From: Topomyia yanbarensis
Lineage: Eukaryota > Arthropoda > Insecta > Diptera > Culicidae
Direction of reading: 5' to 3'
DNA: 64,000 nt
NCBI RefSeq assembly: GCF_030247195.1
Contig: NC_080670.1
Location: 45,150,194-45,214,193, forward strand
The notes beneath the pieces were generated by a model. That model was given only the letters and a program-made list of their open reading frames with translations, was not told the origin of the DNA and made no database searches. The translations under genes were made by a program, and so were the position numbers. Numbering within the stretch: the stretch's first letter is position 1; the number at the start of each line of letters is the position of its first letter. Below are positions 1 through 64,000 of the stretch, piece after piece.

Positions 1-68
1 TAATCAAGAAGGTTTGGTTCAATATGTAACATTCGATGTTGATTGGTTGTGCTTAAACTATACGTAAG

Positions 69-1430
<1,362 letters not shown>

Positions 1431-1433
1431 GTA

Positions 1434-1490
1434 TTTCTCCTTAATCGAGAACAATTTGGTAAAAACTATTTATTCTCGATTAAGGAGAAA
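1434..1490. repeat. Perfect 18-bp inverted repeat (hairpin)
   Basis: The arms at 1434-1451 and 1473-1490 (TTTCTCCTTAATCGAGAA and its complement) are separated by a 21-base spacer. They could form a strong hairpin. No coding context is visible; it may be a very short MITE or a remnant. Confidence 0.8.
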
Positions 1491-1538
1491 ATTGTTTAAA
1501 ACCATCTTTGCGCGTGAAGAGCACACAACCTATAACCA

Positions 1539-1720
1539 AATTAGTTATGGAATTGGCGTTTCGACTTCGTCTCATCAAAATCCGACACTAACTTATTTAA
1601 CGGCCTAAGCTAGGGCCGGATTTTGGAGCTAGTGTCAATCCAGCGCTAGCTTGGTCCGTTAACTAAGTTGGTGTTGGATTGTAATGAGATGAAGTCTAAA
1701 CGCCAATTCCATAACTGATT
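1539..1720. mobile_element. Palindromic MITE, TTTCGACTTCGTCTC family
   Basis: Inverted arms of about 60 bases face each other. The ends read AATTAGTTATGGAATTGGCG on the left and the near-complement on the right, followed inward by TTTCGACTTCGTCTC. The element is about 180 bp and has no coding capacity. The TTTCGACTTCGTCTC core recurs in two related repeats at about 50,505 and 54,602-54,775, so this is a dispersed family. Confidence 0.75.
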
Positions 1721-2699
1721 TAAAAAAAAAAACTGGCTTATTTTGACACTCCTACAGATCGCTTGTCACACGAAAACTTTTTGTGTAATTCGACAGCTTC
1801 TACTTAGGCCAATTCAAAAAAAATCCTACTTGAAAGTTTACTTTTTTTAAATACGGTTTTAAACCAAACCTTTGGAAGTTATACCTTGGCGTGGAAGAGC
1901 CGGTACTTAGTATAGAATTAGACTTCAACCTTTACGGCTATTGTACAACCGCCAGAATAAACCTAAAACGTTGCTACTCAATCGGGAATACTGAATCAGA
2001 AAAGGTGACAACATGTCAGTGATTTACTCAATATAAAATGAATAAAGTCTATGATGCAAAAACTTAAGGTCCCTCCAGGTTAAGTCTTCGATACGGCTCA
2101 ATACCTTTACCTAGGAACTCCTAGCATTTTACGACATGGGAGCAGGTTCCCAGTAGTTCTAGTCTTGGCTGATATAGTGAAAAAATATTAGCCCGCGGAC
2201 ACCACACGGCTTTCAATTGTGTGGTACACTGTCATTTTAGTAAAACTTACGCACTACACGGAATATCCACAGAATCAACACTGGTGGTAACGTCACAATT
2301 GCCTTTGGATGTGCCGTAAATTTTTTACTCAACTTTTACGCTTGGCATGGACGTCTGTTCTGTGCCTAAATTGAAGTTGCTTCTCAGTTTCGCAGGACCC
2401 GGAGGGAGCTTGGCCTTAAGCCCACTGCTCTGTCACCGATGTTACGTGATATTCGTTATGGTATATTGTTTGTATGAGCGCCCTTCATAAACAATGTCTC
2501 GCAGAATAGAAATAGTCTAAAATACATGCGTGCTGAACTTAAACTAATTCAGAGTATTCCGGGAAAACGAGTGGATCACAGATTTACTTGCAAGGGGCCG
2601 CAGATTTCAACAGCGGGTCGGCGGCAACTTTGCCCAGCGAATCTTCCTTGGTCTCGGTGATGCGCCAAAGCTGAGTTACACTGGCTTCGCCTTATATGT
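1721..2699. other. Intergenic, no gene recognised
   Basis: About 1 kb of sequence without a convincing ORF, RNA gene or repeat structure. Its last eight bases (TTATATGT, 2692-2699) match the sequence just after the LINE 3' end at 7682-7689 and probably are its target-site duplication. Confidence 0.5.
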
Positions 2700-2980
2700 C
2701 CCGGGCCCCGTGGTGGTGGAGGAACGCTACGTGGGAAGCTGAGCTGCAAGCAACCGGGCGGGTCATAGGTGGTGGATAATGCTTAATCGCGATAGCAACT
2801 AGTTGTGATTCGCGACCCGAACCAGCAGCGGGGGCTGACTGCGGGTGTGGTAGGACGAGGTAGTGGGCCCTATACGTCCTAGGCCTAAATACCACATGCC
2901 CTAAAGCAGCCCTGACAAGGCGAGCCAGTGCCGCCTTTAAATAAGCGCTTAGCCCAAATCCCTCTCCTCCCGTTATCCTT

Positions 2981-2997
2981 CCTTCCTTCCTTCCTTC
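2981..2997. repeat. Short (CCTT)n tract
   Basis: Four to five tandem copies of CCTT inside the LINE leader. It overlaps several mutually shadowing short ORFs in the leader, none of which resembles a known protein. Confidence 0.8.
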
Positions 2998-3814
2998 TGC
3001 GGCTGTTCGCCCATCTAAATATGGAAGCTGTTCTTCAATGTCAGCTTCTTTCACCGAACAGCCTAGATAAGCCATGTAGTGTCGGTAGTGGTTGTTTCAA
3101 CCGGCTAAGAATTACACTACGGACTACCTGTTTCAGTGGTAAAAATCTACCATACAGGGAACCCCAATTCCATAGTGTCATGCGACCCGTGCTATGGGTA
3201 AAATTGTTGAGGGGGTTTAAAACATTCTCAATGGCGAACGGAGCCTGGGAAGAGTCGGGCGAACTCCCCAGTACGCTGCATTACGCAGCGGAACGTTCAC
3301 TCTACACTCCGATTTTTTTCACCGATGATCCACTTAATTTTGCCGAATTTTTGTTGGCTGGGGGTTTGCAGAGACTCTCGGCTGATGGTAGTTCGGTGAA
3401 GTTTTGTTGAGTCTCGATTATCAAATTTCGATGTGTACAGATGAACCTGCCCAGAGGCCGTGTGGTATCCGGCCTAGAATTGAGCCACTGGAGTCCTGCT
3501 GCCATGTCGTAGGAGGCGACTGAAAGTAGGAGACCCTAAGTCAAGGTGTAGTTCCGTGCCGAGGACTTAATGATTGGAGGGTCTAAAATATGCCAGTCGC
3601 GCGCGGAGCATTTTGGGTTTTGCCCTTGCTGTGTTATGCGAATCTCTGACACAGTGGACCATTATTTTCTTCGCAAATCGTGGGAATCAAATGATCATGT
3701 CCCATTTAAACCTGATATGGCTCGCTAAATGCGTTAACATCCCAACTCGCTTGGTGTCCTCTAGTTGTTGTGCAATTTGTGTTGGAGATGAAATGTACAG
3801 TTCTCTAATCAACA

Positions 3815-6800
3815 ATGGTTAGAATAGCACAAGTCAATCTCCAACATAAACGTACAGCAACTATGAATTTATCTCGACTCATGCAGGAAGGTAAAGCTTC
3901 CATAGCATTGGTTCAAGAACCGTATTTCCATAAAGGAAACTTCTATTTTGGAAAGTTACTTAACACTGCCTTCATTGCTTACAACAAGACAGGCATGACT
4001 AACCCACGTGAAATGCCTCGTGCTTGCATTCTTGCAAATAAGGCTATTGACGCGTGTCTCATATCGGAGCTCACAACTCGCGATATCTGTGTTGTCACAG
4101 TTACATTGACTGTCGGAAACGTAGACAAGAAATATATATACTGTTCAGCATACCTACCGCATAACGAATCATCTCCTTCTGATGATTTCAAAAGCGTTGT
4201 ATCATATTGTAGCAGAAATGGGCTTCCGCTCATTATCGGCAGTGATGCGAATGCTCATCACATCATTTGGGGCAGCTCAGACATCAATCTGAGAGGCTCT
4301 GAACTGATGGAGTACATAAGTAGTACAAATCTCCATATTCTGAATGTGGGAAACCGACCAACTTTTGCGAGGTCTGGGAGGGAGGAGGTGTTAGACATAA
4401 CACTTTGCTCTGATAGAATTTTGCATGAACTGGGAAATTGGCAGGTTCCAAATGAAACTGAACCGTCTCTATCCGATCATAAATATATATTTTTCGAGCA
4501 TTTTGATGTCACCTTCAATGTGGTGACATATCGTAATCCTAAGTCTACAAACTGGGACCTCTTTTTGGAAAACTTAGCGACTAAATTTCATGGATATTTT
4601 CCAACAATTAGTCAACTAGACGACTTAGATGACGTCGTGGATACGACAAACTCATTCATATTAGCATCCTACGAAGAAGCTTGTCCACTTCGTACTGTTA
4701 AATCGACTAGGGGAACCCCTTGGTGGAGGGCTGAGCTTGATAGAATGAAGAAAGTTATGAGAAGAGCTTGGAACCGGCGTCAGCGTGATGACTCCAGGGC
4801 TTTCAGGTCAGCTCGTAGTGCATATAAGAAATGTCTTAGATCTGCAGAACGGGCTGGCTGGCAAAGCCTATGCACTAATGTCTCTAGTCTGAACGAGGCT
4901 AGCAGATTAAATAAAATTCTCTCCAAATCGAATGATTTTCAGATGAACTCCTTGAAAACCAGAGATGGTGTTTATGTGACAGACGAAAAAGATGTTCTTA
5001 ATTGTCTCTTCGACACACACTTTCCAGGTTGTATCGATCCGGAGTTGATCAATGTTCACAGATCTCATTCTGGTGATTCGGACTCGTGGGCGCTAGCACG
5101 CACATTGGTTTCCACTGAATCGGTCAAGTGGGCAGTTGACAGCTTTGCTCCATACAAATCACCCGGAAAAGATGGGATACTTCCCGTGCTACTGCAAAAG
5201 GGATTTGATATTCTTAAACATGTCTTGAAAAAGATTTTGCTTTCCAGTCTTGCTACCGGGTATATCCCGAAAGTATGGCGAGAAATAACTGTTAGATTTA
5301 TTCCCAAAGGGGGGCGCTCAAGCTATGAAGAAGCCAAGAGTTTTAGGCCTATCAGCTTAAGTTCTTTTCTTCTGAAAGCTTTGGAACGGATAATCGATCA
5401 TCACATCAGGAACGTTAGTTTAGTTGAATATCCTCTGCACAAAATGCAACATGCATATCAGTGTGGGAAATCCACGATCACTCTGCTTCACGATGTTGTT
5501 TACAACATTGAGAAAGCCTTCTCGCTCAAGCAATCTAGCTTGGGTGTATTCCTAGATATTGAGGGTGCTTTTGACAATGTGTCCTTCCAGTCTATTCTGG
5601 AAGCGACGCGCGGTCATGGGATACCTGCATGTATCTCAGGTTGGATAAACGCAATGCTTAGTAACCGCATACTTTGCTCGTCACTGCGACAGGCTGAGAT
5701 ACGGAAGTTGAGTATTTGCGGTTGTCCTCAGGGCGGCGTTCTGTCACCTTTGTTATGGAACTTAGTAGCTGACGGCTTGTTGAAGAAACTCAATGAGCTT
5801 GGATTTCCAACCTACGGGTTTGCTGACGATTACCAAATACTAATTACTGGATTTTGCATCGGAACAATCTTTGACTTGATGCAACAGGCATTAAGAGCTG
5901 TCGAACAGTGGTGTCGACAAGTTAAACTATCAGTTAACCCAAGCAAAACTTCAATGGTTCTTTTCATGAAGAAGCGAATAACAACCGGGGTTCGTCCCTT
6001 GCAGTTCTTTGATTCTGAGCTGCTGTGTGCAGATCAAGTCAAATACGTTGGAGTCATATTGGATTCCAAACTGAATTGGTCTGCTCACATTGAGTTCAGA
6101 GTCAAGAAAGCGTGCATGGCCTTCGGGCAGTGCAGACGAACTTTTGGAAAGACCTGGGGTCTCAAACCTAAATACATCTATTGGATTTACACGACAATTG
6201 TACGTCCAATACTGTCATACGGATGCCTTGTGTGGTGGCAGAGGGGAGAGGTGGTGACAGTCCAGTCAAAGCTAAACCATCTGCAAAGAATGGCGCTCAT
6301 GGCGTTGACTGGTGCTTTCACCACGACTCCGACTGCTGCTCTTGAGGCACTTCTAAATATCAAACCATTACACATACACTCAAAACAAGAAGCACTATCA
6401 TGTGCATACAGACTGCAGGTTACTGGGCTTTGGAACAGTAATCATGTTGATCTTGCTACCAGTCATACACGATTGTGGTCACAAATGGTTACATGGGGTG
6501 AAGATATTCTTGCTCCCAGCGATATTACACTCACTTGTAGTTTTCCTTACAGGACATTCCATGTTAAGATTCCCTCTCGAGAGGAGTGGTTGTCTGGCTT
6601 TATGGAAAGACAACAACAAACGCAAGTGGTTTGTTACACTGACGGTTCTCTGATGGAGGGACGTGCTGGTGCTGGTGTCTACTGTCGTGAAATGAGACTG
6701 GAACAATCTCACTCACTAGGTAGATACTGTACTGTATTCCAAGCAGAAATCTTTGCGATTATGTGCGGGGTGCAATCGGCCCTTCAACTGAGTTTGTCCG

Positions 6801-7459
6801 GCAGAGTTATAAACTTCTGCTCCGATAGTCAGGCTGCAATCAAGGCCCTTAGCTCAGACAAATCCCGGTCCAAGCTAGTGATCGCGTGCCGAACCCAAAT
6901 CGAAGAACTAAGCATTGTCAACACTATCTACCTTGTCTGGGTGCCCGGACATTGCGGTATTACTGGAAATGAATGGGCTGACGAATTGGCCAGGGCAGGT
7001 TCAGCGATTGACTTCATTGGTCCTGAGCCCGCGCTGCCAATTTCGACAAGTTGGATAAGGGAAAAAATACGGTCCTGGGCTTCGTCCGAGCACCGCAATT
7101 ATTGGAGAAATCTACAAACGTGTCGCCAAACAAAGGCGTTTCTAGAACAACCATGCCCAGTGGTTTCGAAAAATCTCTTACATTTTTCGAAGCTCCACTG
7201 CGGCATGCTGACCAGGGCTTTAACCGGCCACTGCAAACTCAATTATCACATGGCAACTATTCAGCGCGCTGAGTCTTTTTCATGTGATCTTTGTGAATCC
7301 GACTACGGAACTTCATATCATCTGATATGCAACTGCCCAGCGCTAGCGCAATTGCGATTACGAGTCTTCAGCCGTCCTTATATAGACGAAACCATGTTTG
7401 GTCGACTGAAACTCAGAGACATACTAAAGTTTCTTATCCAATGTGGTAAAGAGCTTTAG
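3815..7459 (+). CDS. LINE polyprotein: endonuclease, reverse transcriptase, RNase H
   Basis: This 1,214-residue frame has no internal stop. The N-terminal ~230 residues form an AP-type endonuclease: LVQEPYF near residue 34, SDANAHH near 143 and SDHKY near 219 carry the expected Glu, Asp/Asn and Asp-His. The central reverse transcriptase has IPKGG near residue 500 and the catalytic box GFADDY near 668. RNase H follows from about 938, with acidic residues in YTDGS, AEIFA, SDSQAA and NEWADELA. A C-terminal CX2C...HX4C knuckle lies near 1157-1175. The protein would nick the target and copy its own RNA there. The start at ATG 3815 opens directly into the endonuclease, so no gag domain is fused. 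An intact frame suggests recent activity. Confidence 0.93.
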   Translation: MVRIAQVNLQHKRTATMNLSRLMQEGKASIALVQEPYFHKGNFYFGKLLNTAFIAYNKTGMTNPREMPRACILANKAIDACLISELTTRDICVVTVTLTVGNVDKKYIYCSAYLPHNESSPSDDFKSVVSYCSRNGLPLIIGSDANAHHIIWGSSDINLRGSELMEYISSTNLHILNVGNRPTFARSGREEVLDITLCSDRILHELGNWQVPNETEPSLSDHKYIFFEHFDVTFNVVTYRNPKSTNWDLFLENLATKFHGYFPTISQLDDLDDVVDTTNSFILASYEEACPLRTVKSTRGTPWWRAELDRMKKVMRRAWNRRQRDDSRAFRSARSAYKKCLRSAERAGWQSLCTNVSSLNEASRLNKILSKSNDFQMNSLKTRDGVYVTDEKDVLNCLFDTHFPGCIDPELINVHRSHSGDSDSWALARTLVSTESVKWAVDSFAPYKSPGKDGILPVLLQKGFDILKHVLKKILLSSLATGYIPKVWREITVRFIPKGGRSSYEEAKSFRPISLSSFLLKALERIIDHHIRNVSLVEYPLHKMQHAYQCGKSTITLLHDVVYNIEKAFSLKQSSLGVFLDIEGAFDNVSFQSILEATRGHGIPACISGWINAMLSNRILCSSLRQAEIRKLSICGCPQGGVLSPLLWNLVADGLLKKLNELGFPTYGFADDYQILITGFCIGTIFDLMQQALRAVEQWCRQVKLSVNPSKTSMVLFMKKRITTGVRPLQFFDSELLCADQVKYVGVILDSKLNWSAHIEFRVKKACMAFGQCRRTFGKTWGLKPKYIYWIYTTIVRPILSYGCLVWWQRGEVVTVQSKLNHLQRMALMALTGAFTTTPTAALEALLNIKPLHIHSKQEALSCAYRLQVTGLWNSNHVDLATSHTRLWSQMVTWGEDILAPSDITLTCSFPYRTFHVKIPSREEWLSGFMERQQQTQVVCYTDGSLMEGRAGAGVYCREMRLEQSHSLGRYCTVFQAEIFAIMCGVQSALQLSLSGRVINFCSDSQAAIKALSSDKSRSKLVIACRTQIEELSIVNTIYLVWVPGHCGITGNEWADELARAGSAIDFIGPEPALPISTSWIREKIRSWASSEHRNYWRNLQTCRQTKAFLEQPCPVVSKNLLHFSKLHCGMLTRALTGHCKLNYHMATIQRAESFSCDLCESDYGTSYHLICNCPALAQLRLRVFSRPYIDETMFGRLKLRDILKFLIQCGKEL

Positions 7460-7681
7460 GCTTATTCGCAGGCAAGTTGAACTACTTGTGAGTTTAATTT
7501 ACCTGTTGTTTATTTTTTGTTTTGTGCTGTTTTTCCCACCCTTCCAAGTCTACTTCCCCACACCTCCTTGTCCTTTCCTTCCGCTCAGGAAATGATGAAA
7601 ACACACGGCAAGGCACAAATCCCCGACTATGTACGGGGAACGTGCCATTTGAGCCAATATATTCTGATTCCTGATTCCTGA
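7460..7681 (+). other. LINE 3' untranslated region with terminal hairpin
   Basis: The region contains CCCCG-ACTATGTA-CGGGG (7621-7638), a 5-bp stem with an 8-base loop, then an end made of TTCCTGA-type repeats. The same hairpin survives in the tiny truncated copy at 583-643. Reverse transcriptases of this group recognise 3' structures of their own RNA, so this hairpin is a plausible recognition element; that function is inferred. Confidence 0.65.
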
Positions 7682-7689
7682 TTATATGT

Positions 7690-8200
7690 GCAAGGGCAAT
7701 GTGATAACCGATAAATCAATATATTTAAATTAATTCAATAAATCATCTTGACGATATCTAGAAACGATAAAGTTAACTAGCGTCTGGATTGAATGGTTCA
7801 TAATTCGAAAGAACGGCTCGTGATATAAAGAAGGGTAAAAGGAATAATTTTAATTATCGAAACGCTGTATGGAAAGCTAAAACTCATAGGCAATCATAAT
7901 AATGGAATCAAAAGCAAAACATGCGTCTGGTGGATTGCAGTTCTAGTGCGCTGCATCGACAAAAACCTGTAAAATCTATACTATACTACAACGTATGTAA
8001 GTCATATGTCAACAATCCATTATTGCGAAAAAGAACAAACACAAGAATTTCAAAAATGAAGCACAAAGGAACTACTCATATTTAAAAGAAGGCAAAATCA
8101 CTCATAAAATGTGTTCACTCGAAATATAATCACTATCAGGTAATGGAAAATAAGACAACTATTATTGCTTAGTGCAGCTTTAACCTTATGGGTCATTCGC
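7690..8200. other. Intergenic AT-rich DNA, nothing recognised
   Basis: No credible ORF, structural RNA or long repeat is visible between the LINE and the CCAAATGAC repeat cluster. Confidence 0.5.
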
Positions 8201-8380
8201 TGATAAACTACACATTCGTCTCTTATGCCAAATGACCTTCAGTGAGATCACTTAGCAAAATTACACCAAATGTCCGTTATGCCAAATAACCTGCAGAGTG
8301 ATTACTTCTCAAAATTATGCCAAATGCCTATTATACCAAATGACCTTATGCAAAATGAGTATATGGCAAATGGCCCGCTC
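8201..8380. repeat. Degenerate ATGCCAAATGACC repeat cluster
   Basis: The motif TTATGCCAAATGACC and close variants recur at least five times, at intervals of roughly 15-50 bases, including TATGCCAAATGACCTTC, TATGCCAAATAACC, TATACCAAATGACC and ATGGCAAATGGCC. The same motif in reverse complement (TTTGGCATAA) is clustered at 62,065-62,175. The two clusters therefore belong to one dispersed family, with the copies in opposite orientation. Confidence 0.75.
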
Positions 8381-9064
8381 CGCCTATTTCTTTCTGTCCA
8401 ATTGAGCAAAAGTAGGTATGGTTCAAAATAATTATTCCTCTAATCAGAGAAACGTGGGTTCTTACCTTACATACCTCAGTCATTTCCTAGAGAGCCTACG
8501 CTAAAAACAAACTTTTGGATTTGTTTGTTTGTCTTTTTTGCTCAAAACGGCAGAGAACAATACAAAGAGGAATTAATAGTCTTAAAAATTCACGCACATT
8601 TTAGATAACAAAAAACCGCTGTTTTCTTGATGGCCTTCGGTGCAACCCGAAAGGTTGGTTGCACTCACAAGTGAGTTAAGAAACTGCCAGCGAGACTTTT
8701 TCTGCGAGTCAAGCGAACGAACGCGGGTTGCTTGTGTGCCATGTACATATTAAAATACGTGTGTTAAACCACTAAACGAATGCAGTAGCAACTAACTCAA
8801 ACCGTGGGATGCTTTTAATCTTATTTGTTATAGGACAGTGAATTTCTCAGCGCATGTTGTGCATCAAACATGTGTGTGTACGTACCTTTATGAGCAAAAA
8901 GATTTATCACCCACAATAGAAGGTAGTTATAACAAGAAAAAGACAAAGTGTTCTAGAATATGCTTCAATGATCCAAATAATAATGGTCACCATATTCACA
9001 TATCAATCTTTTGAATACTCTTCGAATTATCGGTTTATTTTTTAATGGTGAAAGATGAACTTTG
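8381..9064. other. Intergenic, no gene recognised
   Basis: The only structure is a small hairpin around 8637-8670 (CGGTGCAACC / GGTTGGTTGCAC). No ORF is convincing. Confidence 0.45.
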
Positions 9065-9155
9065 GTTGTACTGCCGCTCTACGCATAATTGTCTCATGTG
9101 TATAGAGAATCCCATGGCACATGGGCAATTTATGCGTATAGCGGCAGTATACAAC
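9065..9155. mobile_element. 91-bp palindromic MITE-like element
   Basis: The ends GTTGTACTGCCGCTCTACGC and the near-complement (GCGTATAGCGGCAGTATACAAC, right side) give imperfect arms of about 30 bp around a short unpaired centre. There is no coding capacity, and the size and symmetry fit a very short MITE. No clear target-site duplication was found. Confidence 0.65.
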
Positions 9156-10120
9156 AGCCACAAATGAGTGATCAACTATCTGAAGAAAGAAACTTCCAGG
9201 TTTATTACCCTACAAATCCTCTCCTAATTTTCATTTCTTTTTCGTTATACACTCGTGCAAAAGTTTATTCGTTATTATATAGGTAAGCAAAATCACCTTT
9301 ACTACAAAAAACAAGTCTGCTGGTCTGGTGCTAGGTACAAGATTAATGCACTGGAGTACCTTTATTTAGATAGTAATGTTTGTTTTGTAACATGAGGCTT
9401 TACTTCTTCAAACACTGGAATTTGTTGCGTTACCGTATGACGTAAATACTGAAAACTTTTTTGCGGATTTTCGGAGTTAAACCAATTTTTACAGGTTTGT
9501 TTATAAAAAATATGGTACCAAAGTTAAACTGGATTATTACGGAGATTTGAGATTCGAAGATTTTAGAATACCAATTGTCCGGATTGCCCAGAATGAAGTG
9601 GTTTGCATGATTTTGACTTATTGTTATCCCGTGATTCATTCGTAGAGCAGGACATGCTTCGTATAACCTGCTTTCAAAGTATTAGAATGGAAAAAATGGA
9701 ATGGAGATATAAACTTCAGTGCAAAAAATCGGACTGCGGCTCTTCGATTTAAGTCGTTTGGAAAAAAATACTTTTCTTTACCCGAATTTTAATCTTGAAT
9801 ATGACGATACACGAACTTTTCTGCGAACGAATTATTTCGAGGCCACTTTTTCTGAGTAGAACTTTTCAAGCCAATTTAATAATGAAGTATCTCACCCCAA
9901 TCAAGGTTTGCTTGAAGTTTATATCCTATTTAGCATAGCGAATATGCCATTTTGTTGAGCTGTTTAGCGAAAGCGATCACTAATTCAGCAATTTAGTGCA
10001 ATTGACATCAAACTCAGAACAACAGTGAAGGATTAAAAATATGAAAATATGTATCAGAAAATGCATTCAATAAGAACGGTAAACGTATGCACCACAAATC
10101 AAAAAAACTATTGCTCATAC
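9156..10120. other. AT-rich stretch, probably intron or intergenic
   Basis: No gene recognised. If the exon at 10,121-10,225 is real, this stretch and the LINE region to its left would be the first intron of that minus-strand gene. Confidence 0.4.
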
Positions 10121-10225
10121 CTTCGCAAGCACAGATGGTCGTTTCCCGTCGACATTTAACCGCCGAAGCCAGGTGTTTTTATGGATCTCTCGAAAAAGTG
10201 CTCCTCCGCTGACGCGCGGTTCCAT
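10121..10225 (-). CDS. Candidate first coding exon of an unidentified host gene
   Basis: On the minus strand an ATG at 10,225 with A at -3 and G at +4, and an in-frame TGA two codons upstream, opens exactly 35 codons. They end at a consensus donor (AAG then GTATGAGC, 10,120 downward). The encoded peptide starts MEPRVSGGALFREIHKNTWL and continues with a basic segment (RRLNVDGKRPS). It sits in a GC-richer island (10,140-10,870) that looks like a promoter and 5' UTR. I do not recognise the family; the rest would lie to the left and is not visible. The call rests on start context, donor and composition. Confidence 0.5.
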
Positions 10226-10920
10226 CGTTCATTCGACCCTTATACTGCTATTATACTGTACACAGCTGCTTGAGCTGTAACTGGCAGGCAGACTCGGCTG
10301 TTTGCTGCGAAACAATTGTTACTTGCAATCACCGCCCGCTGCAACTATGACCACACACAAATGGGTAGAATATTTCGTTCTACTATTTCACTGACATGCA
10401 CTAAACTCATATCGCTTTACTTAAGCACTTAAGCACAATTTAAACAATAGATCATCTATTCAAAAATTATCTTCTATTTCTTCACTTACACCTGGTGGGC
10501 TTATCAAGCGCCAAAACTTAATTCAACTCTTCGGCCTTACACTTGGACACTTCGATACAACACCGAGCACACTCCGATCCAGTCGGTAGGTTTCGAGCGA
10601 ATGAAACACACTCAGACGGCCACAGGGTATCGCGGAATCTTTGCCGGTACGGTGAAGAAGGTGATCGAACTCCACTTTCGACCGTCCGCATCCGTTGGTT
10701 TATTCACTATTTCTTCCTCTTTATTTGCACTTTGGGCTTTGTTGCCATTTGCCCCGTTTACAACTTGGCTCCTCTCTTGCGCCGTCGAGAGTTCGGATAT
10801 TATTAGCAGCGGTGATCCGTAATCTGCGCTCGTTTTTCGCTGATCGCAGCTGATTGGCTGAACGCGGCACTAATTATTTATTACTGCGCTTCCAGCAATC
10901 CGGTCATCGCCGTCAACGGT
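10226..10920 (-). promoter_or_regulatory. GC-rich island: candidate promoter/5' UTR of the minus-strand exon
   Basis: The base composition differs from the AT-rich surroundings and several overlapping short frames arise only from this composition. Position immediately upstream of the candidate coding exon suggests a promoter and leader. I could not fix a TATA box or initiator with confidence. Confidence 0.35.
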
Positions 10921-12040
10921 AAGAGGAAGAAGATGAAACGAAAAAAGAAATTTTGGATGATTTTCTTCATTCAGCTCAGTGTCGTCACGCTGTGCAATTA
11001 CAATTGGAATTCGATTGAATGAAAACATAAATAAAAAATTAACAGTTACTATACAGTGGCTCTCGTGTGTGACTGACATTTTCGGTTGATGCACCGAATG
11101 GAGTAAAGTTCGTGGTTTGTGATAAAGGTATGGCAATAAACTTCTGGCGCTGGAACGTCGACCTAATGTCAATCTTAGTAAAATTTATTTACGACATTTA
11201 CTAGTTCAAAACGATCAGAACAGAAAAAGTATTACTCGTGTACTAGGGTAAGGATGGAAAATCATCAATGTTTAGTTTCTTTATACCAACTGAAGCTTTA
11301 TTACCTATTACCTAATCACTAAACGATCGAGAGTAGAATGTAGAACCATCGTTCACGTATTGTTCGATATGGAACGATCAGCAGATGGGTGAGAACGGTA
11401 AATACGAGAGAAAACTGATCGATGATGCGGAAATAATTACTTATTTGATAATGACCACTCGCACAGGAGAAAAAATGTTTAATAAACAAGCGTCAATATC
11501 CTCTCCATCAGAAAGAAATCAAAAAGATGCAGATACCTACACTGAAAAAAATCCAAACGTTAATTCTATTTGCTTCAAACCGCTTAAAATTCATATGAAG
11601 AAGAAATGCTATTGTTATCACGCTCACACATACCTTCTATGTGTCAACTGTATAAACTATGTATGCACACACATAAGTTATATGTGCATATTGTTATAAA
11701 ATGGGGTTTTATGTGCCTAATAGTTATGGAATGTGAATGTAAGACTAATATTTCTTGTAAATACACACATTAGGTTTATGTGTTAGCAAATAGTGTCTAT
11801 ATGCCTCCGTCAATTGCAAAAATCTATGTGTAAAATCAATAGGCATAACGTTTACTTTTTTTTGAGTGTAGGTAAATGGATTTGTTTCGTAATGTGCATT
11901 ATCGACACCGGCAAGATTGCAAGCACAAAGAGGATGAAGTGAAATAATATCTGACGGAAGGAAAAAATAAGTTTATATTCCAGAATTGGTTTACTTTTCA
12001 CTTTTTTACAGAGATTTTCATTGTCGGGGAGAAAATTTAT
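10921..12040. other. Intergenic, no gene recognised
   Basis: AT-rich DNA with short overlapping frames only. Around 11,625-11,800 the word ATGTGT/ACACAT is over-represented, but not as a regular array. Confidence 0.45.
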
Positions 12041-12048
12041 CCGGCTTA

Positions 12049-12144
12049 GGGCCGATTTCTTCACCCTCGCTTAACTTTTAAACCAGGTTCACCAGTACGT
12101 TTAAACCTGGCTTAAGCGCTAAGCGAGGGTGAAGAAATCGGCCC
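12049..12144. mobile_element. 96-bp Harbinger-like MITE, copy 1
   Basis: The termini GGGCCGATTTCTTCACCCTC and the exact complement enclose 96 bp. The element is flanked by a TTA duplication (12,046-12,048 and 12,145-12,147). A 3-bp TWA duplication is typical of PIF/Harbinger elements. A second copy of identical length lies in opposite orientation at 31,778-31,873. Confidence 0.85.
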
Positions 12145-12154
12145 TTAGTTACAT

Positions 12155-12395
12155 TTAAGCGCGATTCAGACGATACATCAGCTTCCGTCAACGTCAACGG
12201 AACGTCACCGTTCCGTCAGAATAAGTTAAATACGTTTCTTTTGCGCCCGTTCACACGTGCCGTACGTCAAAACGTTCCGTGCCGTTGATGTTGTGTATGA
12301 ATGCCTCCATTTAACTGCATGTAACTTATCCTGACGGAACGGTGACGTTCCGTTGACGTTGACGGAAGCTGATGTATCGTCTGAGTCGTCCTTTA
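12155..12395. mobile_element. 240-bp MITE with ~70-bp inverted repeats
   Basis: The outer ends are TTTAAGCGCGATTCAGACG and, complemented, TTAAAGGACGACTCAGACG. Inward the arms agree with about one mismatch in 50 bases (CAGCTTCCGTCAACGTCAAC onward). The centre (about 95 bp) is unpaired. It lies only 10 bp from the preceding MITE. No coding capacity; target-site duplication not clear. Confidence 0.8.
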
Positions 12396-12472
12396 AGATT
12401 ATCATCACAACCAGTTGTGTTAGTGTGGATCTGTTGTATTTTAAGTGACACTTCCTCTACATTAGTGTGACC

Positions 12473-13182
12473 CGGGTTACCAAAAATACAGAATAATCTG
12501 CATTTATACAGATTTTTCAGCCATTTTCAGACCAAGAATATGCATGTGCAGATATACAGATTTTTGTGTGTATGATGCACATTTTTGAGAAATGATGTTA
12601 CAAAAACTATTTTTTGAAATATTTTTTTTTCAGTTTCAGTAATACATCCTCTGTGTCTCTCTCAGCTGAGCCCTCTATATTAAAATATATTTTTACTGTG
12701 GTCGAACATTCTGAAAGGTAAAGGTTTGTAATACACTCAGGTTAGCACCCAGCAAACGCCTGGCTGAAGTCTATTTCCAGAAACGTTAATTGTAATGCTC
12801 TGTGACTTTGTTAATTCTCAATTTTTTGTCCGAAAATTCGATAGCTACATGGGTCGACCTAATGTATATAACATTATATATCAACAAAAGTATTTAAATG
12901 AAGAAGAAAATTATTTTTCCATTGTGCACATCGGTAAAGTTCAAGTTTCTGGATGTAAAATATCAGAACGATTTGTAGTGTTTTTTTACGTAAGACGTAG
13001 ACAGGTGCTTGCTTGACTGATTTAAACCACAGGAATTAATATTTTCGATAGATAATCCAGCAAAATCCAGGTTAAACGACTCAACTGGTTCGATACAGAT
13101 ATCGGCACAGATTTTTCGAGGAATAAATACAGATGAAAAGATTTTTTAGGACAAAAATACAGATTTAATTTTGGCAACCCTG
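12473..13182. mobile_element. 710-bp TIR element with 9-bp duplication
   Basis: The flanks AGTGTGACC occur at 12,464-12,472 and 13,183-13,191 as a perfect 9-bp duplication. The ends are CGGGTTACCAAAAATACAG on the left and, complemented, CAGGGTTGCCAAAATTAAAT on the right, giving an imperfect TIR (GGGTTRCCAAAAWTA). The word ACAGATTTTT repeats near both ends, like subterminal repeats. No transposase frame is visible. A 9-bp duplication suits a Mutator-like or related superfamily; the superfamily is inferred. Confidence 0.7.
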
Positions 13183-13191
13183 AGTGTGACC

Positions 13192-13592
13192 AAAGTGGAA
13201 CTGCGGACATTGTTCTATAACTCCTATACTATGATAGACGATATCGGGATCGACATCGTGTCTGCTCGGTGTAGTTGAATGCTGTAATCGACGGTGTCCT
13301 TCGGAGAAGAATCGGATCAGCATCGGAGTTTTTGTCACTAACATTATTCTTCGAGGGATTGTGAATTCCGTCCCGTTTCAGATTGCAGATTCAGATTGTT
13401 CAGATTCCTTTGCTCCGGTAGAGATTACAAGTGTAGACCGAGTACGCAAGATTCCTGACCGTAATTGCTTGCTCGATCTCCCTGGTAATGTAAGGTGTTC
13501 TCTAGTCCCTGAGAATACGAATGTAGAGGTTGGAGTTCGCATGTTAACAGCGGCGCTTTCACATCAGCTCCGTCTACGTTGAAGAATTCTGA
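13192..13592 (+). other. Unassigned, possibly 5' part of the BEL/Pao remnant
   Basis: Base composition is similar to the degenerate BEL/Pao coding region that resumes beyond the MITE cluster. No frame is open for long and no domain could be named. Confidence 0.35.
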
Positions 13593-14470
13593 AGCGGACC
13601 TTAAGCGGACCCTACACGTGCAGAAAAATTGACAATAAATCGATTATTGATCAATATATTGATCGTGTAAGGGTATCTTGAAAATATTGATCATGTAGAA
13701 ATCAAATGGGATTGACGGATTGATGCAATCTTGTCAATATTTTTATTGACAATATTCTTGTCCCGTGTAGGGTCCGCTTTACACGAGCAGAAATATTAAC
13801 AATAAACCAATTATTGATCAATATATTGATCGTGTAAGGACATTTTGAAAATATTGATTCTGTGGAATTGAATAGGGATTGACGTATAGCGGACCCTACA
13901 CGAGCAGAAATATTGACAATAAATCATATATTGATCAATATATTGATGGTGTAAGGCCATCTTGAAAATATTGATTCTGTAGAATTTAAATGGGATTGAT
14001 GGATTGAAGCAGTCTTGTCAATATATTTATTGACAATATTTCTGTCTCGTGTAGGGTCCGCTTATAGCGGACCCTACACGAGCAGAAGTATTGACAATAC
14101 ACCAACTATTGATAAATATATAAGGACATTTTGAAAATATTGATTCTATAGAATTCAAAAGCGGACCCTACACGTGCAGAAATATTGACAATAAATCGAT
14201 TATTGATCAATATATTGATCGTGTAAGGGTATCTTGAAAATATTGATCATGTAGAAATCAAATGGGATTGACGGATTGATGCAATCTTGTCAATATTTTT
14301 ATTGACAATATTCTTGTCCCGTGTAGGGTCCGCTAAATGGGATTGACGGATTGAAACAGTCTTGTCAATATATGTATTGACAATATGCTTGTCTCGTGTA
14401 GGGTCCGCTTATTGAAGCAGTCTTGACAATATTTGTATTGACAATATTCTTGTCTCGTGTAGGGTCCGCT
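13593..14470. mobile_element. Self-nested cluster of five 175-bp MITEs
   Basis: One family (ends AGCGGACCCTACACG / complement; internal ATTGACAATA and TTGATCAATATATTGATC) occurs five times. Outer copy: 13,593-14,470, flanked by TGA. Inside its left terminus is a copy at 13,604-13,778 flanked by TTA. Further in, copies at 13,888-14,062 and 14,066-14,410 sit side by side, separated and flanked by TAT. The latter contains a copy at 14,160-14,334 flanked by AAA. Every insertion made a 3-bp duplication and uninterrupted copies are exactly 175 bp. Removing the insertions restores about 174 and 167 bp for the two host copies. Confidence 0.93.
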
Positions 14471-14591
14471 TGAAAAGCCTGTTGCTAAGAAGTCTACTTG
14501 TAGTACAAGGATCTATTCTACGAAGATTTCGTATTTTTATTCGCGTTTGCGCTGCAGGTGATATTCGTACGTCCCCAATCGTGAACACTAT

Positions 14592-14679
14592 GGGCCCTAT
14601 TCTCACAGTCACGTCACCTTGTGACTAGAAGGAAATTTTGTTCTAGTCACTAGGTGACGTGACTGTGAGAATAGGGCCC
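14592..14679. mobile_element. 88-bp palindromic MITE inside the Pao remnant
   Basis: The ends GGGCCCTATTCTCACAGTCA and exact complement give arms of about 28 bp, extending inward with interruptions. It is flanked by TAT at 14,589-14,591 and 14,680-14,682. It interrupts the 5' part of the degenerate BEL/Pao element. Confidence 0.85.
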
Positions 14680-15148
14680 TATATCTCGTTCAGAAGTAGC
14701 ATTTGCTGTTTCTAAATCTTCTGTCAAACAATCCGGTTATTGTAGGTGCAAATAGCGTCGTAGTATTAAGACCGAGACTCGGGAATATATCGCAGCCAAA
14801 ACCCTTAGCCGATTAATCGAAGCCGATTCTTGTGCCATCCGGAGGGAATTCGATGCCGAGGTCAGGATTCGAATAACAATCTTTTTGGGGGAAATTTGAA
14901 AGACATCTACCGCAAATGACCGCTGGTCAATCGTTGCCAGCACCAACGGCTCGTTTTCTATCAGGTTTCGGAACGCCACCAATACCAAGCATACCAACGG
15001 GGAATCAGGGCGGACAACTGTTTCAGAGCGTTAATCCGTTGGGTGCACTACCTTGGTTATCTTATCACGGTGGACTGAATCCGCAGCAGCTCGCTGACAG
15101 GCAGGTGAGCTGCCTATATTCTCGGAAAATCCAGAGGACTGTTCGCTG

Positions 15149-15553
15149 TTGACCAGCTCTTATGTCAACACGACAGAAGCGTACGAAGATTCTGATGCAG
15201 AGAATTTGGCTAGATTGCAGTGGTGTTTGGAGGAGAACGCGTTCAAAGCAGTACGAAATCGTTTACTGCTCCCGGCAGCTGTGTCATATGTTATTGCCAC
15301 GCTTGAGACGCTGTGCGGTAGACCGGAGCTGTTAATCCACACGTTGCTACAGAAGATGCGCAACGTTCCAGGACCGAAGCAAGACCGGCTCGATATGTTT
15401 ATCGAATTCGGATTAGCCGTTCAAAATCTGTGTGTTCACCTGGAAGCCGGTGGTCATGAGGCGCATTTGAACAATGTAATGCTGTTGTTTGAGTTAGTGG
15501 ACAAACTACACGCGAGCACAGCGCTTGTTTGGTCGCTGTACAAAGAAAGATAG
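15149..15553 (+). pseudogene. BEL/Pao gag-like region (DUF1759)
   Basis: An open frame of about 134 codons begins TSSYVNTTEAYEDSDAENLA, typical of the DUF1759 domain of Pao polyproteins, and continues through LLLPAAVSYVIATLETLCGR to a Trp-Ser-Leu-Tyr-Lys end. The upstream frame (from about 15,090, LPIFSENPEDC) belongs to the same domain but is out of register. The frame ends in a stop where an intact element continues. Confidence 0.8.
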
Positions 15554-15693
15554 TCGATCATTTTCCCAGTACATGTCGACGTTGGTTAGCGCGGCAAATG
15601 ATGTGACACTGAACTACGACAGTCGCGCCTGCAAAGCTAGATAAATGCGGCAAGGACAAACACTTTTGCGTACCGCACGTTACAGAGGAACCA

Positions 15694-15987
15694 ATGAAAA
15701 AGCCGGGGAAGCATGAGGCGATGGATATACCTGCGCATTTAATCGATCAAGCATGCCTGATTGGCAAAGACGCACAGCGCCAGGTGAAGACCTGCGGTAT
15801 ACTAGCCAAGAAGACGTTGGACGAACGCTGGAGGACCATTTGGGAGTATAGATTTTGCCGTATGTGTCTGGGAGCTCATGGACCCTGTCGAATTCACACG
15901 AAGTGTGGGATTGACGGATGCCAGCTTCAACATCATTCCCTGCTACACTCTCAGAAGAACGGAGTGAATTTGAATAAATTGAATTGA
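15694..15987 (+). pseudogene. BEL/Pao zinc-knuckle region
   Basis: The frame carries a Cys/His cluster (FCRMCLGAHGPCRI, then CGIDGCQLQHHSLLH) typical of the region between gag and protease in BEL/Pao elements. It is a short open piece bounded by stops. Confidence 0.75.
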
Positions 15988-16202
15988 GTAATTTGAACCC
16001 AAACGCTGTGACCAACCATCACTACGCTGACAATGCCGCACTCCTACGAACTATTCCTGTAGAGCTACATGGAAACAGCTGTTCGGTGCCAACTTATCCG
16101 TTCTTGGATCACGGGTCCTCGCGAACGCTGGTCGATGAAAAGATTGCGATACAATTGGGTGTCAGAAGATTCGCTGCCCCTGTGTCTGCAGTAGACGGCT
16201 AA
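15984..16202 (+). pseudogene. BEL/Pao aspartic protease remnant (DUF1758)
   Basis: The piece contains LLRTIPVELHG, then FLDHGSSRTLVDE where an active retroviral-type protease has Asp-Ser/Thr-Gly (FLDSGS or similar). Here the Ser is His, so the site is altered. It overlaps the previous frame by a few bases and ends in a stop. Confidence 0.75.
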
Positions 16203-16689
16203 CATTAAACGAATTGAAAACGAGTCTCAGCAGATTGCGTTGAGAATTCGTGGAGAAAATGTGACCAAAGTCCAGGCTGAACGACGAGCGCTCGACCTAC
16301 CCCGGCGATCTCTGCGATACGCGGAGTTGGCTGCGTCGTTCCCATATTTGAGAGGTCTTCCATCAAAGATGACGAGAACGCCTTGCCTCGCATTCTCATC
16401 GGTAACAATGCTCACGTGACTGCCATGCAAAAAATACGAAAGCCAGCCTGCAGAACCGATTGCGGTGAAGTCACGGCTCGGGTGGGCTGTGTACGGGAAA
16501 CAAGACTAATCTGTGCATCGCGCGATGTTTTCATATCTGCGAGTGTCAGGATTATCGGTCATTGCATGATCTCTGTGGAAAGTATCGGTATCAAGGCTGT
16601 AGGATGTCCCGAATCTCCGGAAGTTCAACGACGTGCGAATAATATCCTTCAGAAAACTACGAAGCGTGTCAATCAGCAATTTGAGACGG

Positions 16690-18100
16690 GTCTGCTATGA
16701 CGTTATGCTTTTTTCGAGTTCCCTGATAGCTATTCGATGGCAGTGTTTGGAGCGACGAATCTTGAAAGACCCAGTGCTTAGCGAGTGTAGCAAAGGTAGC
16801 TTACCAAATACTAGGCGAAAGAGTACATACCCATTGTTGAAAGGACCGAACCTTCTAACATCTCTTTTGGCAGTGGTCTTGGGATTCAGGGAAAGATGGT
16901 TGTATCGCGGCATAGATTTGAAAGAGATGTTTCATCAAGTTAAAATTCGACGGGAAAACCATAACATCTGATGTTTGGGCGGGATGACCCAAATATGGAA
17001 CCCACACTGATAGATGCCGCTATTTTTGGGGCCGCGAAGAACTGAAGAACATGCCCAAAAGTTCCCAGCAGCTGATGATGCCATAATCCGGAAACATAAG
17101 GTCGACGATAATCTGGACAGTGCAGACAACGTAGAGGAAGTGGTGAAAATAGCGTTGAAAGTTAGGCACGTCCTCTGCCTTGGTGAGTATCACCTGCGAA
17201 ATTGGTTGTCGAACTCGAAAGACGTTCAGGCACGGGTCGGAGAGGGCAATTTAACTTCCGAGAAATGCATCCAGCTGGACAAAAATTCCCTATGTAATGG
17301 ATACATAGAATATACTGGAAGCCGCAAGAAGACGTTTTCACAATCTCAATGACACGAGCGATCGCGACGGCAAACCCTACGAAACGATAGGCATTGCAGG
17401 TCGTAATAAGCCCGTTTGACCCGGCTGGAATACTGTGTTTCTTTCTTGTCCACGCCAAAACCGAATGAGAACGGCAGATTTCGTTAAAATTGAACGAGAA
17501 ATCGACGCGGGGCCGCCTTGGTCCAACATCTGGACTAGGTACGCGTTCCTTTCGCGAACATTCAGTCAAGGAAGTCTTGACGCTGCAATCGCACATATTC
17601 TCTCGATGCTGGGAAGCCTACGCATGCGTAGCGTATCTTCGTACAAAGTTCAAGGTGGTGATCAAAGTTGTATTGGTTGATGACAAGGTGAAAGTGGCTC
17701 CTTTGAAGATGTTTTCTATTCCGAGGCTGAAACTGTATAGAGCGGTAATCAGAGTTTGACTGCGCAAAGCTGACATCAACGGACACACGCTTAAGTTCGA
17801 CAAGACGATCACGTGAACCGACTTCAAGACTTGTACTAGCGGACCATCGAAGGTATCGACAGTTCGTTGCGTGTTGAGTTAGCGAAATACTTTCGAAGTC
17901 GGACGCGGTGATGTGGTGGTACGTATCGAGTAAAATGAATCCCGCATATTTGGTAACCAAATGGGGAGTGAGAGAGTGCTTCTCGGCCAATAGTCCATGG
18001 TTCACGGAATTCGGCTCACCGGAAACACAGTGGCCGTCGGGGATAAATCCTGCCGTGGAGACGACCGATGAGGGATTACATGTCTGGTACACAGTTAAGC
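16690..18100 (+). pseudogene. BEL/Pao reverse transcriptase/RNase H fragments
   Basis: Scattered pieces in several frames match the family, for example RGIDLKEMFHQVKI near 16,908 (the Asp-bearing RT motif A region) and IPRLKLYRAV near 17,720. No frame exceeds about 110 codons. The YxDD box could not be found, so the catalytic core is probably deleted. Confidence 0.6.
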
Positions 18101-18419
18101 GATTTTGAAGACCGTCATCAATTGGGAACGTTTTTTTCTACTTCGAGCGGTGGCGTACGTTATCCTATATCGGAAATTTCAACATCAAAGCGCTAGAAAT
18201 TAATCACCACCAGCTGGGCCTATCACGCAGCAGGAGTTGGCACTTGCAGTGAACCATTTACCGAACGGTCCAAAGTGATGTGTGTTCCCGATGCAACCCT
18301 GACGGCAGAGAAAGATCATCAGAAGAAGAGGCGTCAGGTGAAACTGGAGAATACTAGCAGAATCCCCGCAGCCTCAATCGGATACCGGATTTCCCAAAAT
18401 TCTTCCGACGGGCACTGCT

Positions 18420-18890
18420 GGAGTGGTATCACAGGAGGTTCCTGCATGCTGATGGGGAGACTGTCGTTAATGAGGTAAGACAGCGCTTTTACGTGTCTAC
18501 GTTGCGCACGATAGTTGCGCACGCAACATAACGAAGGAGTGTCGGCTGTGCAAGACGAGAAATCTGGCGATCCCACGTATAGCTCCACTTTCGGCGACAT
18601 TCGAGCGCCTGTTCTCCTACTTGGAAATTGACTACTTTGGACCAATCACTGTTCAAGTCTCCCGCATCACCGCGAATAGATAGATCGCCTGACGACCGAA
18701 TCCTGCCACCAAACAATAACACGATTTATAGGACGTAGATGTTCGCCGGCGGAAATACGTAGCGATCAAGGCAGGAATATCGTTGGGGCAAACAACGAGG
18801 TGCGCAGGAAGACGATCGCCATAGACGGACAACATGCAATCAATACGAACACTCGGTGGCTGTTCAACCCATCTGTAGCATCGCACGGGA
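18420..18890 (+). pseudogene. BEL/Pao integrase remnant
   Basis: Pieces resemble the zinc-binding and core regions of a Pao integrase: RQRFYVSTLRTIVAHA, CRLCKTRN, then FSYLEIDYFGPITV, and further on CSPAEIRSDQGRNIVGA, which holds the second catalytic Asp. Several frameshifts separate them. The remnant breaks off around 18,888 at the LINE junction. Confidence 0.7.
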
Positions 18891-19296
18891 GGCTCGAACT
18901 GCCTCTTCATCGGCCCTTTCGTTACCTGGGATACCCTGGTGGCTCGGGACCCATTGGATCTTTATGCTGCGGTTTACGTTTTCCTTTAGGGATTTAGCAA
19001 TTTTGCACACCAAGAAATTGTTGGCCTGCTTTTGCTTGTTGCTGATGATTTGGTAAGCTTCTTTCGAGTCTGTGAAAATCACTGCTTTCCTGTATTGTTT
19101 TTTTCTTTATAAGTTTGATTACGGAGAGCATCGACAGAAACTCGGCATTGGCGATGGAGTAGTCGAGATTGATTTTCTGGACGAGGACTTGTTGTTCTGT
19201 GTGATCGAAGACTGCAAGTGTCAAGCCTGCTGCTGTGTTGGATGCATCTGTGTAAATATGGCGGAAGTCACGGTAGTGGAGGTCCTGTATTTCCAA
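18890..19296 (-). pseudogene. LINE RNase H domain
   Basis: Two overlapping frames on the minus strand carry the domain: IYTDASNTAAGL (first Asp), NAEFLSMLS (Glu), FTDSKEAYQII (second Asp) and WVPSHQGIPGNERADEEA (His and last Asp). A frameshift between them shows it is no longer translated as one unit. Confidence 0.8.
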
Positions 19297-19559
19297 AAAT
19301 ATTTACCGCGAGGATTGTTTGCTGTAACTTTTCCTTTTGTTCTAGGGTTCGGACATGTGCCCTGTGATGGAGTTGTCCGTTCTGAAATCGGAAAATTTTC
19401 TTCTGTTGACGTAGAGCATTCTCCTGTCTTATGGGTTCAATTAAGGTCAGTTGCTCTCTTTTGATGTCTCGGCCGCGTTTCCATAGATTTGAGCACCGTA
19501 CTCTAGGCGGCTGCGAATGATGGCGTTTCCGATCTTGATGAGCGTGTTGGGATTGGCGC

Positions 19560-20577
19560 TGCTGCTTCGCTTCCCAAGCATCTTGATTGTTTAGTTTCGC
19601 TGCAGATTTGTCCCAGATGTGCTTTCTGTGAGTACAGGTTCTGTCGACTGTGAATCCCAAGTAGCGATGGGTGTTGTTGAAGCCTACGCTTTCCCGTCCT
19701 ATTTTGATTTTCACTCCACGGATGTCTTTTCTCTTGAAAGCCACTGCTGCACTTTTGAAGACGTTGATTCTGAGTTCTAGCTTCTCGAGACCTGCTTGAA
19801 GCTGGGTCAGATAGTTGTTTGCTTTTTCAGTTGCTTCCTCCAGACTAGTACCAATCATCACCACGGCAGTCGTCAGCAAACTGGACGAGTTTGCATCCAT
19901 CGAGAATGATCTGATGCAGATTAGAGGTGTACAAGTTTAAAGGAATTGGAGATAGTGGGCATTCTTGGGAAAGACCTTCTCTCTGTAAGCGACTCCTTCT
20001 TGTGTTTTGAGGATGACTCGTCGATCGATGAGGTAGGTGTTGAGTCAGCAAATTAGCTTATTTGGAATCTGCTTGGATTTCAGGGCATCTAGGAGCTTTT
20101 GGAGGTTGGCACGGTCGAAGGCCTGCGAGAGATCTAGGAAAACTGTAATGGTATGCTTCTTTTCTAGTTGGGCGTCTTTCTTTTACTTTGTTGATGACGT
20201 ACTTGAAGCAACTCTGAGCTGAGCAGTGTTTCCGAAAACCGAACAAACGAGCGGGGTACATATTTCGTATTTCTGCTATTTCATTCAGCCTGCTGATGAT
20301 AACTAAGAAGATGAGCTTAAGGTTGGCAATCATGGCGGCTATTTCCTGGGCTTTGTGGATCATTAATTTTCGAGATTGGTTTTATCTGGGTGATTCTCAA
20401 TATGTCGGAAATAAAGACTTCTTTTAGCATCTCGCATACCTTTAGCAGCATGTCTGGTCTGAGTTTTTTGAGGATGCCGTAGGACATTCCGTCTTCTTCT
20501 GGAGCAGAGTGGGGCTTCTTTTTTGTAGTACACCTAGTATTTCCTCGACCTGTGGTGCCATTTCGTATCCATTCCAA
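19560..20577 (-). pseudogene. LINE reverse transcriptase fragments
   Basis: Minus-strand frames give RT motifs in the right order: APEEDGMSYGILKKL, ITQIKPISKINDPQSPG, FGFRKHCSAQSCF, GLSQECPLSPIPLNLY, VQFADDC (the FADD active site) and the downstream HRYLGFTVDRT. Several frame changes and at least one stop separate them. Confidence 0.8.
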
Positions 20578-20862
20578 CGGTTTACCAACGTAGTAATGTG
20601 TTAGAAACTACTCTGCCTCCTCCAGGGTTGTTTCCGGTTTTCTATTTACTGGTTGTGTGATCGCTGTGTCAAGGCCCTTGATGATGTTCCATAGGTGCGT
20701 TTGGGAGGTTTTTTTTCGTCCACGGCCTCGAATAGTTTCTGTAAGTACGCTCGCTATGCCCTTCTGATGAGTCTCTTTAGCTTTGTTCTTGCTTTTTGCA
20801 GCCTAATGTGGTTTGTCATGGTTTTGAGTTGGTTATAGTTCCGCAAAATTTCTCGGCCTGAC

Positions 20863-21600
20863 TTATTTCCTCGGACCACCAGCATTTGAGTTCTCCTTTT
20901 TTGTACTTGACAATGAGCCTGGCTTTATTGTTGCTCTCTTCGAAGATTCCGCTGGATTGTAGATATATTGCGGTTTTAGCTGGTTCATCAGATTCGCTGC
21001 TTTGTTTTTGTTCACTCGTTTCAATGTTCCTGGTACCAACGGGTTCTCATTCCCTATTTCTAATGCGATTGTCAGATGATTGCTTCCGAATTCCTGTGAG
21101 ATCACTTCCCAGAATGTTTTTGGTGCCAATCCTCCTGTCGCTAGTGTAAGGTCATTGCTGTGCTATTCCTGTTGATCGTGGACAAGCACGTTTGCGTGCC
21201 ATCATCGAGCAGTACGAATTTGGAGGATTCTAGGACATCGTTGAGCAGGTTTCCTTTGGGACAGTTTGACGAACTAGGGTGCCAGCTTTGATGATGGCTA
21301 TTGAAGTCGCCCCTGGTAAGAATTTCTCCTTGTGTTTTCGAGCGCCTCGAAAAACTCCAGTAATTTCCTTCTGGTTTCTCCACAAAAGCTTTGCCTCGGC
21401 GAGATGTACCGAGATCAATGTGAGCGAAAAAACATTTTGTTAGCTTGATCCATACCGCTTCAATAGGAAAGACGTCCTCGAACTGAATCGTATCGCAGTC
21501 TATAGCCCTGATTCCATCTGGCGTATACCAGTCTAAAGTGTGCCAATCTGAACAGTTCTTACTTTTTCAGCCAAATTTCCTGCAGCAGTGCCACAGTTAC
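20863..21600 (-). pseudogene. LINE endonuclease remnant
   Basis: Frames contain ILTRGDFNSHHQSWHPSS (the Asp-x-Asn-x-His core of AP-type endonucleases) and a downstream piece that leads to the RT linker. It is frameshifted relative to the RT. Confidence 0.7.
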
Positions 21601-21999
21601 TGAATTTTCCATGAGGAAGGGACTGACCTCCTCGCGTGTTTCGACGGGGCGAAGGCTTTGGACGTTAAACTGCATGATATTCCGCATTTTACACGGCACT
21701 GTAGCGGATGTTCAATGATTGCTTGAATATTTTTACCTACCTCGACCAGTAGGTGATCCATGTCAAACACTGATTCCACCTGTTGTATCCTTAGTCCAAT
21801 CTTTTGCCGAAGGCTTCCAAGATCGCTTACCCAGCGTTTGGATCTCATTTCTGTGAGGAATTCTTTTCGCATCCAGGTACCGTTTCAAAATCGGTTGCCC
21901 TGAATGGGTTCTCTTGGCATCTCGTGCAAGTTGTGCTGTGTGCCATGTGATTGTCTCGGGGTTCCGGTTCCCTAGGTATGTTTGGTTCCAGTCTTTCGC

Positions 22000-22854
22000 G
22001 GCTTAATGCCCTGGATCTTGAGTTCGGGAAATGCGCTTCAGCCTGGTCGAACGGTATTGTCTCTTTGTTTTCCGTATTTGAATGTATCTTTTTCTCTCCG
22101 GGCAATTGGGGTCGTTTGCTTCGTGTTGGAGTTTGTAGTTTGGGTATTTGACGTCTGTGCTGCAATCCATGCTTGAGTGGTTGCCTCCACATGTGGCACA
22201 TCTTGCTCGGGCTGTGCAGAACTTAGCTTCATGGCCGAATCTCAAGCGGTTTTTGTATTGGCGTATTGGAAAGAATAACAGCTCGGGTCGGCAGTTGCAG
22301 CCGAAAATCTTGACGGATTTTGGTACATATGTTCCTTCGACAGTCATGTTGATGTTCATGGTGTCCTGTAGTTCTCCTTTGCTGCCTCGTTTCTTGATCC
22401 AATGATGCCTTTGATGTTTTCATTCTTTTGCTGAGGCACTTTATTTATTGTGAGTCGGCTGGTCAGATTTTCGGAGCCAGTAGTTACAAGTTTGACCTCG
22501 GATTTAATAAGCTAGAATCGTTAGGTCGGTGGCGTTTATTATCTTACTTTGCTCAGCACATTTTGTACTGGATCAGCAGTTCACAATCATGCTGTTTGGG
22601 TAGACGTATCGTTGCTACCTTTAATCTGAGAATAAGGCAAACACGGACTGCACATTTCTCGCAAAGATACCAGTAGTTGCCCACCTCCGCCAGTGATTCA
22701 CTGAGCTGGACCCTGGACATGTGAAACCACTTGAGATAGTGGTCGCGACAGATCCAAGGGACGTTTTGTTTGCTTTGCTTCTTTGAACCTTTTTTTGTTT
22801 TGTCGCAGACGGGTTCGATTTTCCGCATGCATTGCAGAAATTATCCTTGTCCAT
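22000..22854 (-). pseudogene. LINE ORF1: PHD-like finger plus zinc knuckles
   Basis: The minus-strand ATG at 22,854 begins MDKDNFCNACGKSNP. In an adjoining frame follow WICRDHYLKWFHM and NYWYLCEKC; together with CNAC this has the spacing of a PHD-type zinc finger, with some ligands substituted. Further along, RFGHEAKFC and CATCGGNHSSMDC are gag-like CCHC knuckles. Such a PHD-like N-terminus is known from ORF1 proteins of some LINE groups. Two or more frameshifts break the protein. Confidence 0.6.
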
Positions 22855-22900
22855 AGTTGAGATGGAGATAAGAACACCACACAAACCGACGATTATATGG

Positions 22901-24098
22901 CTTTACCAAATATTTGAATTAGATGCATTACGTTTGGTTAGTTCTTTGCTTTGGATCATAAATCAATCCGTTTTGTAACAAGCGCCAAATTACTGCTAAG
23001 TCGGTTCCAGATTCCGATAATTTTATTTACCATCTCGTCGAACTGAGTCGATTGAGTAATGCGAATTAAGAAATCTCCCTCCAGTTTTCGATCTGCCGTT
23101 CATGCACTTTCCTAAAATCCCGCCTCCACTAGTAGTTCCTATCGCCTATATGAATGTTGAATGTTGAAAAAGATCGCTCACCTCACTACCTATCGACCAA
23201 ATCGCCGTGAACGGCGAATGAGCTGTTGTGTGGGGTAGACTTTTAAAATATATTGCCACCCCTGCAATCCATACCACAGGAAAACATCCAGAGTTCGGGT
23301 GGCGAAGGGAAGGCCACCTTGTGTCGGTGTTTGTGCAAATAAATTCTTTCACACAGAGAGCCACTGATGGATAAATTTCACTTCAAGGAAAACAACTTAT
23401 TCTAGGGAATTTTACTCTTCATTCTCACCTTTGCAATTAGAAAACCCGAAAATAAACTCACAAAAGAACAAATCAACCGAAAAAACACCGATTCAGCGAT
23501 CAATTAAGTTTCACTTGCAGCTCCATTTTGCAGAACACGATAAGAAAAAAAAAAAAGAAAGGGGAGCAACTTGCAAAAGCCAACGCGGACTAAACACAAG
23601 CAGCGACGATAAGTATACACAAATACACTACTACCGAACCAAGCTGCTGCTAGTGCCAGACTGACTGAATCTGCTGGCCTGCGCGGCAATGGTGTGGGAG
23701 TTTGTTTTGTGTGAAAGTTCAAAAAGAGAAAAAGGGGAAATTGGTTGACGTTTAATATGTCAAGACCTATGTTTGTTTATTTGCTCGCACCAAGGGAAAT
23801 CTGCCGATATTTTGTCCAACGTCAGCCAATCTGTGCAGAAGTTCGCTGGATACTCGACGACGTTTTTTATTTACGAAAAATTGGCATAGTGTACCATCGG
23901 CTTAACTATCATCAGGGATCACAATGAACACTCTCGCTGAAATTATTCTACATATTGAGTAATGTTTTACCGATTTCTGTTCACGTTTCAACGAAATAAA
24001 GTGTTTACTGTTTATTACGAATCGTATCGATCTCGCGGTCGGATCTTGCTTCCTATCTTTGTATATATCATACTACAATAGCTAATTCAATTACATCA
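22901..24098. other. Region upstream of the hydrolase gene; no gene recognised
   Basis: This stretch separates the LINE from the OVCA2-like gene. It contains A-rich patches (23,548-23,562) and short frames without resemblance to known proteins. The last 150 bases should include the promoter and short 5' UTR of the hydrolase gene; no element can be fixed with confidence. Confidence 0.45.
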
Positions 24099-24975
24099 AT
24101 GTCCAACGACGAAGAAAAGATATCTCCCTCCGGAAACGGTGCTGCAGTTCCAGCTGAAACCTGTTCCAAGCTGAAAGTTCTCGCCTTGCACGGGTACCGG
24201 CAGAATGGGGATGCTCTGAAATCCAAACTAGGCTCGTTCCGGAAATTTATCAACAAATACGCCGAGTTGGTATTCGTGACAGCGCCACATGTTGCACCCC
24301 CGCTGGCCGATTGCAAACCCGAAACGGAACCAGATCCGACACAGCGCAGTTGGTGGTTCAACAAGGATGACGGTACGTTCAAGGGCACCAACAGAAGTGG
24401 ACCGGCGATCGGATTCGAAGAAAGTCTCAAGCTAGTAGAAAAAACATGGAAGGAGGAACAGTGCAATGGCCTGCTGGGATTTTCGCAGGGTGCCTGTTTT
24501 GCGGGGCTGTTGTGCGATTTAAGCGCACGAGGGATGACTTCGATCAAACCTGAATTCGCGATACTCTCTTCAGGGTTTCGCTCCGGCAGTTTGGTTCATT
24601 TGAACTTCTACGAAAATAAGGTCCAAATCCCGTCCTTGCATATATTTGGGGAAACTGATGAGATTATACCTAGAGGTAACTAACTATATCAGTAGAGAGC
24701 ATCACAGAACTCACCACTTATTGTATTCTTATTTAGGAATGAGTATAGCTTTGGCGGAAACGTTCGTAGATCCGCAAATGCTTGTACACCCGGGTGGACA
24801 CTTTTTCCCAGCTCAAGCATCCCAAAAGCAAATCTACGTGGAATTTTTCCGTGAACGTTTACAGTACCACTTGGAAGCGAAAGAAATCGAGAATGCGACA
24901 GTCGAGAATAGTTTAATGCTGGATGGGGATAATACTGCGCAAGTGACTTGCAACGACGACGATGACTCGGATTAG
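24099..24975 (+). CDS. OVCA2: FSH1/OVCA2-type serine hydrolase (two exons)
   Basis: Exon 1 is 24,099-24,675 and exon 2 is 24,737-24,975; the 61-bp intron has GTAACT at its start and TTATTTAG at its end. The joined protein has 271 residues with an alpha/beta-hydrolase fold: LALHGYRQNGD near residue 28, nucleophile Ser129 in GFSQGA, Asp187 in GETDEIIP and His214 in HPGGH, the last encoded in exon 2. Drosophila and vertebrates have one such gene of similar size; family members cleave small ester substrates in the cytosol. It converges on the Elongin B gene 500 bp downstream. ATTAAA at 25,018 may be its poly(A) signal. The triad is complete and the gene looks intact. Confidence 0.93.
24676..24736 (+). 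other. 61-bp intron of the OVCA2-like gene
   Basis: Consensus donor AG/GTAACT and acceptor TTATTTAG/GA. Splicing joins codon phase 1 and restores the conserved sequence IIPRGMSIAL. Without splicing the frame stops at the next codons. Confidence 0.9.
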
Positions 24976-25473
24976 CATGGCTCATTAGTTTTTCCCAATC
25001 GAGCATAATTTATGTTTATTAAATTCACAATTTAATTACAAAAGTAAAAAATTAAAAATACACAAAACGTCTAACGACTGCTGAAATATTTTTTTCCTTT
25101 GCTCTTTGCCCTTTTACATCTATCTCGATAAGCACGCTCAAGTAGTGCACTGATCTAATGTGCCAGGAACGGTGCATTTAAATGTCCTTGGTCCACCTCC
25201 AATGGAAGTGTCGGTTGACTTCACAACTCTTCCGGTCTTGCTATTAATATATTCTAACACCATCCAAAAACCACCCGGTTGAAACGTGTAACAAAACTAA
25301 AAGCTAACCTAAACTTTGAAGCAGGAAGAGTCCCATCGGGCTCCGGCAACTGAGCGTGTCTGCGTGCATGAGTGGTGAGTAAAGGTTTGCACGATTTAAA
25401 TGAACAATATGTAATCATTTAGTTGCAGTTGATGGCAAAACAAAATCAGCATAGGTTAATCCTCCGATTTCGA

Positions 25474-26504
25474 TTAGGCGAGTTGATCCTGCCCGTTGGC
25501 TGCATCCTGGTTCTTCATCACATCCGGTAGATCTGGTGGCAGCGAGTAGGGTGTCATTTCAAGCGATTCGAAATCGCCCCCATTGTCCCGGACTGCCAAT
25601 CCAAGCTGGGCAGGGCACTGTGCCTTGGCCGTGGCCACGGTTATGCCACAATCCTGTAGCGTTCGTTCGTCCTCCATCAGCTGGTTGTCTTTATTGAAGA
25701 GTCGCTGATCCCGGGGAGGCACTTTCAGGATCCCTTCGATCATACGTTTCAACTCAAACACGGGCGTTGTTTCTTTGGCATCAGTGAATATCGTTGTCTT
25801 TTTCCGTCTAATCATCATGAAGACATCCTACGAATATGCATATCATTATTTTATACGTTAGAATACAATCCTGAAAGGTTTCATTATTGTGCCATATGAC
25901 GTTGACGGAGCTCGAGGGACGAATTAGCAACATGCTTAAACAAATATTTCAGTTCCTCTAAGTGTTAACAAACTGTTTCGGAAAAGGTGCGGAAATATTT
26001 AGTTGAAAACCGCTACACAAACTGATCACACAGATGTTCACCTTCGAACCCGCCATCGATCATGTGACTAGAACTCTTCCTTTGCTTATCTTTACACACT
26101 GGTAGAAAGGTGAATACATCCCGATGATCTACCAATAGTATTGCGTTATCAGTTAGTATACAAAAATATTATCAAAGCTGGGATGAACACACGATTGAGA
26201 GTTGCCTTATCTCCGAAGTTGGAAGAAACTAGGACAAAATTGAAATACATAATTATCAACCATACCAGCCGCCGAAACAAGTTCAAATGCAATTTCTGAG
26301 GTAATCGAACCAAATTTCCCAAAACAATCATCGCTGCAAACGCGTCATAGATAAAGTCAGCAAGCTCGTCCAAAGTTCGTTTGTCATCGTCATACATACT
26401 TTTTTTCTGGGCACTACCTACCCGTTTGAGTAACATCCAGTACAAATCATATTTGATAATAAAAACGTATTTCGTCAAAAACCTCTCTGATGGACACTCA
26501 CCAT
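25474..26504 (-). CDS. EloB: Elongin B (two coding exons, first holds only ATG)
   Basis: The main exon (25,827 down to 25,474) encodes a ubiquitin-like fold with the hallmark start [19 protein letters not shown] and the segment [20 protein letters not shown]. It begins directly after an acceptor (CGTAG) with GAT, not ATG. A start codon flush against a donor (ATG then GTGAGT) lies at 26,504-26,502, so the CDS is 26,504-26,502 joined to 25,827-25,474. The result is 118 residues, the usual length. The protein partners Elongin C in SIII elongation factor and in VHL/SOCS-box cullin ligases. A start at the first internal Met would lose three conserved residues. Confidence 0.93.
25828..26501 (-). 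other. 674-bp intron of Elongin B
   Basis: The intron runs from GTGAGTGTCC (26,501 downward) to TTCGTAG (25,828). A 109-codon frame on the same strand inside it (26,478-26,149) shows no recognisable domain and is probably chance. Confidence 0.85.
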
Positions 26505-27033
26505 TTTTGTTGATAATAAAGGCTCCTTTTCCTGTAGTCGGTACACCGAGGATTCACGAGTTCCAAAAGATCTTCAGCTGGGATTTGCGTGTGTAGTGCT
26601 GGTCCAATGCCGGTTTCCTGCTTATCAAAATCTAGAGTCACTAACCGGCTGGACGAAAAATTGGAACCAACACACAAAAATGGAAAACGAGTAGTTAGTT
26701 TACGTACCGTAAAACAATAATTCACCTACGATCGGAACCGTTCTTAGCTATACACCGTATTGTCTGGTGCTTTCTTTTCACCTACCAGATGACTCCTCCG
26801 GATCCGGTTTTGCTCGTGATGGCCACTACGATTGTGTATGCTGTTCTCACTGTTGATGATGTGTGTTGGGTGAAATTTTTACTTGATGATCATTTGACAG
26901 CACAGTGGCGTAGTTCGCTTTCAGATCAAAATGGCTTGCATAAAAAAGAGAAAAAGGTGGGAACAGCACAGCGCATCAAACCGGTCTAGATTATGTTTAT
27001 AAAAGATCCTAATTGTCGTGAACCGCAAACACC
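26505..27033 (-). other. 5' UTR/promoter side of Elongin B
   Basis: The sequence upstream of the Elongin B start should contain its leader and promoter. I see no clear TATA element and no other gene. Confidence 0.45.
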
Positions 27034-28023
27034 CAGTGAGCAAATTTTCTGGCAGAGACCGCTCTGCTACATTTCTGTAAGTCTTGGTTTGGCAGCCCTG
27101 TCAGATTTTTGCGCGTATCCTGTCGGGTTAGTTGAGCTAGGGCGAACTCGGTTTTGCTCGCCTTTTCTGGCAAATTTTGATAGGCACCGAGCAAAATCCT
27201 GGCATAACTCGGACATAAACTGTGCAAAGATCCTGGCAATTCCTACCTGGTAGAATTTAGCACGAATCGAGCAAAAAATCTGACAAAGATGTGGCAGGAA
27301 GCGTGCAGAGATCTTGGCCGTACATTTCTGGCTGGATTCTGGATAAAAGTGAGCTACATCGGTTGTTTTAACCGCTTCTGTCAGAAACGGTTGTTGCATT
27401 TGAGCGAATTCGTTGCCAGAATTCTCGCACAAATCGCGCAAAATGCTCGCAGAAACTCTGCCAGCATCAATTTCGCTTTGCTCAACTTTTGCTAACTTTC
27501 TGCTTGCCACGCTGACCGGGCAGCTCAATCCCGGTCAGCGTGGCAGCAGTTAGCAAAAGTTGAGCAAAGCGAAATTGATGCTGGCAGAGTTTCTGCCAGC
27601 ATCAATTTTACATTTTGCGCGATTTGTGCGAGAATTCTGGCAAAGAAATCGCTCAAATGCAACAACCGTTTCTGACAGAAGCGGTTAAACCAACCGATGC
27701 TGCTCACTTTTATCCAGAATCAAGTCAGAAATGTATGGCCAAGATCACTGCACGCTTCCTGCCACATCTTTGTCAGATGTTTTGCTCGATTCGTGCTAAA
27801 TTCTACTAAGTAGGAATTGCCAAGATCTTTGCACAGTTTATGTCCGAGTTATGCCAGGGTTTTGCTCGGTTCCTGTCAAAATTTGCCAGAAAAAGGCGAG
27901 AAAAACCGAGTTCGCCCTAGCTCAACTAACCCGACAGGATACGCGCAGAAATCTGACAACGCTGCCAAACCAAGACTTACAGAAATCTAGCAGAGCGGTC
28001 TCTGCCATAAAATTTGCTCACTG
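27034..28023. mobile_element. 1-kb foldback element
   Basis: Two arms of about 480 bp are inverted copies of each other around a short centre near 27,515-27,545 (CACGCTGACCGGG / CCCGGTCAGCGTG). The ends read CAGTGAGCAAATTTT and complement. The arms are rich in the words CTGGCA and GAGCAAA and show scattered differences. The right arm has a small extra palindrome near 27,575-27,610. Frames on both strands mirror each other and are not genes. No transposase and no clear duplication at the ends. Confidence 0.88.
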
Positions 28024-28288
28024 CGATTTCTTATATGTAGGGTAAAAGAGGTATTTTAGCCTTCCTAATAAAAAAAATTATACACGAACTTATAATCTAA
28101 CGATTCCACATATTCTTTGGATTATACTCTGAACAGGTCCTTAGGCTCTTGGATCATAAGATGTTTATTAGGGCCACCTTAGGACATAGTTTTGATATCT
28201 TGCGAAAAAGACATAACGACTGCAAAGGTTTGTAAAAATACTCATGTACAATATCGACTTACATCTGACCATCAATCCAGATCTCTTA
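28024..28288. other. Intergenic, nothing recognised
   Basis: AT-rich DNA between the foldback element and the next small MITE. Confidence 0.5.
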
Positions 28289-28405
28289 AGCGGCCATTAC
28301 ACGTTCAATATTTTTGTCAATGCCATACAACTTTTTCCATTACACGTACAATACTTTTATCAATACTCTAGTATTGACAAAAATATTGAACGTGTAAGGG
28401 CCGCT
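28289..28405. mobile_element. 117-bp MITE related to the 13.6-14.5 kb family
   Basis: The ends AGCGGCCATTACACGTTCAA and the near-complement resemble the AGCGGACCCTACACG termini of the self-nested family, and the interior again holds ATATTTTTGTCAAT. The symmetry extends outward to CTCTTAAGCGG, so the true boundary and target-site duplication are uncertain. Confidence 0.75.
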
Positions 28406-28681
28406 TAAGAGCCGCTTTAAAAACGTATCATTTACTACGAAATCAATAAACATGGTATTTTTCATGATTTTTTTTTTCTATTGCCGCCACCTAGGGGCAG
28501 ATCACTTGTGATACATTTTTAAAAATCAGCTAAATTAAATGCATTTCTTTCCATCAAAATAGAAATTCATAATGTATTTTGCGTTGCGTGCAATATATTT
28601 TGCGTTGCGTGTAAGACGCCAAATCCCTACAAAAACTTAGCCCTACATTCAACAAAACGTCGAACAAAGTGAATCAGCGTA

Positions 28682-28816
28682 TGTTGTGGTTCGTGTTCGT
28701 AGGTGACCGATAGAGAAGATTACACGACCCACACGTTAAAACATATATATACTTTATTTAAAATAGAGACGCGAACAAACGGAGAGGTAAAATATGCGTA
28801 TTACTTATAGTATGGT
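28682..28816 (-). repeat. Outer half of the split left LTR
   Basis: It matches 38,276-38,410 with one mismatch (GTTCGTAGG against GTTCGGAGG) and ends in AGTATGGT, where the 4.9-kb insertion begins. Confidence 0.92.
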
Positions 28817-29059
28817 CAAATACAAATATGTTAATACGGAATGCTCTGATGATTTTTCGAGGACTCGTTTTACGCTACCCTGTACCTGGAAAGGTACAGT
28901 GTCAAAGTGACAGTGCACTTTGATGAATTATCATTGAAACTGGCAACGCAGAACGCCAAGCTGTTTATTATTGTATCCTAGTGATATTTTTGTTATTCCT
29001 TTTTTTTTTATTTACGTGAAAGTTTTTCTTTCTCACGATGTTATTCGTTGTAATTGTAA

Positions 29060-30460
29060 TTGTAATTTAGTTTGCATTTTCGACGTGAAATGTACAAAGG
29101 CACCGAGGTTGAGTTGATTCTGGGTTGCCTATCAGTGCTGGCCAGTTTTGCCCTGTGGCTGCTGGTAGCAACTTTATTCAATCCGCCGATTTCCGGAACG
29201 CACAGCATCGTAGGTTCGACTATCGGTTTCAGTCTGGTTGCCCGTGCAATGCAAGGACTCAAGTGTAGCACACTCGGAACGATCGCCGGATCGTGGTTCA
29301 TTTGACCCGTGCTCAGTGGTATGATGAGCGTGATGTTGTTCTGGTTCATTTGTAGATTCATTTTGAACGCCAGAAACCCGCTCAAGGCTGGGCTGTTATC
29401 ATTGCCGCTGTTTTACGGAGCCACACATGGCAGTTAACGTATTCAGTATTGTGCACGAAGGACCGAAGCTGCTCTACATGGATAACATCACAACTTGGAT
29501 GGCGGTAGTTATTAGTGTTTCCGTAGGACTATTGATTGCTGTACTCGTGCAGCGTTTTGTCGTTCCTTGGCAGAAGAACGAGATTCTGAATCAGAACAAA
29601 GTCACACACACTGAATTCATTGTCGGTGATTCGGATTGTGATTCGTCGTCAAACGGAAGTCCGCGGCGAACAAAATGTCCACTTTTCTTGGTAGGCGATG
29701 GAAAAACTACCAGCTGCTACCAAAACGACTGAACTGGTAGAACTGTCCTCTTCGCACCTGCACAGCGGATTGATTAAGAAGCTTTCGTCTCCGCATGCAA
29801 TCAAAAAACAAACCAAATCCGTACAAGATCGATCCGAAAATTGTGAAGAAAGCAAAAACCCTACTTTCAACCAACCAAATCGGTCTGGATAACACCAATC
29901 TGACGATAACCAGCCTAAACTACATCGATGAGTATCAGGCAACGATTAATGAGAAATCTCCTACTTGCTCCAAGAGTGATAGTACTCTTCCGATAGCCGA
30001 TTACACGCTGGTGACGCCAAATATTGTTTTGAACGGTACCGACAAAGATCTCAGGAATTATATTGGAAGAATTGAAAATGCAGCTGGATTGGATCATACA
30101 CTAATCAGTACGACCCTGTATCAGGATTCGAGTAAAGTTCCTTAAATTAGTGGTAAGTAAGATTTGGAAGAGAGCAGACACAATCCAATGAAGGAGGAAA
30201 ATAAGGCAGTGTCAGCCCTATTTTCGTTCCTGCAGATACTGACTACGACTACGTTCGGAGTGGTAACGATGTGCGTAACGCGATAGGACCACTAATTGCT
30301 CTCTTTATGCTCTACCGGGAAGGCTCAGTATTGCAAAAGTCTGAAACTTCGCTTGCATTACTACTGTACGGTGGCATCGGTATCTCACTAGGTCTGTCGC
30401 TATGGGACCGTCGTGTTATAGAGACGATTAACTTCTACTTCTTCCCTTGTAGGCGGGAAA
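29060..30460 (+). pseudogene. PiT sodium-phosphate cotransporter fragment
   Basis: Several plus-strand frames together follow a PiT (PHO-4 family) transporter: LVATLFNPPISGTHSIVGST and GLKCSTLGTIAGSWF, a stop, then an open continuation (RFILNARNPLKAG), a frameshift, AVNVFSIVHEGPKLLYMDN and a membrane segment, then a polar loop in shifted frames. The last part is ALFSFLQILTTTTFG and GNDVRNAIGPLIALFMLYRE, the second PiT signature. N- and C-terminal parts are absent. No intron could be recognised within the piece, but part of it could be a single exon. At least one stop and three frame changes make it non-functional. Confidence 0.82.
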
Positions 30461-30811
30461 CTTGTTTTTCTTTTAAAAATATGCATTTAGTGTTGTAGAT
30501 TCTTAAAAAAGCGGCGGAAAGCGAAAATTTTAATAATTCATTAATAAGCTTAAAAATAAATTGTACCTACTAACCTTGCTCGTATGTTTATTGTGAAAGT
30601 AAGGCTTTTGGCGAAGCTAGCTTAATGCGACTATGCCGCATAACCGAGTCCACGGATCCGAAGCGGCGCAAAGCCGTTGAGGATCCGACGGACGAGGTGG
30701 CTTTGTTGCTTATCAACGGAATCGCAAGCAAATCTGTGATCCACTCGCTCGCCCGGTATACTCAAACATAGGGGCTAACCCTAGTTTAAGTCCGACAGCA
30801 CTAGAAAAAAT
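30461..30811. other. Unassigned segment with a GC-rich patch
   Basis: Between 30,600 and 30,780 the composition becomes coding-like (AAGCGGCGCAAAGCCG and neighbours) and a plus-strand frame of about 55 codons is open, but I cannot name it. It may be a third captured fragment. Confidence 0.35.
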
Positions 30812-30925
30812 CGATGTGGCGTAGCCACATTAGGCATTAACAATGTCTTATTTAGTAACAATAGAATAGTACTCATTAACAAAAAATAAAATATTGTCGC
30901 TGTCTAATGTGGCTACGCCACATCG
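30812..30925. mobile_element. 114-bp MITE with hairpin termini
   Basis: The ends CGATGTGGCGTAGCCACAT and complement are inverted repeats of 22 bp. Each terminus is also a palindrome on its own (ATGTGGC-GTA-GCCACAT). The interior is AT-rich. No clear duplication at the ends. Confidence 0.8.
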
Positions 30926-31777
30926 TTTCATTCGTGTGCTGTCCGCTCAGGTTTCCGTAGGAACCAACTTGGTTTGGTGTGTCACAAATGACAATCACGT
31001 TTGGTTATTGGATCTAGTACCGAAGCGAAGACGTACGGGTGAATGTTAGACAAATATATAATTTGCAGAAGTAGTCCAATAAATAATGTAACATAACGAG
31101 TGACATATGTTGATCGGCCATCAGTGGACCAACCGCAGGCAAATTTAACAAAAATATTATGAAAGTTTGTAGCTAGGCAGCAGTTTTTAGAAAACACAAC
31201 TATGCCTTAGATAAAATTTAGAACGCAGATGAGAACTATAATATGCTTAGAAGTTTAACGAATAGAAAATGCTGCAAATATGTTTACAACAAACTTACCG
31301 GGAATGTGGAATGATGTGAGCTATTGTAAAAAAGATTATAACTATTACCTTCAGGTCGCATGCCGCTGTTAACCCTCCAGCATTCGCGCGAATGGCTCCC
31401 CTAATGAGCAGCTGCTGTTGCCGAAAGATTTCGCTAGAAATTCAGGTTTTGAACTAAATACAACGGCGCGAGCGCCTGAGAGTTGACACCGATGGTTTAT
31501 TATCTTGCTCTTACCTATACTAGGCCCATTAGTTTGACACATATTGCCCCGGCAATATCGAAACCCCATGTTTCAGACCTTGAATACATGGAGACAGTAG
31601 CGCTTTGCTCCCACTAGTAGTTATAATCTCTTGTTATTGCACTTGACTTTTCAATGATATTGTAGTCACAATCGAGTAAACGTTTGTATTTCCACGTTTT
31701 CAATTACATTTTTGCTTGCAAGCAATAAAAGCATATTGTTTTCCGATTTCTCTAGATTTATTCAAACCATTGATTAA
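30926..31777. other. Unassigned interior of the 4.9-kb insertion
   Basis: The stretch holds a more GC-rich island at 31,350-31,570 that ends, on the minus strand, at a donor-like AAGGTAATAG. I cannot identify a protein. It might be a non-coding exon taken along with the captured DNA. Confidence 0.35.
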
Positions 31778-31873
31778 GGGCCGATTTATTCACCCTCGCG
31801 TAGCGCTTAAGCCAGGTTTAAACGTACTGGTGAACCTGACTTAAAATTTAAGCGAGGGTGAAGAAATCGGCCC
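31778..31873. mobile_element. 96-bp Harbinger-like MITE, copy 2
   Basis: Same family and length as 12,049-12,144 but reversed. It is flanked by TAA at 31,775-31,777 and 31,874-31,876. It sits at the edge of the PAN2 fragment inside the 4.9-kb insertion. Confidence 0.85.
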
Positions 31874-31894
31874 TAAAACACATAAATAATAAAT

Positions 31895-33350
31895 TAACAC
31901 TTTTTCAACGTCGTCAGTCTCTTGTTGCTAAAGATTGCATCCAGATCGCCTGGTTTAATTCCGAAGAATTTTGTCAGATAATCGACAATCTGCTCCTGAG
32001 TGGAGATGTAATCATCGACGAAGGAACTCGTTCATCTTTACCTTGCCCGCGGATACACGTGATCTTAGCAACACTCATGTGACGAGGTTTTTACGGTGGA
32101 CATTTTACCATCGGACCGGATTTCTCTCTCCTCCGGATTCAAAGTAACAAATTCAGCATACATTGGCACCAAGTCACCCGATTCAAAGATCTATTTTTCA
32201 CCCAACGGTTTGTCACCTTGGTTTTCCCTGGAGTATGGTAACAGATCAATTGTGAATTGATTTACCTACTGAGTCAAACATTACTTATTCTTTCCTTGTT
32301 CGTTCCTGAGTGCGGTACTGGTATAAAACAGAACGCATGGAACCTTCCAATCCAGTGTAAACCAAACCGCTTCCTGCGCGGACACCGGGAAAATACTAAA
32401 ATCATTGCATATGTACCAGTCCCCTCCACTTCGATCCGTTTTGAGATCATGATAGCTCTTTGGTATGTGCACCAAAGCTACCTGATTACGCTGAGTTCTG
32501 TCATTGATGTAGCAAACGGTCGCCGACAAGCGATACTTTTCGATTTTCGAAACGGCATATCTGAAATGTAGAAGATTTCAAATTGTTGCTACTACGGAAT
32601 ATGCTCTGACTCGTTTAGTTTGCAGCTTTCGTGAGCATCAGAACCTTCATAACAGCTGGAAGCAGTTTTCAATTTTAAAATTCTTCTCATCCAATGTCAT
32701 TCAGAAGCCTAGCGGAAAGCATGATTTCTGCTGACCTTGATTAGACGCATTCGACGGTGGGAGTTTTCTGTAATATTAGACGATTAGACGAACAACGTAA
32801 AATATTACAGGACCTGTGGTAACAACATTCAGGTTCAAGGAATCTCACCTCGGATGGAAAAAATGGCAATCTACCCGAGAGCAGTGCATCCCGTAACGAC
32901 ACATTTTCACATTTTCCCATTATCTACGTTTGCACCATTTCGCGAGTCCCCATCGCTAGACACTTGGGCAGAGGACCGCGGCATTTGTTTCTTTGTTTCT
33001 AGATACTCAAATTCTTTGTCCGTCTCCAGACCGCAGCTAACCGATAGAATTTTCGGCAGATCAGCCACACGACTCTTTCGATTAGTGGAGTGAACTTGTT
33101 GCGCTTCTTACACCAGGACGGTGTAGTTTTTTCAACGACATATAATTTTTAAAAATTTACGCAAATGTTCCGTCGATATGTCGGTTGTTGGTGTTGGTAG
33201 GATACAGGAGATTGCACACCAGGATATTATTTTTAACACTTTCGGTGTTGCAGTTGAAGCAACGTTGGGTGGTTTTTTGTTGAGTGCCGAACAGGCGACT
33301 GATTTCCGGTTCATCCTTGTTTTTTTTGAGTAGGTTGTGCTTCTTTTGCT
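31895..33350 (-). pseudogene. PAN2 deadenylase fragment (USP-like to exonuclease domain)
   Basis: Read on the minus strand in protein order, the pieces match PAN2: RLFGTQQKTTQRCFNCNTES and NLLYPTPTTDISTEHLRKF (33,314-33,132), VADLPKILSVSCGLETDKEF and CRYGMHCSRVDCHFFHP (33,090-32,860), GGDWYICNDFSIFPVSAQEA (near 32,430) and the exonuclease start [11 protein letters not shown] followed by [17 protein letters not shown] (32,160-31,950). PAN2 is the scaffold and nuclease of the PAN2-PAN3 poly(A)-shortening complex. An intron-like piece (GTGAGATTCC to ATTACAG, about 32,850-32,770) seems retained, which would favour capture from genomic DNA. Stops and frameshifts are frequent. Confidence 0.82.
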
Positions 33351-33702
33351 ATCTCAGTTTCGGCTGCCAACGTCGGATCGTAATCTTACGAGAAGAGATT
33401 ATATTGCGCGAGAAGAGATTATTTAAAGAAACCACACAACTTACCACTTCTGGCCACTAAACGATATCGAACCACAAATCTGCACAGACACAAACAAATG
33501 TCAACAAAAAAATTATTATTAAATTTAAGAACGGCATGCTCTGATCGGATTTATCAAAATGTGTTGCCATTTCTTATTACTTTTCAGTGTTTGTTGGTTG
33601 TCAAGCAAAATCCATGAATAGGGTTCATTAAATCTAGTTTTCGGAGAGCCAAAAAATGATTACCCTTTCATATGGGACCTTGGCGTATTTAATTTGTATT
33701 TG

Positions 33703-33829
33703 GTATGGTATATCACATTCTGATTCCTGACCGGATGCTGTTCGGTGCGTCAACTGAGTGACAGGCGGGCTGCCACCAGTGAGCCCAGCAATTCCTGTTG
33801 AGTTGTAGGGATGTTCACGTCTCCAACAT
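33703..33829 (-). repeat. Inner half of the split left LTR
   Basis: The sequence resumes with the duplicated GTATGGT (33,703-33,709) and then matches the remaining 119 bases of the right LTR without visible difference. Confidence 0.92.
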
Positions 33830-33837
33830 CTCCCCTC

Positions 33838-35055
33838 CTAATACAGCTGATAGGGCTCGAACCATTGCGGAGCTCTTCGGACACGCGAAGAGCGGCGAGG
33901 TACCTGAACAGCTGAATCGGCTTCATTTGCAGACTGAAATTCTGATGTCGAACTTGGCGATGTTGAAGATGAAGAAGACGATACTGATAACTGTGACGAT
34001 GACTCCGATGATAAGGTAGGCCTTCTCACCAGAGTATTTGGTGTTGACGATGGTCTCAAACTAGAGCAGCTTGTAAGAGGTGCTACTGGTGTTGAGTGTG
34101 CTAATGGATCCGTTGTACGACGAACCGGAAGATTCCAAGCATCAAGTAGAATGTTGAGTGGAAGTTTCGTACTATCTGTCGATGTCGATACGTTGAGATC
34201 CTCCGATATAGCGCGATCTCGAAGCTGGTTAACATGGGAGCGAACAAGCCTTCTATTGTCGAGCTGAACGTTGTACATTACACGACCTATACGTTCCAGT
34301 ACTGTTCCTGGAGCCCAGTGCCATTGATTTTTAACGAAGACTTTTGCGTATACCGGATCTTTAGCTTTGAACTCACGCTTCAAGGGTCGGCTCTCGCTAG
34401 GCTGTTCAAACTGCACAGAATCTGGTGGAGGACGGAGTAGATCCAAACTGGTACGGATCGGACGACCGAACATGACTTCTGCTGGCGATTTTCCATCCGG
34501 AGAAGAAAAACAAGGTGTGCTCCGGTAAGTCAGCAAAAATGTACTGAGTGCTTCACGCATTGTCGCTCTCCCCTCCTTAATCTTCTTTATTGACCGTTTG
34601 AATGTATCCACAAACCGCTCAGCTTGACCGTTCGATTGTGGGTGAAACGGCGCAGTTGTGAGATGCTCGATACCGTTATCCGTACAGTAGGATTGAAATT
34701 CTGCACTGGTGAACTGTGAGCCGTTGTCGCTCACTAGTGTCTCTGGCATTCCCAAGCGTGCGAACAGTTCTCTGATGATTTTGATTGTAGCGGCTGTAGT
34801 GATGCTGCGAGTCTGCACAATCTCAGGCCACTTCGAAAAAGAATCCACGACGACCAAGTAGTATTCCCCGTCGATCGGTCCAGCATAGTCAAGATGTACA
34901 CGCTGCCACGGTTTTGTTGATTTAGGCCAAGACAAAGGCGCTGACTTCGGTGGTGTTTTTGCAGCCATCGCACATTGATGGCAGGATTTAACATAATCAA
35001 CAATGTCGTTATCGAGAGTTGGCCAATAAACATAAGACCTGGCAATCGCCTTCAT
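33838..35055 (-). CDS. Gypsy integrase (C-terminal part of pol)
   Basis: This open stretch of 405 codons contains CHQC of the zinc-binding domain and a complete DD35E triad: Asp56 in HLDYAGP, Asp110 in LVSDNGSQF and Glu146 in NGQAERF. A basic, Ser/Thr-rich C-terminus follows. It is the 3' part of the pol gene. In the upstream codons a TGA (around 35,219) and the RNase H linker lie in the way, so it would not be made as part of a complete polyprotein. Confidence 0.88.
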   Translation of the reverse strand: MKAIARSYVYWPTLDNDIVDYVKSCHQCAMAAKTPPKSAPLSWPKSTKPWQRVHLDYAGPIDGEYYLVVVDSFSKWPEIVQTRSITTAATIKIIRELFARLGMPETLVSDNGSQFTSAEFQSYCTDNGIEHLTTAPFHPQSNGQAERFVDTFKRSIKKIKEGRATMREALSTFLLTYRSTPCFSSPDGKSPAEVMFGRPIRTSLDLLRPPPDSVQFEQPSESRPLKREFKAKDPVYAKVFVKNQWHWAPGTVLERIGRVMYNVQLDNRRLVRSHVNQLRDRAISEDLNVSTSTDSTKLPLNILLDAWNLPVRRTTDPLAHSTPVAPLTSCSSLRPSSTPNTLVRRPTLSSESSSQLSVSSSSSSTSPSSTSEFQSANEADSAVQVPRRSSRVRRAPQWFEPYQLY

Positions 35056-36552
35056 TCGCTGGATTCCAGGGTGGCCACGATGAAGCTGCTGAAGACTGCG
35101 CTTGCGATGGGGCGAAGGAATAACAAGTCGATCGCCAAATAGTATGCAGCCTTGTACCGTGGTAAGTGACTCACGTCGTGCATAAAACCGCTTGAGCTCT
35201 GCATCAGTAACGGTCTCAGGTCAACCGTCAATCAGGTATCGATAAACTGCTTTGGTGATAGGATCGGACTGTGTAGACTGTTGTACGATTCTAAAACTCA
35301 GAGGGAGAACGGTTAGTGTATCTTGTGTAACTGACCTTAAGTCATTCTCCAAAGAGACCGAAGCAATCACGTAATCTTCCTCAGGTCTGACGTGCTGGTT
35401 GATCAGACGGGAAAGTATGTCAGCATTGCCGAATTTCGCTGTCGGGACGTACTCGATGGTGAACTCATAAAGCAATAGCGTAAGAGCCCAACGTTGTAAC
35501 CGGTTCGATGTGTAAACAGGAATTCCTTTCTTCGAACCGAAAATCCTCAGCAGCGGTTCGTGATCACCCTCTAAGAACGGTTGGTTTCAAAATCGTCCAA
35601 TGAAGGACGTTCGTTGGACCAATTTGGACATCGTCCAAATAACCGTTCAACGAACGTCCATAATTGGACCCGTGTTGAACGATTTTGAAACAATTTTTTG
35701 GACTTCTCAGTGGGCAGTCTGAAGATGAAAGCGACGACCAAACAACATTTTGTGAAATTTAGTCACTGCGAAAATTATTGCAAGTCCTTCACGATCGGGC
35801 TGACTATAGTTTTTCTCTGCTGCTGTGAGTGCTCTGGAGGCATGCTGTACCACCTTGAGAGTACCGTCCGGAAACTTGTGTGATAATGTTGCACCGACAC
35901 CAACAGACGACGCATCTGCCGACACAACTATATCAAGCGCAGGGTTGTAGTGAGTCAACAGTAGATCGGATTTCAATACCTCTTTAAATTTGTTAAATGC
36001 CGCCTGGCATTTTTTCGTCCACTCAAATTTTGCATCCGCCTTGAGTAGCTCATCAAGAGGATACCGAAGGGTGCGCATACTAGGAACAAACTTGCCGTAG
36101 TAATTTATTGCTCCTAGGAGAGAACGAACACCGGAAACGTCAGTGGGCGGTGGCATTTCGTTGATGGCTTGAACCTTTGATGGATCCGGGCGAAGACTGT
36201 TGCGGTCAAGCAGATGACTTACATATTTAATTTGCGGCTGAGCGAATATGCACTTTTCTACACGAATGGTAAAACCAAAATCGCTGATCCTTTGAAACAC
36301 TGCATGAAGGTTCGCCCAGTGATTTTCAGGATTTACACCACCAACGACGACGTCATCTAGATAACCACACGTATGAGGGAGGCCTGCCAGCATAGTATCG
36401 ATAAGTTGCTGGAATGCTCCCGGTGCTGCTTTGACTCCCGGTGTCAGACGGTTGTACCGGTAAAGTCCCCGATGGGTGTTGATGGTTAACAATTCACGGC
36501 TGCTTTCGTCCACTTCTACCTGGACGCTTTGCACGAAAAACTGGAGTTGCAC
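35056..36552 (-). pseudogene. Gypsy reverse transcriptase/RNase H, internally deleted and interrupted
   Basis: The frame at 36,552-35,707 begins near VQVEVDESSRELLTINTHRG and has the RT box GYLDDVVVGG, then RNase H starting at DIVVSADASSVGVGA. Compared with related elements, the RT segment between FRAKRP (end of the upstream frame) and QVEVDESS is missing, a loss of roughly 75-100 residues. A palindromic insert at 35,587-35,696 separates the RNase H end from the linker at 35,475-35,221, which ends in an in-frame stop. Confidence 0.83.
35587..35696. mobile_element. About 110-bp palindromic MITE in gypsy pol
   Basis: The termini GTTTCAAAATCGTCCAA and, complemented, GTTTCAAAATCGTTCAA enclose repeats of GGACGTTCGTTG and TTGGAC. 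It breaks the RNase H region of the gypsy element. A truncated relative lies at 41,875-41,965. Confidence 0.8.
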
Positions 36553-36922
36553 CTGGTATTAGTTCCAATTTCACTTTTGTTTTCGTACACAACCCCAGCT
36601 CGCTCCTAAACACCCTCGGGTATGCTGATTTGAGTGACTGCAAAGTGACAGAAGGAACAGTGACGTTGTTGCAGTACGTGCTAATGGGCAGTGACCAGAG
36701 ATCGAATGCATCCATCAAATCGATGCCAAGAAGGTAAAGTGGTTTTTCAACAACGTAAAACTGACCGGTATGTTGTTTGCCATTGAAAGAAATGTCACAA
36801 CTGAACTTAAACAAAAACTGCAAGCGGTCGCCTGACGCTGTTGCGGCTTGTTCGTTTGCCGGCACTGTGGGTGGTTTACCTATTTTCTCCCACAACCGTT
36901 TCGAAATTATAAGCATAAGCAT
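36494..36922 (-). pseudogene. Gypsy protease/N-terminal pol segment, frameshifted
   Basis: The frame continues the protease after the DTGSD active site as IISKRLWEKIGK and runs to LLGIDLMDAFDLWSLP and ELIPGATPVFRAKRP. It lies in a different frame from gag. At the junction the minus strand repeats the hexamer CTTATG, and this small tandem expansion appears to cause the shift. Confidence 0.8.
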
Positions 36923-38205
36923 AAGTCAGACCCCGTGTCCAACTGCAGACGCACATTTACACCGTTCAACATCACAGTAACAAAACGGCGCCTTTTATCG
37001 ACGGTATTAATCACAAGACTTACGCTTTTTGTAGCATACGATCCCGGGTGCTTTTTGTTTCGACTGGCTTTGGATGTTCGTTTGGCAGTGGAACAATAAC
37101 CCTCACGGTGTCCGACAATACCACAATCTTTGCATTTGTGGCTCCTATGAGTGCAGTCTCGAACGAAATGCATTCCTCCACAGAACCAGCAGGGCGTTGA
37201 GGGAATGTTTTTGTCGGGTCGGGCTGTCTCCACTGGCGGTTTATGTTGATGCTTTGAAAATTGTTTTCGCTTGATGAAATTTACCGATGACGGTGGTGCT
37301 GATGACTCGATCATTGCCGTGTCCCGCTTTAGGCACAACAATCGCTGACAGTCTTCCGAAAGATGATCGAGAGTGATGTCATCGCGTTCCTCAATTTTCG
37401 ACAGTAGCCGCGTTCGTATTTCGCTGTCTCCTTCCGACTTTAAACCGCAAACAAACATAAGACATTTGAACTGCTCCTCGGTAAGTTTGCTTAGCTCGAA
37501 TTCAACGCAGGTCTTGTTGATTCGGCAAGCATATGTGACGTAATCGTCGGTCGGTTGTTTGGTAACCTGCAAACACCGATACCGTTTACTGATGACGGAC
37601 TCTGCAGCGCCGAAAAGGATTTTTAGTTTTTCATCTGTATCAGCAAATTTGTAGTCCTTCGGCAATTTCGGCAGGATGTAACTCACATATCTTTCGTGCT
37701 CAGATGATCCGAGTTTTCGCATGAGCAAGCGGACTTTCGCTTCATCGTCCAGCCGTGCAGCATCTTGCTCGAACAAATCGTCGTATCTGCCGTACCATGC
37801 AGCGAAGGTTATGTTTCCATCCGGATCGTAGCGAAACTCTTTGATATTGTTTGCTAGTGAATCGAGAATCATTTCAGGGTTTGGGGGGACCTGAATACTG
37901 ATTGATGAGATGACACTCCGGAAGAAATCTTGCTGCTGCTGCATTAACTGTTGTTGCTGCTGCTGCATGAATACCTGTTGCTGCTGCATTAACTGCTGAA
38001 AGAGCTGATAGGATGCTTCGGCGGAAGACGAACTGGTACTTGAAGATTGCTGCGCTGATGGTGGACCGTTGAAAAATGGAGCTGAATGCCGCTGATGATT
38101 TTGCTGCATTCCCGGGTGTTGTGGGTTTACTCCTGGCGGTAGTGGACCGCCTGGCAAGCCGTTTCCCGGCTGATGCTGCTCCGGATTGAGGTTAGATTCC
38201 GCCAT
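36907..38205 (-). CDS. Gypsy Gag plus start of protease
   Basis: 432 codons from ATG at 38,205. The N-terminal 110 residues are Gln/Pro-rich (runs of QQQQ encoded by CAG repeats), followed by a capsid-like helical region (FAAWYGRYDDLFEQDAARLD), then two zinc knuckles (CWFCGGMHFVRDC and CKDCGIVGHREGYC) and the protease active site LQLDTGSD. The frame ends just after this, due to the hexamer expansion. In related elements gag and pol are one frame or joined by a programmed shift. Confidence 0.88.
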   Translation of the reverse strand: MAESNLNPEQHQPGNGLPGGPLPPGVNPQHPGMQQNHQRHSAPFFNGPPSAQQSSSTSSSSAEASYQLFQQLMQQQQVFMQQQQQQLMQQQQDFFRSVISSISIQVPPNPEMILDSLANNIKEFRYDPDGNITFAAWYGRYDDLFEQDAARLDDEAKVRLLMRKLGSSEHERYVSYILPKLPKDYKFADTDEKLKILFGAAESVISKRYRCLQVTKQPTDDYVTYACRINKTCVEFELSKLTEEQFKCLMFVCGLKSEGDSEIRTRLLSKIEERDDITLDHLSEDCQRLLCLKRDTAMIESSAPPSSVNFIKRKQFSKHQHKPPVETARPDKNIPSTPCWFCGGMHFVRDCTHRSHKCKDCGIVGHREGYCSTAKRTSKASRNKKHPGSYATKSVSLVINTVDKRRRFVTVMLNGVNVRLQLDTGSDLCLCL

Positions 38206-38275
38206 GCTTTCCGTTTACACGTGGGTGATAAATATTGGCTTTCGATCGCCAATTTTACTAAATTCTCGTCGCCAC

Positions 38276-38529
38276 TGTTGTGGTTCGTGTTCGGAGGTGA
38301 CCGATAGAGAAGATTACACGACCCACACGTTAAAACATATATATACTTTATTTAAAATAGAGACGCGAACAAACGGAGAGGTAAAATATGCGTATTACTT
38401 ATAGTATGGTATATCACATTCTGATTCCTGACCGGATGCTGTTCGGTGCGTCAACTGAGTGACAGGCGGGCTGCCACCAGTGAGCCCAGCAATTCCTGTT
38501 GAGTTGTAGGGATGTTCACGTCTCCAACA
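38276..38529 (-). repeat. Right (5') LTR of the gypsy element
   Basis: 254 bp with TGTTG/CAACA ends and a TATATATA stretch near 38,336 that might be part of its promoter or poly(A) region. It is the undamaged reference against which the split LTR is recognised. Confidence 0.9.
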
Positions 38530-38665
38530 GCGTAGGACGTTTGTTAAACAAACTTATCTGCGAGGGAGTGCAAAGTTGATGCAAAAATGGAAATTAAATG
38601 CATTTTTTCTAATTTGATGCAAATTTGTTATACACTTCTAGAGTGATCTGCCCCTAGGCCGCCAC

Positions 38666-39060
38666 GCAAATTTGCAAATATGTTGGCAATGGCAACAATT
38701 TTGCAAACATATTATCGCCCAATTCATGTATACTCGCAGTAATTTGATATTGTTGGAATGAACTACCATCATAAGAATGAAGAATATATAATTAGAAAAT
38801 TCTATTGAATCTCTGAATAAAGGCTCCATCTCAATCATATAGCATGTATCTGCCAAGTCATTCCAATCGAGTAAGAATTTTGCAAACATATTATCGCCCA
38901 ATTCATGTATACTCGCAGTAATTTGATATTGTTGGAATGAACTACCATCATAAGAATAAAGAATATATAATTATAAAATTCTATTGAATCTCTGAATAAA
39001 GGCTCCATCTCAATCATATCGCATGTATCTGCCAAGTCATTCCAATCGAGTAAGATACCA
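38666..39060. repeat. 179-bp tandem duplication
   Basis: The units 38,701-38,879 and 38,880-39,058 begin TTGCAAACATATTATCGCCC and are nearly identical (differences such as GAATGAAG against GAATAAAG and ATAGCATG against ATCGCATG). There is no coding capacity. It follows directly after the target-site duplication of the nested structure. Confidence 0.9.
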
Positions 39061-39225
39061 TTGGGCCATTGACACGTCCCGTTACTCGTGTCTAATATGC
39101 ATGTCCATTATTCTCATAGAAGGCTAACCAAATTGCACAAATTTAGTGATTTCTAAATCTTACGTCAGTTTCAGCTACTAGACCACTAAAAATGTACAGA
39201 GCAAACATTTATCTCAAGCTATTGA

Positions 39226-39876
39226 ATAGGGATCTTTAGGGGTGTACGGGTTAGGGCATATTCTGATGCAGATTAGTACTGTGAGTTTATATCTCAGTCC
39301 TTTTCCAATTTTTAAGCCCGAAACTATTGAAAAAAAATTTTTTTTAGTTTGTTTCCTTTTAGGACAATAACACATCCAAACCCATGCGACTTGCACGATT
39401 CTATAGGTTGCCTTATAAGATCTACCATAGTTTGTGGATGAAACTAGGGATGGCAGGCTGTTAGCGGATTGACAAAGTACCAGATCATAGACTTTTCTAC
39501 GGCTTATGTACGTACACGTCACATGACACAAATACTACTTCACTAGCTGGTGGAAAATAGTAAACAAAGCCGGCAAAAGTAAATGGGATTGTTTTCAACC
39601 AGTAAGCTGCCCTGGTGTTCGTGAGACTGGCCGACAAGAACTCAATGCTGTGTGGGGTGCTGTCCCGGTTAACAATGAGGCGAACGAGATATTTGCTGAT
39701 ACGTCATTTAGTCGGACAGCTGTCAGTTTGTTGGTTGAATTTAATTTGTTTATTTTTATTTAAAAATCAGAAAAGAATAATTAAGGTTTAAGAATGATAT
39801 AAGTGCACTCGTAAGGACACCTGCTATCAATAAATATGAAAAACTGGCATAATTTTTCCAAATTAAAGATCCCTAT
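39226..39876. mobile_element. TIR element, copy A (651 bp)
   Basis: The ends are ATAGGGATCTTTA and complement. The sequence is an inverted copy of 42,809-43,293, with shared stretches such as GTGTGGGGTGCTGTCCCGGT and GGTTTAAGAATGATAT. Copy A has about 150 extra bases (about 39,500-39,645) absent from copy B. No transposase frame is visible. Confidence 0.85.
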
Positions 39877-40089
39877 TGTATAAAATCAAATGGATTATTT
39901 ACAGGTACTACCGTTTGGTTGAATTGACAGCTTATACGGCAAGTTGGGAATATACTGTTATGGCAGCGAAAATGTTTTAACGGGATTTCATTCAATTGTT
40001 TACACAAGAGTTTTATACATATTTTCTCGAATGTGGAAGTACGTTCTATGTAACAATAGTATTTATTCAAAGAGAAATCTGAGCTGAAT

Positions 40090-40530
40090 AATGCCGGAAG
40101 CAGCACCAAACACCGGATCGGGTCCAGTACCTCTAAACCAACCGTCATTACTAAGCTGACCAACTCTTACGAAAAAATCCGTACACTGTGCGGACTGTTT
40201 GTCTGGGCGCGGTGGACGATTTCGCGAAATAACAACGATTACACCAAATGCCTCCAAACCAACAATCAATACCATCAATAAAGAATCAAATGCTGATAAA
40301 AATGGATTTACAACAGCGACCCGTAGGTACAAAAACCAAATTAGAACATCCGACCATGTGCATCATGAATGCAGTATTGATGACGACATGGACGTTAGTA
40401 TAGCGGCTGGTAAGATTCCACCATTTTGTGATTTATAATGGTAATATGTATCTCCAACAGTTATCTTGATATACAATAACTGTAATAAGAGTTTTTCAAT
40501 GTAAGTTCGTTTAATAAACATAAAAAAGAG
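40090..40530 (+). other. Coding-like remnant, unidentified
   Basis: A plus-strand frame 40,199-40,438 encodes a polar, Thr/Asn-rich peptide starting SGRGGRFREITTITPNASK, preceded by further open pieces in other frames (from ATG 40,091). AATAAA lies at 40,513. This could be a decayed gene or retrocopy. I do not recognise it. Confidence 0.3.
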
Positions 40531-40830
40531 GTTGCCCAAGTAGCACTTGTAACAAGCAATGACAGCGATTAGTTGCGTTAGCAGAAGCTTTTACCTGCGG
40601 ATAAATGTTTCCTTTTTCCTTTTTTCCGTTCATGTTATCTTTCGTCTCGCATAGCCTCTCTTTCTACTTTATATATTTTAAATGGACTGGTTGCCTTTGA
40701 CAGTTCCCCTTGGCTGCATTTTAATGTTAGATTTTTTCGTATCCGCACATCCCGTCTCAGGTTAACCCTTAAATGCATACTGTTGCCATTTGGTAACATA
40801 CCGAATTCTGTGATATCCATATCAACATTT

Positions 40831-41035
40831 GAATAGGGCTAATAAGATTTGTAAACAAACTTTTGTTTTGCTGATTCCTCCTAATTTGTTATCATTTCAA
40901 CACAGAAAACATTTGAAATTGATTCTACCAAGGATAAAGATGTTGATTCATGTGTATTTTTCATGAAATTCAACTCGGTAGCGGAATAATGAGCGAAATA
41001 AGTTTGTTTACAAAAGTCTCATTAGCCCTTTTGAA
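40831..41035. mobile_element. 200-bp MITE, AGGGCTAATAAG ends
   Basis: The termini TAGGGCTAATAAGATTTGTA and complement (inward TTTGTAAACAAACTT) give arms of about 30 bp with few differences. The flanks TTTGAA occur on both sides, a likely 6-bp duplication. Confidence 0.75.
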
Positions 41036-41138
41036 GAATTACTATTGATATAAAGCCTCAACAAGAGGTGAATATTACAACCATACTGAAAAATCAGTAC
41101 CAAAGTAAAATTAGTTTCATGCATTTAAGGGATAAGCC

Positions 41139-41258
41139 CATTCCAGAGCCGGTACGGAATTCTGAATGGAGTCAGTTTTGCTTCCAACTAAAATGCAACA
41201 ACTTATTTCGACTCAATCAGTTGTTGAATTTGAGCTGGAATCAGTATTGATTCCAAAT
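41139..41258. repeat. Dispersed TTCCRGARCCGGT repeat, copy 1
   Basis: The stretch ATTCCAGAGCCGGTACGGAA ... TTTGAGCTGGAATC is closely similar to 52,690-52,810 (same order of motifs: GAATGG, GACTCAATCRGTTG, GAGCTGGAAT). Part of it recurs with rearrangement at 41,660-41,800. Confidence 0.65.
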
Positions 41259-41659
41259 GAATTAATCGTCATATGAATTTGTTAGTAACCAAAAAAATCA
41301 AAGAAAGTATATGGGAATCGAAATGTATCTAACTTTTTACGTGCAATAATGGCGACCAGCATCTTCCAGTTCGTAATACGTCAACAGTCCTTTCAATTTT
41401 CATTAACAATAGTTGTTTACGCCATCCGCTCAATAAGAGGAAGCGTCCTACGTTAGTTCAATGTGTTGAATGTTTATTCATTGAACGCCGGCATTGCTGC
41501 CAAGCTGGTGTTAATGGCTGTATTGTCAAAAAAGGGCAATTAAACGTGTTACGAAGTAAACAATTTAGACCGCCATAATATCACGTATTGCATTGTCACA
41601 TCGTATTGCATGTCACATGGAATACTGAATAGAACCCATACTGCATCCCTTCAGGATTT

Positions 41660-41815
41660 AGAGCATGTTCCAGAATGGTTTCACTGTAGCAGAAACCCAG
41701 TAAAGCTCAGCCGGCTGGTTCTAGTTAGTATTCCGGCTCCAGTGACACAACCGATTCTAATTCGAGTCGGTTGTGTCATTGGAGCTGGAATACGAATTTG
41801 AACTTTACTTTACTG
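41660..41815. repeat. Palindromic relative of the same dispersed repeat
   Basis: It contains GGCTCCAGTGACACAACCGA and the complement within 80 bases, plus TTCCAGAATGGTTTCACTG, shared with 52,838 onward. It has the appearance of a short foldback derivative. Confidence 0.6.
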
Positions 41816-41874
41816 GGAACCCTCGCATAAATGTGACGTCAAATTGCATGCTCTCCATTGATAAGCCCAAAAAA

Positions 41875-41965
41875 TTGTTTCAAAATCATCCAACACAGGT
41901 TCAATAATGGACGCCTGTTGATCGATCTGGTGGACATCGCTCAATGTTGGTCCAACGAAGGATTT
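41875..41965. mobile_element. Truncated copy of the GTTTCAAAATCG MITE
   Basis: TTGTTTCAAAATCATCCAACAC and the following bases align with the reverse complement of 35,587-35,696, with several substitutions and a lost right end. Confidence 0.7.
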
Positions 41966-42808
41966 GCATTTGATATTTTCTTCTTCATCATGACCAAAAT
42001 CTATAACTATAGAATGCTCTACACGATGTGAGACAATCTTCCACATTATTTAAATTTACATTTGTTGTTCCCTCTAAACCGATCAGCATTTATTAATAAT
42101 GCGAGATTTCTTTGCCGACAATTTTGATAATAGATGACTTATATGATTTATATGAACATATTTATTAACAGTTCGGTTCGCTCAAACCAAAATGCTCTCT
42201 GTATTTTCCATGGAAAATATTTGTTTTCTGTGGAAGATCGGATATACGAAAATCAAACCATATTTTAAATAAATAATTTTAAATATAAAAAAAACAATTT
42301 TCGCAGTCGGAAACAATTTGTGTTGAATTATTCCCGACCGGATTTTGGGTGTGGATAGTTTTAAAATCCCATGACGTTTCCCGCGGTTTGGTTTACACTT
42401 CATAAAAAGAGCCATTTTTGTGTAGACTCATTTCCCGTACTGGAATTTGAAATTCCAGGTTCCATTTAAACTACACACGGTAATCACAACAAACTTTATT
42501 ATAACTATGAAGTACGCATTTTGGTGGGAAACTGGGACTACCCATAAAATGAATATATTGCTTTTACTCTCTCTTGTGTAAACAGAATGTACGTCAGAAT
42601 CTGCATACTTTCTACTCCACACAACAAAGTAAAAAATGCATAGTTTTGATTCTTTCAACAAAGTATAAAATGGGTAATTTATACTCATGCCTGCAAATCT
42701 AAATGTATAGTTTGTACCACAGAAAACAGACGTTTAGGCTAGATTAAAATTTCTACAAAACCTGTGTAAACTTTCAAATTGATAAACGTTGGAAATCCGT
42801 GTTTCACT
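41966..42808. other. AT-rich intergenic DNA, nothing recognised
   Basis: Only short overlapping frames. No RNA or repeat structure that I could support. Confidence 0.5.
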
Positions 42809-43293
42809 ATAGGGATCTTTAATTTGGAAAAATTGTGCCAGTTTTTCATATGTATTGGTAGCGGATGTCCTTACGAGTACACTCATATCATTCTTAAACC
42901 TTAATTATTATTTTCTGATTTTTAAATTTAAAAAAAACCAAATGAAATTTAACCAGCAAACTGACAGTTGTCCTACTAAATGACGTATCTGCAAATATCT
43001 CGTTCGCCTCATTGTTAACCGGGACAGCACCCCACACAGCATGATCTGGTACTTTGTCAATCCGCTAGCAGCCTGCCATCCCAAGTTTCATCTGCAAACT
43101 ACGGTAGATCTGATAAGACAACCTATAGAGTCGTGCAAGTTGCATGGGTTTGGATGTGTTATTGTCCCAAAAGGAAACAAACTAAAAAAAAATTTCAATA
43201 GTTTCAAAATATTGAAAAGGACTGAGATATTAACTCACGGTACTAATCTGCATCAGAATATGCCTTAACCCGCACACCCCTAAAGATCCCTAT
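42809..43293. mobile_element. TIR element, copy B (485 bp)
   Basis: The same family as 39,226-39,876 in opposite orientation with ends ATAGGGATCTTTA and complement. It lacks the extra 150 bases of copy A and may be the more typical form. Confidence 0.85.
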
Positions 43294-43470
43294 TGTCATC
43301 TGCGCAACTGTTTGCACGGTTAAATAAAACAACCTGCAGAATAAGTTCTTTTAACTTACTTTTGAGTTGTGCGTCGCTTTCGCACTTATTAGTGTTGTCA
43401 AAAACAAAAAGAGAGATTCGACTCAGTCGAGGTCTTCCGTGGAGGAAGGTACTTTTGAGTTGTTTGGGGT

Positions 43471-43590
43471 GAACTCAAAATTAGGTAAATTCAACTTAAA
43501 TTTGAGTATAAAAAACCTATCAATGAGTTGTAATTTTTGCCGTGGTTAAATGGAAACTACCTTCAACACGGTTTACCTAATTTTAAGTTC
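43471..43590. mobile_element. 120-bp palindromic element
   Basis: The arms GAACTCAAAATTAGGTAAA and, complemented, GAACTTAAAATTAGGTAAA (one mismatch in 19) flank an AT-rich centre. A further half-copy GAACTCAATTTTAGGTAG lies at 43,620. Confidence 0.65.
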
Positions 43591-44740
43591 CCCCACAATA
43601 CCACGAGATTGAGTCAAAGGAACTCAATTTTAGGTAGTTTTTCGTTTCCGTGTGCTACACGTGTTTGACAGCTGCATGCTAAGGGGCTATACACTAATTA
43701 CGTAAGGGAATATGGGGAGAGGGGGAGTTTCAAAATATCTTACGAATTCTTATCTAAGGGGGAGGGAGGGTTTGTCCAACGACACGACCTGAAACTTAAT
43801 GAAAATTGCCAAACAAAAAGTGTTCATGTTATTTATCGCCAGGCTCCGGCACATTGAGTTACCCCTCGATACGCAACATAAAATAATTTCTCCAGCAACA
43901 CTTTTTCGTTTATTGGATTTTCAGTTGCTGAGCAACCGTATGTAATGTTTACAACTTCTGAAAATCCATCCTGCGGAACTGTGAAAATTGTTACCGGTGA
44001 GAAGAACTTGGACCGCTGGAGCCATTCCAGATTGTGTTAGACTCACGAGTGACGAGCGGTCGCTTCTATAGTAATTCTTCCCGTATCCAGTGGAAGTTTT
44101 GTAATTTTTATTATCTATTTGACCAATCGGTCGAAGAATAAAAAATCACTCGGTCTTGAACAAGAAGATATATTTCATCGGATTGAAGTGACCTAAAAAA
44201 AGTCACCGGAAATGTTTTAAGGGATGAAGCCAACTCAATCAAGGCCCGTTGATACTTGGAATTGTTAATTGGCGTTAGGTTTCTTTGGAAGGCCACTTGG
44301 TCATGTGACATACAGATAATTTAAACACACAGGATTCGCTGTGAGGAAATAATAACTTGTGTTTCGTCAGCCGATTACAACTGCCAGGAAATGATCAATG
44401 CCCTGCGATATACGAAGAGCGATAGAATTGAAGCCATAATCACCCAAAATGCAAATCACGCAAAGATTCGTCTGAATGCGGTTAAAAGAATCTACGGTTG
44501 AAACTGTTGCCCGCTATTACGGGAAATGAGTGTTCCAAAGAAAGATACGAATGAGATTTCGTTTGTCGACTGATAGTAGAGTTTTAATTTCTATTTTTAG
44601 CAAACCGCCCTTCAAAGGTAAACGTTGGTCTAGCAGGGAAAATTCATTGCCAAATGCAACCAAAATCGCTTCAGTCAAGGCTATCCGATCAGAGCGCGAA
44701 CTATCGGATAAGATTCACTCTTCATGCCACAACGAACTGA
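43591..44740. other. Intergenic with G-rich repeat-like patch
   Basis: The segment at 43,690-43,800 (ACTAATTACGTAAGGG, GGGGGAGGGAGGG) has the look of a decayed repeat. A similar G-rich run occurs at 55,470-55,550. No gene recognised. Confidence 0.45.
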
Positions 44741-44759
44741 TAATGACATTAGAAATAGA

Positions 44760-45520
44760 TGGAATATAAATGAATCCGAAGCGTGCACAAACAGAAAACG
44801 TCAGCAGTAAAATAATAGAATAGTAACACATTTTTCGTTATAAAGTTTATCTTTCTAAGTTTTATTGATTTCGCAAAAAAGAAAACCTTTGTCACATACA
44901 CCAAAATTGTACCGAAAGTCACCAGTATGATGGGATACACGCTACGTTTGCGCTTGCCACACAAGGTGCACTTGAACCCTTTTTCATTTACTTCGTGGCC
45001 GTGACGAGAATTCGCCAACTTCGCCACATACTTTTACATTCATTCGTCCGTACGACAGCGCATGTGTATGGGTTAGTAGTGTTTTCAATACATGATCTTT
45101 GCCAGGTACGGTGCCATTGAACTGCCTCTCACTTTATGAAAGCACATGTGTACGAGCATACGGTTCACTCGTATGATCGCTCACTCGTTTGAATGGTATT
45201 GGTTTCTTCGAACATGAACCTGCAGAACAATCACCCGTATGAAGACAAACGTGTACTTTAAGATTGCTCTTGGACATAAAATATTTGTCCCACAAAAAGC
45301 ATGTGTACGGTAGCTCGCGCATGAGCAGGTACATCTGTAACTTATGGGAGATTTTTTAGCAAATGCATTGTTTCATAACGTGTACTTTTACCGGTTTTCG
45401 TTAATTCGTATTGAATAATGCAGGTCCACAGATATTGTAATTGAAGGACCATTTCACGAGATGTATCCGGACGTGTTTACCACTTCCGGAAAAAATCGTT
45501 TTTCTCAAAGCTCACATTTG
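44760..45520 (-). pseudogene. Degenerate C2H2 zinc-finger sequence
   Basis: Minus-strand frames show pieces of C2H2 fingers with TGE-like linkers: LPYTCFLWDKYFMSKSNLKV followed by HVCLHTGD (second finger Cys missing), GFKCTLCGKRKRS, and further upstream RIHLVKWSFNYNICG. The spacing and the KSNLKVH..LHTG pattern are typical, but several ligands are lost and frames shift, so this is a pseudogene of a zinc-finger protein. Confidence 0.6.
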
Positions 45521-46550
45521 TGTGGTCTTATGGCATGAGTGAATTACATAAGATATGCTTGATGAATTCGTACAAACCAGACATCGATTAGCCGCTAAAT
45601 TCTGGGGTCCACAAGTTTAAGGTTGAATCCAGATTGCTGAAAATAAAACATTAACGCACTAATCAGATAATTTTGGGGAAGATTTCCTATTTTTAGTAGC
45701 TTACAGTTTGTTTTGTTGTCAAATTGCTTTTTTTTCCCTGTGTAACCAGGGGTTGTTTGAAAAAATAACAACAGATTATTCAGTGTTGCTGGTTTAATGC
45801 ATTTTCCAATCAAATGTCACATTTGACATTACCAGTTACCTGAGTCACTGAGGGGTAGTCATATTCGCGATACAGTTTTGGAATGCCAGTGTCTAGTCGT
45901 GTCGTTGGTTTGTCCTTTCTTACGTAATATCATAAAACAAGTATGAAAAATGAAATCAATATGGAAAATATTATTTTCATAAGAAAAGGGTCCTATTTCT
46001 TATTTCTGCCATGAACATGTCGATGGTGTTGGAGCAGTTACAGCAATTTCTTGACTCTTGATGGTACATTGTTCTGTTCAGGAACTCGAGTCACCATATA
46101 CCTTACAAGTTAGGAAGTGTTGATACCGTGTTATTAGGCTAACATCCTTTTTTCAAATTTTCGCTTCCGCAAGGTAGCCGGAAAATGTTCTGTCATGTGA
46201 TTGTCAAAGATCTTGTAGACCGAATATTTGCAGAGTGTGAACTGTATTTGACATCTACGAATTTATTCGGAATTACAGTAGATTCAAGTAGAGCCCTAAC
46301 GTCTGTTATCTGTGGGTTTTACTTTCTTGAAAAAGTAAAAAATACCAATTTGGTACTTTTTAGAAGAAGTCAATTATACGTAAATACGGTACAATTTTTG
46401 TTTTTCTATTTCTTTGCGAGAAGTAAAAAAATAACTTTTATTTATCTAATTTATTTAAATTCAGTCAATATTTAGAGGTCATGTGCCGCAATCAACTCAC
46501 GCATGCTAATTGATTGACTGAGAGTCGGTAGCTGTTATTTCTAACTTTGT
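45521..46550. other. Intergenic, no gene recognised
   Basis: AT-rich; the frames are short and show nothing family-like. Confidence 0.5.
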
Positions 46551-46551
<1 letters not shown>

Positions 46552-46601
<50 letters not shown>

Positions 46602-46602
46602 A
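46552..46602. repeat. (TA)n(TG)n compound microsatellite
   Basis: About 17 TA units followed by 8 TG units. Confidence 0.95.
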
Positions 46603-47149
46603 TGATTTATAAGGAGGTTTAGAGTTTTCGTCCATTTTTCTCTGCTTTTGACAAATAATCGCGGAAATAAAAGAGAAACGTTATTTACAACACGAACACT
46701 TATTCGAAAATGGCCTCAGGTCGAAGTGTAAATTTTTTATTCTCTGTGAGATATACTTTTTACGCATTTTTCTTCCTTGTTGACATTCTCTAAAATGCGT
46801 AAAACATACTTTTCGTTCATAATTAAAATCTAATAGCGTTTTGTTGTATAAATGGTATTCTCAAAAATATGAGAAACATGGTCATAAAATGGGTAGTTTA
46901 GATCTATCGTGAACAGGATTCCAAATCCCGTGACGCGTTTTTCAAACAGTAAACTAGCCTTTAAACCCAGTTCCGGAAAACGTCATTGATTTTAAAAAGT
47001 CTTCCACCCTGATTTTGCAGCACTAACATCTGCACTAGCAAATATTGCCATGAAAGCAAATTGCCTCTGCAAGTAAAATTAAACGTCAAATATCTCGCAG
47101 TAAAAGTCATATCGTCGCTCAATCGCTTCTTTCAAGTGCGGGATGAAAT

Positions 47150-47571
47150 GTGAGCGGTGTACAAAAAGAGAAAAAGGAAAACAATTGAAAAGAGAAAATA
47201 AGTAGGAGACTGTTCGTGTTCGACGTGAAGAAAATTTGATCCGCCAGCTTCAAACGACGGAAAAAATTAAATATTGTGCATAATCGAAGTGCAAATCGCT
47301 ATAGGGCCATTGCTTCCCGGGAATCAGTTTCGCGTTGGCTGGCCATAGAAGGAAATACTTTTGGCAGGTCAGGTCATTTGCATAGGTGTTAGCTGGAAAT
47401 CAGAGCCCATTGAGTGCGAATGAAAAAATCGCAGTGGAATTATTGAAAAATAGTGTCAGCAAAAGAAAAGCCTGCTTCTGAGGTATCTATGTAACAGTGA
47501 AAGAAGGAAAATACCTTCTATGCGGTGGTGTTGTGTCCGAGCGACGGTCCTCTAATTTGAAATTTGCAGGT
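47150..47571 (+). other. Candidate non-coding 5' exon of a host gene
   Basis: A purine-rich, G+A-rich stretch without open frame ends in TTTGCAG and a consensus donor GTGAGTTGG at 47,572. Composition differs from both sides and resembles a 5' UTR exon. It may belong with the exon at 57,922-58,461, the interval being intron. The upstream boundary is a guess. Confidence 0.4.
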
Positions 47572-48435
47572 GAGTTGGCTTTTTAATGGAATAAGGGCCC
47601 GTACTTATTCCCCCATTTACCACAACGTAGAACCATACCTTTGAGACACCCTTTCATTACAATAGTGTAACATACCTACATACAGTAATATATGCACTCA
47701 TACCTGCCACAGAAATAAAACATGTTCGCCTGGAGGAAAGTTGCGTAAAGGGTTTTTATTAGTAGGATTTTTATTGCTGGCGAGAATTTTGTTTATAATT
47801 CGTTGTTGCGCTTTTCCCTTGGAAATACATCATGGTGATCTTAAAAGACTGTTCAGATTATCGATAAGATTAAACCTAGAGTGATGTTTTGGGTTCATAC
47901 TGGATTTTGTTCCTTCCCTCGGGGCATTCACAAACTTCAGAATTGGTCAATGGCATTGTTCAATAATGAGCTGGAGTGATCGTCATATTGGTAGTTTCAA
48001 GCTGGATTGTGACAACTTTCTTCAAAACTATTGATTTATGCCTGCAATATTGATTTATGCCTGCAATATTGATCTATGCCTGCAAATTGATTCTTGTGCG
48101 ATTGCGAACATTAATGGAACATACAAATATCTTCCTGCTGACGGCACTCACATTCAGCAAAAAACAAATATTTGCTGATAAACGAAACATCTCAATGGAA
48201 CAAGTTACACGACGAAAATAAAATCAACCATAAACTGCATACAAACTAGCACAAAGCGATTTTGACTAGATTCACCGATAACAGTGCAATATTATAATTT
48301 TATAATGAAATATAAAATATGATAATCTACCATGGTTAATACTTAAATTTTATGTGGTTTTCCTTGATCTGAGCCATAGCTTCAAACTGACGCGCTATTG
48401 TAAATCGTTTATAATTACAAATTAAATTATAAGCT
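47572..48435. other. Probable intron DNA with a 19-bp triple repeat
   Basis: At 48,030-48,086 ATTGATTTATGCCTGCAAT is repeated three times in tandem (third unit with two changes). Otherwise no feature. Confidence 0.55.
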
Positions 48436-49835
48436 TACTAACAACTCATGAAAATAAGCACTTCTTTGTTTGAATATGATTAAAATTGCGAGGGATTTTT
48501 TCGGGTTTCTCTGGGTCAACTTATTGAACCGTCTCTACCCCAATTTTTTCGAGAGCTCGGTTTATAAAATATGAGTGATTTTCTAGAACTCTGTTAAAGA
48601 AATGAAATGAAGTATGTTGAAAGGTTTTGAGCTGGGGTAATATTCGACCTTGTTTATTTACTCAAGATTTTTGATAATAATTTCATGCTCAGTGGAGTGA
48701 TAAGTCATCGAATGATTAGTATGCAATACTGCATGTAATATTTACGCGTGTTATACACTTATGATACCAAATTCTCTGTAAACTAAACCCGTACACGTCA
48801 TAAAGTACGTATATTAAAACTCTTGCTGCTCAAATATGTGTTGTGCAATTTTAAAACAAACTTTGCGAATCCGTAGATATATGTGATGCTTCATACCACT
48901 ACATAAGCCAAATATTGTAAAACCAATAATATGGAAAATAATAATGTATTTTCCTGCCTAAAACATCTAGCAGTTCGTACAAAACTTTTTTTTTTAATTT
49001 TACAACTTCAAAGTCTAAAGTTTAGAATAATTCGAAGAACTCAAAATATATTGCAATTACATTTACGCAATGTATTTTAATATAGAAGTTTTGTGGACCA
49101 GTACAGTAAACTCAGTACTTCGTAGAAGCCTATGTGAATCCATAATTTAAAATCACAAACTTCTAGACGTTTTATTAACGTAAAATAATCTGAGGAGAAG
49201 TGTGCGCCGCGCCACCGATTTCAGGTAAAAATCGGCGGCGCTTCGGCGCCGCGCCGGCGTGCTTACTATTTTTATCTGCAATCGTCGGCGCGGCGCGGCG
49301 CACACCTCTATCCGATAGTAGAACAAACCGTGACAAAATAGGGAGATACCTAAATCATCATTCGTGAAGCTAGTGAGGGCATTTTACATTTTGCACCATC
49401 ATAAATTTTCGATATGTATATAACACTCTTAGCGTGCAATTCACAACGAATTTTGTACACATACGAAAGTGTATGACATATACAAATATAATGCTTATTG
49501 TTTAGTACCAATTTGTTGATGACATCACTTTACTAAGGCCGAAAATATTGTTATCAGAAGTTTTGCATCATTTGGATAAATGAGGTCGAATATTTTCTTC
49601 GGATCAAATTCTCTCAAAATTCATCGTTTTATTTCTTTAACAGAGTTCTAACAGAGAATTCTTTATCTTTTATTAAACAAGCCCTGTAAAAAATCAGAGC
49701 TGGGACGGTTCAACAAGTTGACCCAGAGAAACTAAAAAAATCCCATTCTACTAAAAATTGAATAACTTTCACAATTTTCATCGGATTCGAACAAATAAGT
49801 GTTTATTTTCATTGGTTATTAGCAGGCTTTAAGTT
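48436..49835. repeat. 1.4-kb diverged inverted repeat
   Basis: The left arm (about 48,436-48,740) and the right arm (about 49,510-49,835) are inverted copies. Shared stretches include TTTCTCTGGGTCAACTT, GAACTCTGTTAAAGAAAT and GAAAATAARCACTTMTTTG. Identity is roughly 75% by eye. The central part is not obviously paired. No coding capacity; probably an old foldback or TIR element. Confidence 0.7.
49200..49306. mobile_element. GC-rich palindromic element
   Basis: The ends GTGTGCGCCGCGCC and exact complement flank further palindromes (AATCGGCGGCGCTTCGGCGC). This gives about 107 bp of very high G+C content inside AT-rich DNA. It may form a stable cruciform or RNA hairpin. Probably a short MITE. 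Confidence 0.8.
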
Positions 49836-50300
49836 TCTCCAAAATGGACTTCATCTTGCCGAAAATCTGCATCAACCGCTAATTTTTCTTTAAAAAATGA
49901 AGGAACACTAAGAAAAAGTTCAACAAACACGTAAATAACGTCAGAACCATTAGTCGCTCTAAAATAAATTGTTCAGAAGACCAATAGTACTTCCTTTCAC
50001 GTTTTAAATTAAGAATAATATTTCATATCGGTTCGCTAGAACTGAAGATATTTGGATTTTACTGAACGTATTTTTTTATTTTAAGGGAGAAATTATTTTT
50101 ACTATAACTCGAAAACTGTTCTGCCATATATTTCATGGACTTCCTTTTCGGACTCAGTACACAATTTTACATTAAAAATGGAGGTCATATATTGAAGTTC
50201 AGATTACCAATGAAAATTTTATGCATTTAAGGGTTAACAATATTTTCTAACAAATTCAGTGTAGCAAGTAAGTTTTAGTTTATAATCAATTTATTTTTAA
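49836..50300. other. AT-rich DNA, nothing recognised
   Basis: No gene or repeat that I could support. Confidence 0.5.
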
Positions 50301-50309
50301 GTAGTTCAA

Positions 50310-50495
50310 TCAGTTTAATGCACGTTTTAACTCCACTCCGTTTCGGTTTCCATCGAGAATGATGACAGTTGTCCGCTTCCGCTTGTAGGACATCGACCAG
50401 ATAGCGCCTGACAACCTATACCCTCGTGGTGTATTTGCGAGTGATCGTACAGGGCGCCCAGTATCCAACACCGTCTTTATGCATGAAAGGTTCAA
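50310..50495 (-). other. Coding-like patch, unidentified
   Basis: A frame of about 60 codons stands out by its composition, with LANTPRGYRLSGAIWSMSYK and VIILDGNRNGVELKRALN before a stop. It could be the end of a decayed gene or retrocopy. I do not recognise it. Confidence 0.3.
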
Positions 50496-50504
50496 AACCT
50501 AACT

Positions 50505-51150
50505 ATAACTAGTCCAGGTGTTTCGACTTCGTCTCTTCAGAACCACGGCCCAATGCACCGAGCTGACGCTAGTCCACAGCTAAGACAAGACGTGACAATA
50601 GAGGAGCCGTTTTTGTTCCAATTTTACGTCAGAATGGTCCAGCTCCTGATTGGTTGATTCTGACTTTTTGCACCGTACGCAATGTTACTGCAGGGATATT
50701 AAAATTACGTTTGGCAGTGCTGCTATATTTATGGTAAAAGATTCTCATTACTTTTGACAAATAAAATTAGTATCGTTAAAAAAGTAAAAGTGACTAAATT
50801 GAACTGAAATTGTGGTGCGGCAAAGTGAAACAAGTAGTTATCATGCATTTAACATATACGTAGTTGATTAACTGTAACAAAAATAAGACAGTAACCGCAA
50901 TATAATCTAAAATTATTCAGAAAATGGCTTCATCCAACCTTACTAAACACCCATGACATGGAAAAACGGTGCCCTCCATCAATATAGTGGATTCAAGATA
51001 AAAAACATTGTCAGCATAAAATAAATTAACAAAGCTCCATTTTCATTAATAAAAATAGCAACACTGTTTGGAAGATTTCGGCAGAGTGAAAATGTGCGAA
51101 AAGAAGAATAGGAAAAATAAGAAGCCGATTGTCACGTCTTGTCTTAGGTC
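50505..51150. repeat. TTTCGACTTCGTCTC repeat and 20-bp inverted pair
   Basis: The segment 50,505-50,600 (AACTAGTCCAGGTGTTTCGA, CTTCGTCTCTTCAGAACCACGG) is homologous to the inverted copy at 54,602-54,775. In addition CTAAGACAAGACGTGACAAT (50,580-50,599) recurs as its exact complement at 51,128-51,147. These could be the ends of one element of about 570 bp. Confidence 0.6.
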
Positions 51151-51179
51151 CACAGTGGCTCGGCTTAGAGCAAAAGGTG

Positions 51180-51830
51180 GACTAAAGTCAAAACTTTGTC
51201 GTATCAGTACAAATAAGACGGTTTTATGTAGTTTTGGCACGTTCAATTCGTTTTTGATGTTTAAATGCAATAAAAACAAACATTTACTGATCATTAGGGT
51301 GGCTCAAATATAGTTTTTTCTCGTACGGTTCATAAATTATTTTAAAAGTAACGGTTGTGCACTAGGCTCGTTTCTGATATTTAAACTGGCCAGAAAAAAA
51401 CTCATTAGGGTGACTCATAATAATTATTTTGATTTAGTCGCTCATAAGATTATTTAATTATAATGTTCGTGCGCTGAATTTGTTTTTAATATTAAAAAAT
51501 TAGAAAAAAATCCCTTTTCATTAGCGTGTCTCAAAAATATTTATTTTGTCGCAGCGTTTAATATTTTAGTAGTAATGTTTATGCACTGCATTCTTTTTCG
51601 ATGTTAAAACATATTAGAAAAAAACACTAATTAGGGAGGCTGAAAAATAATTACCTTATCGTTAAGGTGCTTTATTTTTTGTTAATTTTGGTACGCCGCA
51701 TTCATTTTTGATATTCAAAAGAGTCAATTTCAATCTCATAAGGGTGCTTTAAAATGTTATGTTTTAACGATTCAAACGAGATGATTTTGAATAAATGTAG
51801 AACGTTGAATTTATTTTGACGTAAATGGAT
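51180..51830. repeat. Degenerate tandem array, about 6 units of 110-120 bp
   Basis: Units are marked by CATTAGGGTGGCTCAA and variants at about 51,293, 51,402, 51,522, 51,630 and 51,739. Each is followed by a run such as TTTGTTTTTAATATTAAAAA and preceded by GTTTATGCACTGCATTC-like sequence. Units differ considerably (perhaps 30-40%), so the array is old. Confidence 0.75.
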
Positions 51831-52675
51831 AAGCAAAAATAACTTTACCAATCAGTAGTTTGGTCCACGCATAATTTGTCATGGTTCGAATTTTTTGCCC
51901 GTGTGACTGTTTCAAATAGGTGTTTTTGGTAGCAGGAATTAAGTAAATGATAAAGTATTTCGGGGTTTACGCACGTTTACGCGCATCCACTGGAAAAGTC
52001 TTGAAATGATTGAGGCTTCTTGCAACCTTTGCATCGATTCGGAAGCGATTAAGTAGTCTTCTAGCCAGTCTTTGAATCTTACCGCAAAATATTTCGATTT
52101 CCTCGATGCCTGCTCAATTTTTTTCAGCACAGATTTTCAGAAAATTTGAAATTCCTGGTTACCCTCTACAGGAAAGTGATTCTAATGAGTGAAAAACATT
52201 TCGCTAGTTGTACGCTCACGCAGGGTAGGAAGTGTTTGATTTACTTCGTAAATCCAGTTTCTTTTTAGACTTAAATATGTTTGATACGCAAGTACACAAA
52301 TGGAGAAATTCTTAATTTAACCACCTTTCATTTTTTATGCAATGGAAGCACTGCTTCACTCGTTCACCCATAAGATGGAACAATATAACACAAATTCTGA
52401 CCAAAACAGCATTACTAAATGAGTATAACGAAGTAAGCGTGAACTCAGCTGTCTATATTGAATTTTACAGCTACTGCGAAAGAAGCATGAAATGATTCCC
52501 CAGAAACATTCAATGACATATTTCAACATGTTGAAACATTTAATAAGTTTTAAACAAATTGAATGGATATTATCAACACAGAGAACAGACATTCATAATC
52601 GAACAAATATATTAATAGAACGTGTGTAAACATTTGAATTAATATACGATAAAACACTAGCGCCATCACACCAAT
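51831..52675. other. AT-rich DNA, nothing recognised
   Basis: Short overlapping frames only. Confidence 0.5.
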
Positions 52676-52689
52676 TTATCCCAACTATC

Positions 52690-52870
52690 CGTCAAATCCA
52701 TTCCGGAACCAGTTCGAAATCCTGAATGGTTCCAGTATGTAGTCTGGCTCAAAGAAAACAACCGATTCCGACTCAATCGGTTGATGCATTTGAGCTGGAA
52801 TCTATACTGAATCCACTCAGAAGTCCGAATCGGTTCCAGAATGGTTTGACTGGGTTGAGGTAAAACCGCT
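52690..52870. repeat. Dispersed TTCCRGARCCGGT repeat, copy 2
   Basis: Homologous to 41,139-41,258 and, in its right part (TTCCAGAATGGTTTGACTGG), to 41,660 onward. Within itself GGTTCCAGAATGG/CTGAATGGTTCC are semi-palindromic. Confidence 0.65.
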
Positions 52871-52969
52871 GTCAATCCAGTCGAACTCAGCCATTAAAAA
52901 CATCTGGTGATATCACAACTTCCTTCGAAACCGCTAGGGATTTTTACACAAGTTGAATTCTGTAGATGG

Positions 52970-53914
52970 GTGGGGGACATGTAGATCCTACTAGTTGTCG
53001 ACTCTTTTGATCGTGAGTATGAGGCTAGTTCAGGAAAGGAGTGCAGGACTGGCACCTAAGAGATAGTTAATTATTCAGGATTTGTTCTTATGATTATTAA
53101 ACTCGATCAAGCACACCGGCTCTCAGAAATGATAAGCAACCCTTTCGGGTCGGTGTGATCTGTTCGAGTCGAACCAGGCGGACATTCGTTTCGAGCAAAC
53201 TTTATGTGGATAAATATTGCTTACGCATTTATTGGCAGAGATTCTTTTTAACGAAATCCTAAAATACCTTCACTTGTATAGCTACTCAGGATAATAATAA
53301 TAGAAAAATTAAGGGTTTGCCTGGTCCATAATGTAATGAATATGTATATTGACTAGAACAGGGATAATCGAGTTATGTTATAAGATAGAGAAGAAACAGC
53401 ACAGTTGTAGGAAAAGTATTCGCGAGTAAGGACTAATAATACTGCTAGTATGTTTACCGTTTCAATTAATAGTCGATTAATCCGCTTCGGACCTAGGAGA
53501 CAAAAAGGAGATTAGGAAGAGACAGAAGCGGATTCAATGCGAAATTTGCCAATATGACGTTGACCTCAAGGCGATGGTAGGATGATTTTCCATAGGATGA
53601 CAGACTAGATGACACGACGTTACACGCTCTAAACTTGCGCCAAATAGTTTGTATGTATGTATGAATGTAAGCCCGTATGTATGCCTGTATGCATGGATGT
53701 GTATAGGACCAATGTATCCCTGAGCAACATGGAAGGACACCTCTGAGCCGCCAAAACGCTCATGAGAAGCCGGGTGCGCGGTCATAGGTGTGACCATAAA
53801 TCACTGCACACACTGTCAAGTGCAACGGATAGACGGTAGGTGTACAGTTAATGCACATAGGCTGCAGAAATAGGTTGTTGAGACAGCCCGATTGCACACT
53901 GATAAATAACAATA
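52970..53914 (+). mobile_element. Retroposon insertion (945 bp) with 22-bp duplication
   Basis: The 22-bp string that begins ACAAGTTGAATTCTGTAGAT occurs at 52,948-52,969 and 53,915-53,936. The DNA between them ends in the short A-rich tail GATAAATAACAATA. A long target-site duplication with an A-rich 3' tail is typical of LINE-mobilised sequences. No RT frame is visible, so it is a truncated LINE or a SINE-like/non-autonomous unit. It contains a small (GTAT)n tract near 53,650. Confidence 0.7.
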
Positions 53915-53936
53915 ACAAGTTGAATTCTGTAGATGG

Positions 53937-54600
53937 ACATATGTTCTCTGTGTTATCAACATCAACAGTAACTACTCTTTCCACTCAGCTCCCCTCGTTT
54001 GAGCGCTTGTATCAACTTCGTTGATTATCCTCTCAATATTATTTGAAATCTGTGCATGTCGTCATGTCATTATTCTAGCTATAAATTATTATTGAAATTT
54101 TATAACAATAATTACCACTCGTCTCCATTTGCAGTTTTTTTTTAATTTTGATTGCTTATCGCAAGTTTTCGCAAAATTACCCTGGGCTCATGTGAAAGAG
54201 AAAATTAAAAGTATTCAAATAGTGCGATAGCGGGCATTCGCGGGCGTCGTAGTTGTTATAGCTTTAAAAGTTCGTGCTTTATTAGTTATCCTCACAAACA
54301 GCTATTTAAACAATGAATAAACAAACTAGTAACTCATTTGTGGTAAATTTACGATGTAAGTTAATCAAACGAATAATTTTGCTGAAGTAAACTATGCCAT
54401 AAGAACAACTGTTCTTTCGAAAAAAAAATATAACCGGATAAAGTTCGTGTGATCAAATTATACAAAAAACACCGGAGTTACGACCTTCTAAAAGCTGTGA
54501 AAAAATCATTTTTCATCCAAATAGCTTAAATTATTGCGAAATGGTCTCTGGCACATAAGCCAACTCAAGAAAAATATTCATGAACATATCGCGTGACCTT
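53937..54600. other. Intergenic or intronic, nothing recognised
   Basis: No feature beyond AT-richness. Confidence 0.5.
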
Positions 54601-54601
54601 C

Positions 54602-54775
54602 ATATCTGGACTTAAGTCCGGGCTCGTCCTACTGTGTAGTCCAAGTCGTTTAGTGTGTTCAGAAGTAGTGTATCCAATTTTGGACTAGTGTCAGCCCAGT
54701 GTATTAGTCAAGTGCCGTGATTCTGAAGAGACGAAGTCGAAACGCAAACACCTGGACTAATTATAGAAAATGATA
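54602..54775. repeat. TTTCGACTTCGTCTC repeat, inverted copy
   Basis: The reverse complement reads TAATTAGTCCAGGTGTTTGC, then GTTTCGACTTCGTCTCTTCA, GAATCACGG and GCTGACACTAGTCCA. It aligns over about 80 bases with 50,505-50,580. Confidence 0.7.
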
Positions 54776-56340
54776 AAAATCTTTCGTCTGGATACACCGA
54801 TAAATATCTCTTTTGAAAACATCTTAATAGTTTGAGTAAATTTTATACTTTTTTTATAAGAAATGTAAAAAGGTACAAATTTCCCAAACGAATCAAAATT
54901 CCGTTAAGAGAATCCATTCATCTGCATGTTAGCACATGCTTACATACAGTGATACAATTTCTAAGTAATCCGGATAAGACATTAATATTACAAACGATTT
55001 AGTCTTGTGCGCCAAATAAAAAGAAAAAGCAGAAACGACGGCAGCCATTTTAGCTGCCAGCTTGTGACTCTTCACGATGTCCTTAAAGCGCATATGAATT
55101 TCTGTATGACGAATACTGCGTTGGCAACCAATCTCACATAATGTTGCTCCTAGAAACACTATCTAATTTTCTACAATTTCATCAACTTTCATTATTTCTT
55201 TATGGATTTCATAACTTACTACATGACCCGATTCAAGAATTCATAGGTTACTTCCATTTTATGTTATTAGGATGGACGTAAAAATGTCTTTTGGACATAA
55301 TAAAAATGGCGATTTTGATAAAAAATTAAATATTTTTATAAAAGTTTAAAAGAAAAGTAACATTCTGTGAACAAAGTTTAAACGATTTTCGTTTTAGACT
55401 ACAGTAATACGTGTCTTTAGGATCACACCCAGCTCGAAAGTAGTCCTATACATAAGAATCAGTAGGTAGGGTGGTAGGGGTACAAAGATTTTCCACACTT
55501 GTCCATGGAGGGGAGGAAGGGAAAATCAAGGTATTTGTGCCCACGTGATATAATAACGGCCCCTTAGGACGAAGATTTTCCCTTTTTGAACAGTTTTTAT
55601 CAAATATGGTCACTTATTCGAAAATTATATCATCGACCCCTTTCTCTCTATAAGCTGGCAATAAATTCGAAGAATATAATTTTCGTGCAATTTTCAACGT
55701 TTCTGCTAAGTTGACTATACTTACAATAGTATTTAAAGTGCTAAAATTTAAGAAATAGTGAAATTCTGAGCAGATTACGAACTTTTTGTCGCGTTGTTTT
55801 GCTGACATCCCCGTTAATATGGTTTTATTTCCTTTTCATGCCACAAAATTAATAACGCCCGTTGACATCTAAGTACTAGTGCCCGCCGATAGATGACATT
55901 TTTAATTTTTGGCAATAATTGCAAATTAAAATTATTTTAATCATAACAGGGAGGTTAGCGGCACAAAAAGAAATGTTGACACCGTAGTGGTCTTATTGTT
56001 TTGCCCGTAACTCTACGGATTTTTTTTTTTGCTTTCCATATTCTTGTATATCATTTTTATGACCTTTAAGCAGTATAGGAAAATATTATTTTTGAAAATT
56101 TGCAGTGCAGTATATTTCTTTTAAATATCGTGTGAATTATGTGGATTATTTATTATTATTAAGAATTTTAATTCGATTAAAAGATGATGTTAAAAAGCAG
56201 ATGTAAATTTTGAAGATCACTCTTGGAAATAACTTGAAGCGTGCGATTTTCTTTTGACTAAACCTTATTCGTGCATCCACTTCAACAACCTATGAAAGGG
56301 GGATGTGCTTATACACACTATTATAAAGGAAATCAGTATA
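54776..56340. other. Intergenic or intronic, no gene recognised
   Basis: Contains a G-rich patch at 55,465-55,520 similar to the one at 43,720-43,800, otherwise AT-rich. Confidence 0.45.
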
Positions 56341-56506
56341 TATGTCCTTAATAATGACTATCAAATTGCTTCCAGGTCCTCCTCGTCAGTTACGTTGCAA
56401 CTTGCATACTATTGCAGCGAACACTCTGTCAACGAAGTTACTCGTTCTGACATATTTGCACATTGCATCATATCGGCCCTGTGAGAAGTGTGTTTTCCTT
56501 CGTTTT

Positions 56507-56881
56507 TCACAAATCGTGAACCGTCATCGAAGACGACTGCTCTGGTGTTTCATCTGTGTCACCACATCTGTTGCGCTTTTTGGTTGTTTCGTTTTGTCTA
56601 CTAGAGCTTTTAGTTTTTTTTCGCACGGCATTTGCGCTAGTTTCAAGAACCGCTTTTGCTGATTTGTCATCCGTCTGATGTAGTAGTCTGGAACTGAATA
56701 ACTGAAATCGATTAGCACAATAGGCTGCATCAGTGTTCAGAAGTTTACATCTCACACACCTATTATCTGAGCACTCCCTGTAATGACTCCATATGTTCGG
56801 AGTAGAACTAGTCAAACACCCTGGAGTTGCAAGCTCAGCACTTGCATTAACCATCACCACGTACATACCATACGTATACAC
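56507..56881 (-). other. Open frame with coding-like composition, unidentified
   Basis: A 124-codon minus-strand frame from ATG 56,881 contains SAELATPGCL, a Cys-rich patch (ECSDNRCVRCKLLN) and a Lys/Arg/Thr-rich tail (RKKTKSSSRQNETTKKRNR). It may be an exon or a decayed fragment. No family could be named. Confidence 0.3.
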
Positions 56882-57921
56882 TATACTTGTTTATTTTGCT
56901 CTTGTAGGTGCAACGTAAACCGAAGAGGTTGATAAAAACTAACTTGAAAAAACTACTAAACACTTGAAACAGAGTATCACACCAAGAAAACATTAATCTC
57001 GAGCAAGAACCAGTACAGGTTAAATGTACCTCTATAAGTGCCGAGTTCTCTCCCTTGCTGTGGGCGTGTGTGTCGCAAAAATGTAGGTGAACCTGCTAGT
57101 GTTGCTTTTTTAAATCGTTCATTCATTCGATTGATTGCACTCTCACAAGCGATCGACATCGTTGAGGGAAAATAGTTACCGCACATTTCATACAAACATC
57201 AGCAATGAATACAGAATAACAGTAACATAGGGTGTTGAGCCTAATTTCGCTGTTTTCTCAACGTAATCATTTCAAGCATTCCACTGATTTGAACCTGTTA
57301 GTAAGACTGTCGTTCACTATCTTGGTTTAACCAATTGTCTAAAATCGATTGTATGCCGAGTATTCAACGAAACTGTGCGGTACTCTGACTAATAGGTTTA
57401 AAATAGCAAAATCACCCTACATTACGTATACTACAAAGTCACAAAGTGCCACAGACTCGCCGTGGGGTAAGAGTAGGTACGTACTACATACTGAGAAATA
57501 GTGGAAAATTCTATTACTTTGTCCGCGAACGGGCAATCGTTCGGCCAATTATTTCCGCACGCCGAAGAAAAGTTTGGACAAATTTACGTTCTCTACTAGC
57601 GAAAACAATAGCTCTCGTCAGAGATAATCCGATGCGGTATTTTGCTGCCATCGAGCTATCATTGAATTTCTTGAGAGTAAAGAGAGTGAAAAAAACTTTG
57701 AGGAAGTGTGATATAATCGCCGATATTTGCAGTCTGTCCGGGAAACCGATCTATTTCGACGTTGGAGCAGTTTCCGGGTAAAATTTTTGCTGCAGGCAAT
57801 GCTAAATAGTAAATCACACATGATTCTACTACCCCTTTCGACGGAAGCCAGACCTTCCTATGTCACCCTTGTACCGGACAATCTAGTAATTAATCGAATG
57901 TATTTCTTTTCTTTTTTTCAG

Positions 57922-58461
57922 CAGCGGTAGCAAATTCCAGACCAACTCGATTGGCACCGGGGAGCCGAAAACAACCAAAGGCAGCAAACTGCCGCCAAAA
58001 ATAATAGTCCGGACACATCAAAACACTGTGGGATCATCAAACGATTTTGTTTTGCGAGTGTATCAACACGAAAGGGTGAAATACGAGAGAAACAAAAAGG
58101 CAGCGCTAGTAAGCAAAAGTGTCCAATTCGTGCGAGTGAAGCAAATTGCTGCAGTGTATCGTGAAAGGGAAAAAAATCTTGTGTCATAACAAAGAAAGAG
58201 AGCAGTGTTGTGTGCGCGCGGTTGAAGGGAATTCGTAATTTGTGATCAAATAGCAAACTTAGCAACGAGAATGTAAATCGACTGTTCATAGTGGTGTGAT
58301 ATGGGCATACAATGTTTGTCACCGACGTGATATATGCGTGCGATTTTCAATGAAGTATGATTTTGTAGCATACACAACTGAAGAAGTGGGAACATTTATG
58401 TGAGATATATATTCGAGTATCCAGACAGAACTGTTTTAGTACGGATAATATAAATAAAAAG
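57922..58461 (+). other. Candidate internal 5'-UTR exon
   Basis: It is preceded by a strong polypyrimidine tract and acceptor (TTTCTTTTCTTTTTTTCAG, 57,903-57,921) and ends at a donor GTGAGATTT (58,462). The 540 bases are G+A-rich and lack a long frame. This is typical of leader exons of large regulated insect genes. The gene itself would continue to the right of the window. Confidence 0.5.
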
Positions 58462-59640
58462 GTGAGATTTAGTTTTATCTCTACTTTAAGCTTTTTCAGG
58501 TATTTCTATGAATAACGCTTGGTAAACATCACATTAAAAATAAGTTAACCGGGGGGCAAACAAAATATAAACATTTATTTTTATATCCTTCGATCGTTCT
58601 CGTGGACGTTTCCGCAGGGTTGAGCTGTTTGTTTTACTTAAGGAATTCAAGTAAATTGAATCAATCAAAAGTTCATATAAGAAATGGATTCTTAAGTTTT
58701 TCGTTTTACATAATTTTCCGAGCAGTACAATTTCTAATAGCGGTTTAATCAGTTTCTTAATTCCCTAAAAAAGCTTGAACTTTCTCTAAGAACTTAAAGT
58801 GAACATTAAATAGTACATTTAGGTATTAACTTTTGGTTGCTTGAATAGTTTTCGTTACGTCGTGGCGGCACATGGACCGACTTTACACAAAAGCATGACA
58901 ATCGGTCAAATATGACCCTGCTTGATAACAATGTACAGAAACAGGATTGCAACATTTTACTTATGGACTTTTGGAAAATATTCTGAAATCAATCCAAAGG
59001 TGCTCACAAATGTAGTGTGCGTCAATGTATTTATTTATCTCAGATATGGTTTTCTCTGACATTTTTTCTATTGCGTATTTTGTATACAGTAGCCTGGCGA
59101 ACGTACATTCTGTGCATATTATAATTTTTCGAGCTCTAGTGGAAACTTCAGCTTTGGTTAATCGCTTGTGCTGAAGATTTGTAGATTTTTTTGTTTGGTA
59201 CATGATAATAATTCGGCTCTGTTCCGCGTACATCTTCAAAATCCTTGCATTTTTTCCCATCTTGTTGCGTAATAGGTAGTCACATCAGAGAAATTCATTT
59301 GATAGTCGTACGGAATCACGAAACGTATAGGAATCATCAGTTCATTTTTGCATTTTTTAATAAAAAGGAAGCCTATGCAATCACTCTGAAACTCGACTTT
59401 TTAAGCTACACCCGGGTGTAGGGTGTCATACACCACTAAATTCAGTTCGTCGATATCTGAAAATGTCTGTATGTTTTACAGTATGGTTAAATGGCTGCAT
59501 TGGGGCACTAGGCGGGATTCACTTTTGTGCCTAACCACTACTAACAGTCCTTACTTTTCTTCCTTCCTTTTGTTCCACGAGACTGCATTGAAGCGTTATA
59601 TTGTGGGGAGGCTGATTCGGTCTTACAACAAAATGACTCA
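58462..59640. other. Probable intron; nothing recognised
   Basis: AT-rich sequence with short frames only. Confidence 0.5.
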
Positions 59641-59649
59641 TTAGATCAT

Positions 59650-61420
59650 ACATTAGAGCGGTTTAGTGGGCCATTTGGCTCCCGTTTCTGTGAACCATTT
59701 AGTTCCTGTTTTCGCGAGCCATCTCAATGAACCTTTTATTCCTTGGCGGCGGAATTTCTTCCGATACTGATGCCCGTTGCGTGAGCCATTTAGCTCCCAG
59801 TTTTGTCGCAATTTACTCGGATAGTCTATACATCCTACCCAAAGGAGCAACCAGTACTTGGCAGTGTTGGTTCGGCGATACCGGATGAAGCGTAGCTTCT
59901 GGTTCGCTGCTTCCGGTTCGCCGAAAACTCGACGACCCACCGCTCGCGCTTCACTCGACCTACTCGATCTTGTCCCTGACGGTGAAACTAGTCTGCTCAC
60001 ATACTTCGGTCCGGCTATTCCAAATGGTTCGTTGTGCTCAGTACACTGGCGCCTCAAGCAAAGGTGTGGTTGCCCCCACAGCTTTTCCCTTACCATAACC
60101 GTCGTGACTTTAAAATTTCAAGTCGATGATATAGTCTCCGACCGCGATTTTCACCTGTTGCTATTTTTGGCTGCTAGTCAACATCAACTCTGTTTTATGA
60201 CAGGTAATCGTCTCCATGGCGAATGCCTCCACCTCTTCTAGTGATTCTCCGATTACTTGGAGCACCACGTCATCCGCGAAACCGAAAAGCGTTACATCTC
60301 TGGGAAAGTTCAGCTTCAATACTCCATCGTACACTGCGTTCCACAGGGTCGGGCCGCGGAACGTAAGTCGTAGTTGTCATTCTCCCTTGTCTGTCTCGTA
60401 GATAAGTGTCCAGTACTAAAAGCAGCTCTGTAATATTCTGCAGATGCTAACATATCCGGGTTCCCTGATAAGCCCCAAACCTGTTTTCAGAATCGGGTTT
60501 GCGGCTTATCCTGGGTCCTTCTTCACTTTCATGGCTTTCGCCATCTCGATCAGCTATTTGTCGGTAATTCTAGCTTCTTCTTCTCCATGATCCTCCTCTT
60601 CACTGTATTGCGAAGATTGGTTCATGTTGCGGAGAAAACCTTTCGATGGTGAACTCCATCTTCTCCGGGAATCTTTCAGGTAGTGCAGATGGGCCTTTTA
60701 TCTTTGCCATGCAAACTCCGTAGGCGTCTCATCGAGAATCCGCGTTGGCTTTGTGCAAAGCTCATCAATAAGGCTTTCTTGTACAGACTGTTTTGTTGAG
60801 AGCGGTTTTTGCAGCTCGTTTCCATCTTTCGATGTCATTACGACCCCTCTAACTTCTCCAAGCTCGGAGGCAACTTATACGTAGATCGGTAATCGTCGTA
60901 TTGTACCCGGCGATCGTTTCCCGGTTTCCATTTCTCGCAATACACGCCTTTGTTAGTACTGCCGTTAATTCGTTCGCATTTGGGTTGAAGAGGATGCCCT
61001 CAAATTTAAGTTCTTCGGCGGATACGTCCTTGTGAATGATGACTGTTTTCCACCTTCACTCGTTTATATATCTTCCATGTTATTAAAACCGTGTCCTGTT
61101 AGCAATGCTGCGCCAGATCGCTTGATGGTCGCTGTAGGTATATCCTCGCACACTTTTTAGTCCATTTTTGCTGTCACTTGGATACAAAAATTGACATTGA
61201 TAATGGATTCCCGGCTCTCCCTGCGGTAAGTTCTGATAGTACCTTTGTTTGTATGATCTACATTTAGCTGTGCAGGAACCTTCTTGGTCGCTGATGGCCT
61301 GACAAGGTTCTTTTGATTCCAGCGTCTATTTCGACAATTTCGCAAGTTACTGGTGCTTGGAATATTTCAGAATTAAAGTCTGGAAAACAGCTTATTCGAT
61401 TTTCACAAGTTTAGTCTTAA
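59650..61420 (-). mobile_element. Decayed R1-like LINE
   Basis: Minus-strand pieces in protein order: EELKFEGILFNPNANELTAV, DDYRSTYKLPPSLEKLE, then the RT start LIEMAKAMKVKKDPG (about 60,560), GPTLWNAVYDGVLKLNFPRD with the catalytic GFADDVV (near 60,270), and VKIAVGDYIIDLKF (near 60,130), a pattern typical of the R1 group. Frameshifts and stops are abundant. Most of RT before motif C and the C-terminus are lost or scrambled. Confidence 0.68.
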
Positions 61421-62060
61421 ATGGACGGTTTAGTAACAGACTTTGATCCGGTGAAGTTCATAAGAATCGCACAGGCAGCTGCGGAAATACGGTATGAACA
61501 CTACGATCCTATATGCTATCTTTAAATGTCAAAAGCCTTTCGGTAAATCTTATGCATATTGAATATTGAACCACATATAAATCTCCAGGAGTCTGATTTG
61601 AATTCAGATTGTTTCTTTATCGAAATTATTTTCGAATGCATTAACCGATCTCTATCGACTGTTGCGCTTAAAATGGAATCGATTCAGAAGTAGGTCTGCA
61701 TTAGCCTTCACAGGCGGGCCCTTTCTTCCGCGAACAGAAAACGTTTCGTTTGATGTTAGAATGGATCGACGATTTTATTCAGACGTCGTATCTACCCGAG
61801 AATGGTCAAAATAAAAAAAATCATGGGATGGCAATTTCCAAAATTACCATAATAGTTTCCCATGATGAAAAGCAAGGGTGACATAATTTTTAAAAAAGAT
61901 TTTAAATGGCCCTATTGCTTTTTTATTCGGTTGATTGCTAGTACTGAACCTCTAGATCCCACAATATTTGTAGTCATACTGAGCTTTGTTTTAAACAGCC
62001 ATGCGTTTCACGCGCGTATTTGCTGTAACACATTCAATCTATTGGCAACTTTAATAGGGG
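61421..62060. other. Intergenic or intronic, nothing recognised
   Basis: No supported feature. Confidence 0.5.
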
Positions 62061-62180
62061 AGCATGTCGTTTGGCATAAGGTTATTTGGCATAAGTACAT
62101 TTGACATAGCCGTATGTGACACATGGTTTCGTTTTGCATAATGTTCATTTGGCATAATGTACATTTGGCATAATTATGTA
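62061..62180. repeat. TTTGGCATAA repeat cluster
   Basis: TTTGGCATAA and close variants (TTTGACATAG, TTTTGCATAATG) occur six to seven times at spacings of 13-21 bases. This is the reverse complement of the ATGCCAAATG cluster at 8,201-8,380. Confidence 0.8.
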
Positions 62181-63090
62181 TGGGTATATTATCATTCCGC
62201 ATTCAATTTGTGTGCAATAATTATACGGCTCTATCATAGCTGACTGTGCTACAGTTCTAAGTGAAGATATAAAATACAGCTAATTCAGACATTTCTTCTA
62301 CAGAAGACAGACCAGCAAAAGGAAAACCAACAAAAAATCTAAATAGAAAAAAAACAAGAGTGAAAAAGAGCTAGTGCCATAACTAAACAATATCGAACGT
62401 TTTTGCGACAGAGAAATGAACAAATTTCTTCGTGCTGAGGAAATCTGTAACTGTCCTTCGATCCCTTTCGCAAATGGTAAAATATCAAACCTCATACATA
62501 ACTGAAGTCATCATTCCACTCAGACGAGACCATGCGTCCTCCTCACGCAATCCAGCACCGTGGGTTTATTCCCTAGTTTGTCAAACAAGCACCAAATAAA
62601 CATAGAAATTAGTCTGCTCAGCCCAAAGCAATGTCAGCCCGATTGGCAACGTCCGGATACGTCTTCCCTTACAATATCATCAAAGCAACGAATATTTAAA
62701 AATGCATACCAAAAAATATGAGTAACTTTGAAAATGATAAAGTAAAGACTACAACTTATTTGCAACAAAATAAAAGCGGAAAAAATAGTTACGTAACCAA
62801 AGTGGCTCACTACACTGTTGACCAATCATCCAACAAAAAAAAACGTGGACGACAAAAGCTGACCACCGCCCCAATCCGAAGCGAACAGTTCCTGGGTTTG
62901 GTTTCACACTGATGGAATCAGCACAAATCGTCTTATTTTCAATAGGGCTGGAGAATGTTTGTATTAAGTTGGTAATGGTCGTGGTCGATTAGTGATCGTA
63001 TCTGTACGACGAAGATGATTTGAATCTTAGGATTTCACTCAACCACTAACGGCAGGGACCAAAGGTAACTCAAACTGGCCTCAGCCTGAG
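62181..63090. other. Intergenic or intronic, nothing recognised
   Basis: AT-rich DNA with short frames only. Confidence 0.5.
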
Positions 63091-63104
63091 GGATGGCAGG
63101 GTGG

Positions 63105-63220
63105 CGATTCCCGGAAAAAACCTGGAAAATCAGGGAATTTCAGGGAATTCTATTTGACCTGGAAAAACCTGGAATTTTCAGGGAATTTGTAATCAAATCA
63201 GGGAAAAATTTCGACCTGGT
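63105..63220. repeat. CCTGGAAAAYCAGGGAATTT repeat
   Basis: The words CCTGGAAAA and CAGGGAATTT alternate about three times over 110 bases (ACCTGGAAAATCAGGGAATT, ACCTGGAATTTTCAGGGAAT). The unit is a simple degenerate tandem with local palindromy. The short frame across it is not a gene. Confidence 0.75.
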
Positions 63221-64000
63221 GTTAATATTTTTTTATAAATGCGACTGGAAAGTATTGGCTCAAATATTCAGTTGAACGCACTTACTCCCCTCAACACATT
63301 TTATACTAGGGAGAATCACAATATTTGATCCATCTCATAATTACAACTTCTCACAACAATGGTTGTATGGGTCATTCCCCGTCAGATTTACAACCAAAAT
63401 GTGAATTCCTTCGATTTTTTTTCTTGCATTCTTTAGCAAAAAATAATTGACACGTATTTTTTGTTTTGGCTGAATATGATACTTTTTCCAAGTTATTAGA
63501 TTTTTAACTTTTGAAGTTTATAAAATGGAACATTTTTCAATCACTGATAACTCGGAAAGTATTTGATGCATGGAAAAAAAATTATTTACAAAAAGTTGTT
63601 TTTGCATGAGCTTACCGAAAAAAAACATAAAAAATATTTTTTGTTATATAACTTATTATAAACAAATTGATTTTTTTAAAGTTGGGCCGATTTTAAATAT
63701 TAAGAATCATGTTTAATTCTTTTTTGTGAAAAAATCTGGAGTGGGTATCAGAATACTATGCGAGATATTACAGTATAAACTGAAAACAAGCCAATTTTAC
63801 ACTAAACGACCGACGACAGACCTGTTATAATTGTATTATCTCGTGAAGTACTTGGAGATCCAATCCGAAATTTCTACCGAATCTTCGCAATATAATTATA
63901 AATGATTTCAAAAAATAATAACAAAATGTTTTTGGCTCAACTTTAAAAAAAATTGCTTCTAGTATTTGTAGAATACATAAGTTACATAGCAAAAACAAAT
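63221..64000. other. AT-rich end of the window, nothing recognised
   Basis: Runs of A and T, no supported feature. Confidence 0.5.

Follow-up and report, generated by a model that had tools for sequence, protein, structure and literature searches.

How does a short stretch of mosquito DNA come to hold pieces of two unrelated host genes, facing opposite ways between matching ends? The question arises from a 64,000-nucleotide window of the Topomyia yanbarensis genome, to which all positions given here refer. The original prediction described a 4,886-bp unit with 11-bp perfect inverted termini and a 7-bp duplication, GTATGGT, and all three are present in the sequence as stated. It also placed two host-gene fragments in opposite orientation inside the unit and saw no transposase; Pfam matches to PHO4 on the plus strand and to UCH_1 (PAN2) on the minus strand lie within it, and none of the nine frames scanned with Pfam gave a transposase domain. 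The unit is a gene-carrying, non-autonomous DNA transposon inserted in a long terminal repeat (LTR), and the initial observation is thus confirmed. Its parts are as follows.

28817..33702, plus strand: complete non-autonomous DNA transposon, 4886 bp (ends, target-site duplication, empty site)
28810..28816, unstranded: left target-site duplication (TSD), GTATGGT (sequence comparison)
33703..33709, unstranded: right TSD, GTATGGT
28817..28827, plus strand: left terminal inverted repeat (TIR) CAAATACAAAT, 11 bp, perfect (33-bp left end, 379 genome matches)
33692..33702, minus strand: right TIR ATTTGTATTTG (32-bp right end, 481 genome matches)
28817..28956, plus strand: left end common to elements with differing interiors, about 140 bp (23-element alignment)
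33538..33702, plus strand: right end common to elements with differing interiors, about 165 bp (23-element alignment)
30430..31898, unstranded: middle stretch between the PiT and PAN2 pieces, with hairpins at 30794-30943 and 31771-31880 (inverted repeats I4 and I5)
28682..28816, minus strand: one flanking part of the host LTR
33710..33828, minus strand: the other flanking part of the host LTR
38276..38529, minus strand: partner LTR with a single GTATGGT, the empty site

If a 3-nt gap and a single mismatch are allowed, the match between the inverted termini extends past the 11 perfect positions to span 22 columns. The two parts of the host LTR add up to 254 bp and differ from the partner LTR at one position; the partner contains only one GTATGGT and therefore represents the empty site. 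The retroelement that bears these LTRs is flanked on both sides by the 5-bp sequence GCGTA. A pair identical at 253 of 254 positions bears out the expectation that the unit moved recently. Its gene pieces are old and broken, as had been proposed, with K2P distances to the native genes of 0.098 for PiT and 0.112 for PAN2.

The two pieces carry different marks of origin. The native PAN2 gene lies at C3:6.88 Mb, and the piece in the unit retains its introns.

31899..33460, minus strand: PAN2 piece in genomic form, corresponding to native stretch L014:1461-3080 and still holding three native introns
33385..33444, minus strand: first native intron within this piece, kept (alignment and junction test)
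32768..32848, minus strand: second native intron within this piece, kept (alignment and junction test)
32561..32614, minus strand: third native intron within this piece, kept (alignment and junction test)

What had been noticed as an intron-like stretch is thus three native introns. Across 11 copies, the exon-plus-intron form outscores the spliced form at donor junctions in 32 of 32 cells (junction 1 is missing in L038) and at acceptor junctions in 28 of 32, scoring below it in the other four. These comparisons indicate that the PAN2 piece is taken from genomic DNA. An inner PAN2 border common to this unit and L038 was considered and ruled out: the L038 piece is longer on both sides (L014 1083-3674 with gaps, against 1461-3080).

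The PiT/SLC20 piece, whose native gene lies at C2:315.39 Mb, has the opposite character.

29074..30429, plus strand: spliced PiT/SLC20 piece with a broken frame, covering residues 80-575 of 692
29469..29470, plus strand: exon junction, native intron 1 (56 bp) exactly absent
30275..30276, plus strand: exon junction, native intron 3 (58 bp) exactly absent

Native introns 2 and 4 are likewise exactly absent in related copies. At every fully present junction the copies match the spliced form at 40-56 of 60 positions and intron forms at no more than 30; in L029, junction 2 is broken and the scores are 22, 22 and 13. The junctions indicate that the PiT piece is a copy derived from spliced RNA. Fourteen of the 17 sequences tested begin at cDNA position 231, two at 237 and the broken L061 at 245, and the longest matches stop at position 1885. 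L031, once a candidate for the native gene, proved to be a broken, spliced copy. A length difference near position 860, considered as an intron in other copies, is a deletion in this unit's group that also spans native intron 2.

The original prediction favoured capture of genomic DNA and proposed aligning the cargo with the intact genes. That alignment upholds the idea for PAN2, which keeps its introns, and corrects it for PiT, which lacks them exactly. Since the PiT piece is spliced, not all of the cargo came from intron-bearing genomic DNA, and a single element therefore joins genomic DNA with a spliced-RNA-derived copy.

The ends of the unit recur across the genome, as the proposed search with its termini was meant to reveal. 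At up to three mismatches the left and right patterns find their 379 and 481 matches, against none for either reversed pattern, which excludes chance termini. TIRs immediately flanked by a target duplication occur in all 35 complete elements read, every one of which was picked because both its ends had been found. Thirty-two of the duplications are perfect 7-bp repeats, two are 7-bp repeats with one mismatch, and one is a perfect 8-bp repeat. Among the 34 of 7 bp, T occupies position 2 in 30 and A position 6 in 27. Palindromic pairs number 50 of 102, against a shuffle mean of 26.9 and with none of 10,000 shuffles as high; these counts mix orientations and use one form of each mismatched duplication. 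Two further candidates, L036 and L037, were not counted as elements: they have the left end only, with identical left flanks, and that end sits inside another repeat.

Between these ends the contents vary. When elements sharing at least 300 bp of interior DNA are grouped, the 27 compared fall into 20 groups; the group of the present unit has nine copies, with the same cargo and ends in separate insertions. Nine host genes were recognised in the family, with PDIA3, RasGEF, TFIIS, COQ7 and DDX19 among the cargos besides PiT and PAN2; of the 26 elements that fall outside this group, 17 gave no recognised host gene in the part of their open reading frames (ORFs) that was scanned. As a control confined to one window rather than a random genome sample, 148 ORFs from the remainder of the window gave chiefly retroelement domains, together with FSH1/Abhydrolase_2, ubiquitin and one weak zinc-finger match. 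PiT, PAN2 and PDIA3 fit the pattern of Pack-type elements, in which the ends enclose pieces of host genes whose parents lie at other loci; the parent protein of PDIA3 was found on a contig equal in length to C3. In L059, which carries the PDIA3 cargo, a 235-bp gap beginning GTAAGT falls between residues 331 and 333.

On this evidence we are confident, if short of certain, that the unit belongs to a large Pack-type family with shared ends and assorted host DNA, most likely moved by a P-superfamily transposase acting in trans. The original prediction had named its own refuter, a segmental duplication with chance termini. We found nothing in favour of that account, and it is refuted by the TSD at the exact ends, the empty partner LTR, the genome-wide recurrence of the ends, and the location of the PiT and PAN2 parents on different contigs (C2 and C3); it deserves virtually no credence. 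Alternatively, the cargo may never have been captured piece by piece, and unrelated DNA may have accreted between the ends of a former element through nested insertion and deletion. Elements of the family do hold nested insertions and deletions, among them a Transib-like insert in two copies. Against such accretion stand differing interiors with TSDs at identical ends, the nine separate insertions with the same cargo and ends, and intron-bearing host-gene DNA that reaches to about 240-267 bp from the right terminus in this unit, L038 and L058; we regard it as very improbable. Somewhat less remote, though still unlikely, is that the family is a set of Pack-MULEs, the same phenomenon with a Mutator-like transposase as the mover, as for Muta1 of Aedes aegypti. 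Muta1 derivatives are described as having only their ends in common, with about 20% aligning with host genes (PMC5225508), and the Topomyia family has the same variable-interior architecture. However, MULEs usually carry TIRs longer than 100 bp and TSDs of 8-10 bp, and Muta1 is described in the same source as reinserting without apparent target preference, whereas the TIR here is 11 bp and perfect, 34 of the 35 TSDs measure 7 bp with the remaining one at 8 bp, and the target is palindromic and GTANTAC-like.

TSD length and the palindromic motif together point to the P superfamily, which we consider the most likely source of the transposase. TSDs of 7-8 bp with a palindromic GTANTAC-like motif are a mark of that superfamily and are present here. 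With 11 perfect positions the TIR falls short of the 27-31 bp or so of Anopheles P elements, a difference that does not exclude the superfamily because TIR length varies widely within it, as in Galileo. The genome contains 153 matches to the P-type transposase domain PF21787. The autonomous relative with the same ends that the original prediction called for was not found among the listed ends and P-type matches: the comparison covered 100 of 379 left and 100 of 481 right ends, every match of two longer exact patterns (31 and 3), and the 150 transposase candidates scored out of 305, and by eye each listed PF21787 match stood at least 9 kb from any listed end. Among the matches listed, those at C1:135.09 Mb and C1:29.32 Mb come closest, at 9.9 kb and 12.5 kb from an end, and no family end occurs in the 6 kb around the C1:135.09 Mb match. 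That locus, which lies near a right end, and five other P-type transposase loci, at 5.5-6 kb each, contained no 20-bp family end at up to three mismatches. No transposase domain was detected in 150 ORFs of 22 elements or in 142 further ORFs; the ORFs scanned in the longest elements read, three of 5.4, 6.4 and 8.3 kb, likewise gave none.

We propose that family elements are non-autonomous, and that their shared ends (about 140-165 bp conserved) would be recognised by a transposase acting in trans, with P-type cut-and-paste as the probable mode. Cargo could be gained by template switching during repair of the excision gap or of a stalled fork. The template for PAN2 would have been ordinary chromosomal DNA and that for PiT a spliced-RNA-derived DNA, either cDNA or an older retrocopy. 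In a wider form of this proposal, which we offer as speculation and judge rather doubtful, a P-type cut-and-paste family would be a general gene-packing engine in this sabethine mosquito, with chromosomal DNA and spliced-RNA-derived cDNA both templating gap repair, and with single elements able to join an intron-bearing piece of one gene to a spliced piece of a second and to spread the result.

Whether PiT entered directly from cDNA during repair is an even question: the chances are about equal that it was captured as chromosomal DNA from an older retrocopy, a processed pseudogene made by a retrotransposon. The exact absence of introns is what a processed pseudogene would have, and retrocopies are common in genomes. 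On the other side, the copies begin at near-identical cDNA positions, and an mRNA 3' end with poly(A) was not found in them, the longest ending before the stop codon at position 2083. Moreover, with 64 of 95 candidates scored, PiT residues 634-692 match the native gene only, and so do residues 1-76 except at the locus of the element copy L061, where residues 39-163 match weakly (53%); no retrocopy beyond the captured interval is therefore seen among those candidates. A lost or diverged PiT retrocopy would give the same pattern.

The original prediction called Pack-type elements rarely described in insects. Rarity holds in a survey of the reference genomes of 100 animals, which reports 370 Pack-TIRs, none in insects and only four multicopy, mainly of hAT and TcMariner type (Tan et al., 2021; PMC8277862). 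It fits less well with the Muta1 MULEs of Aedes (PMC5225508) and with Ssk-FB4, a Pack-type family in Drosophila populations with TSDs of 9-10 bp and TIRs of about 700 bp (PMC8277862). Ssk-FB4 and the animal Pack-TIRs resemble the Topomyia elements as TIR DNA transposons with host-gene pieces. Unlike the animal Pack-TIRs, the latter make up a single insect family, with ends in the hundreds, numerous cargos, a P-like 7-bp target and a chimera of spliced and genomic sequence. The same paper attributes multicopy Pack-TIRs to transposition after replication fork switching, and refers to two studies of sequence capture by activated Drosophila P elements, via transduction or gap filling. The Muta1 derivatives are likewise a mosquito family with only the TIR in common; they differ in their TSDs of 8-9 bp and in having a known active autonomous copy (PMC5225508), where the Topomyia family has a palindromic 7-bp TSD and a short TIR. 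Closest in target is Galileo/1360 of the P superfamily, with palindromic TSDs of 7 bp (8 bp in three copies) and a consensus of GTANTAC or GTATTAC (PMC4168063). In contrast to the present family, Galileo has very long TIRs, and the part of that source consulted describes transposable-element pieces inside it and reports no host genes; no P-type transposase with Topomyia family ends was found in the loci compared. P elements and P-MITEs of Anopheles gambiae are also mosquito P-type families whose non-autonomous members have unrelated centres, but their TSDs are 8 bp and their TIRs 27-31 bp, and the available portion of the source does not report the centres as host genes (PMC1562414).

Pack-type elements are thus already known, insects included, and what appears new is a large P-like family that packs genes. 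In plants, DNA transposons that pack genes contribute greatly to gene shuffling. With ends in the hundreds, and nine host genes recognised although few elements were read, the family would turn this mosquito into a test bed for capture. Since a copy with cargo has moved recently, it may be possible to observe the process. The contrast of spliced and unspliced pieces within one element is a direct mark of the template, and bears on how host sequence enters such elements.

The unit at 28817-33702 of the window is 4,886 bp long, with perfect 11-bp inverted termini and the 7-bp direct repeat GTATGGT on either flank, just as the original prediction described it. It interrupts one 254-bp LTR of a minus-strand retroelement. 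The uninterrupted partner LTR carries a single GTATGGT and, in keeping with its claimed near identity, differs from the split LTR at 1 of 254 positions. This partner is the empty site for the insertion; the unit therefore inserted after the retroelement, in a recent move. The window lies on contig C1 of the 1.17-Gb assembly of Topomyia yanbarensis, by taxonomy a sabethine mosquito, and its open frames include endonuclease-reverse transcriptase, reverse transcriptase and RNase H domains.

Repeats and mobile elements in the window
3809-7459: open frame of 1,216 aa, reads as a non-LTR retrotransposon
27034-28023: foldback of about 990 bp, arms 94-98% complementary
28283-28411: 39-bp inverted pair, 97% complementary, 51 bp between copies
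28682-38529, minus strand: young LTR retroelement, 254-bp LTRs identical at 253/254, GCGTA at both flanks
38694-39051: 179-bp direct tandem pair, 98% identical

The ends recur elsewhere in the genome, as had been anticipated. At three or fewer mismatches, the genome has 379 matches to a 33-bp left-end pattern and 481 to a 32-bp right-end pattern, versus 0 and 0 for the reversed controls. Among the 100 perfect places listed per end, pairing by eye on position and strand gave 34 pairs. We read 35 complete elements, comprising 29 of these 34 pairs and six further pairs from 200-bp searches; they were picked for good ends, most of them from C1 and part of contig C2. In all 35, a target-site duplication (TSD) lies exactly at the termini: 32 perfect 7-bp, two 7-bp with one mismatch and one perfect 8-bp. 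With orientation mixed, the 34 7-bp TSDs tend toward GTATTAC and contain 50 palindromic pairs of 102 (shuffle mean 26.9; reached by 0 of 10,000 shuffles). The 8-bp duplication, GTCGAAAC in element L051, resembles those reported for three Galileo copies in the portion consulted of PMC4168063, which describes the Galileo TSD.

Within these common ends, the interiors differ. An alignment of the window copy with 22 other elements shows conservation over about 140 bp at the left end and 165 bp at the right. When these 23 were compared with L065 and L073-L075 after trimming 250 and 300 bp from the two ends, the 27 elements fell into 20 interior groups: 14 singletons and six sharing at least 300 bp (L041/L059; L049/L073; L045/L057; window/L038/L065; L044/L054; L042/L046). 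Four lesser overlaps of 120-290 bp are also present. Eight of the copies read are closely related to the window copy. Two copies, c3_182 (L027/L034/L012) and c3_181 (L028/L035/L013), carry a 1.78-kb insert with ends CACAGTGG...CCACTG and the 5-bp duplication CGCAG, which we take to be Transib-like; the window copy is empty at that position.

Host-gene cargo was recognised in 9 of 26 elements outside the window group (the window copy and its close copies), and in the other 17 no host gene was recognised by open-frame and Pfam scans or alignment. Pfam-based detection overlooks short exons and non-coding DNA.

Recognised cargo outside the window group
L038: RasGEF and PAN2
L041, L059: thioredoxin domains, top match the host's own PDIA3 protein; by this likeness, PDIA3 cargo
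L043: TFIIS, from reading the translation
L048: zinc fingers (Pfam); COQ7 from reading the translation
L051: cathepsin-B-like (papain-type) protease, from reading the translation
L058: 305 bp of PAN2 at 86.6%, overlooked by the open-frame scan
L060: DEAD (Pfam); DDX19 likeness from reading the translation
L065: PiT

The longest 150 of 274 open frames of at least 60 aa, from 22 elements, gave 19 Pfam families, including COQ7, thioredoxin domains, papain-type protease, UCH_1 (PAN2), TFIIS_M, RasGEF_N/RasGEF, C2H2 zinc fingers and DEAD helicase; Pfam found no transposase or reverse transcriptase domain among them. A second sample of 142 (the longest 150 of 309 minus eight PiT-region frames of L065) had just three matches, all of them weak and unlikely. 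As a control, 148 window open frames outside the retroelement, representing a single gene-containing window rather than a random genome sample, were dominated by retroelement domains; the other matches were FSH1 with Abhydrolase_2, which is a host gene, ubiquitin, and a weak one to a zinc finger.

The parent genes do not adjoin at one normal locus, a possibility raised at the outset, and lie on different contigs. Native PiT (C2:315388986-315400582) agrees exon by exon with the host PiT protein at 95-99%, with one stop in each of three of six rows, read as overrun into introns. Native PAN2 (L014), within C3:6881211-6885789, has long open frames as well as PAN2_N, UCH_1 and RNase_T domains.

The cargo had been predicted to be captured genomic DNA, which holds for PAN2; PiT is in spliced form. 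The window PAN2 piece aligns with the native gene across three native introns (60, 65 and 57 bp), bearing out the intron-like stretch seen earlier. Across 11 copies, the exon-plus-intron form outscored the spliced form at the donor in 32 of 32 cells (L038 lacks junction 1) and at the acceptor in 28 of 32, the exceptions being junction 2 in c3_182 and c3_181 and junction 3 in c3_162 and L038. Three introns of native PiT (56, 69 and 58 bp) lie in the captured stretch, and there is a fourth close to residue 587. The window copy lacks introns 1 and 3 exactly, has a deletion that takes in the site of intron 2, and stops short of intron 4; every fully present junction in other copies is spliced.

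Spliced PiT junctions
Junction 1: 8 of 9 window-group copies (missing in c3_162), L029, L030, L062, L063, L065-L067
Junction 2: L030, L031, L061-L063
Junction 3: 8 of 9 window-group copies, L030, L061-L063, L065-L067
Junction 4: L061, L065-L067

L030 and L062 are one place, L040 lacks any PiT junction, and L029 is broken at junction 2, with no call. Support is weakest at junction 3 in the window copy (40/60), which adjoins a small deletion. L031, at C2:202.86 Mb, is a decayed spliced copy adjoining exons that by eye resemble a RIC1-type gene. By intron content, one element holds cargo from two sources, intron-bearing PAN2 and spliced PiT.

The PiT piece starts at cDNA 231 in 14 of 17 sequences tested, at 237 in L031 and L063 and at 245 in the broken L061; it reaches 1885 in the longest matches and 1732 in the window group, with the stop at 2083. 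With neither mRNA end present, the piece cannot be a full retrocopy that inserted into the element.

The K2P distance of the window copy is 0.098 (PiT) and 0.112 (PAN2) to the native genes and 0.034-0.064 to close copies, so the cargo long predates the last move. The predicted recent move of old cargo agrees with these native distances and the LTR difference of 1/254. L038 represents a second gene-packing group: in the place of PiT it carries a RasGEF gene that appears to have introns, and its PAN2 piece extends further on both sides than that of the window copy. This piece lies at K2P 0.175 from native PAN2 and 0.174 from the window copy, so window PAN2 is closer to the native gene than to that of L038. 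L038 and L058 have a common PAN2 border at native 1083/1084, which lies 266-267 bp inside the right terminus, and the border of the window group is at native 1461, 242 bp from that terminus. A single old PAN2 capture, trimmed afterwards in the window lineage, fits these data, as do two separate captures.

Animal Pack-TIRs and Ssk-FB4 in flies (PMC8277862), Pack-MULEs in Aedes aegypti (PMC5225508), Anopheles P elements (PMC1562414) and arthropod MULEs (PMC13359780, with no mention of Topomyia in the parts consulted) have been described. Among the literature matches listed, which mostly exclude subscription journals, there was no earlier report of an insect P-type gene-packing family, of spliced capture or from Topomyia genome papers.

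Judging from the TSDs, a P-type transposase most likely moves family elements in trans by cut-and-paste. At least 153 genome matches to the P-type transposase domain PF21787 are present, from scoring 150 of 305 candidates; many have long open frames, and several come in pairs with equal scores and frames. Comparison by eye among the listed end and transposase matches found no autonomous copy with the family ends. Cargo may enter through template switching during repair, as proposed for animal Pack-TIRs in the sections available of PMC8277862, which also cites sequence capture by activated Drosophila P elements. The exact intron absence in PiT shows that a spliced-RNA-derived template, either cDNA or an older retrocopy, served at least once, with the chances of an older retrocopy about even.
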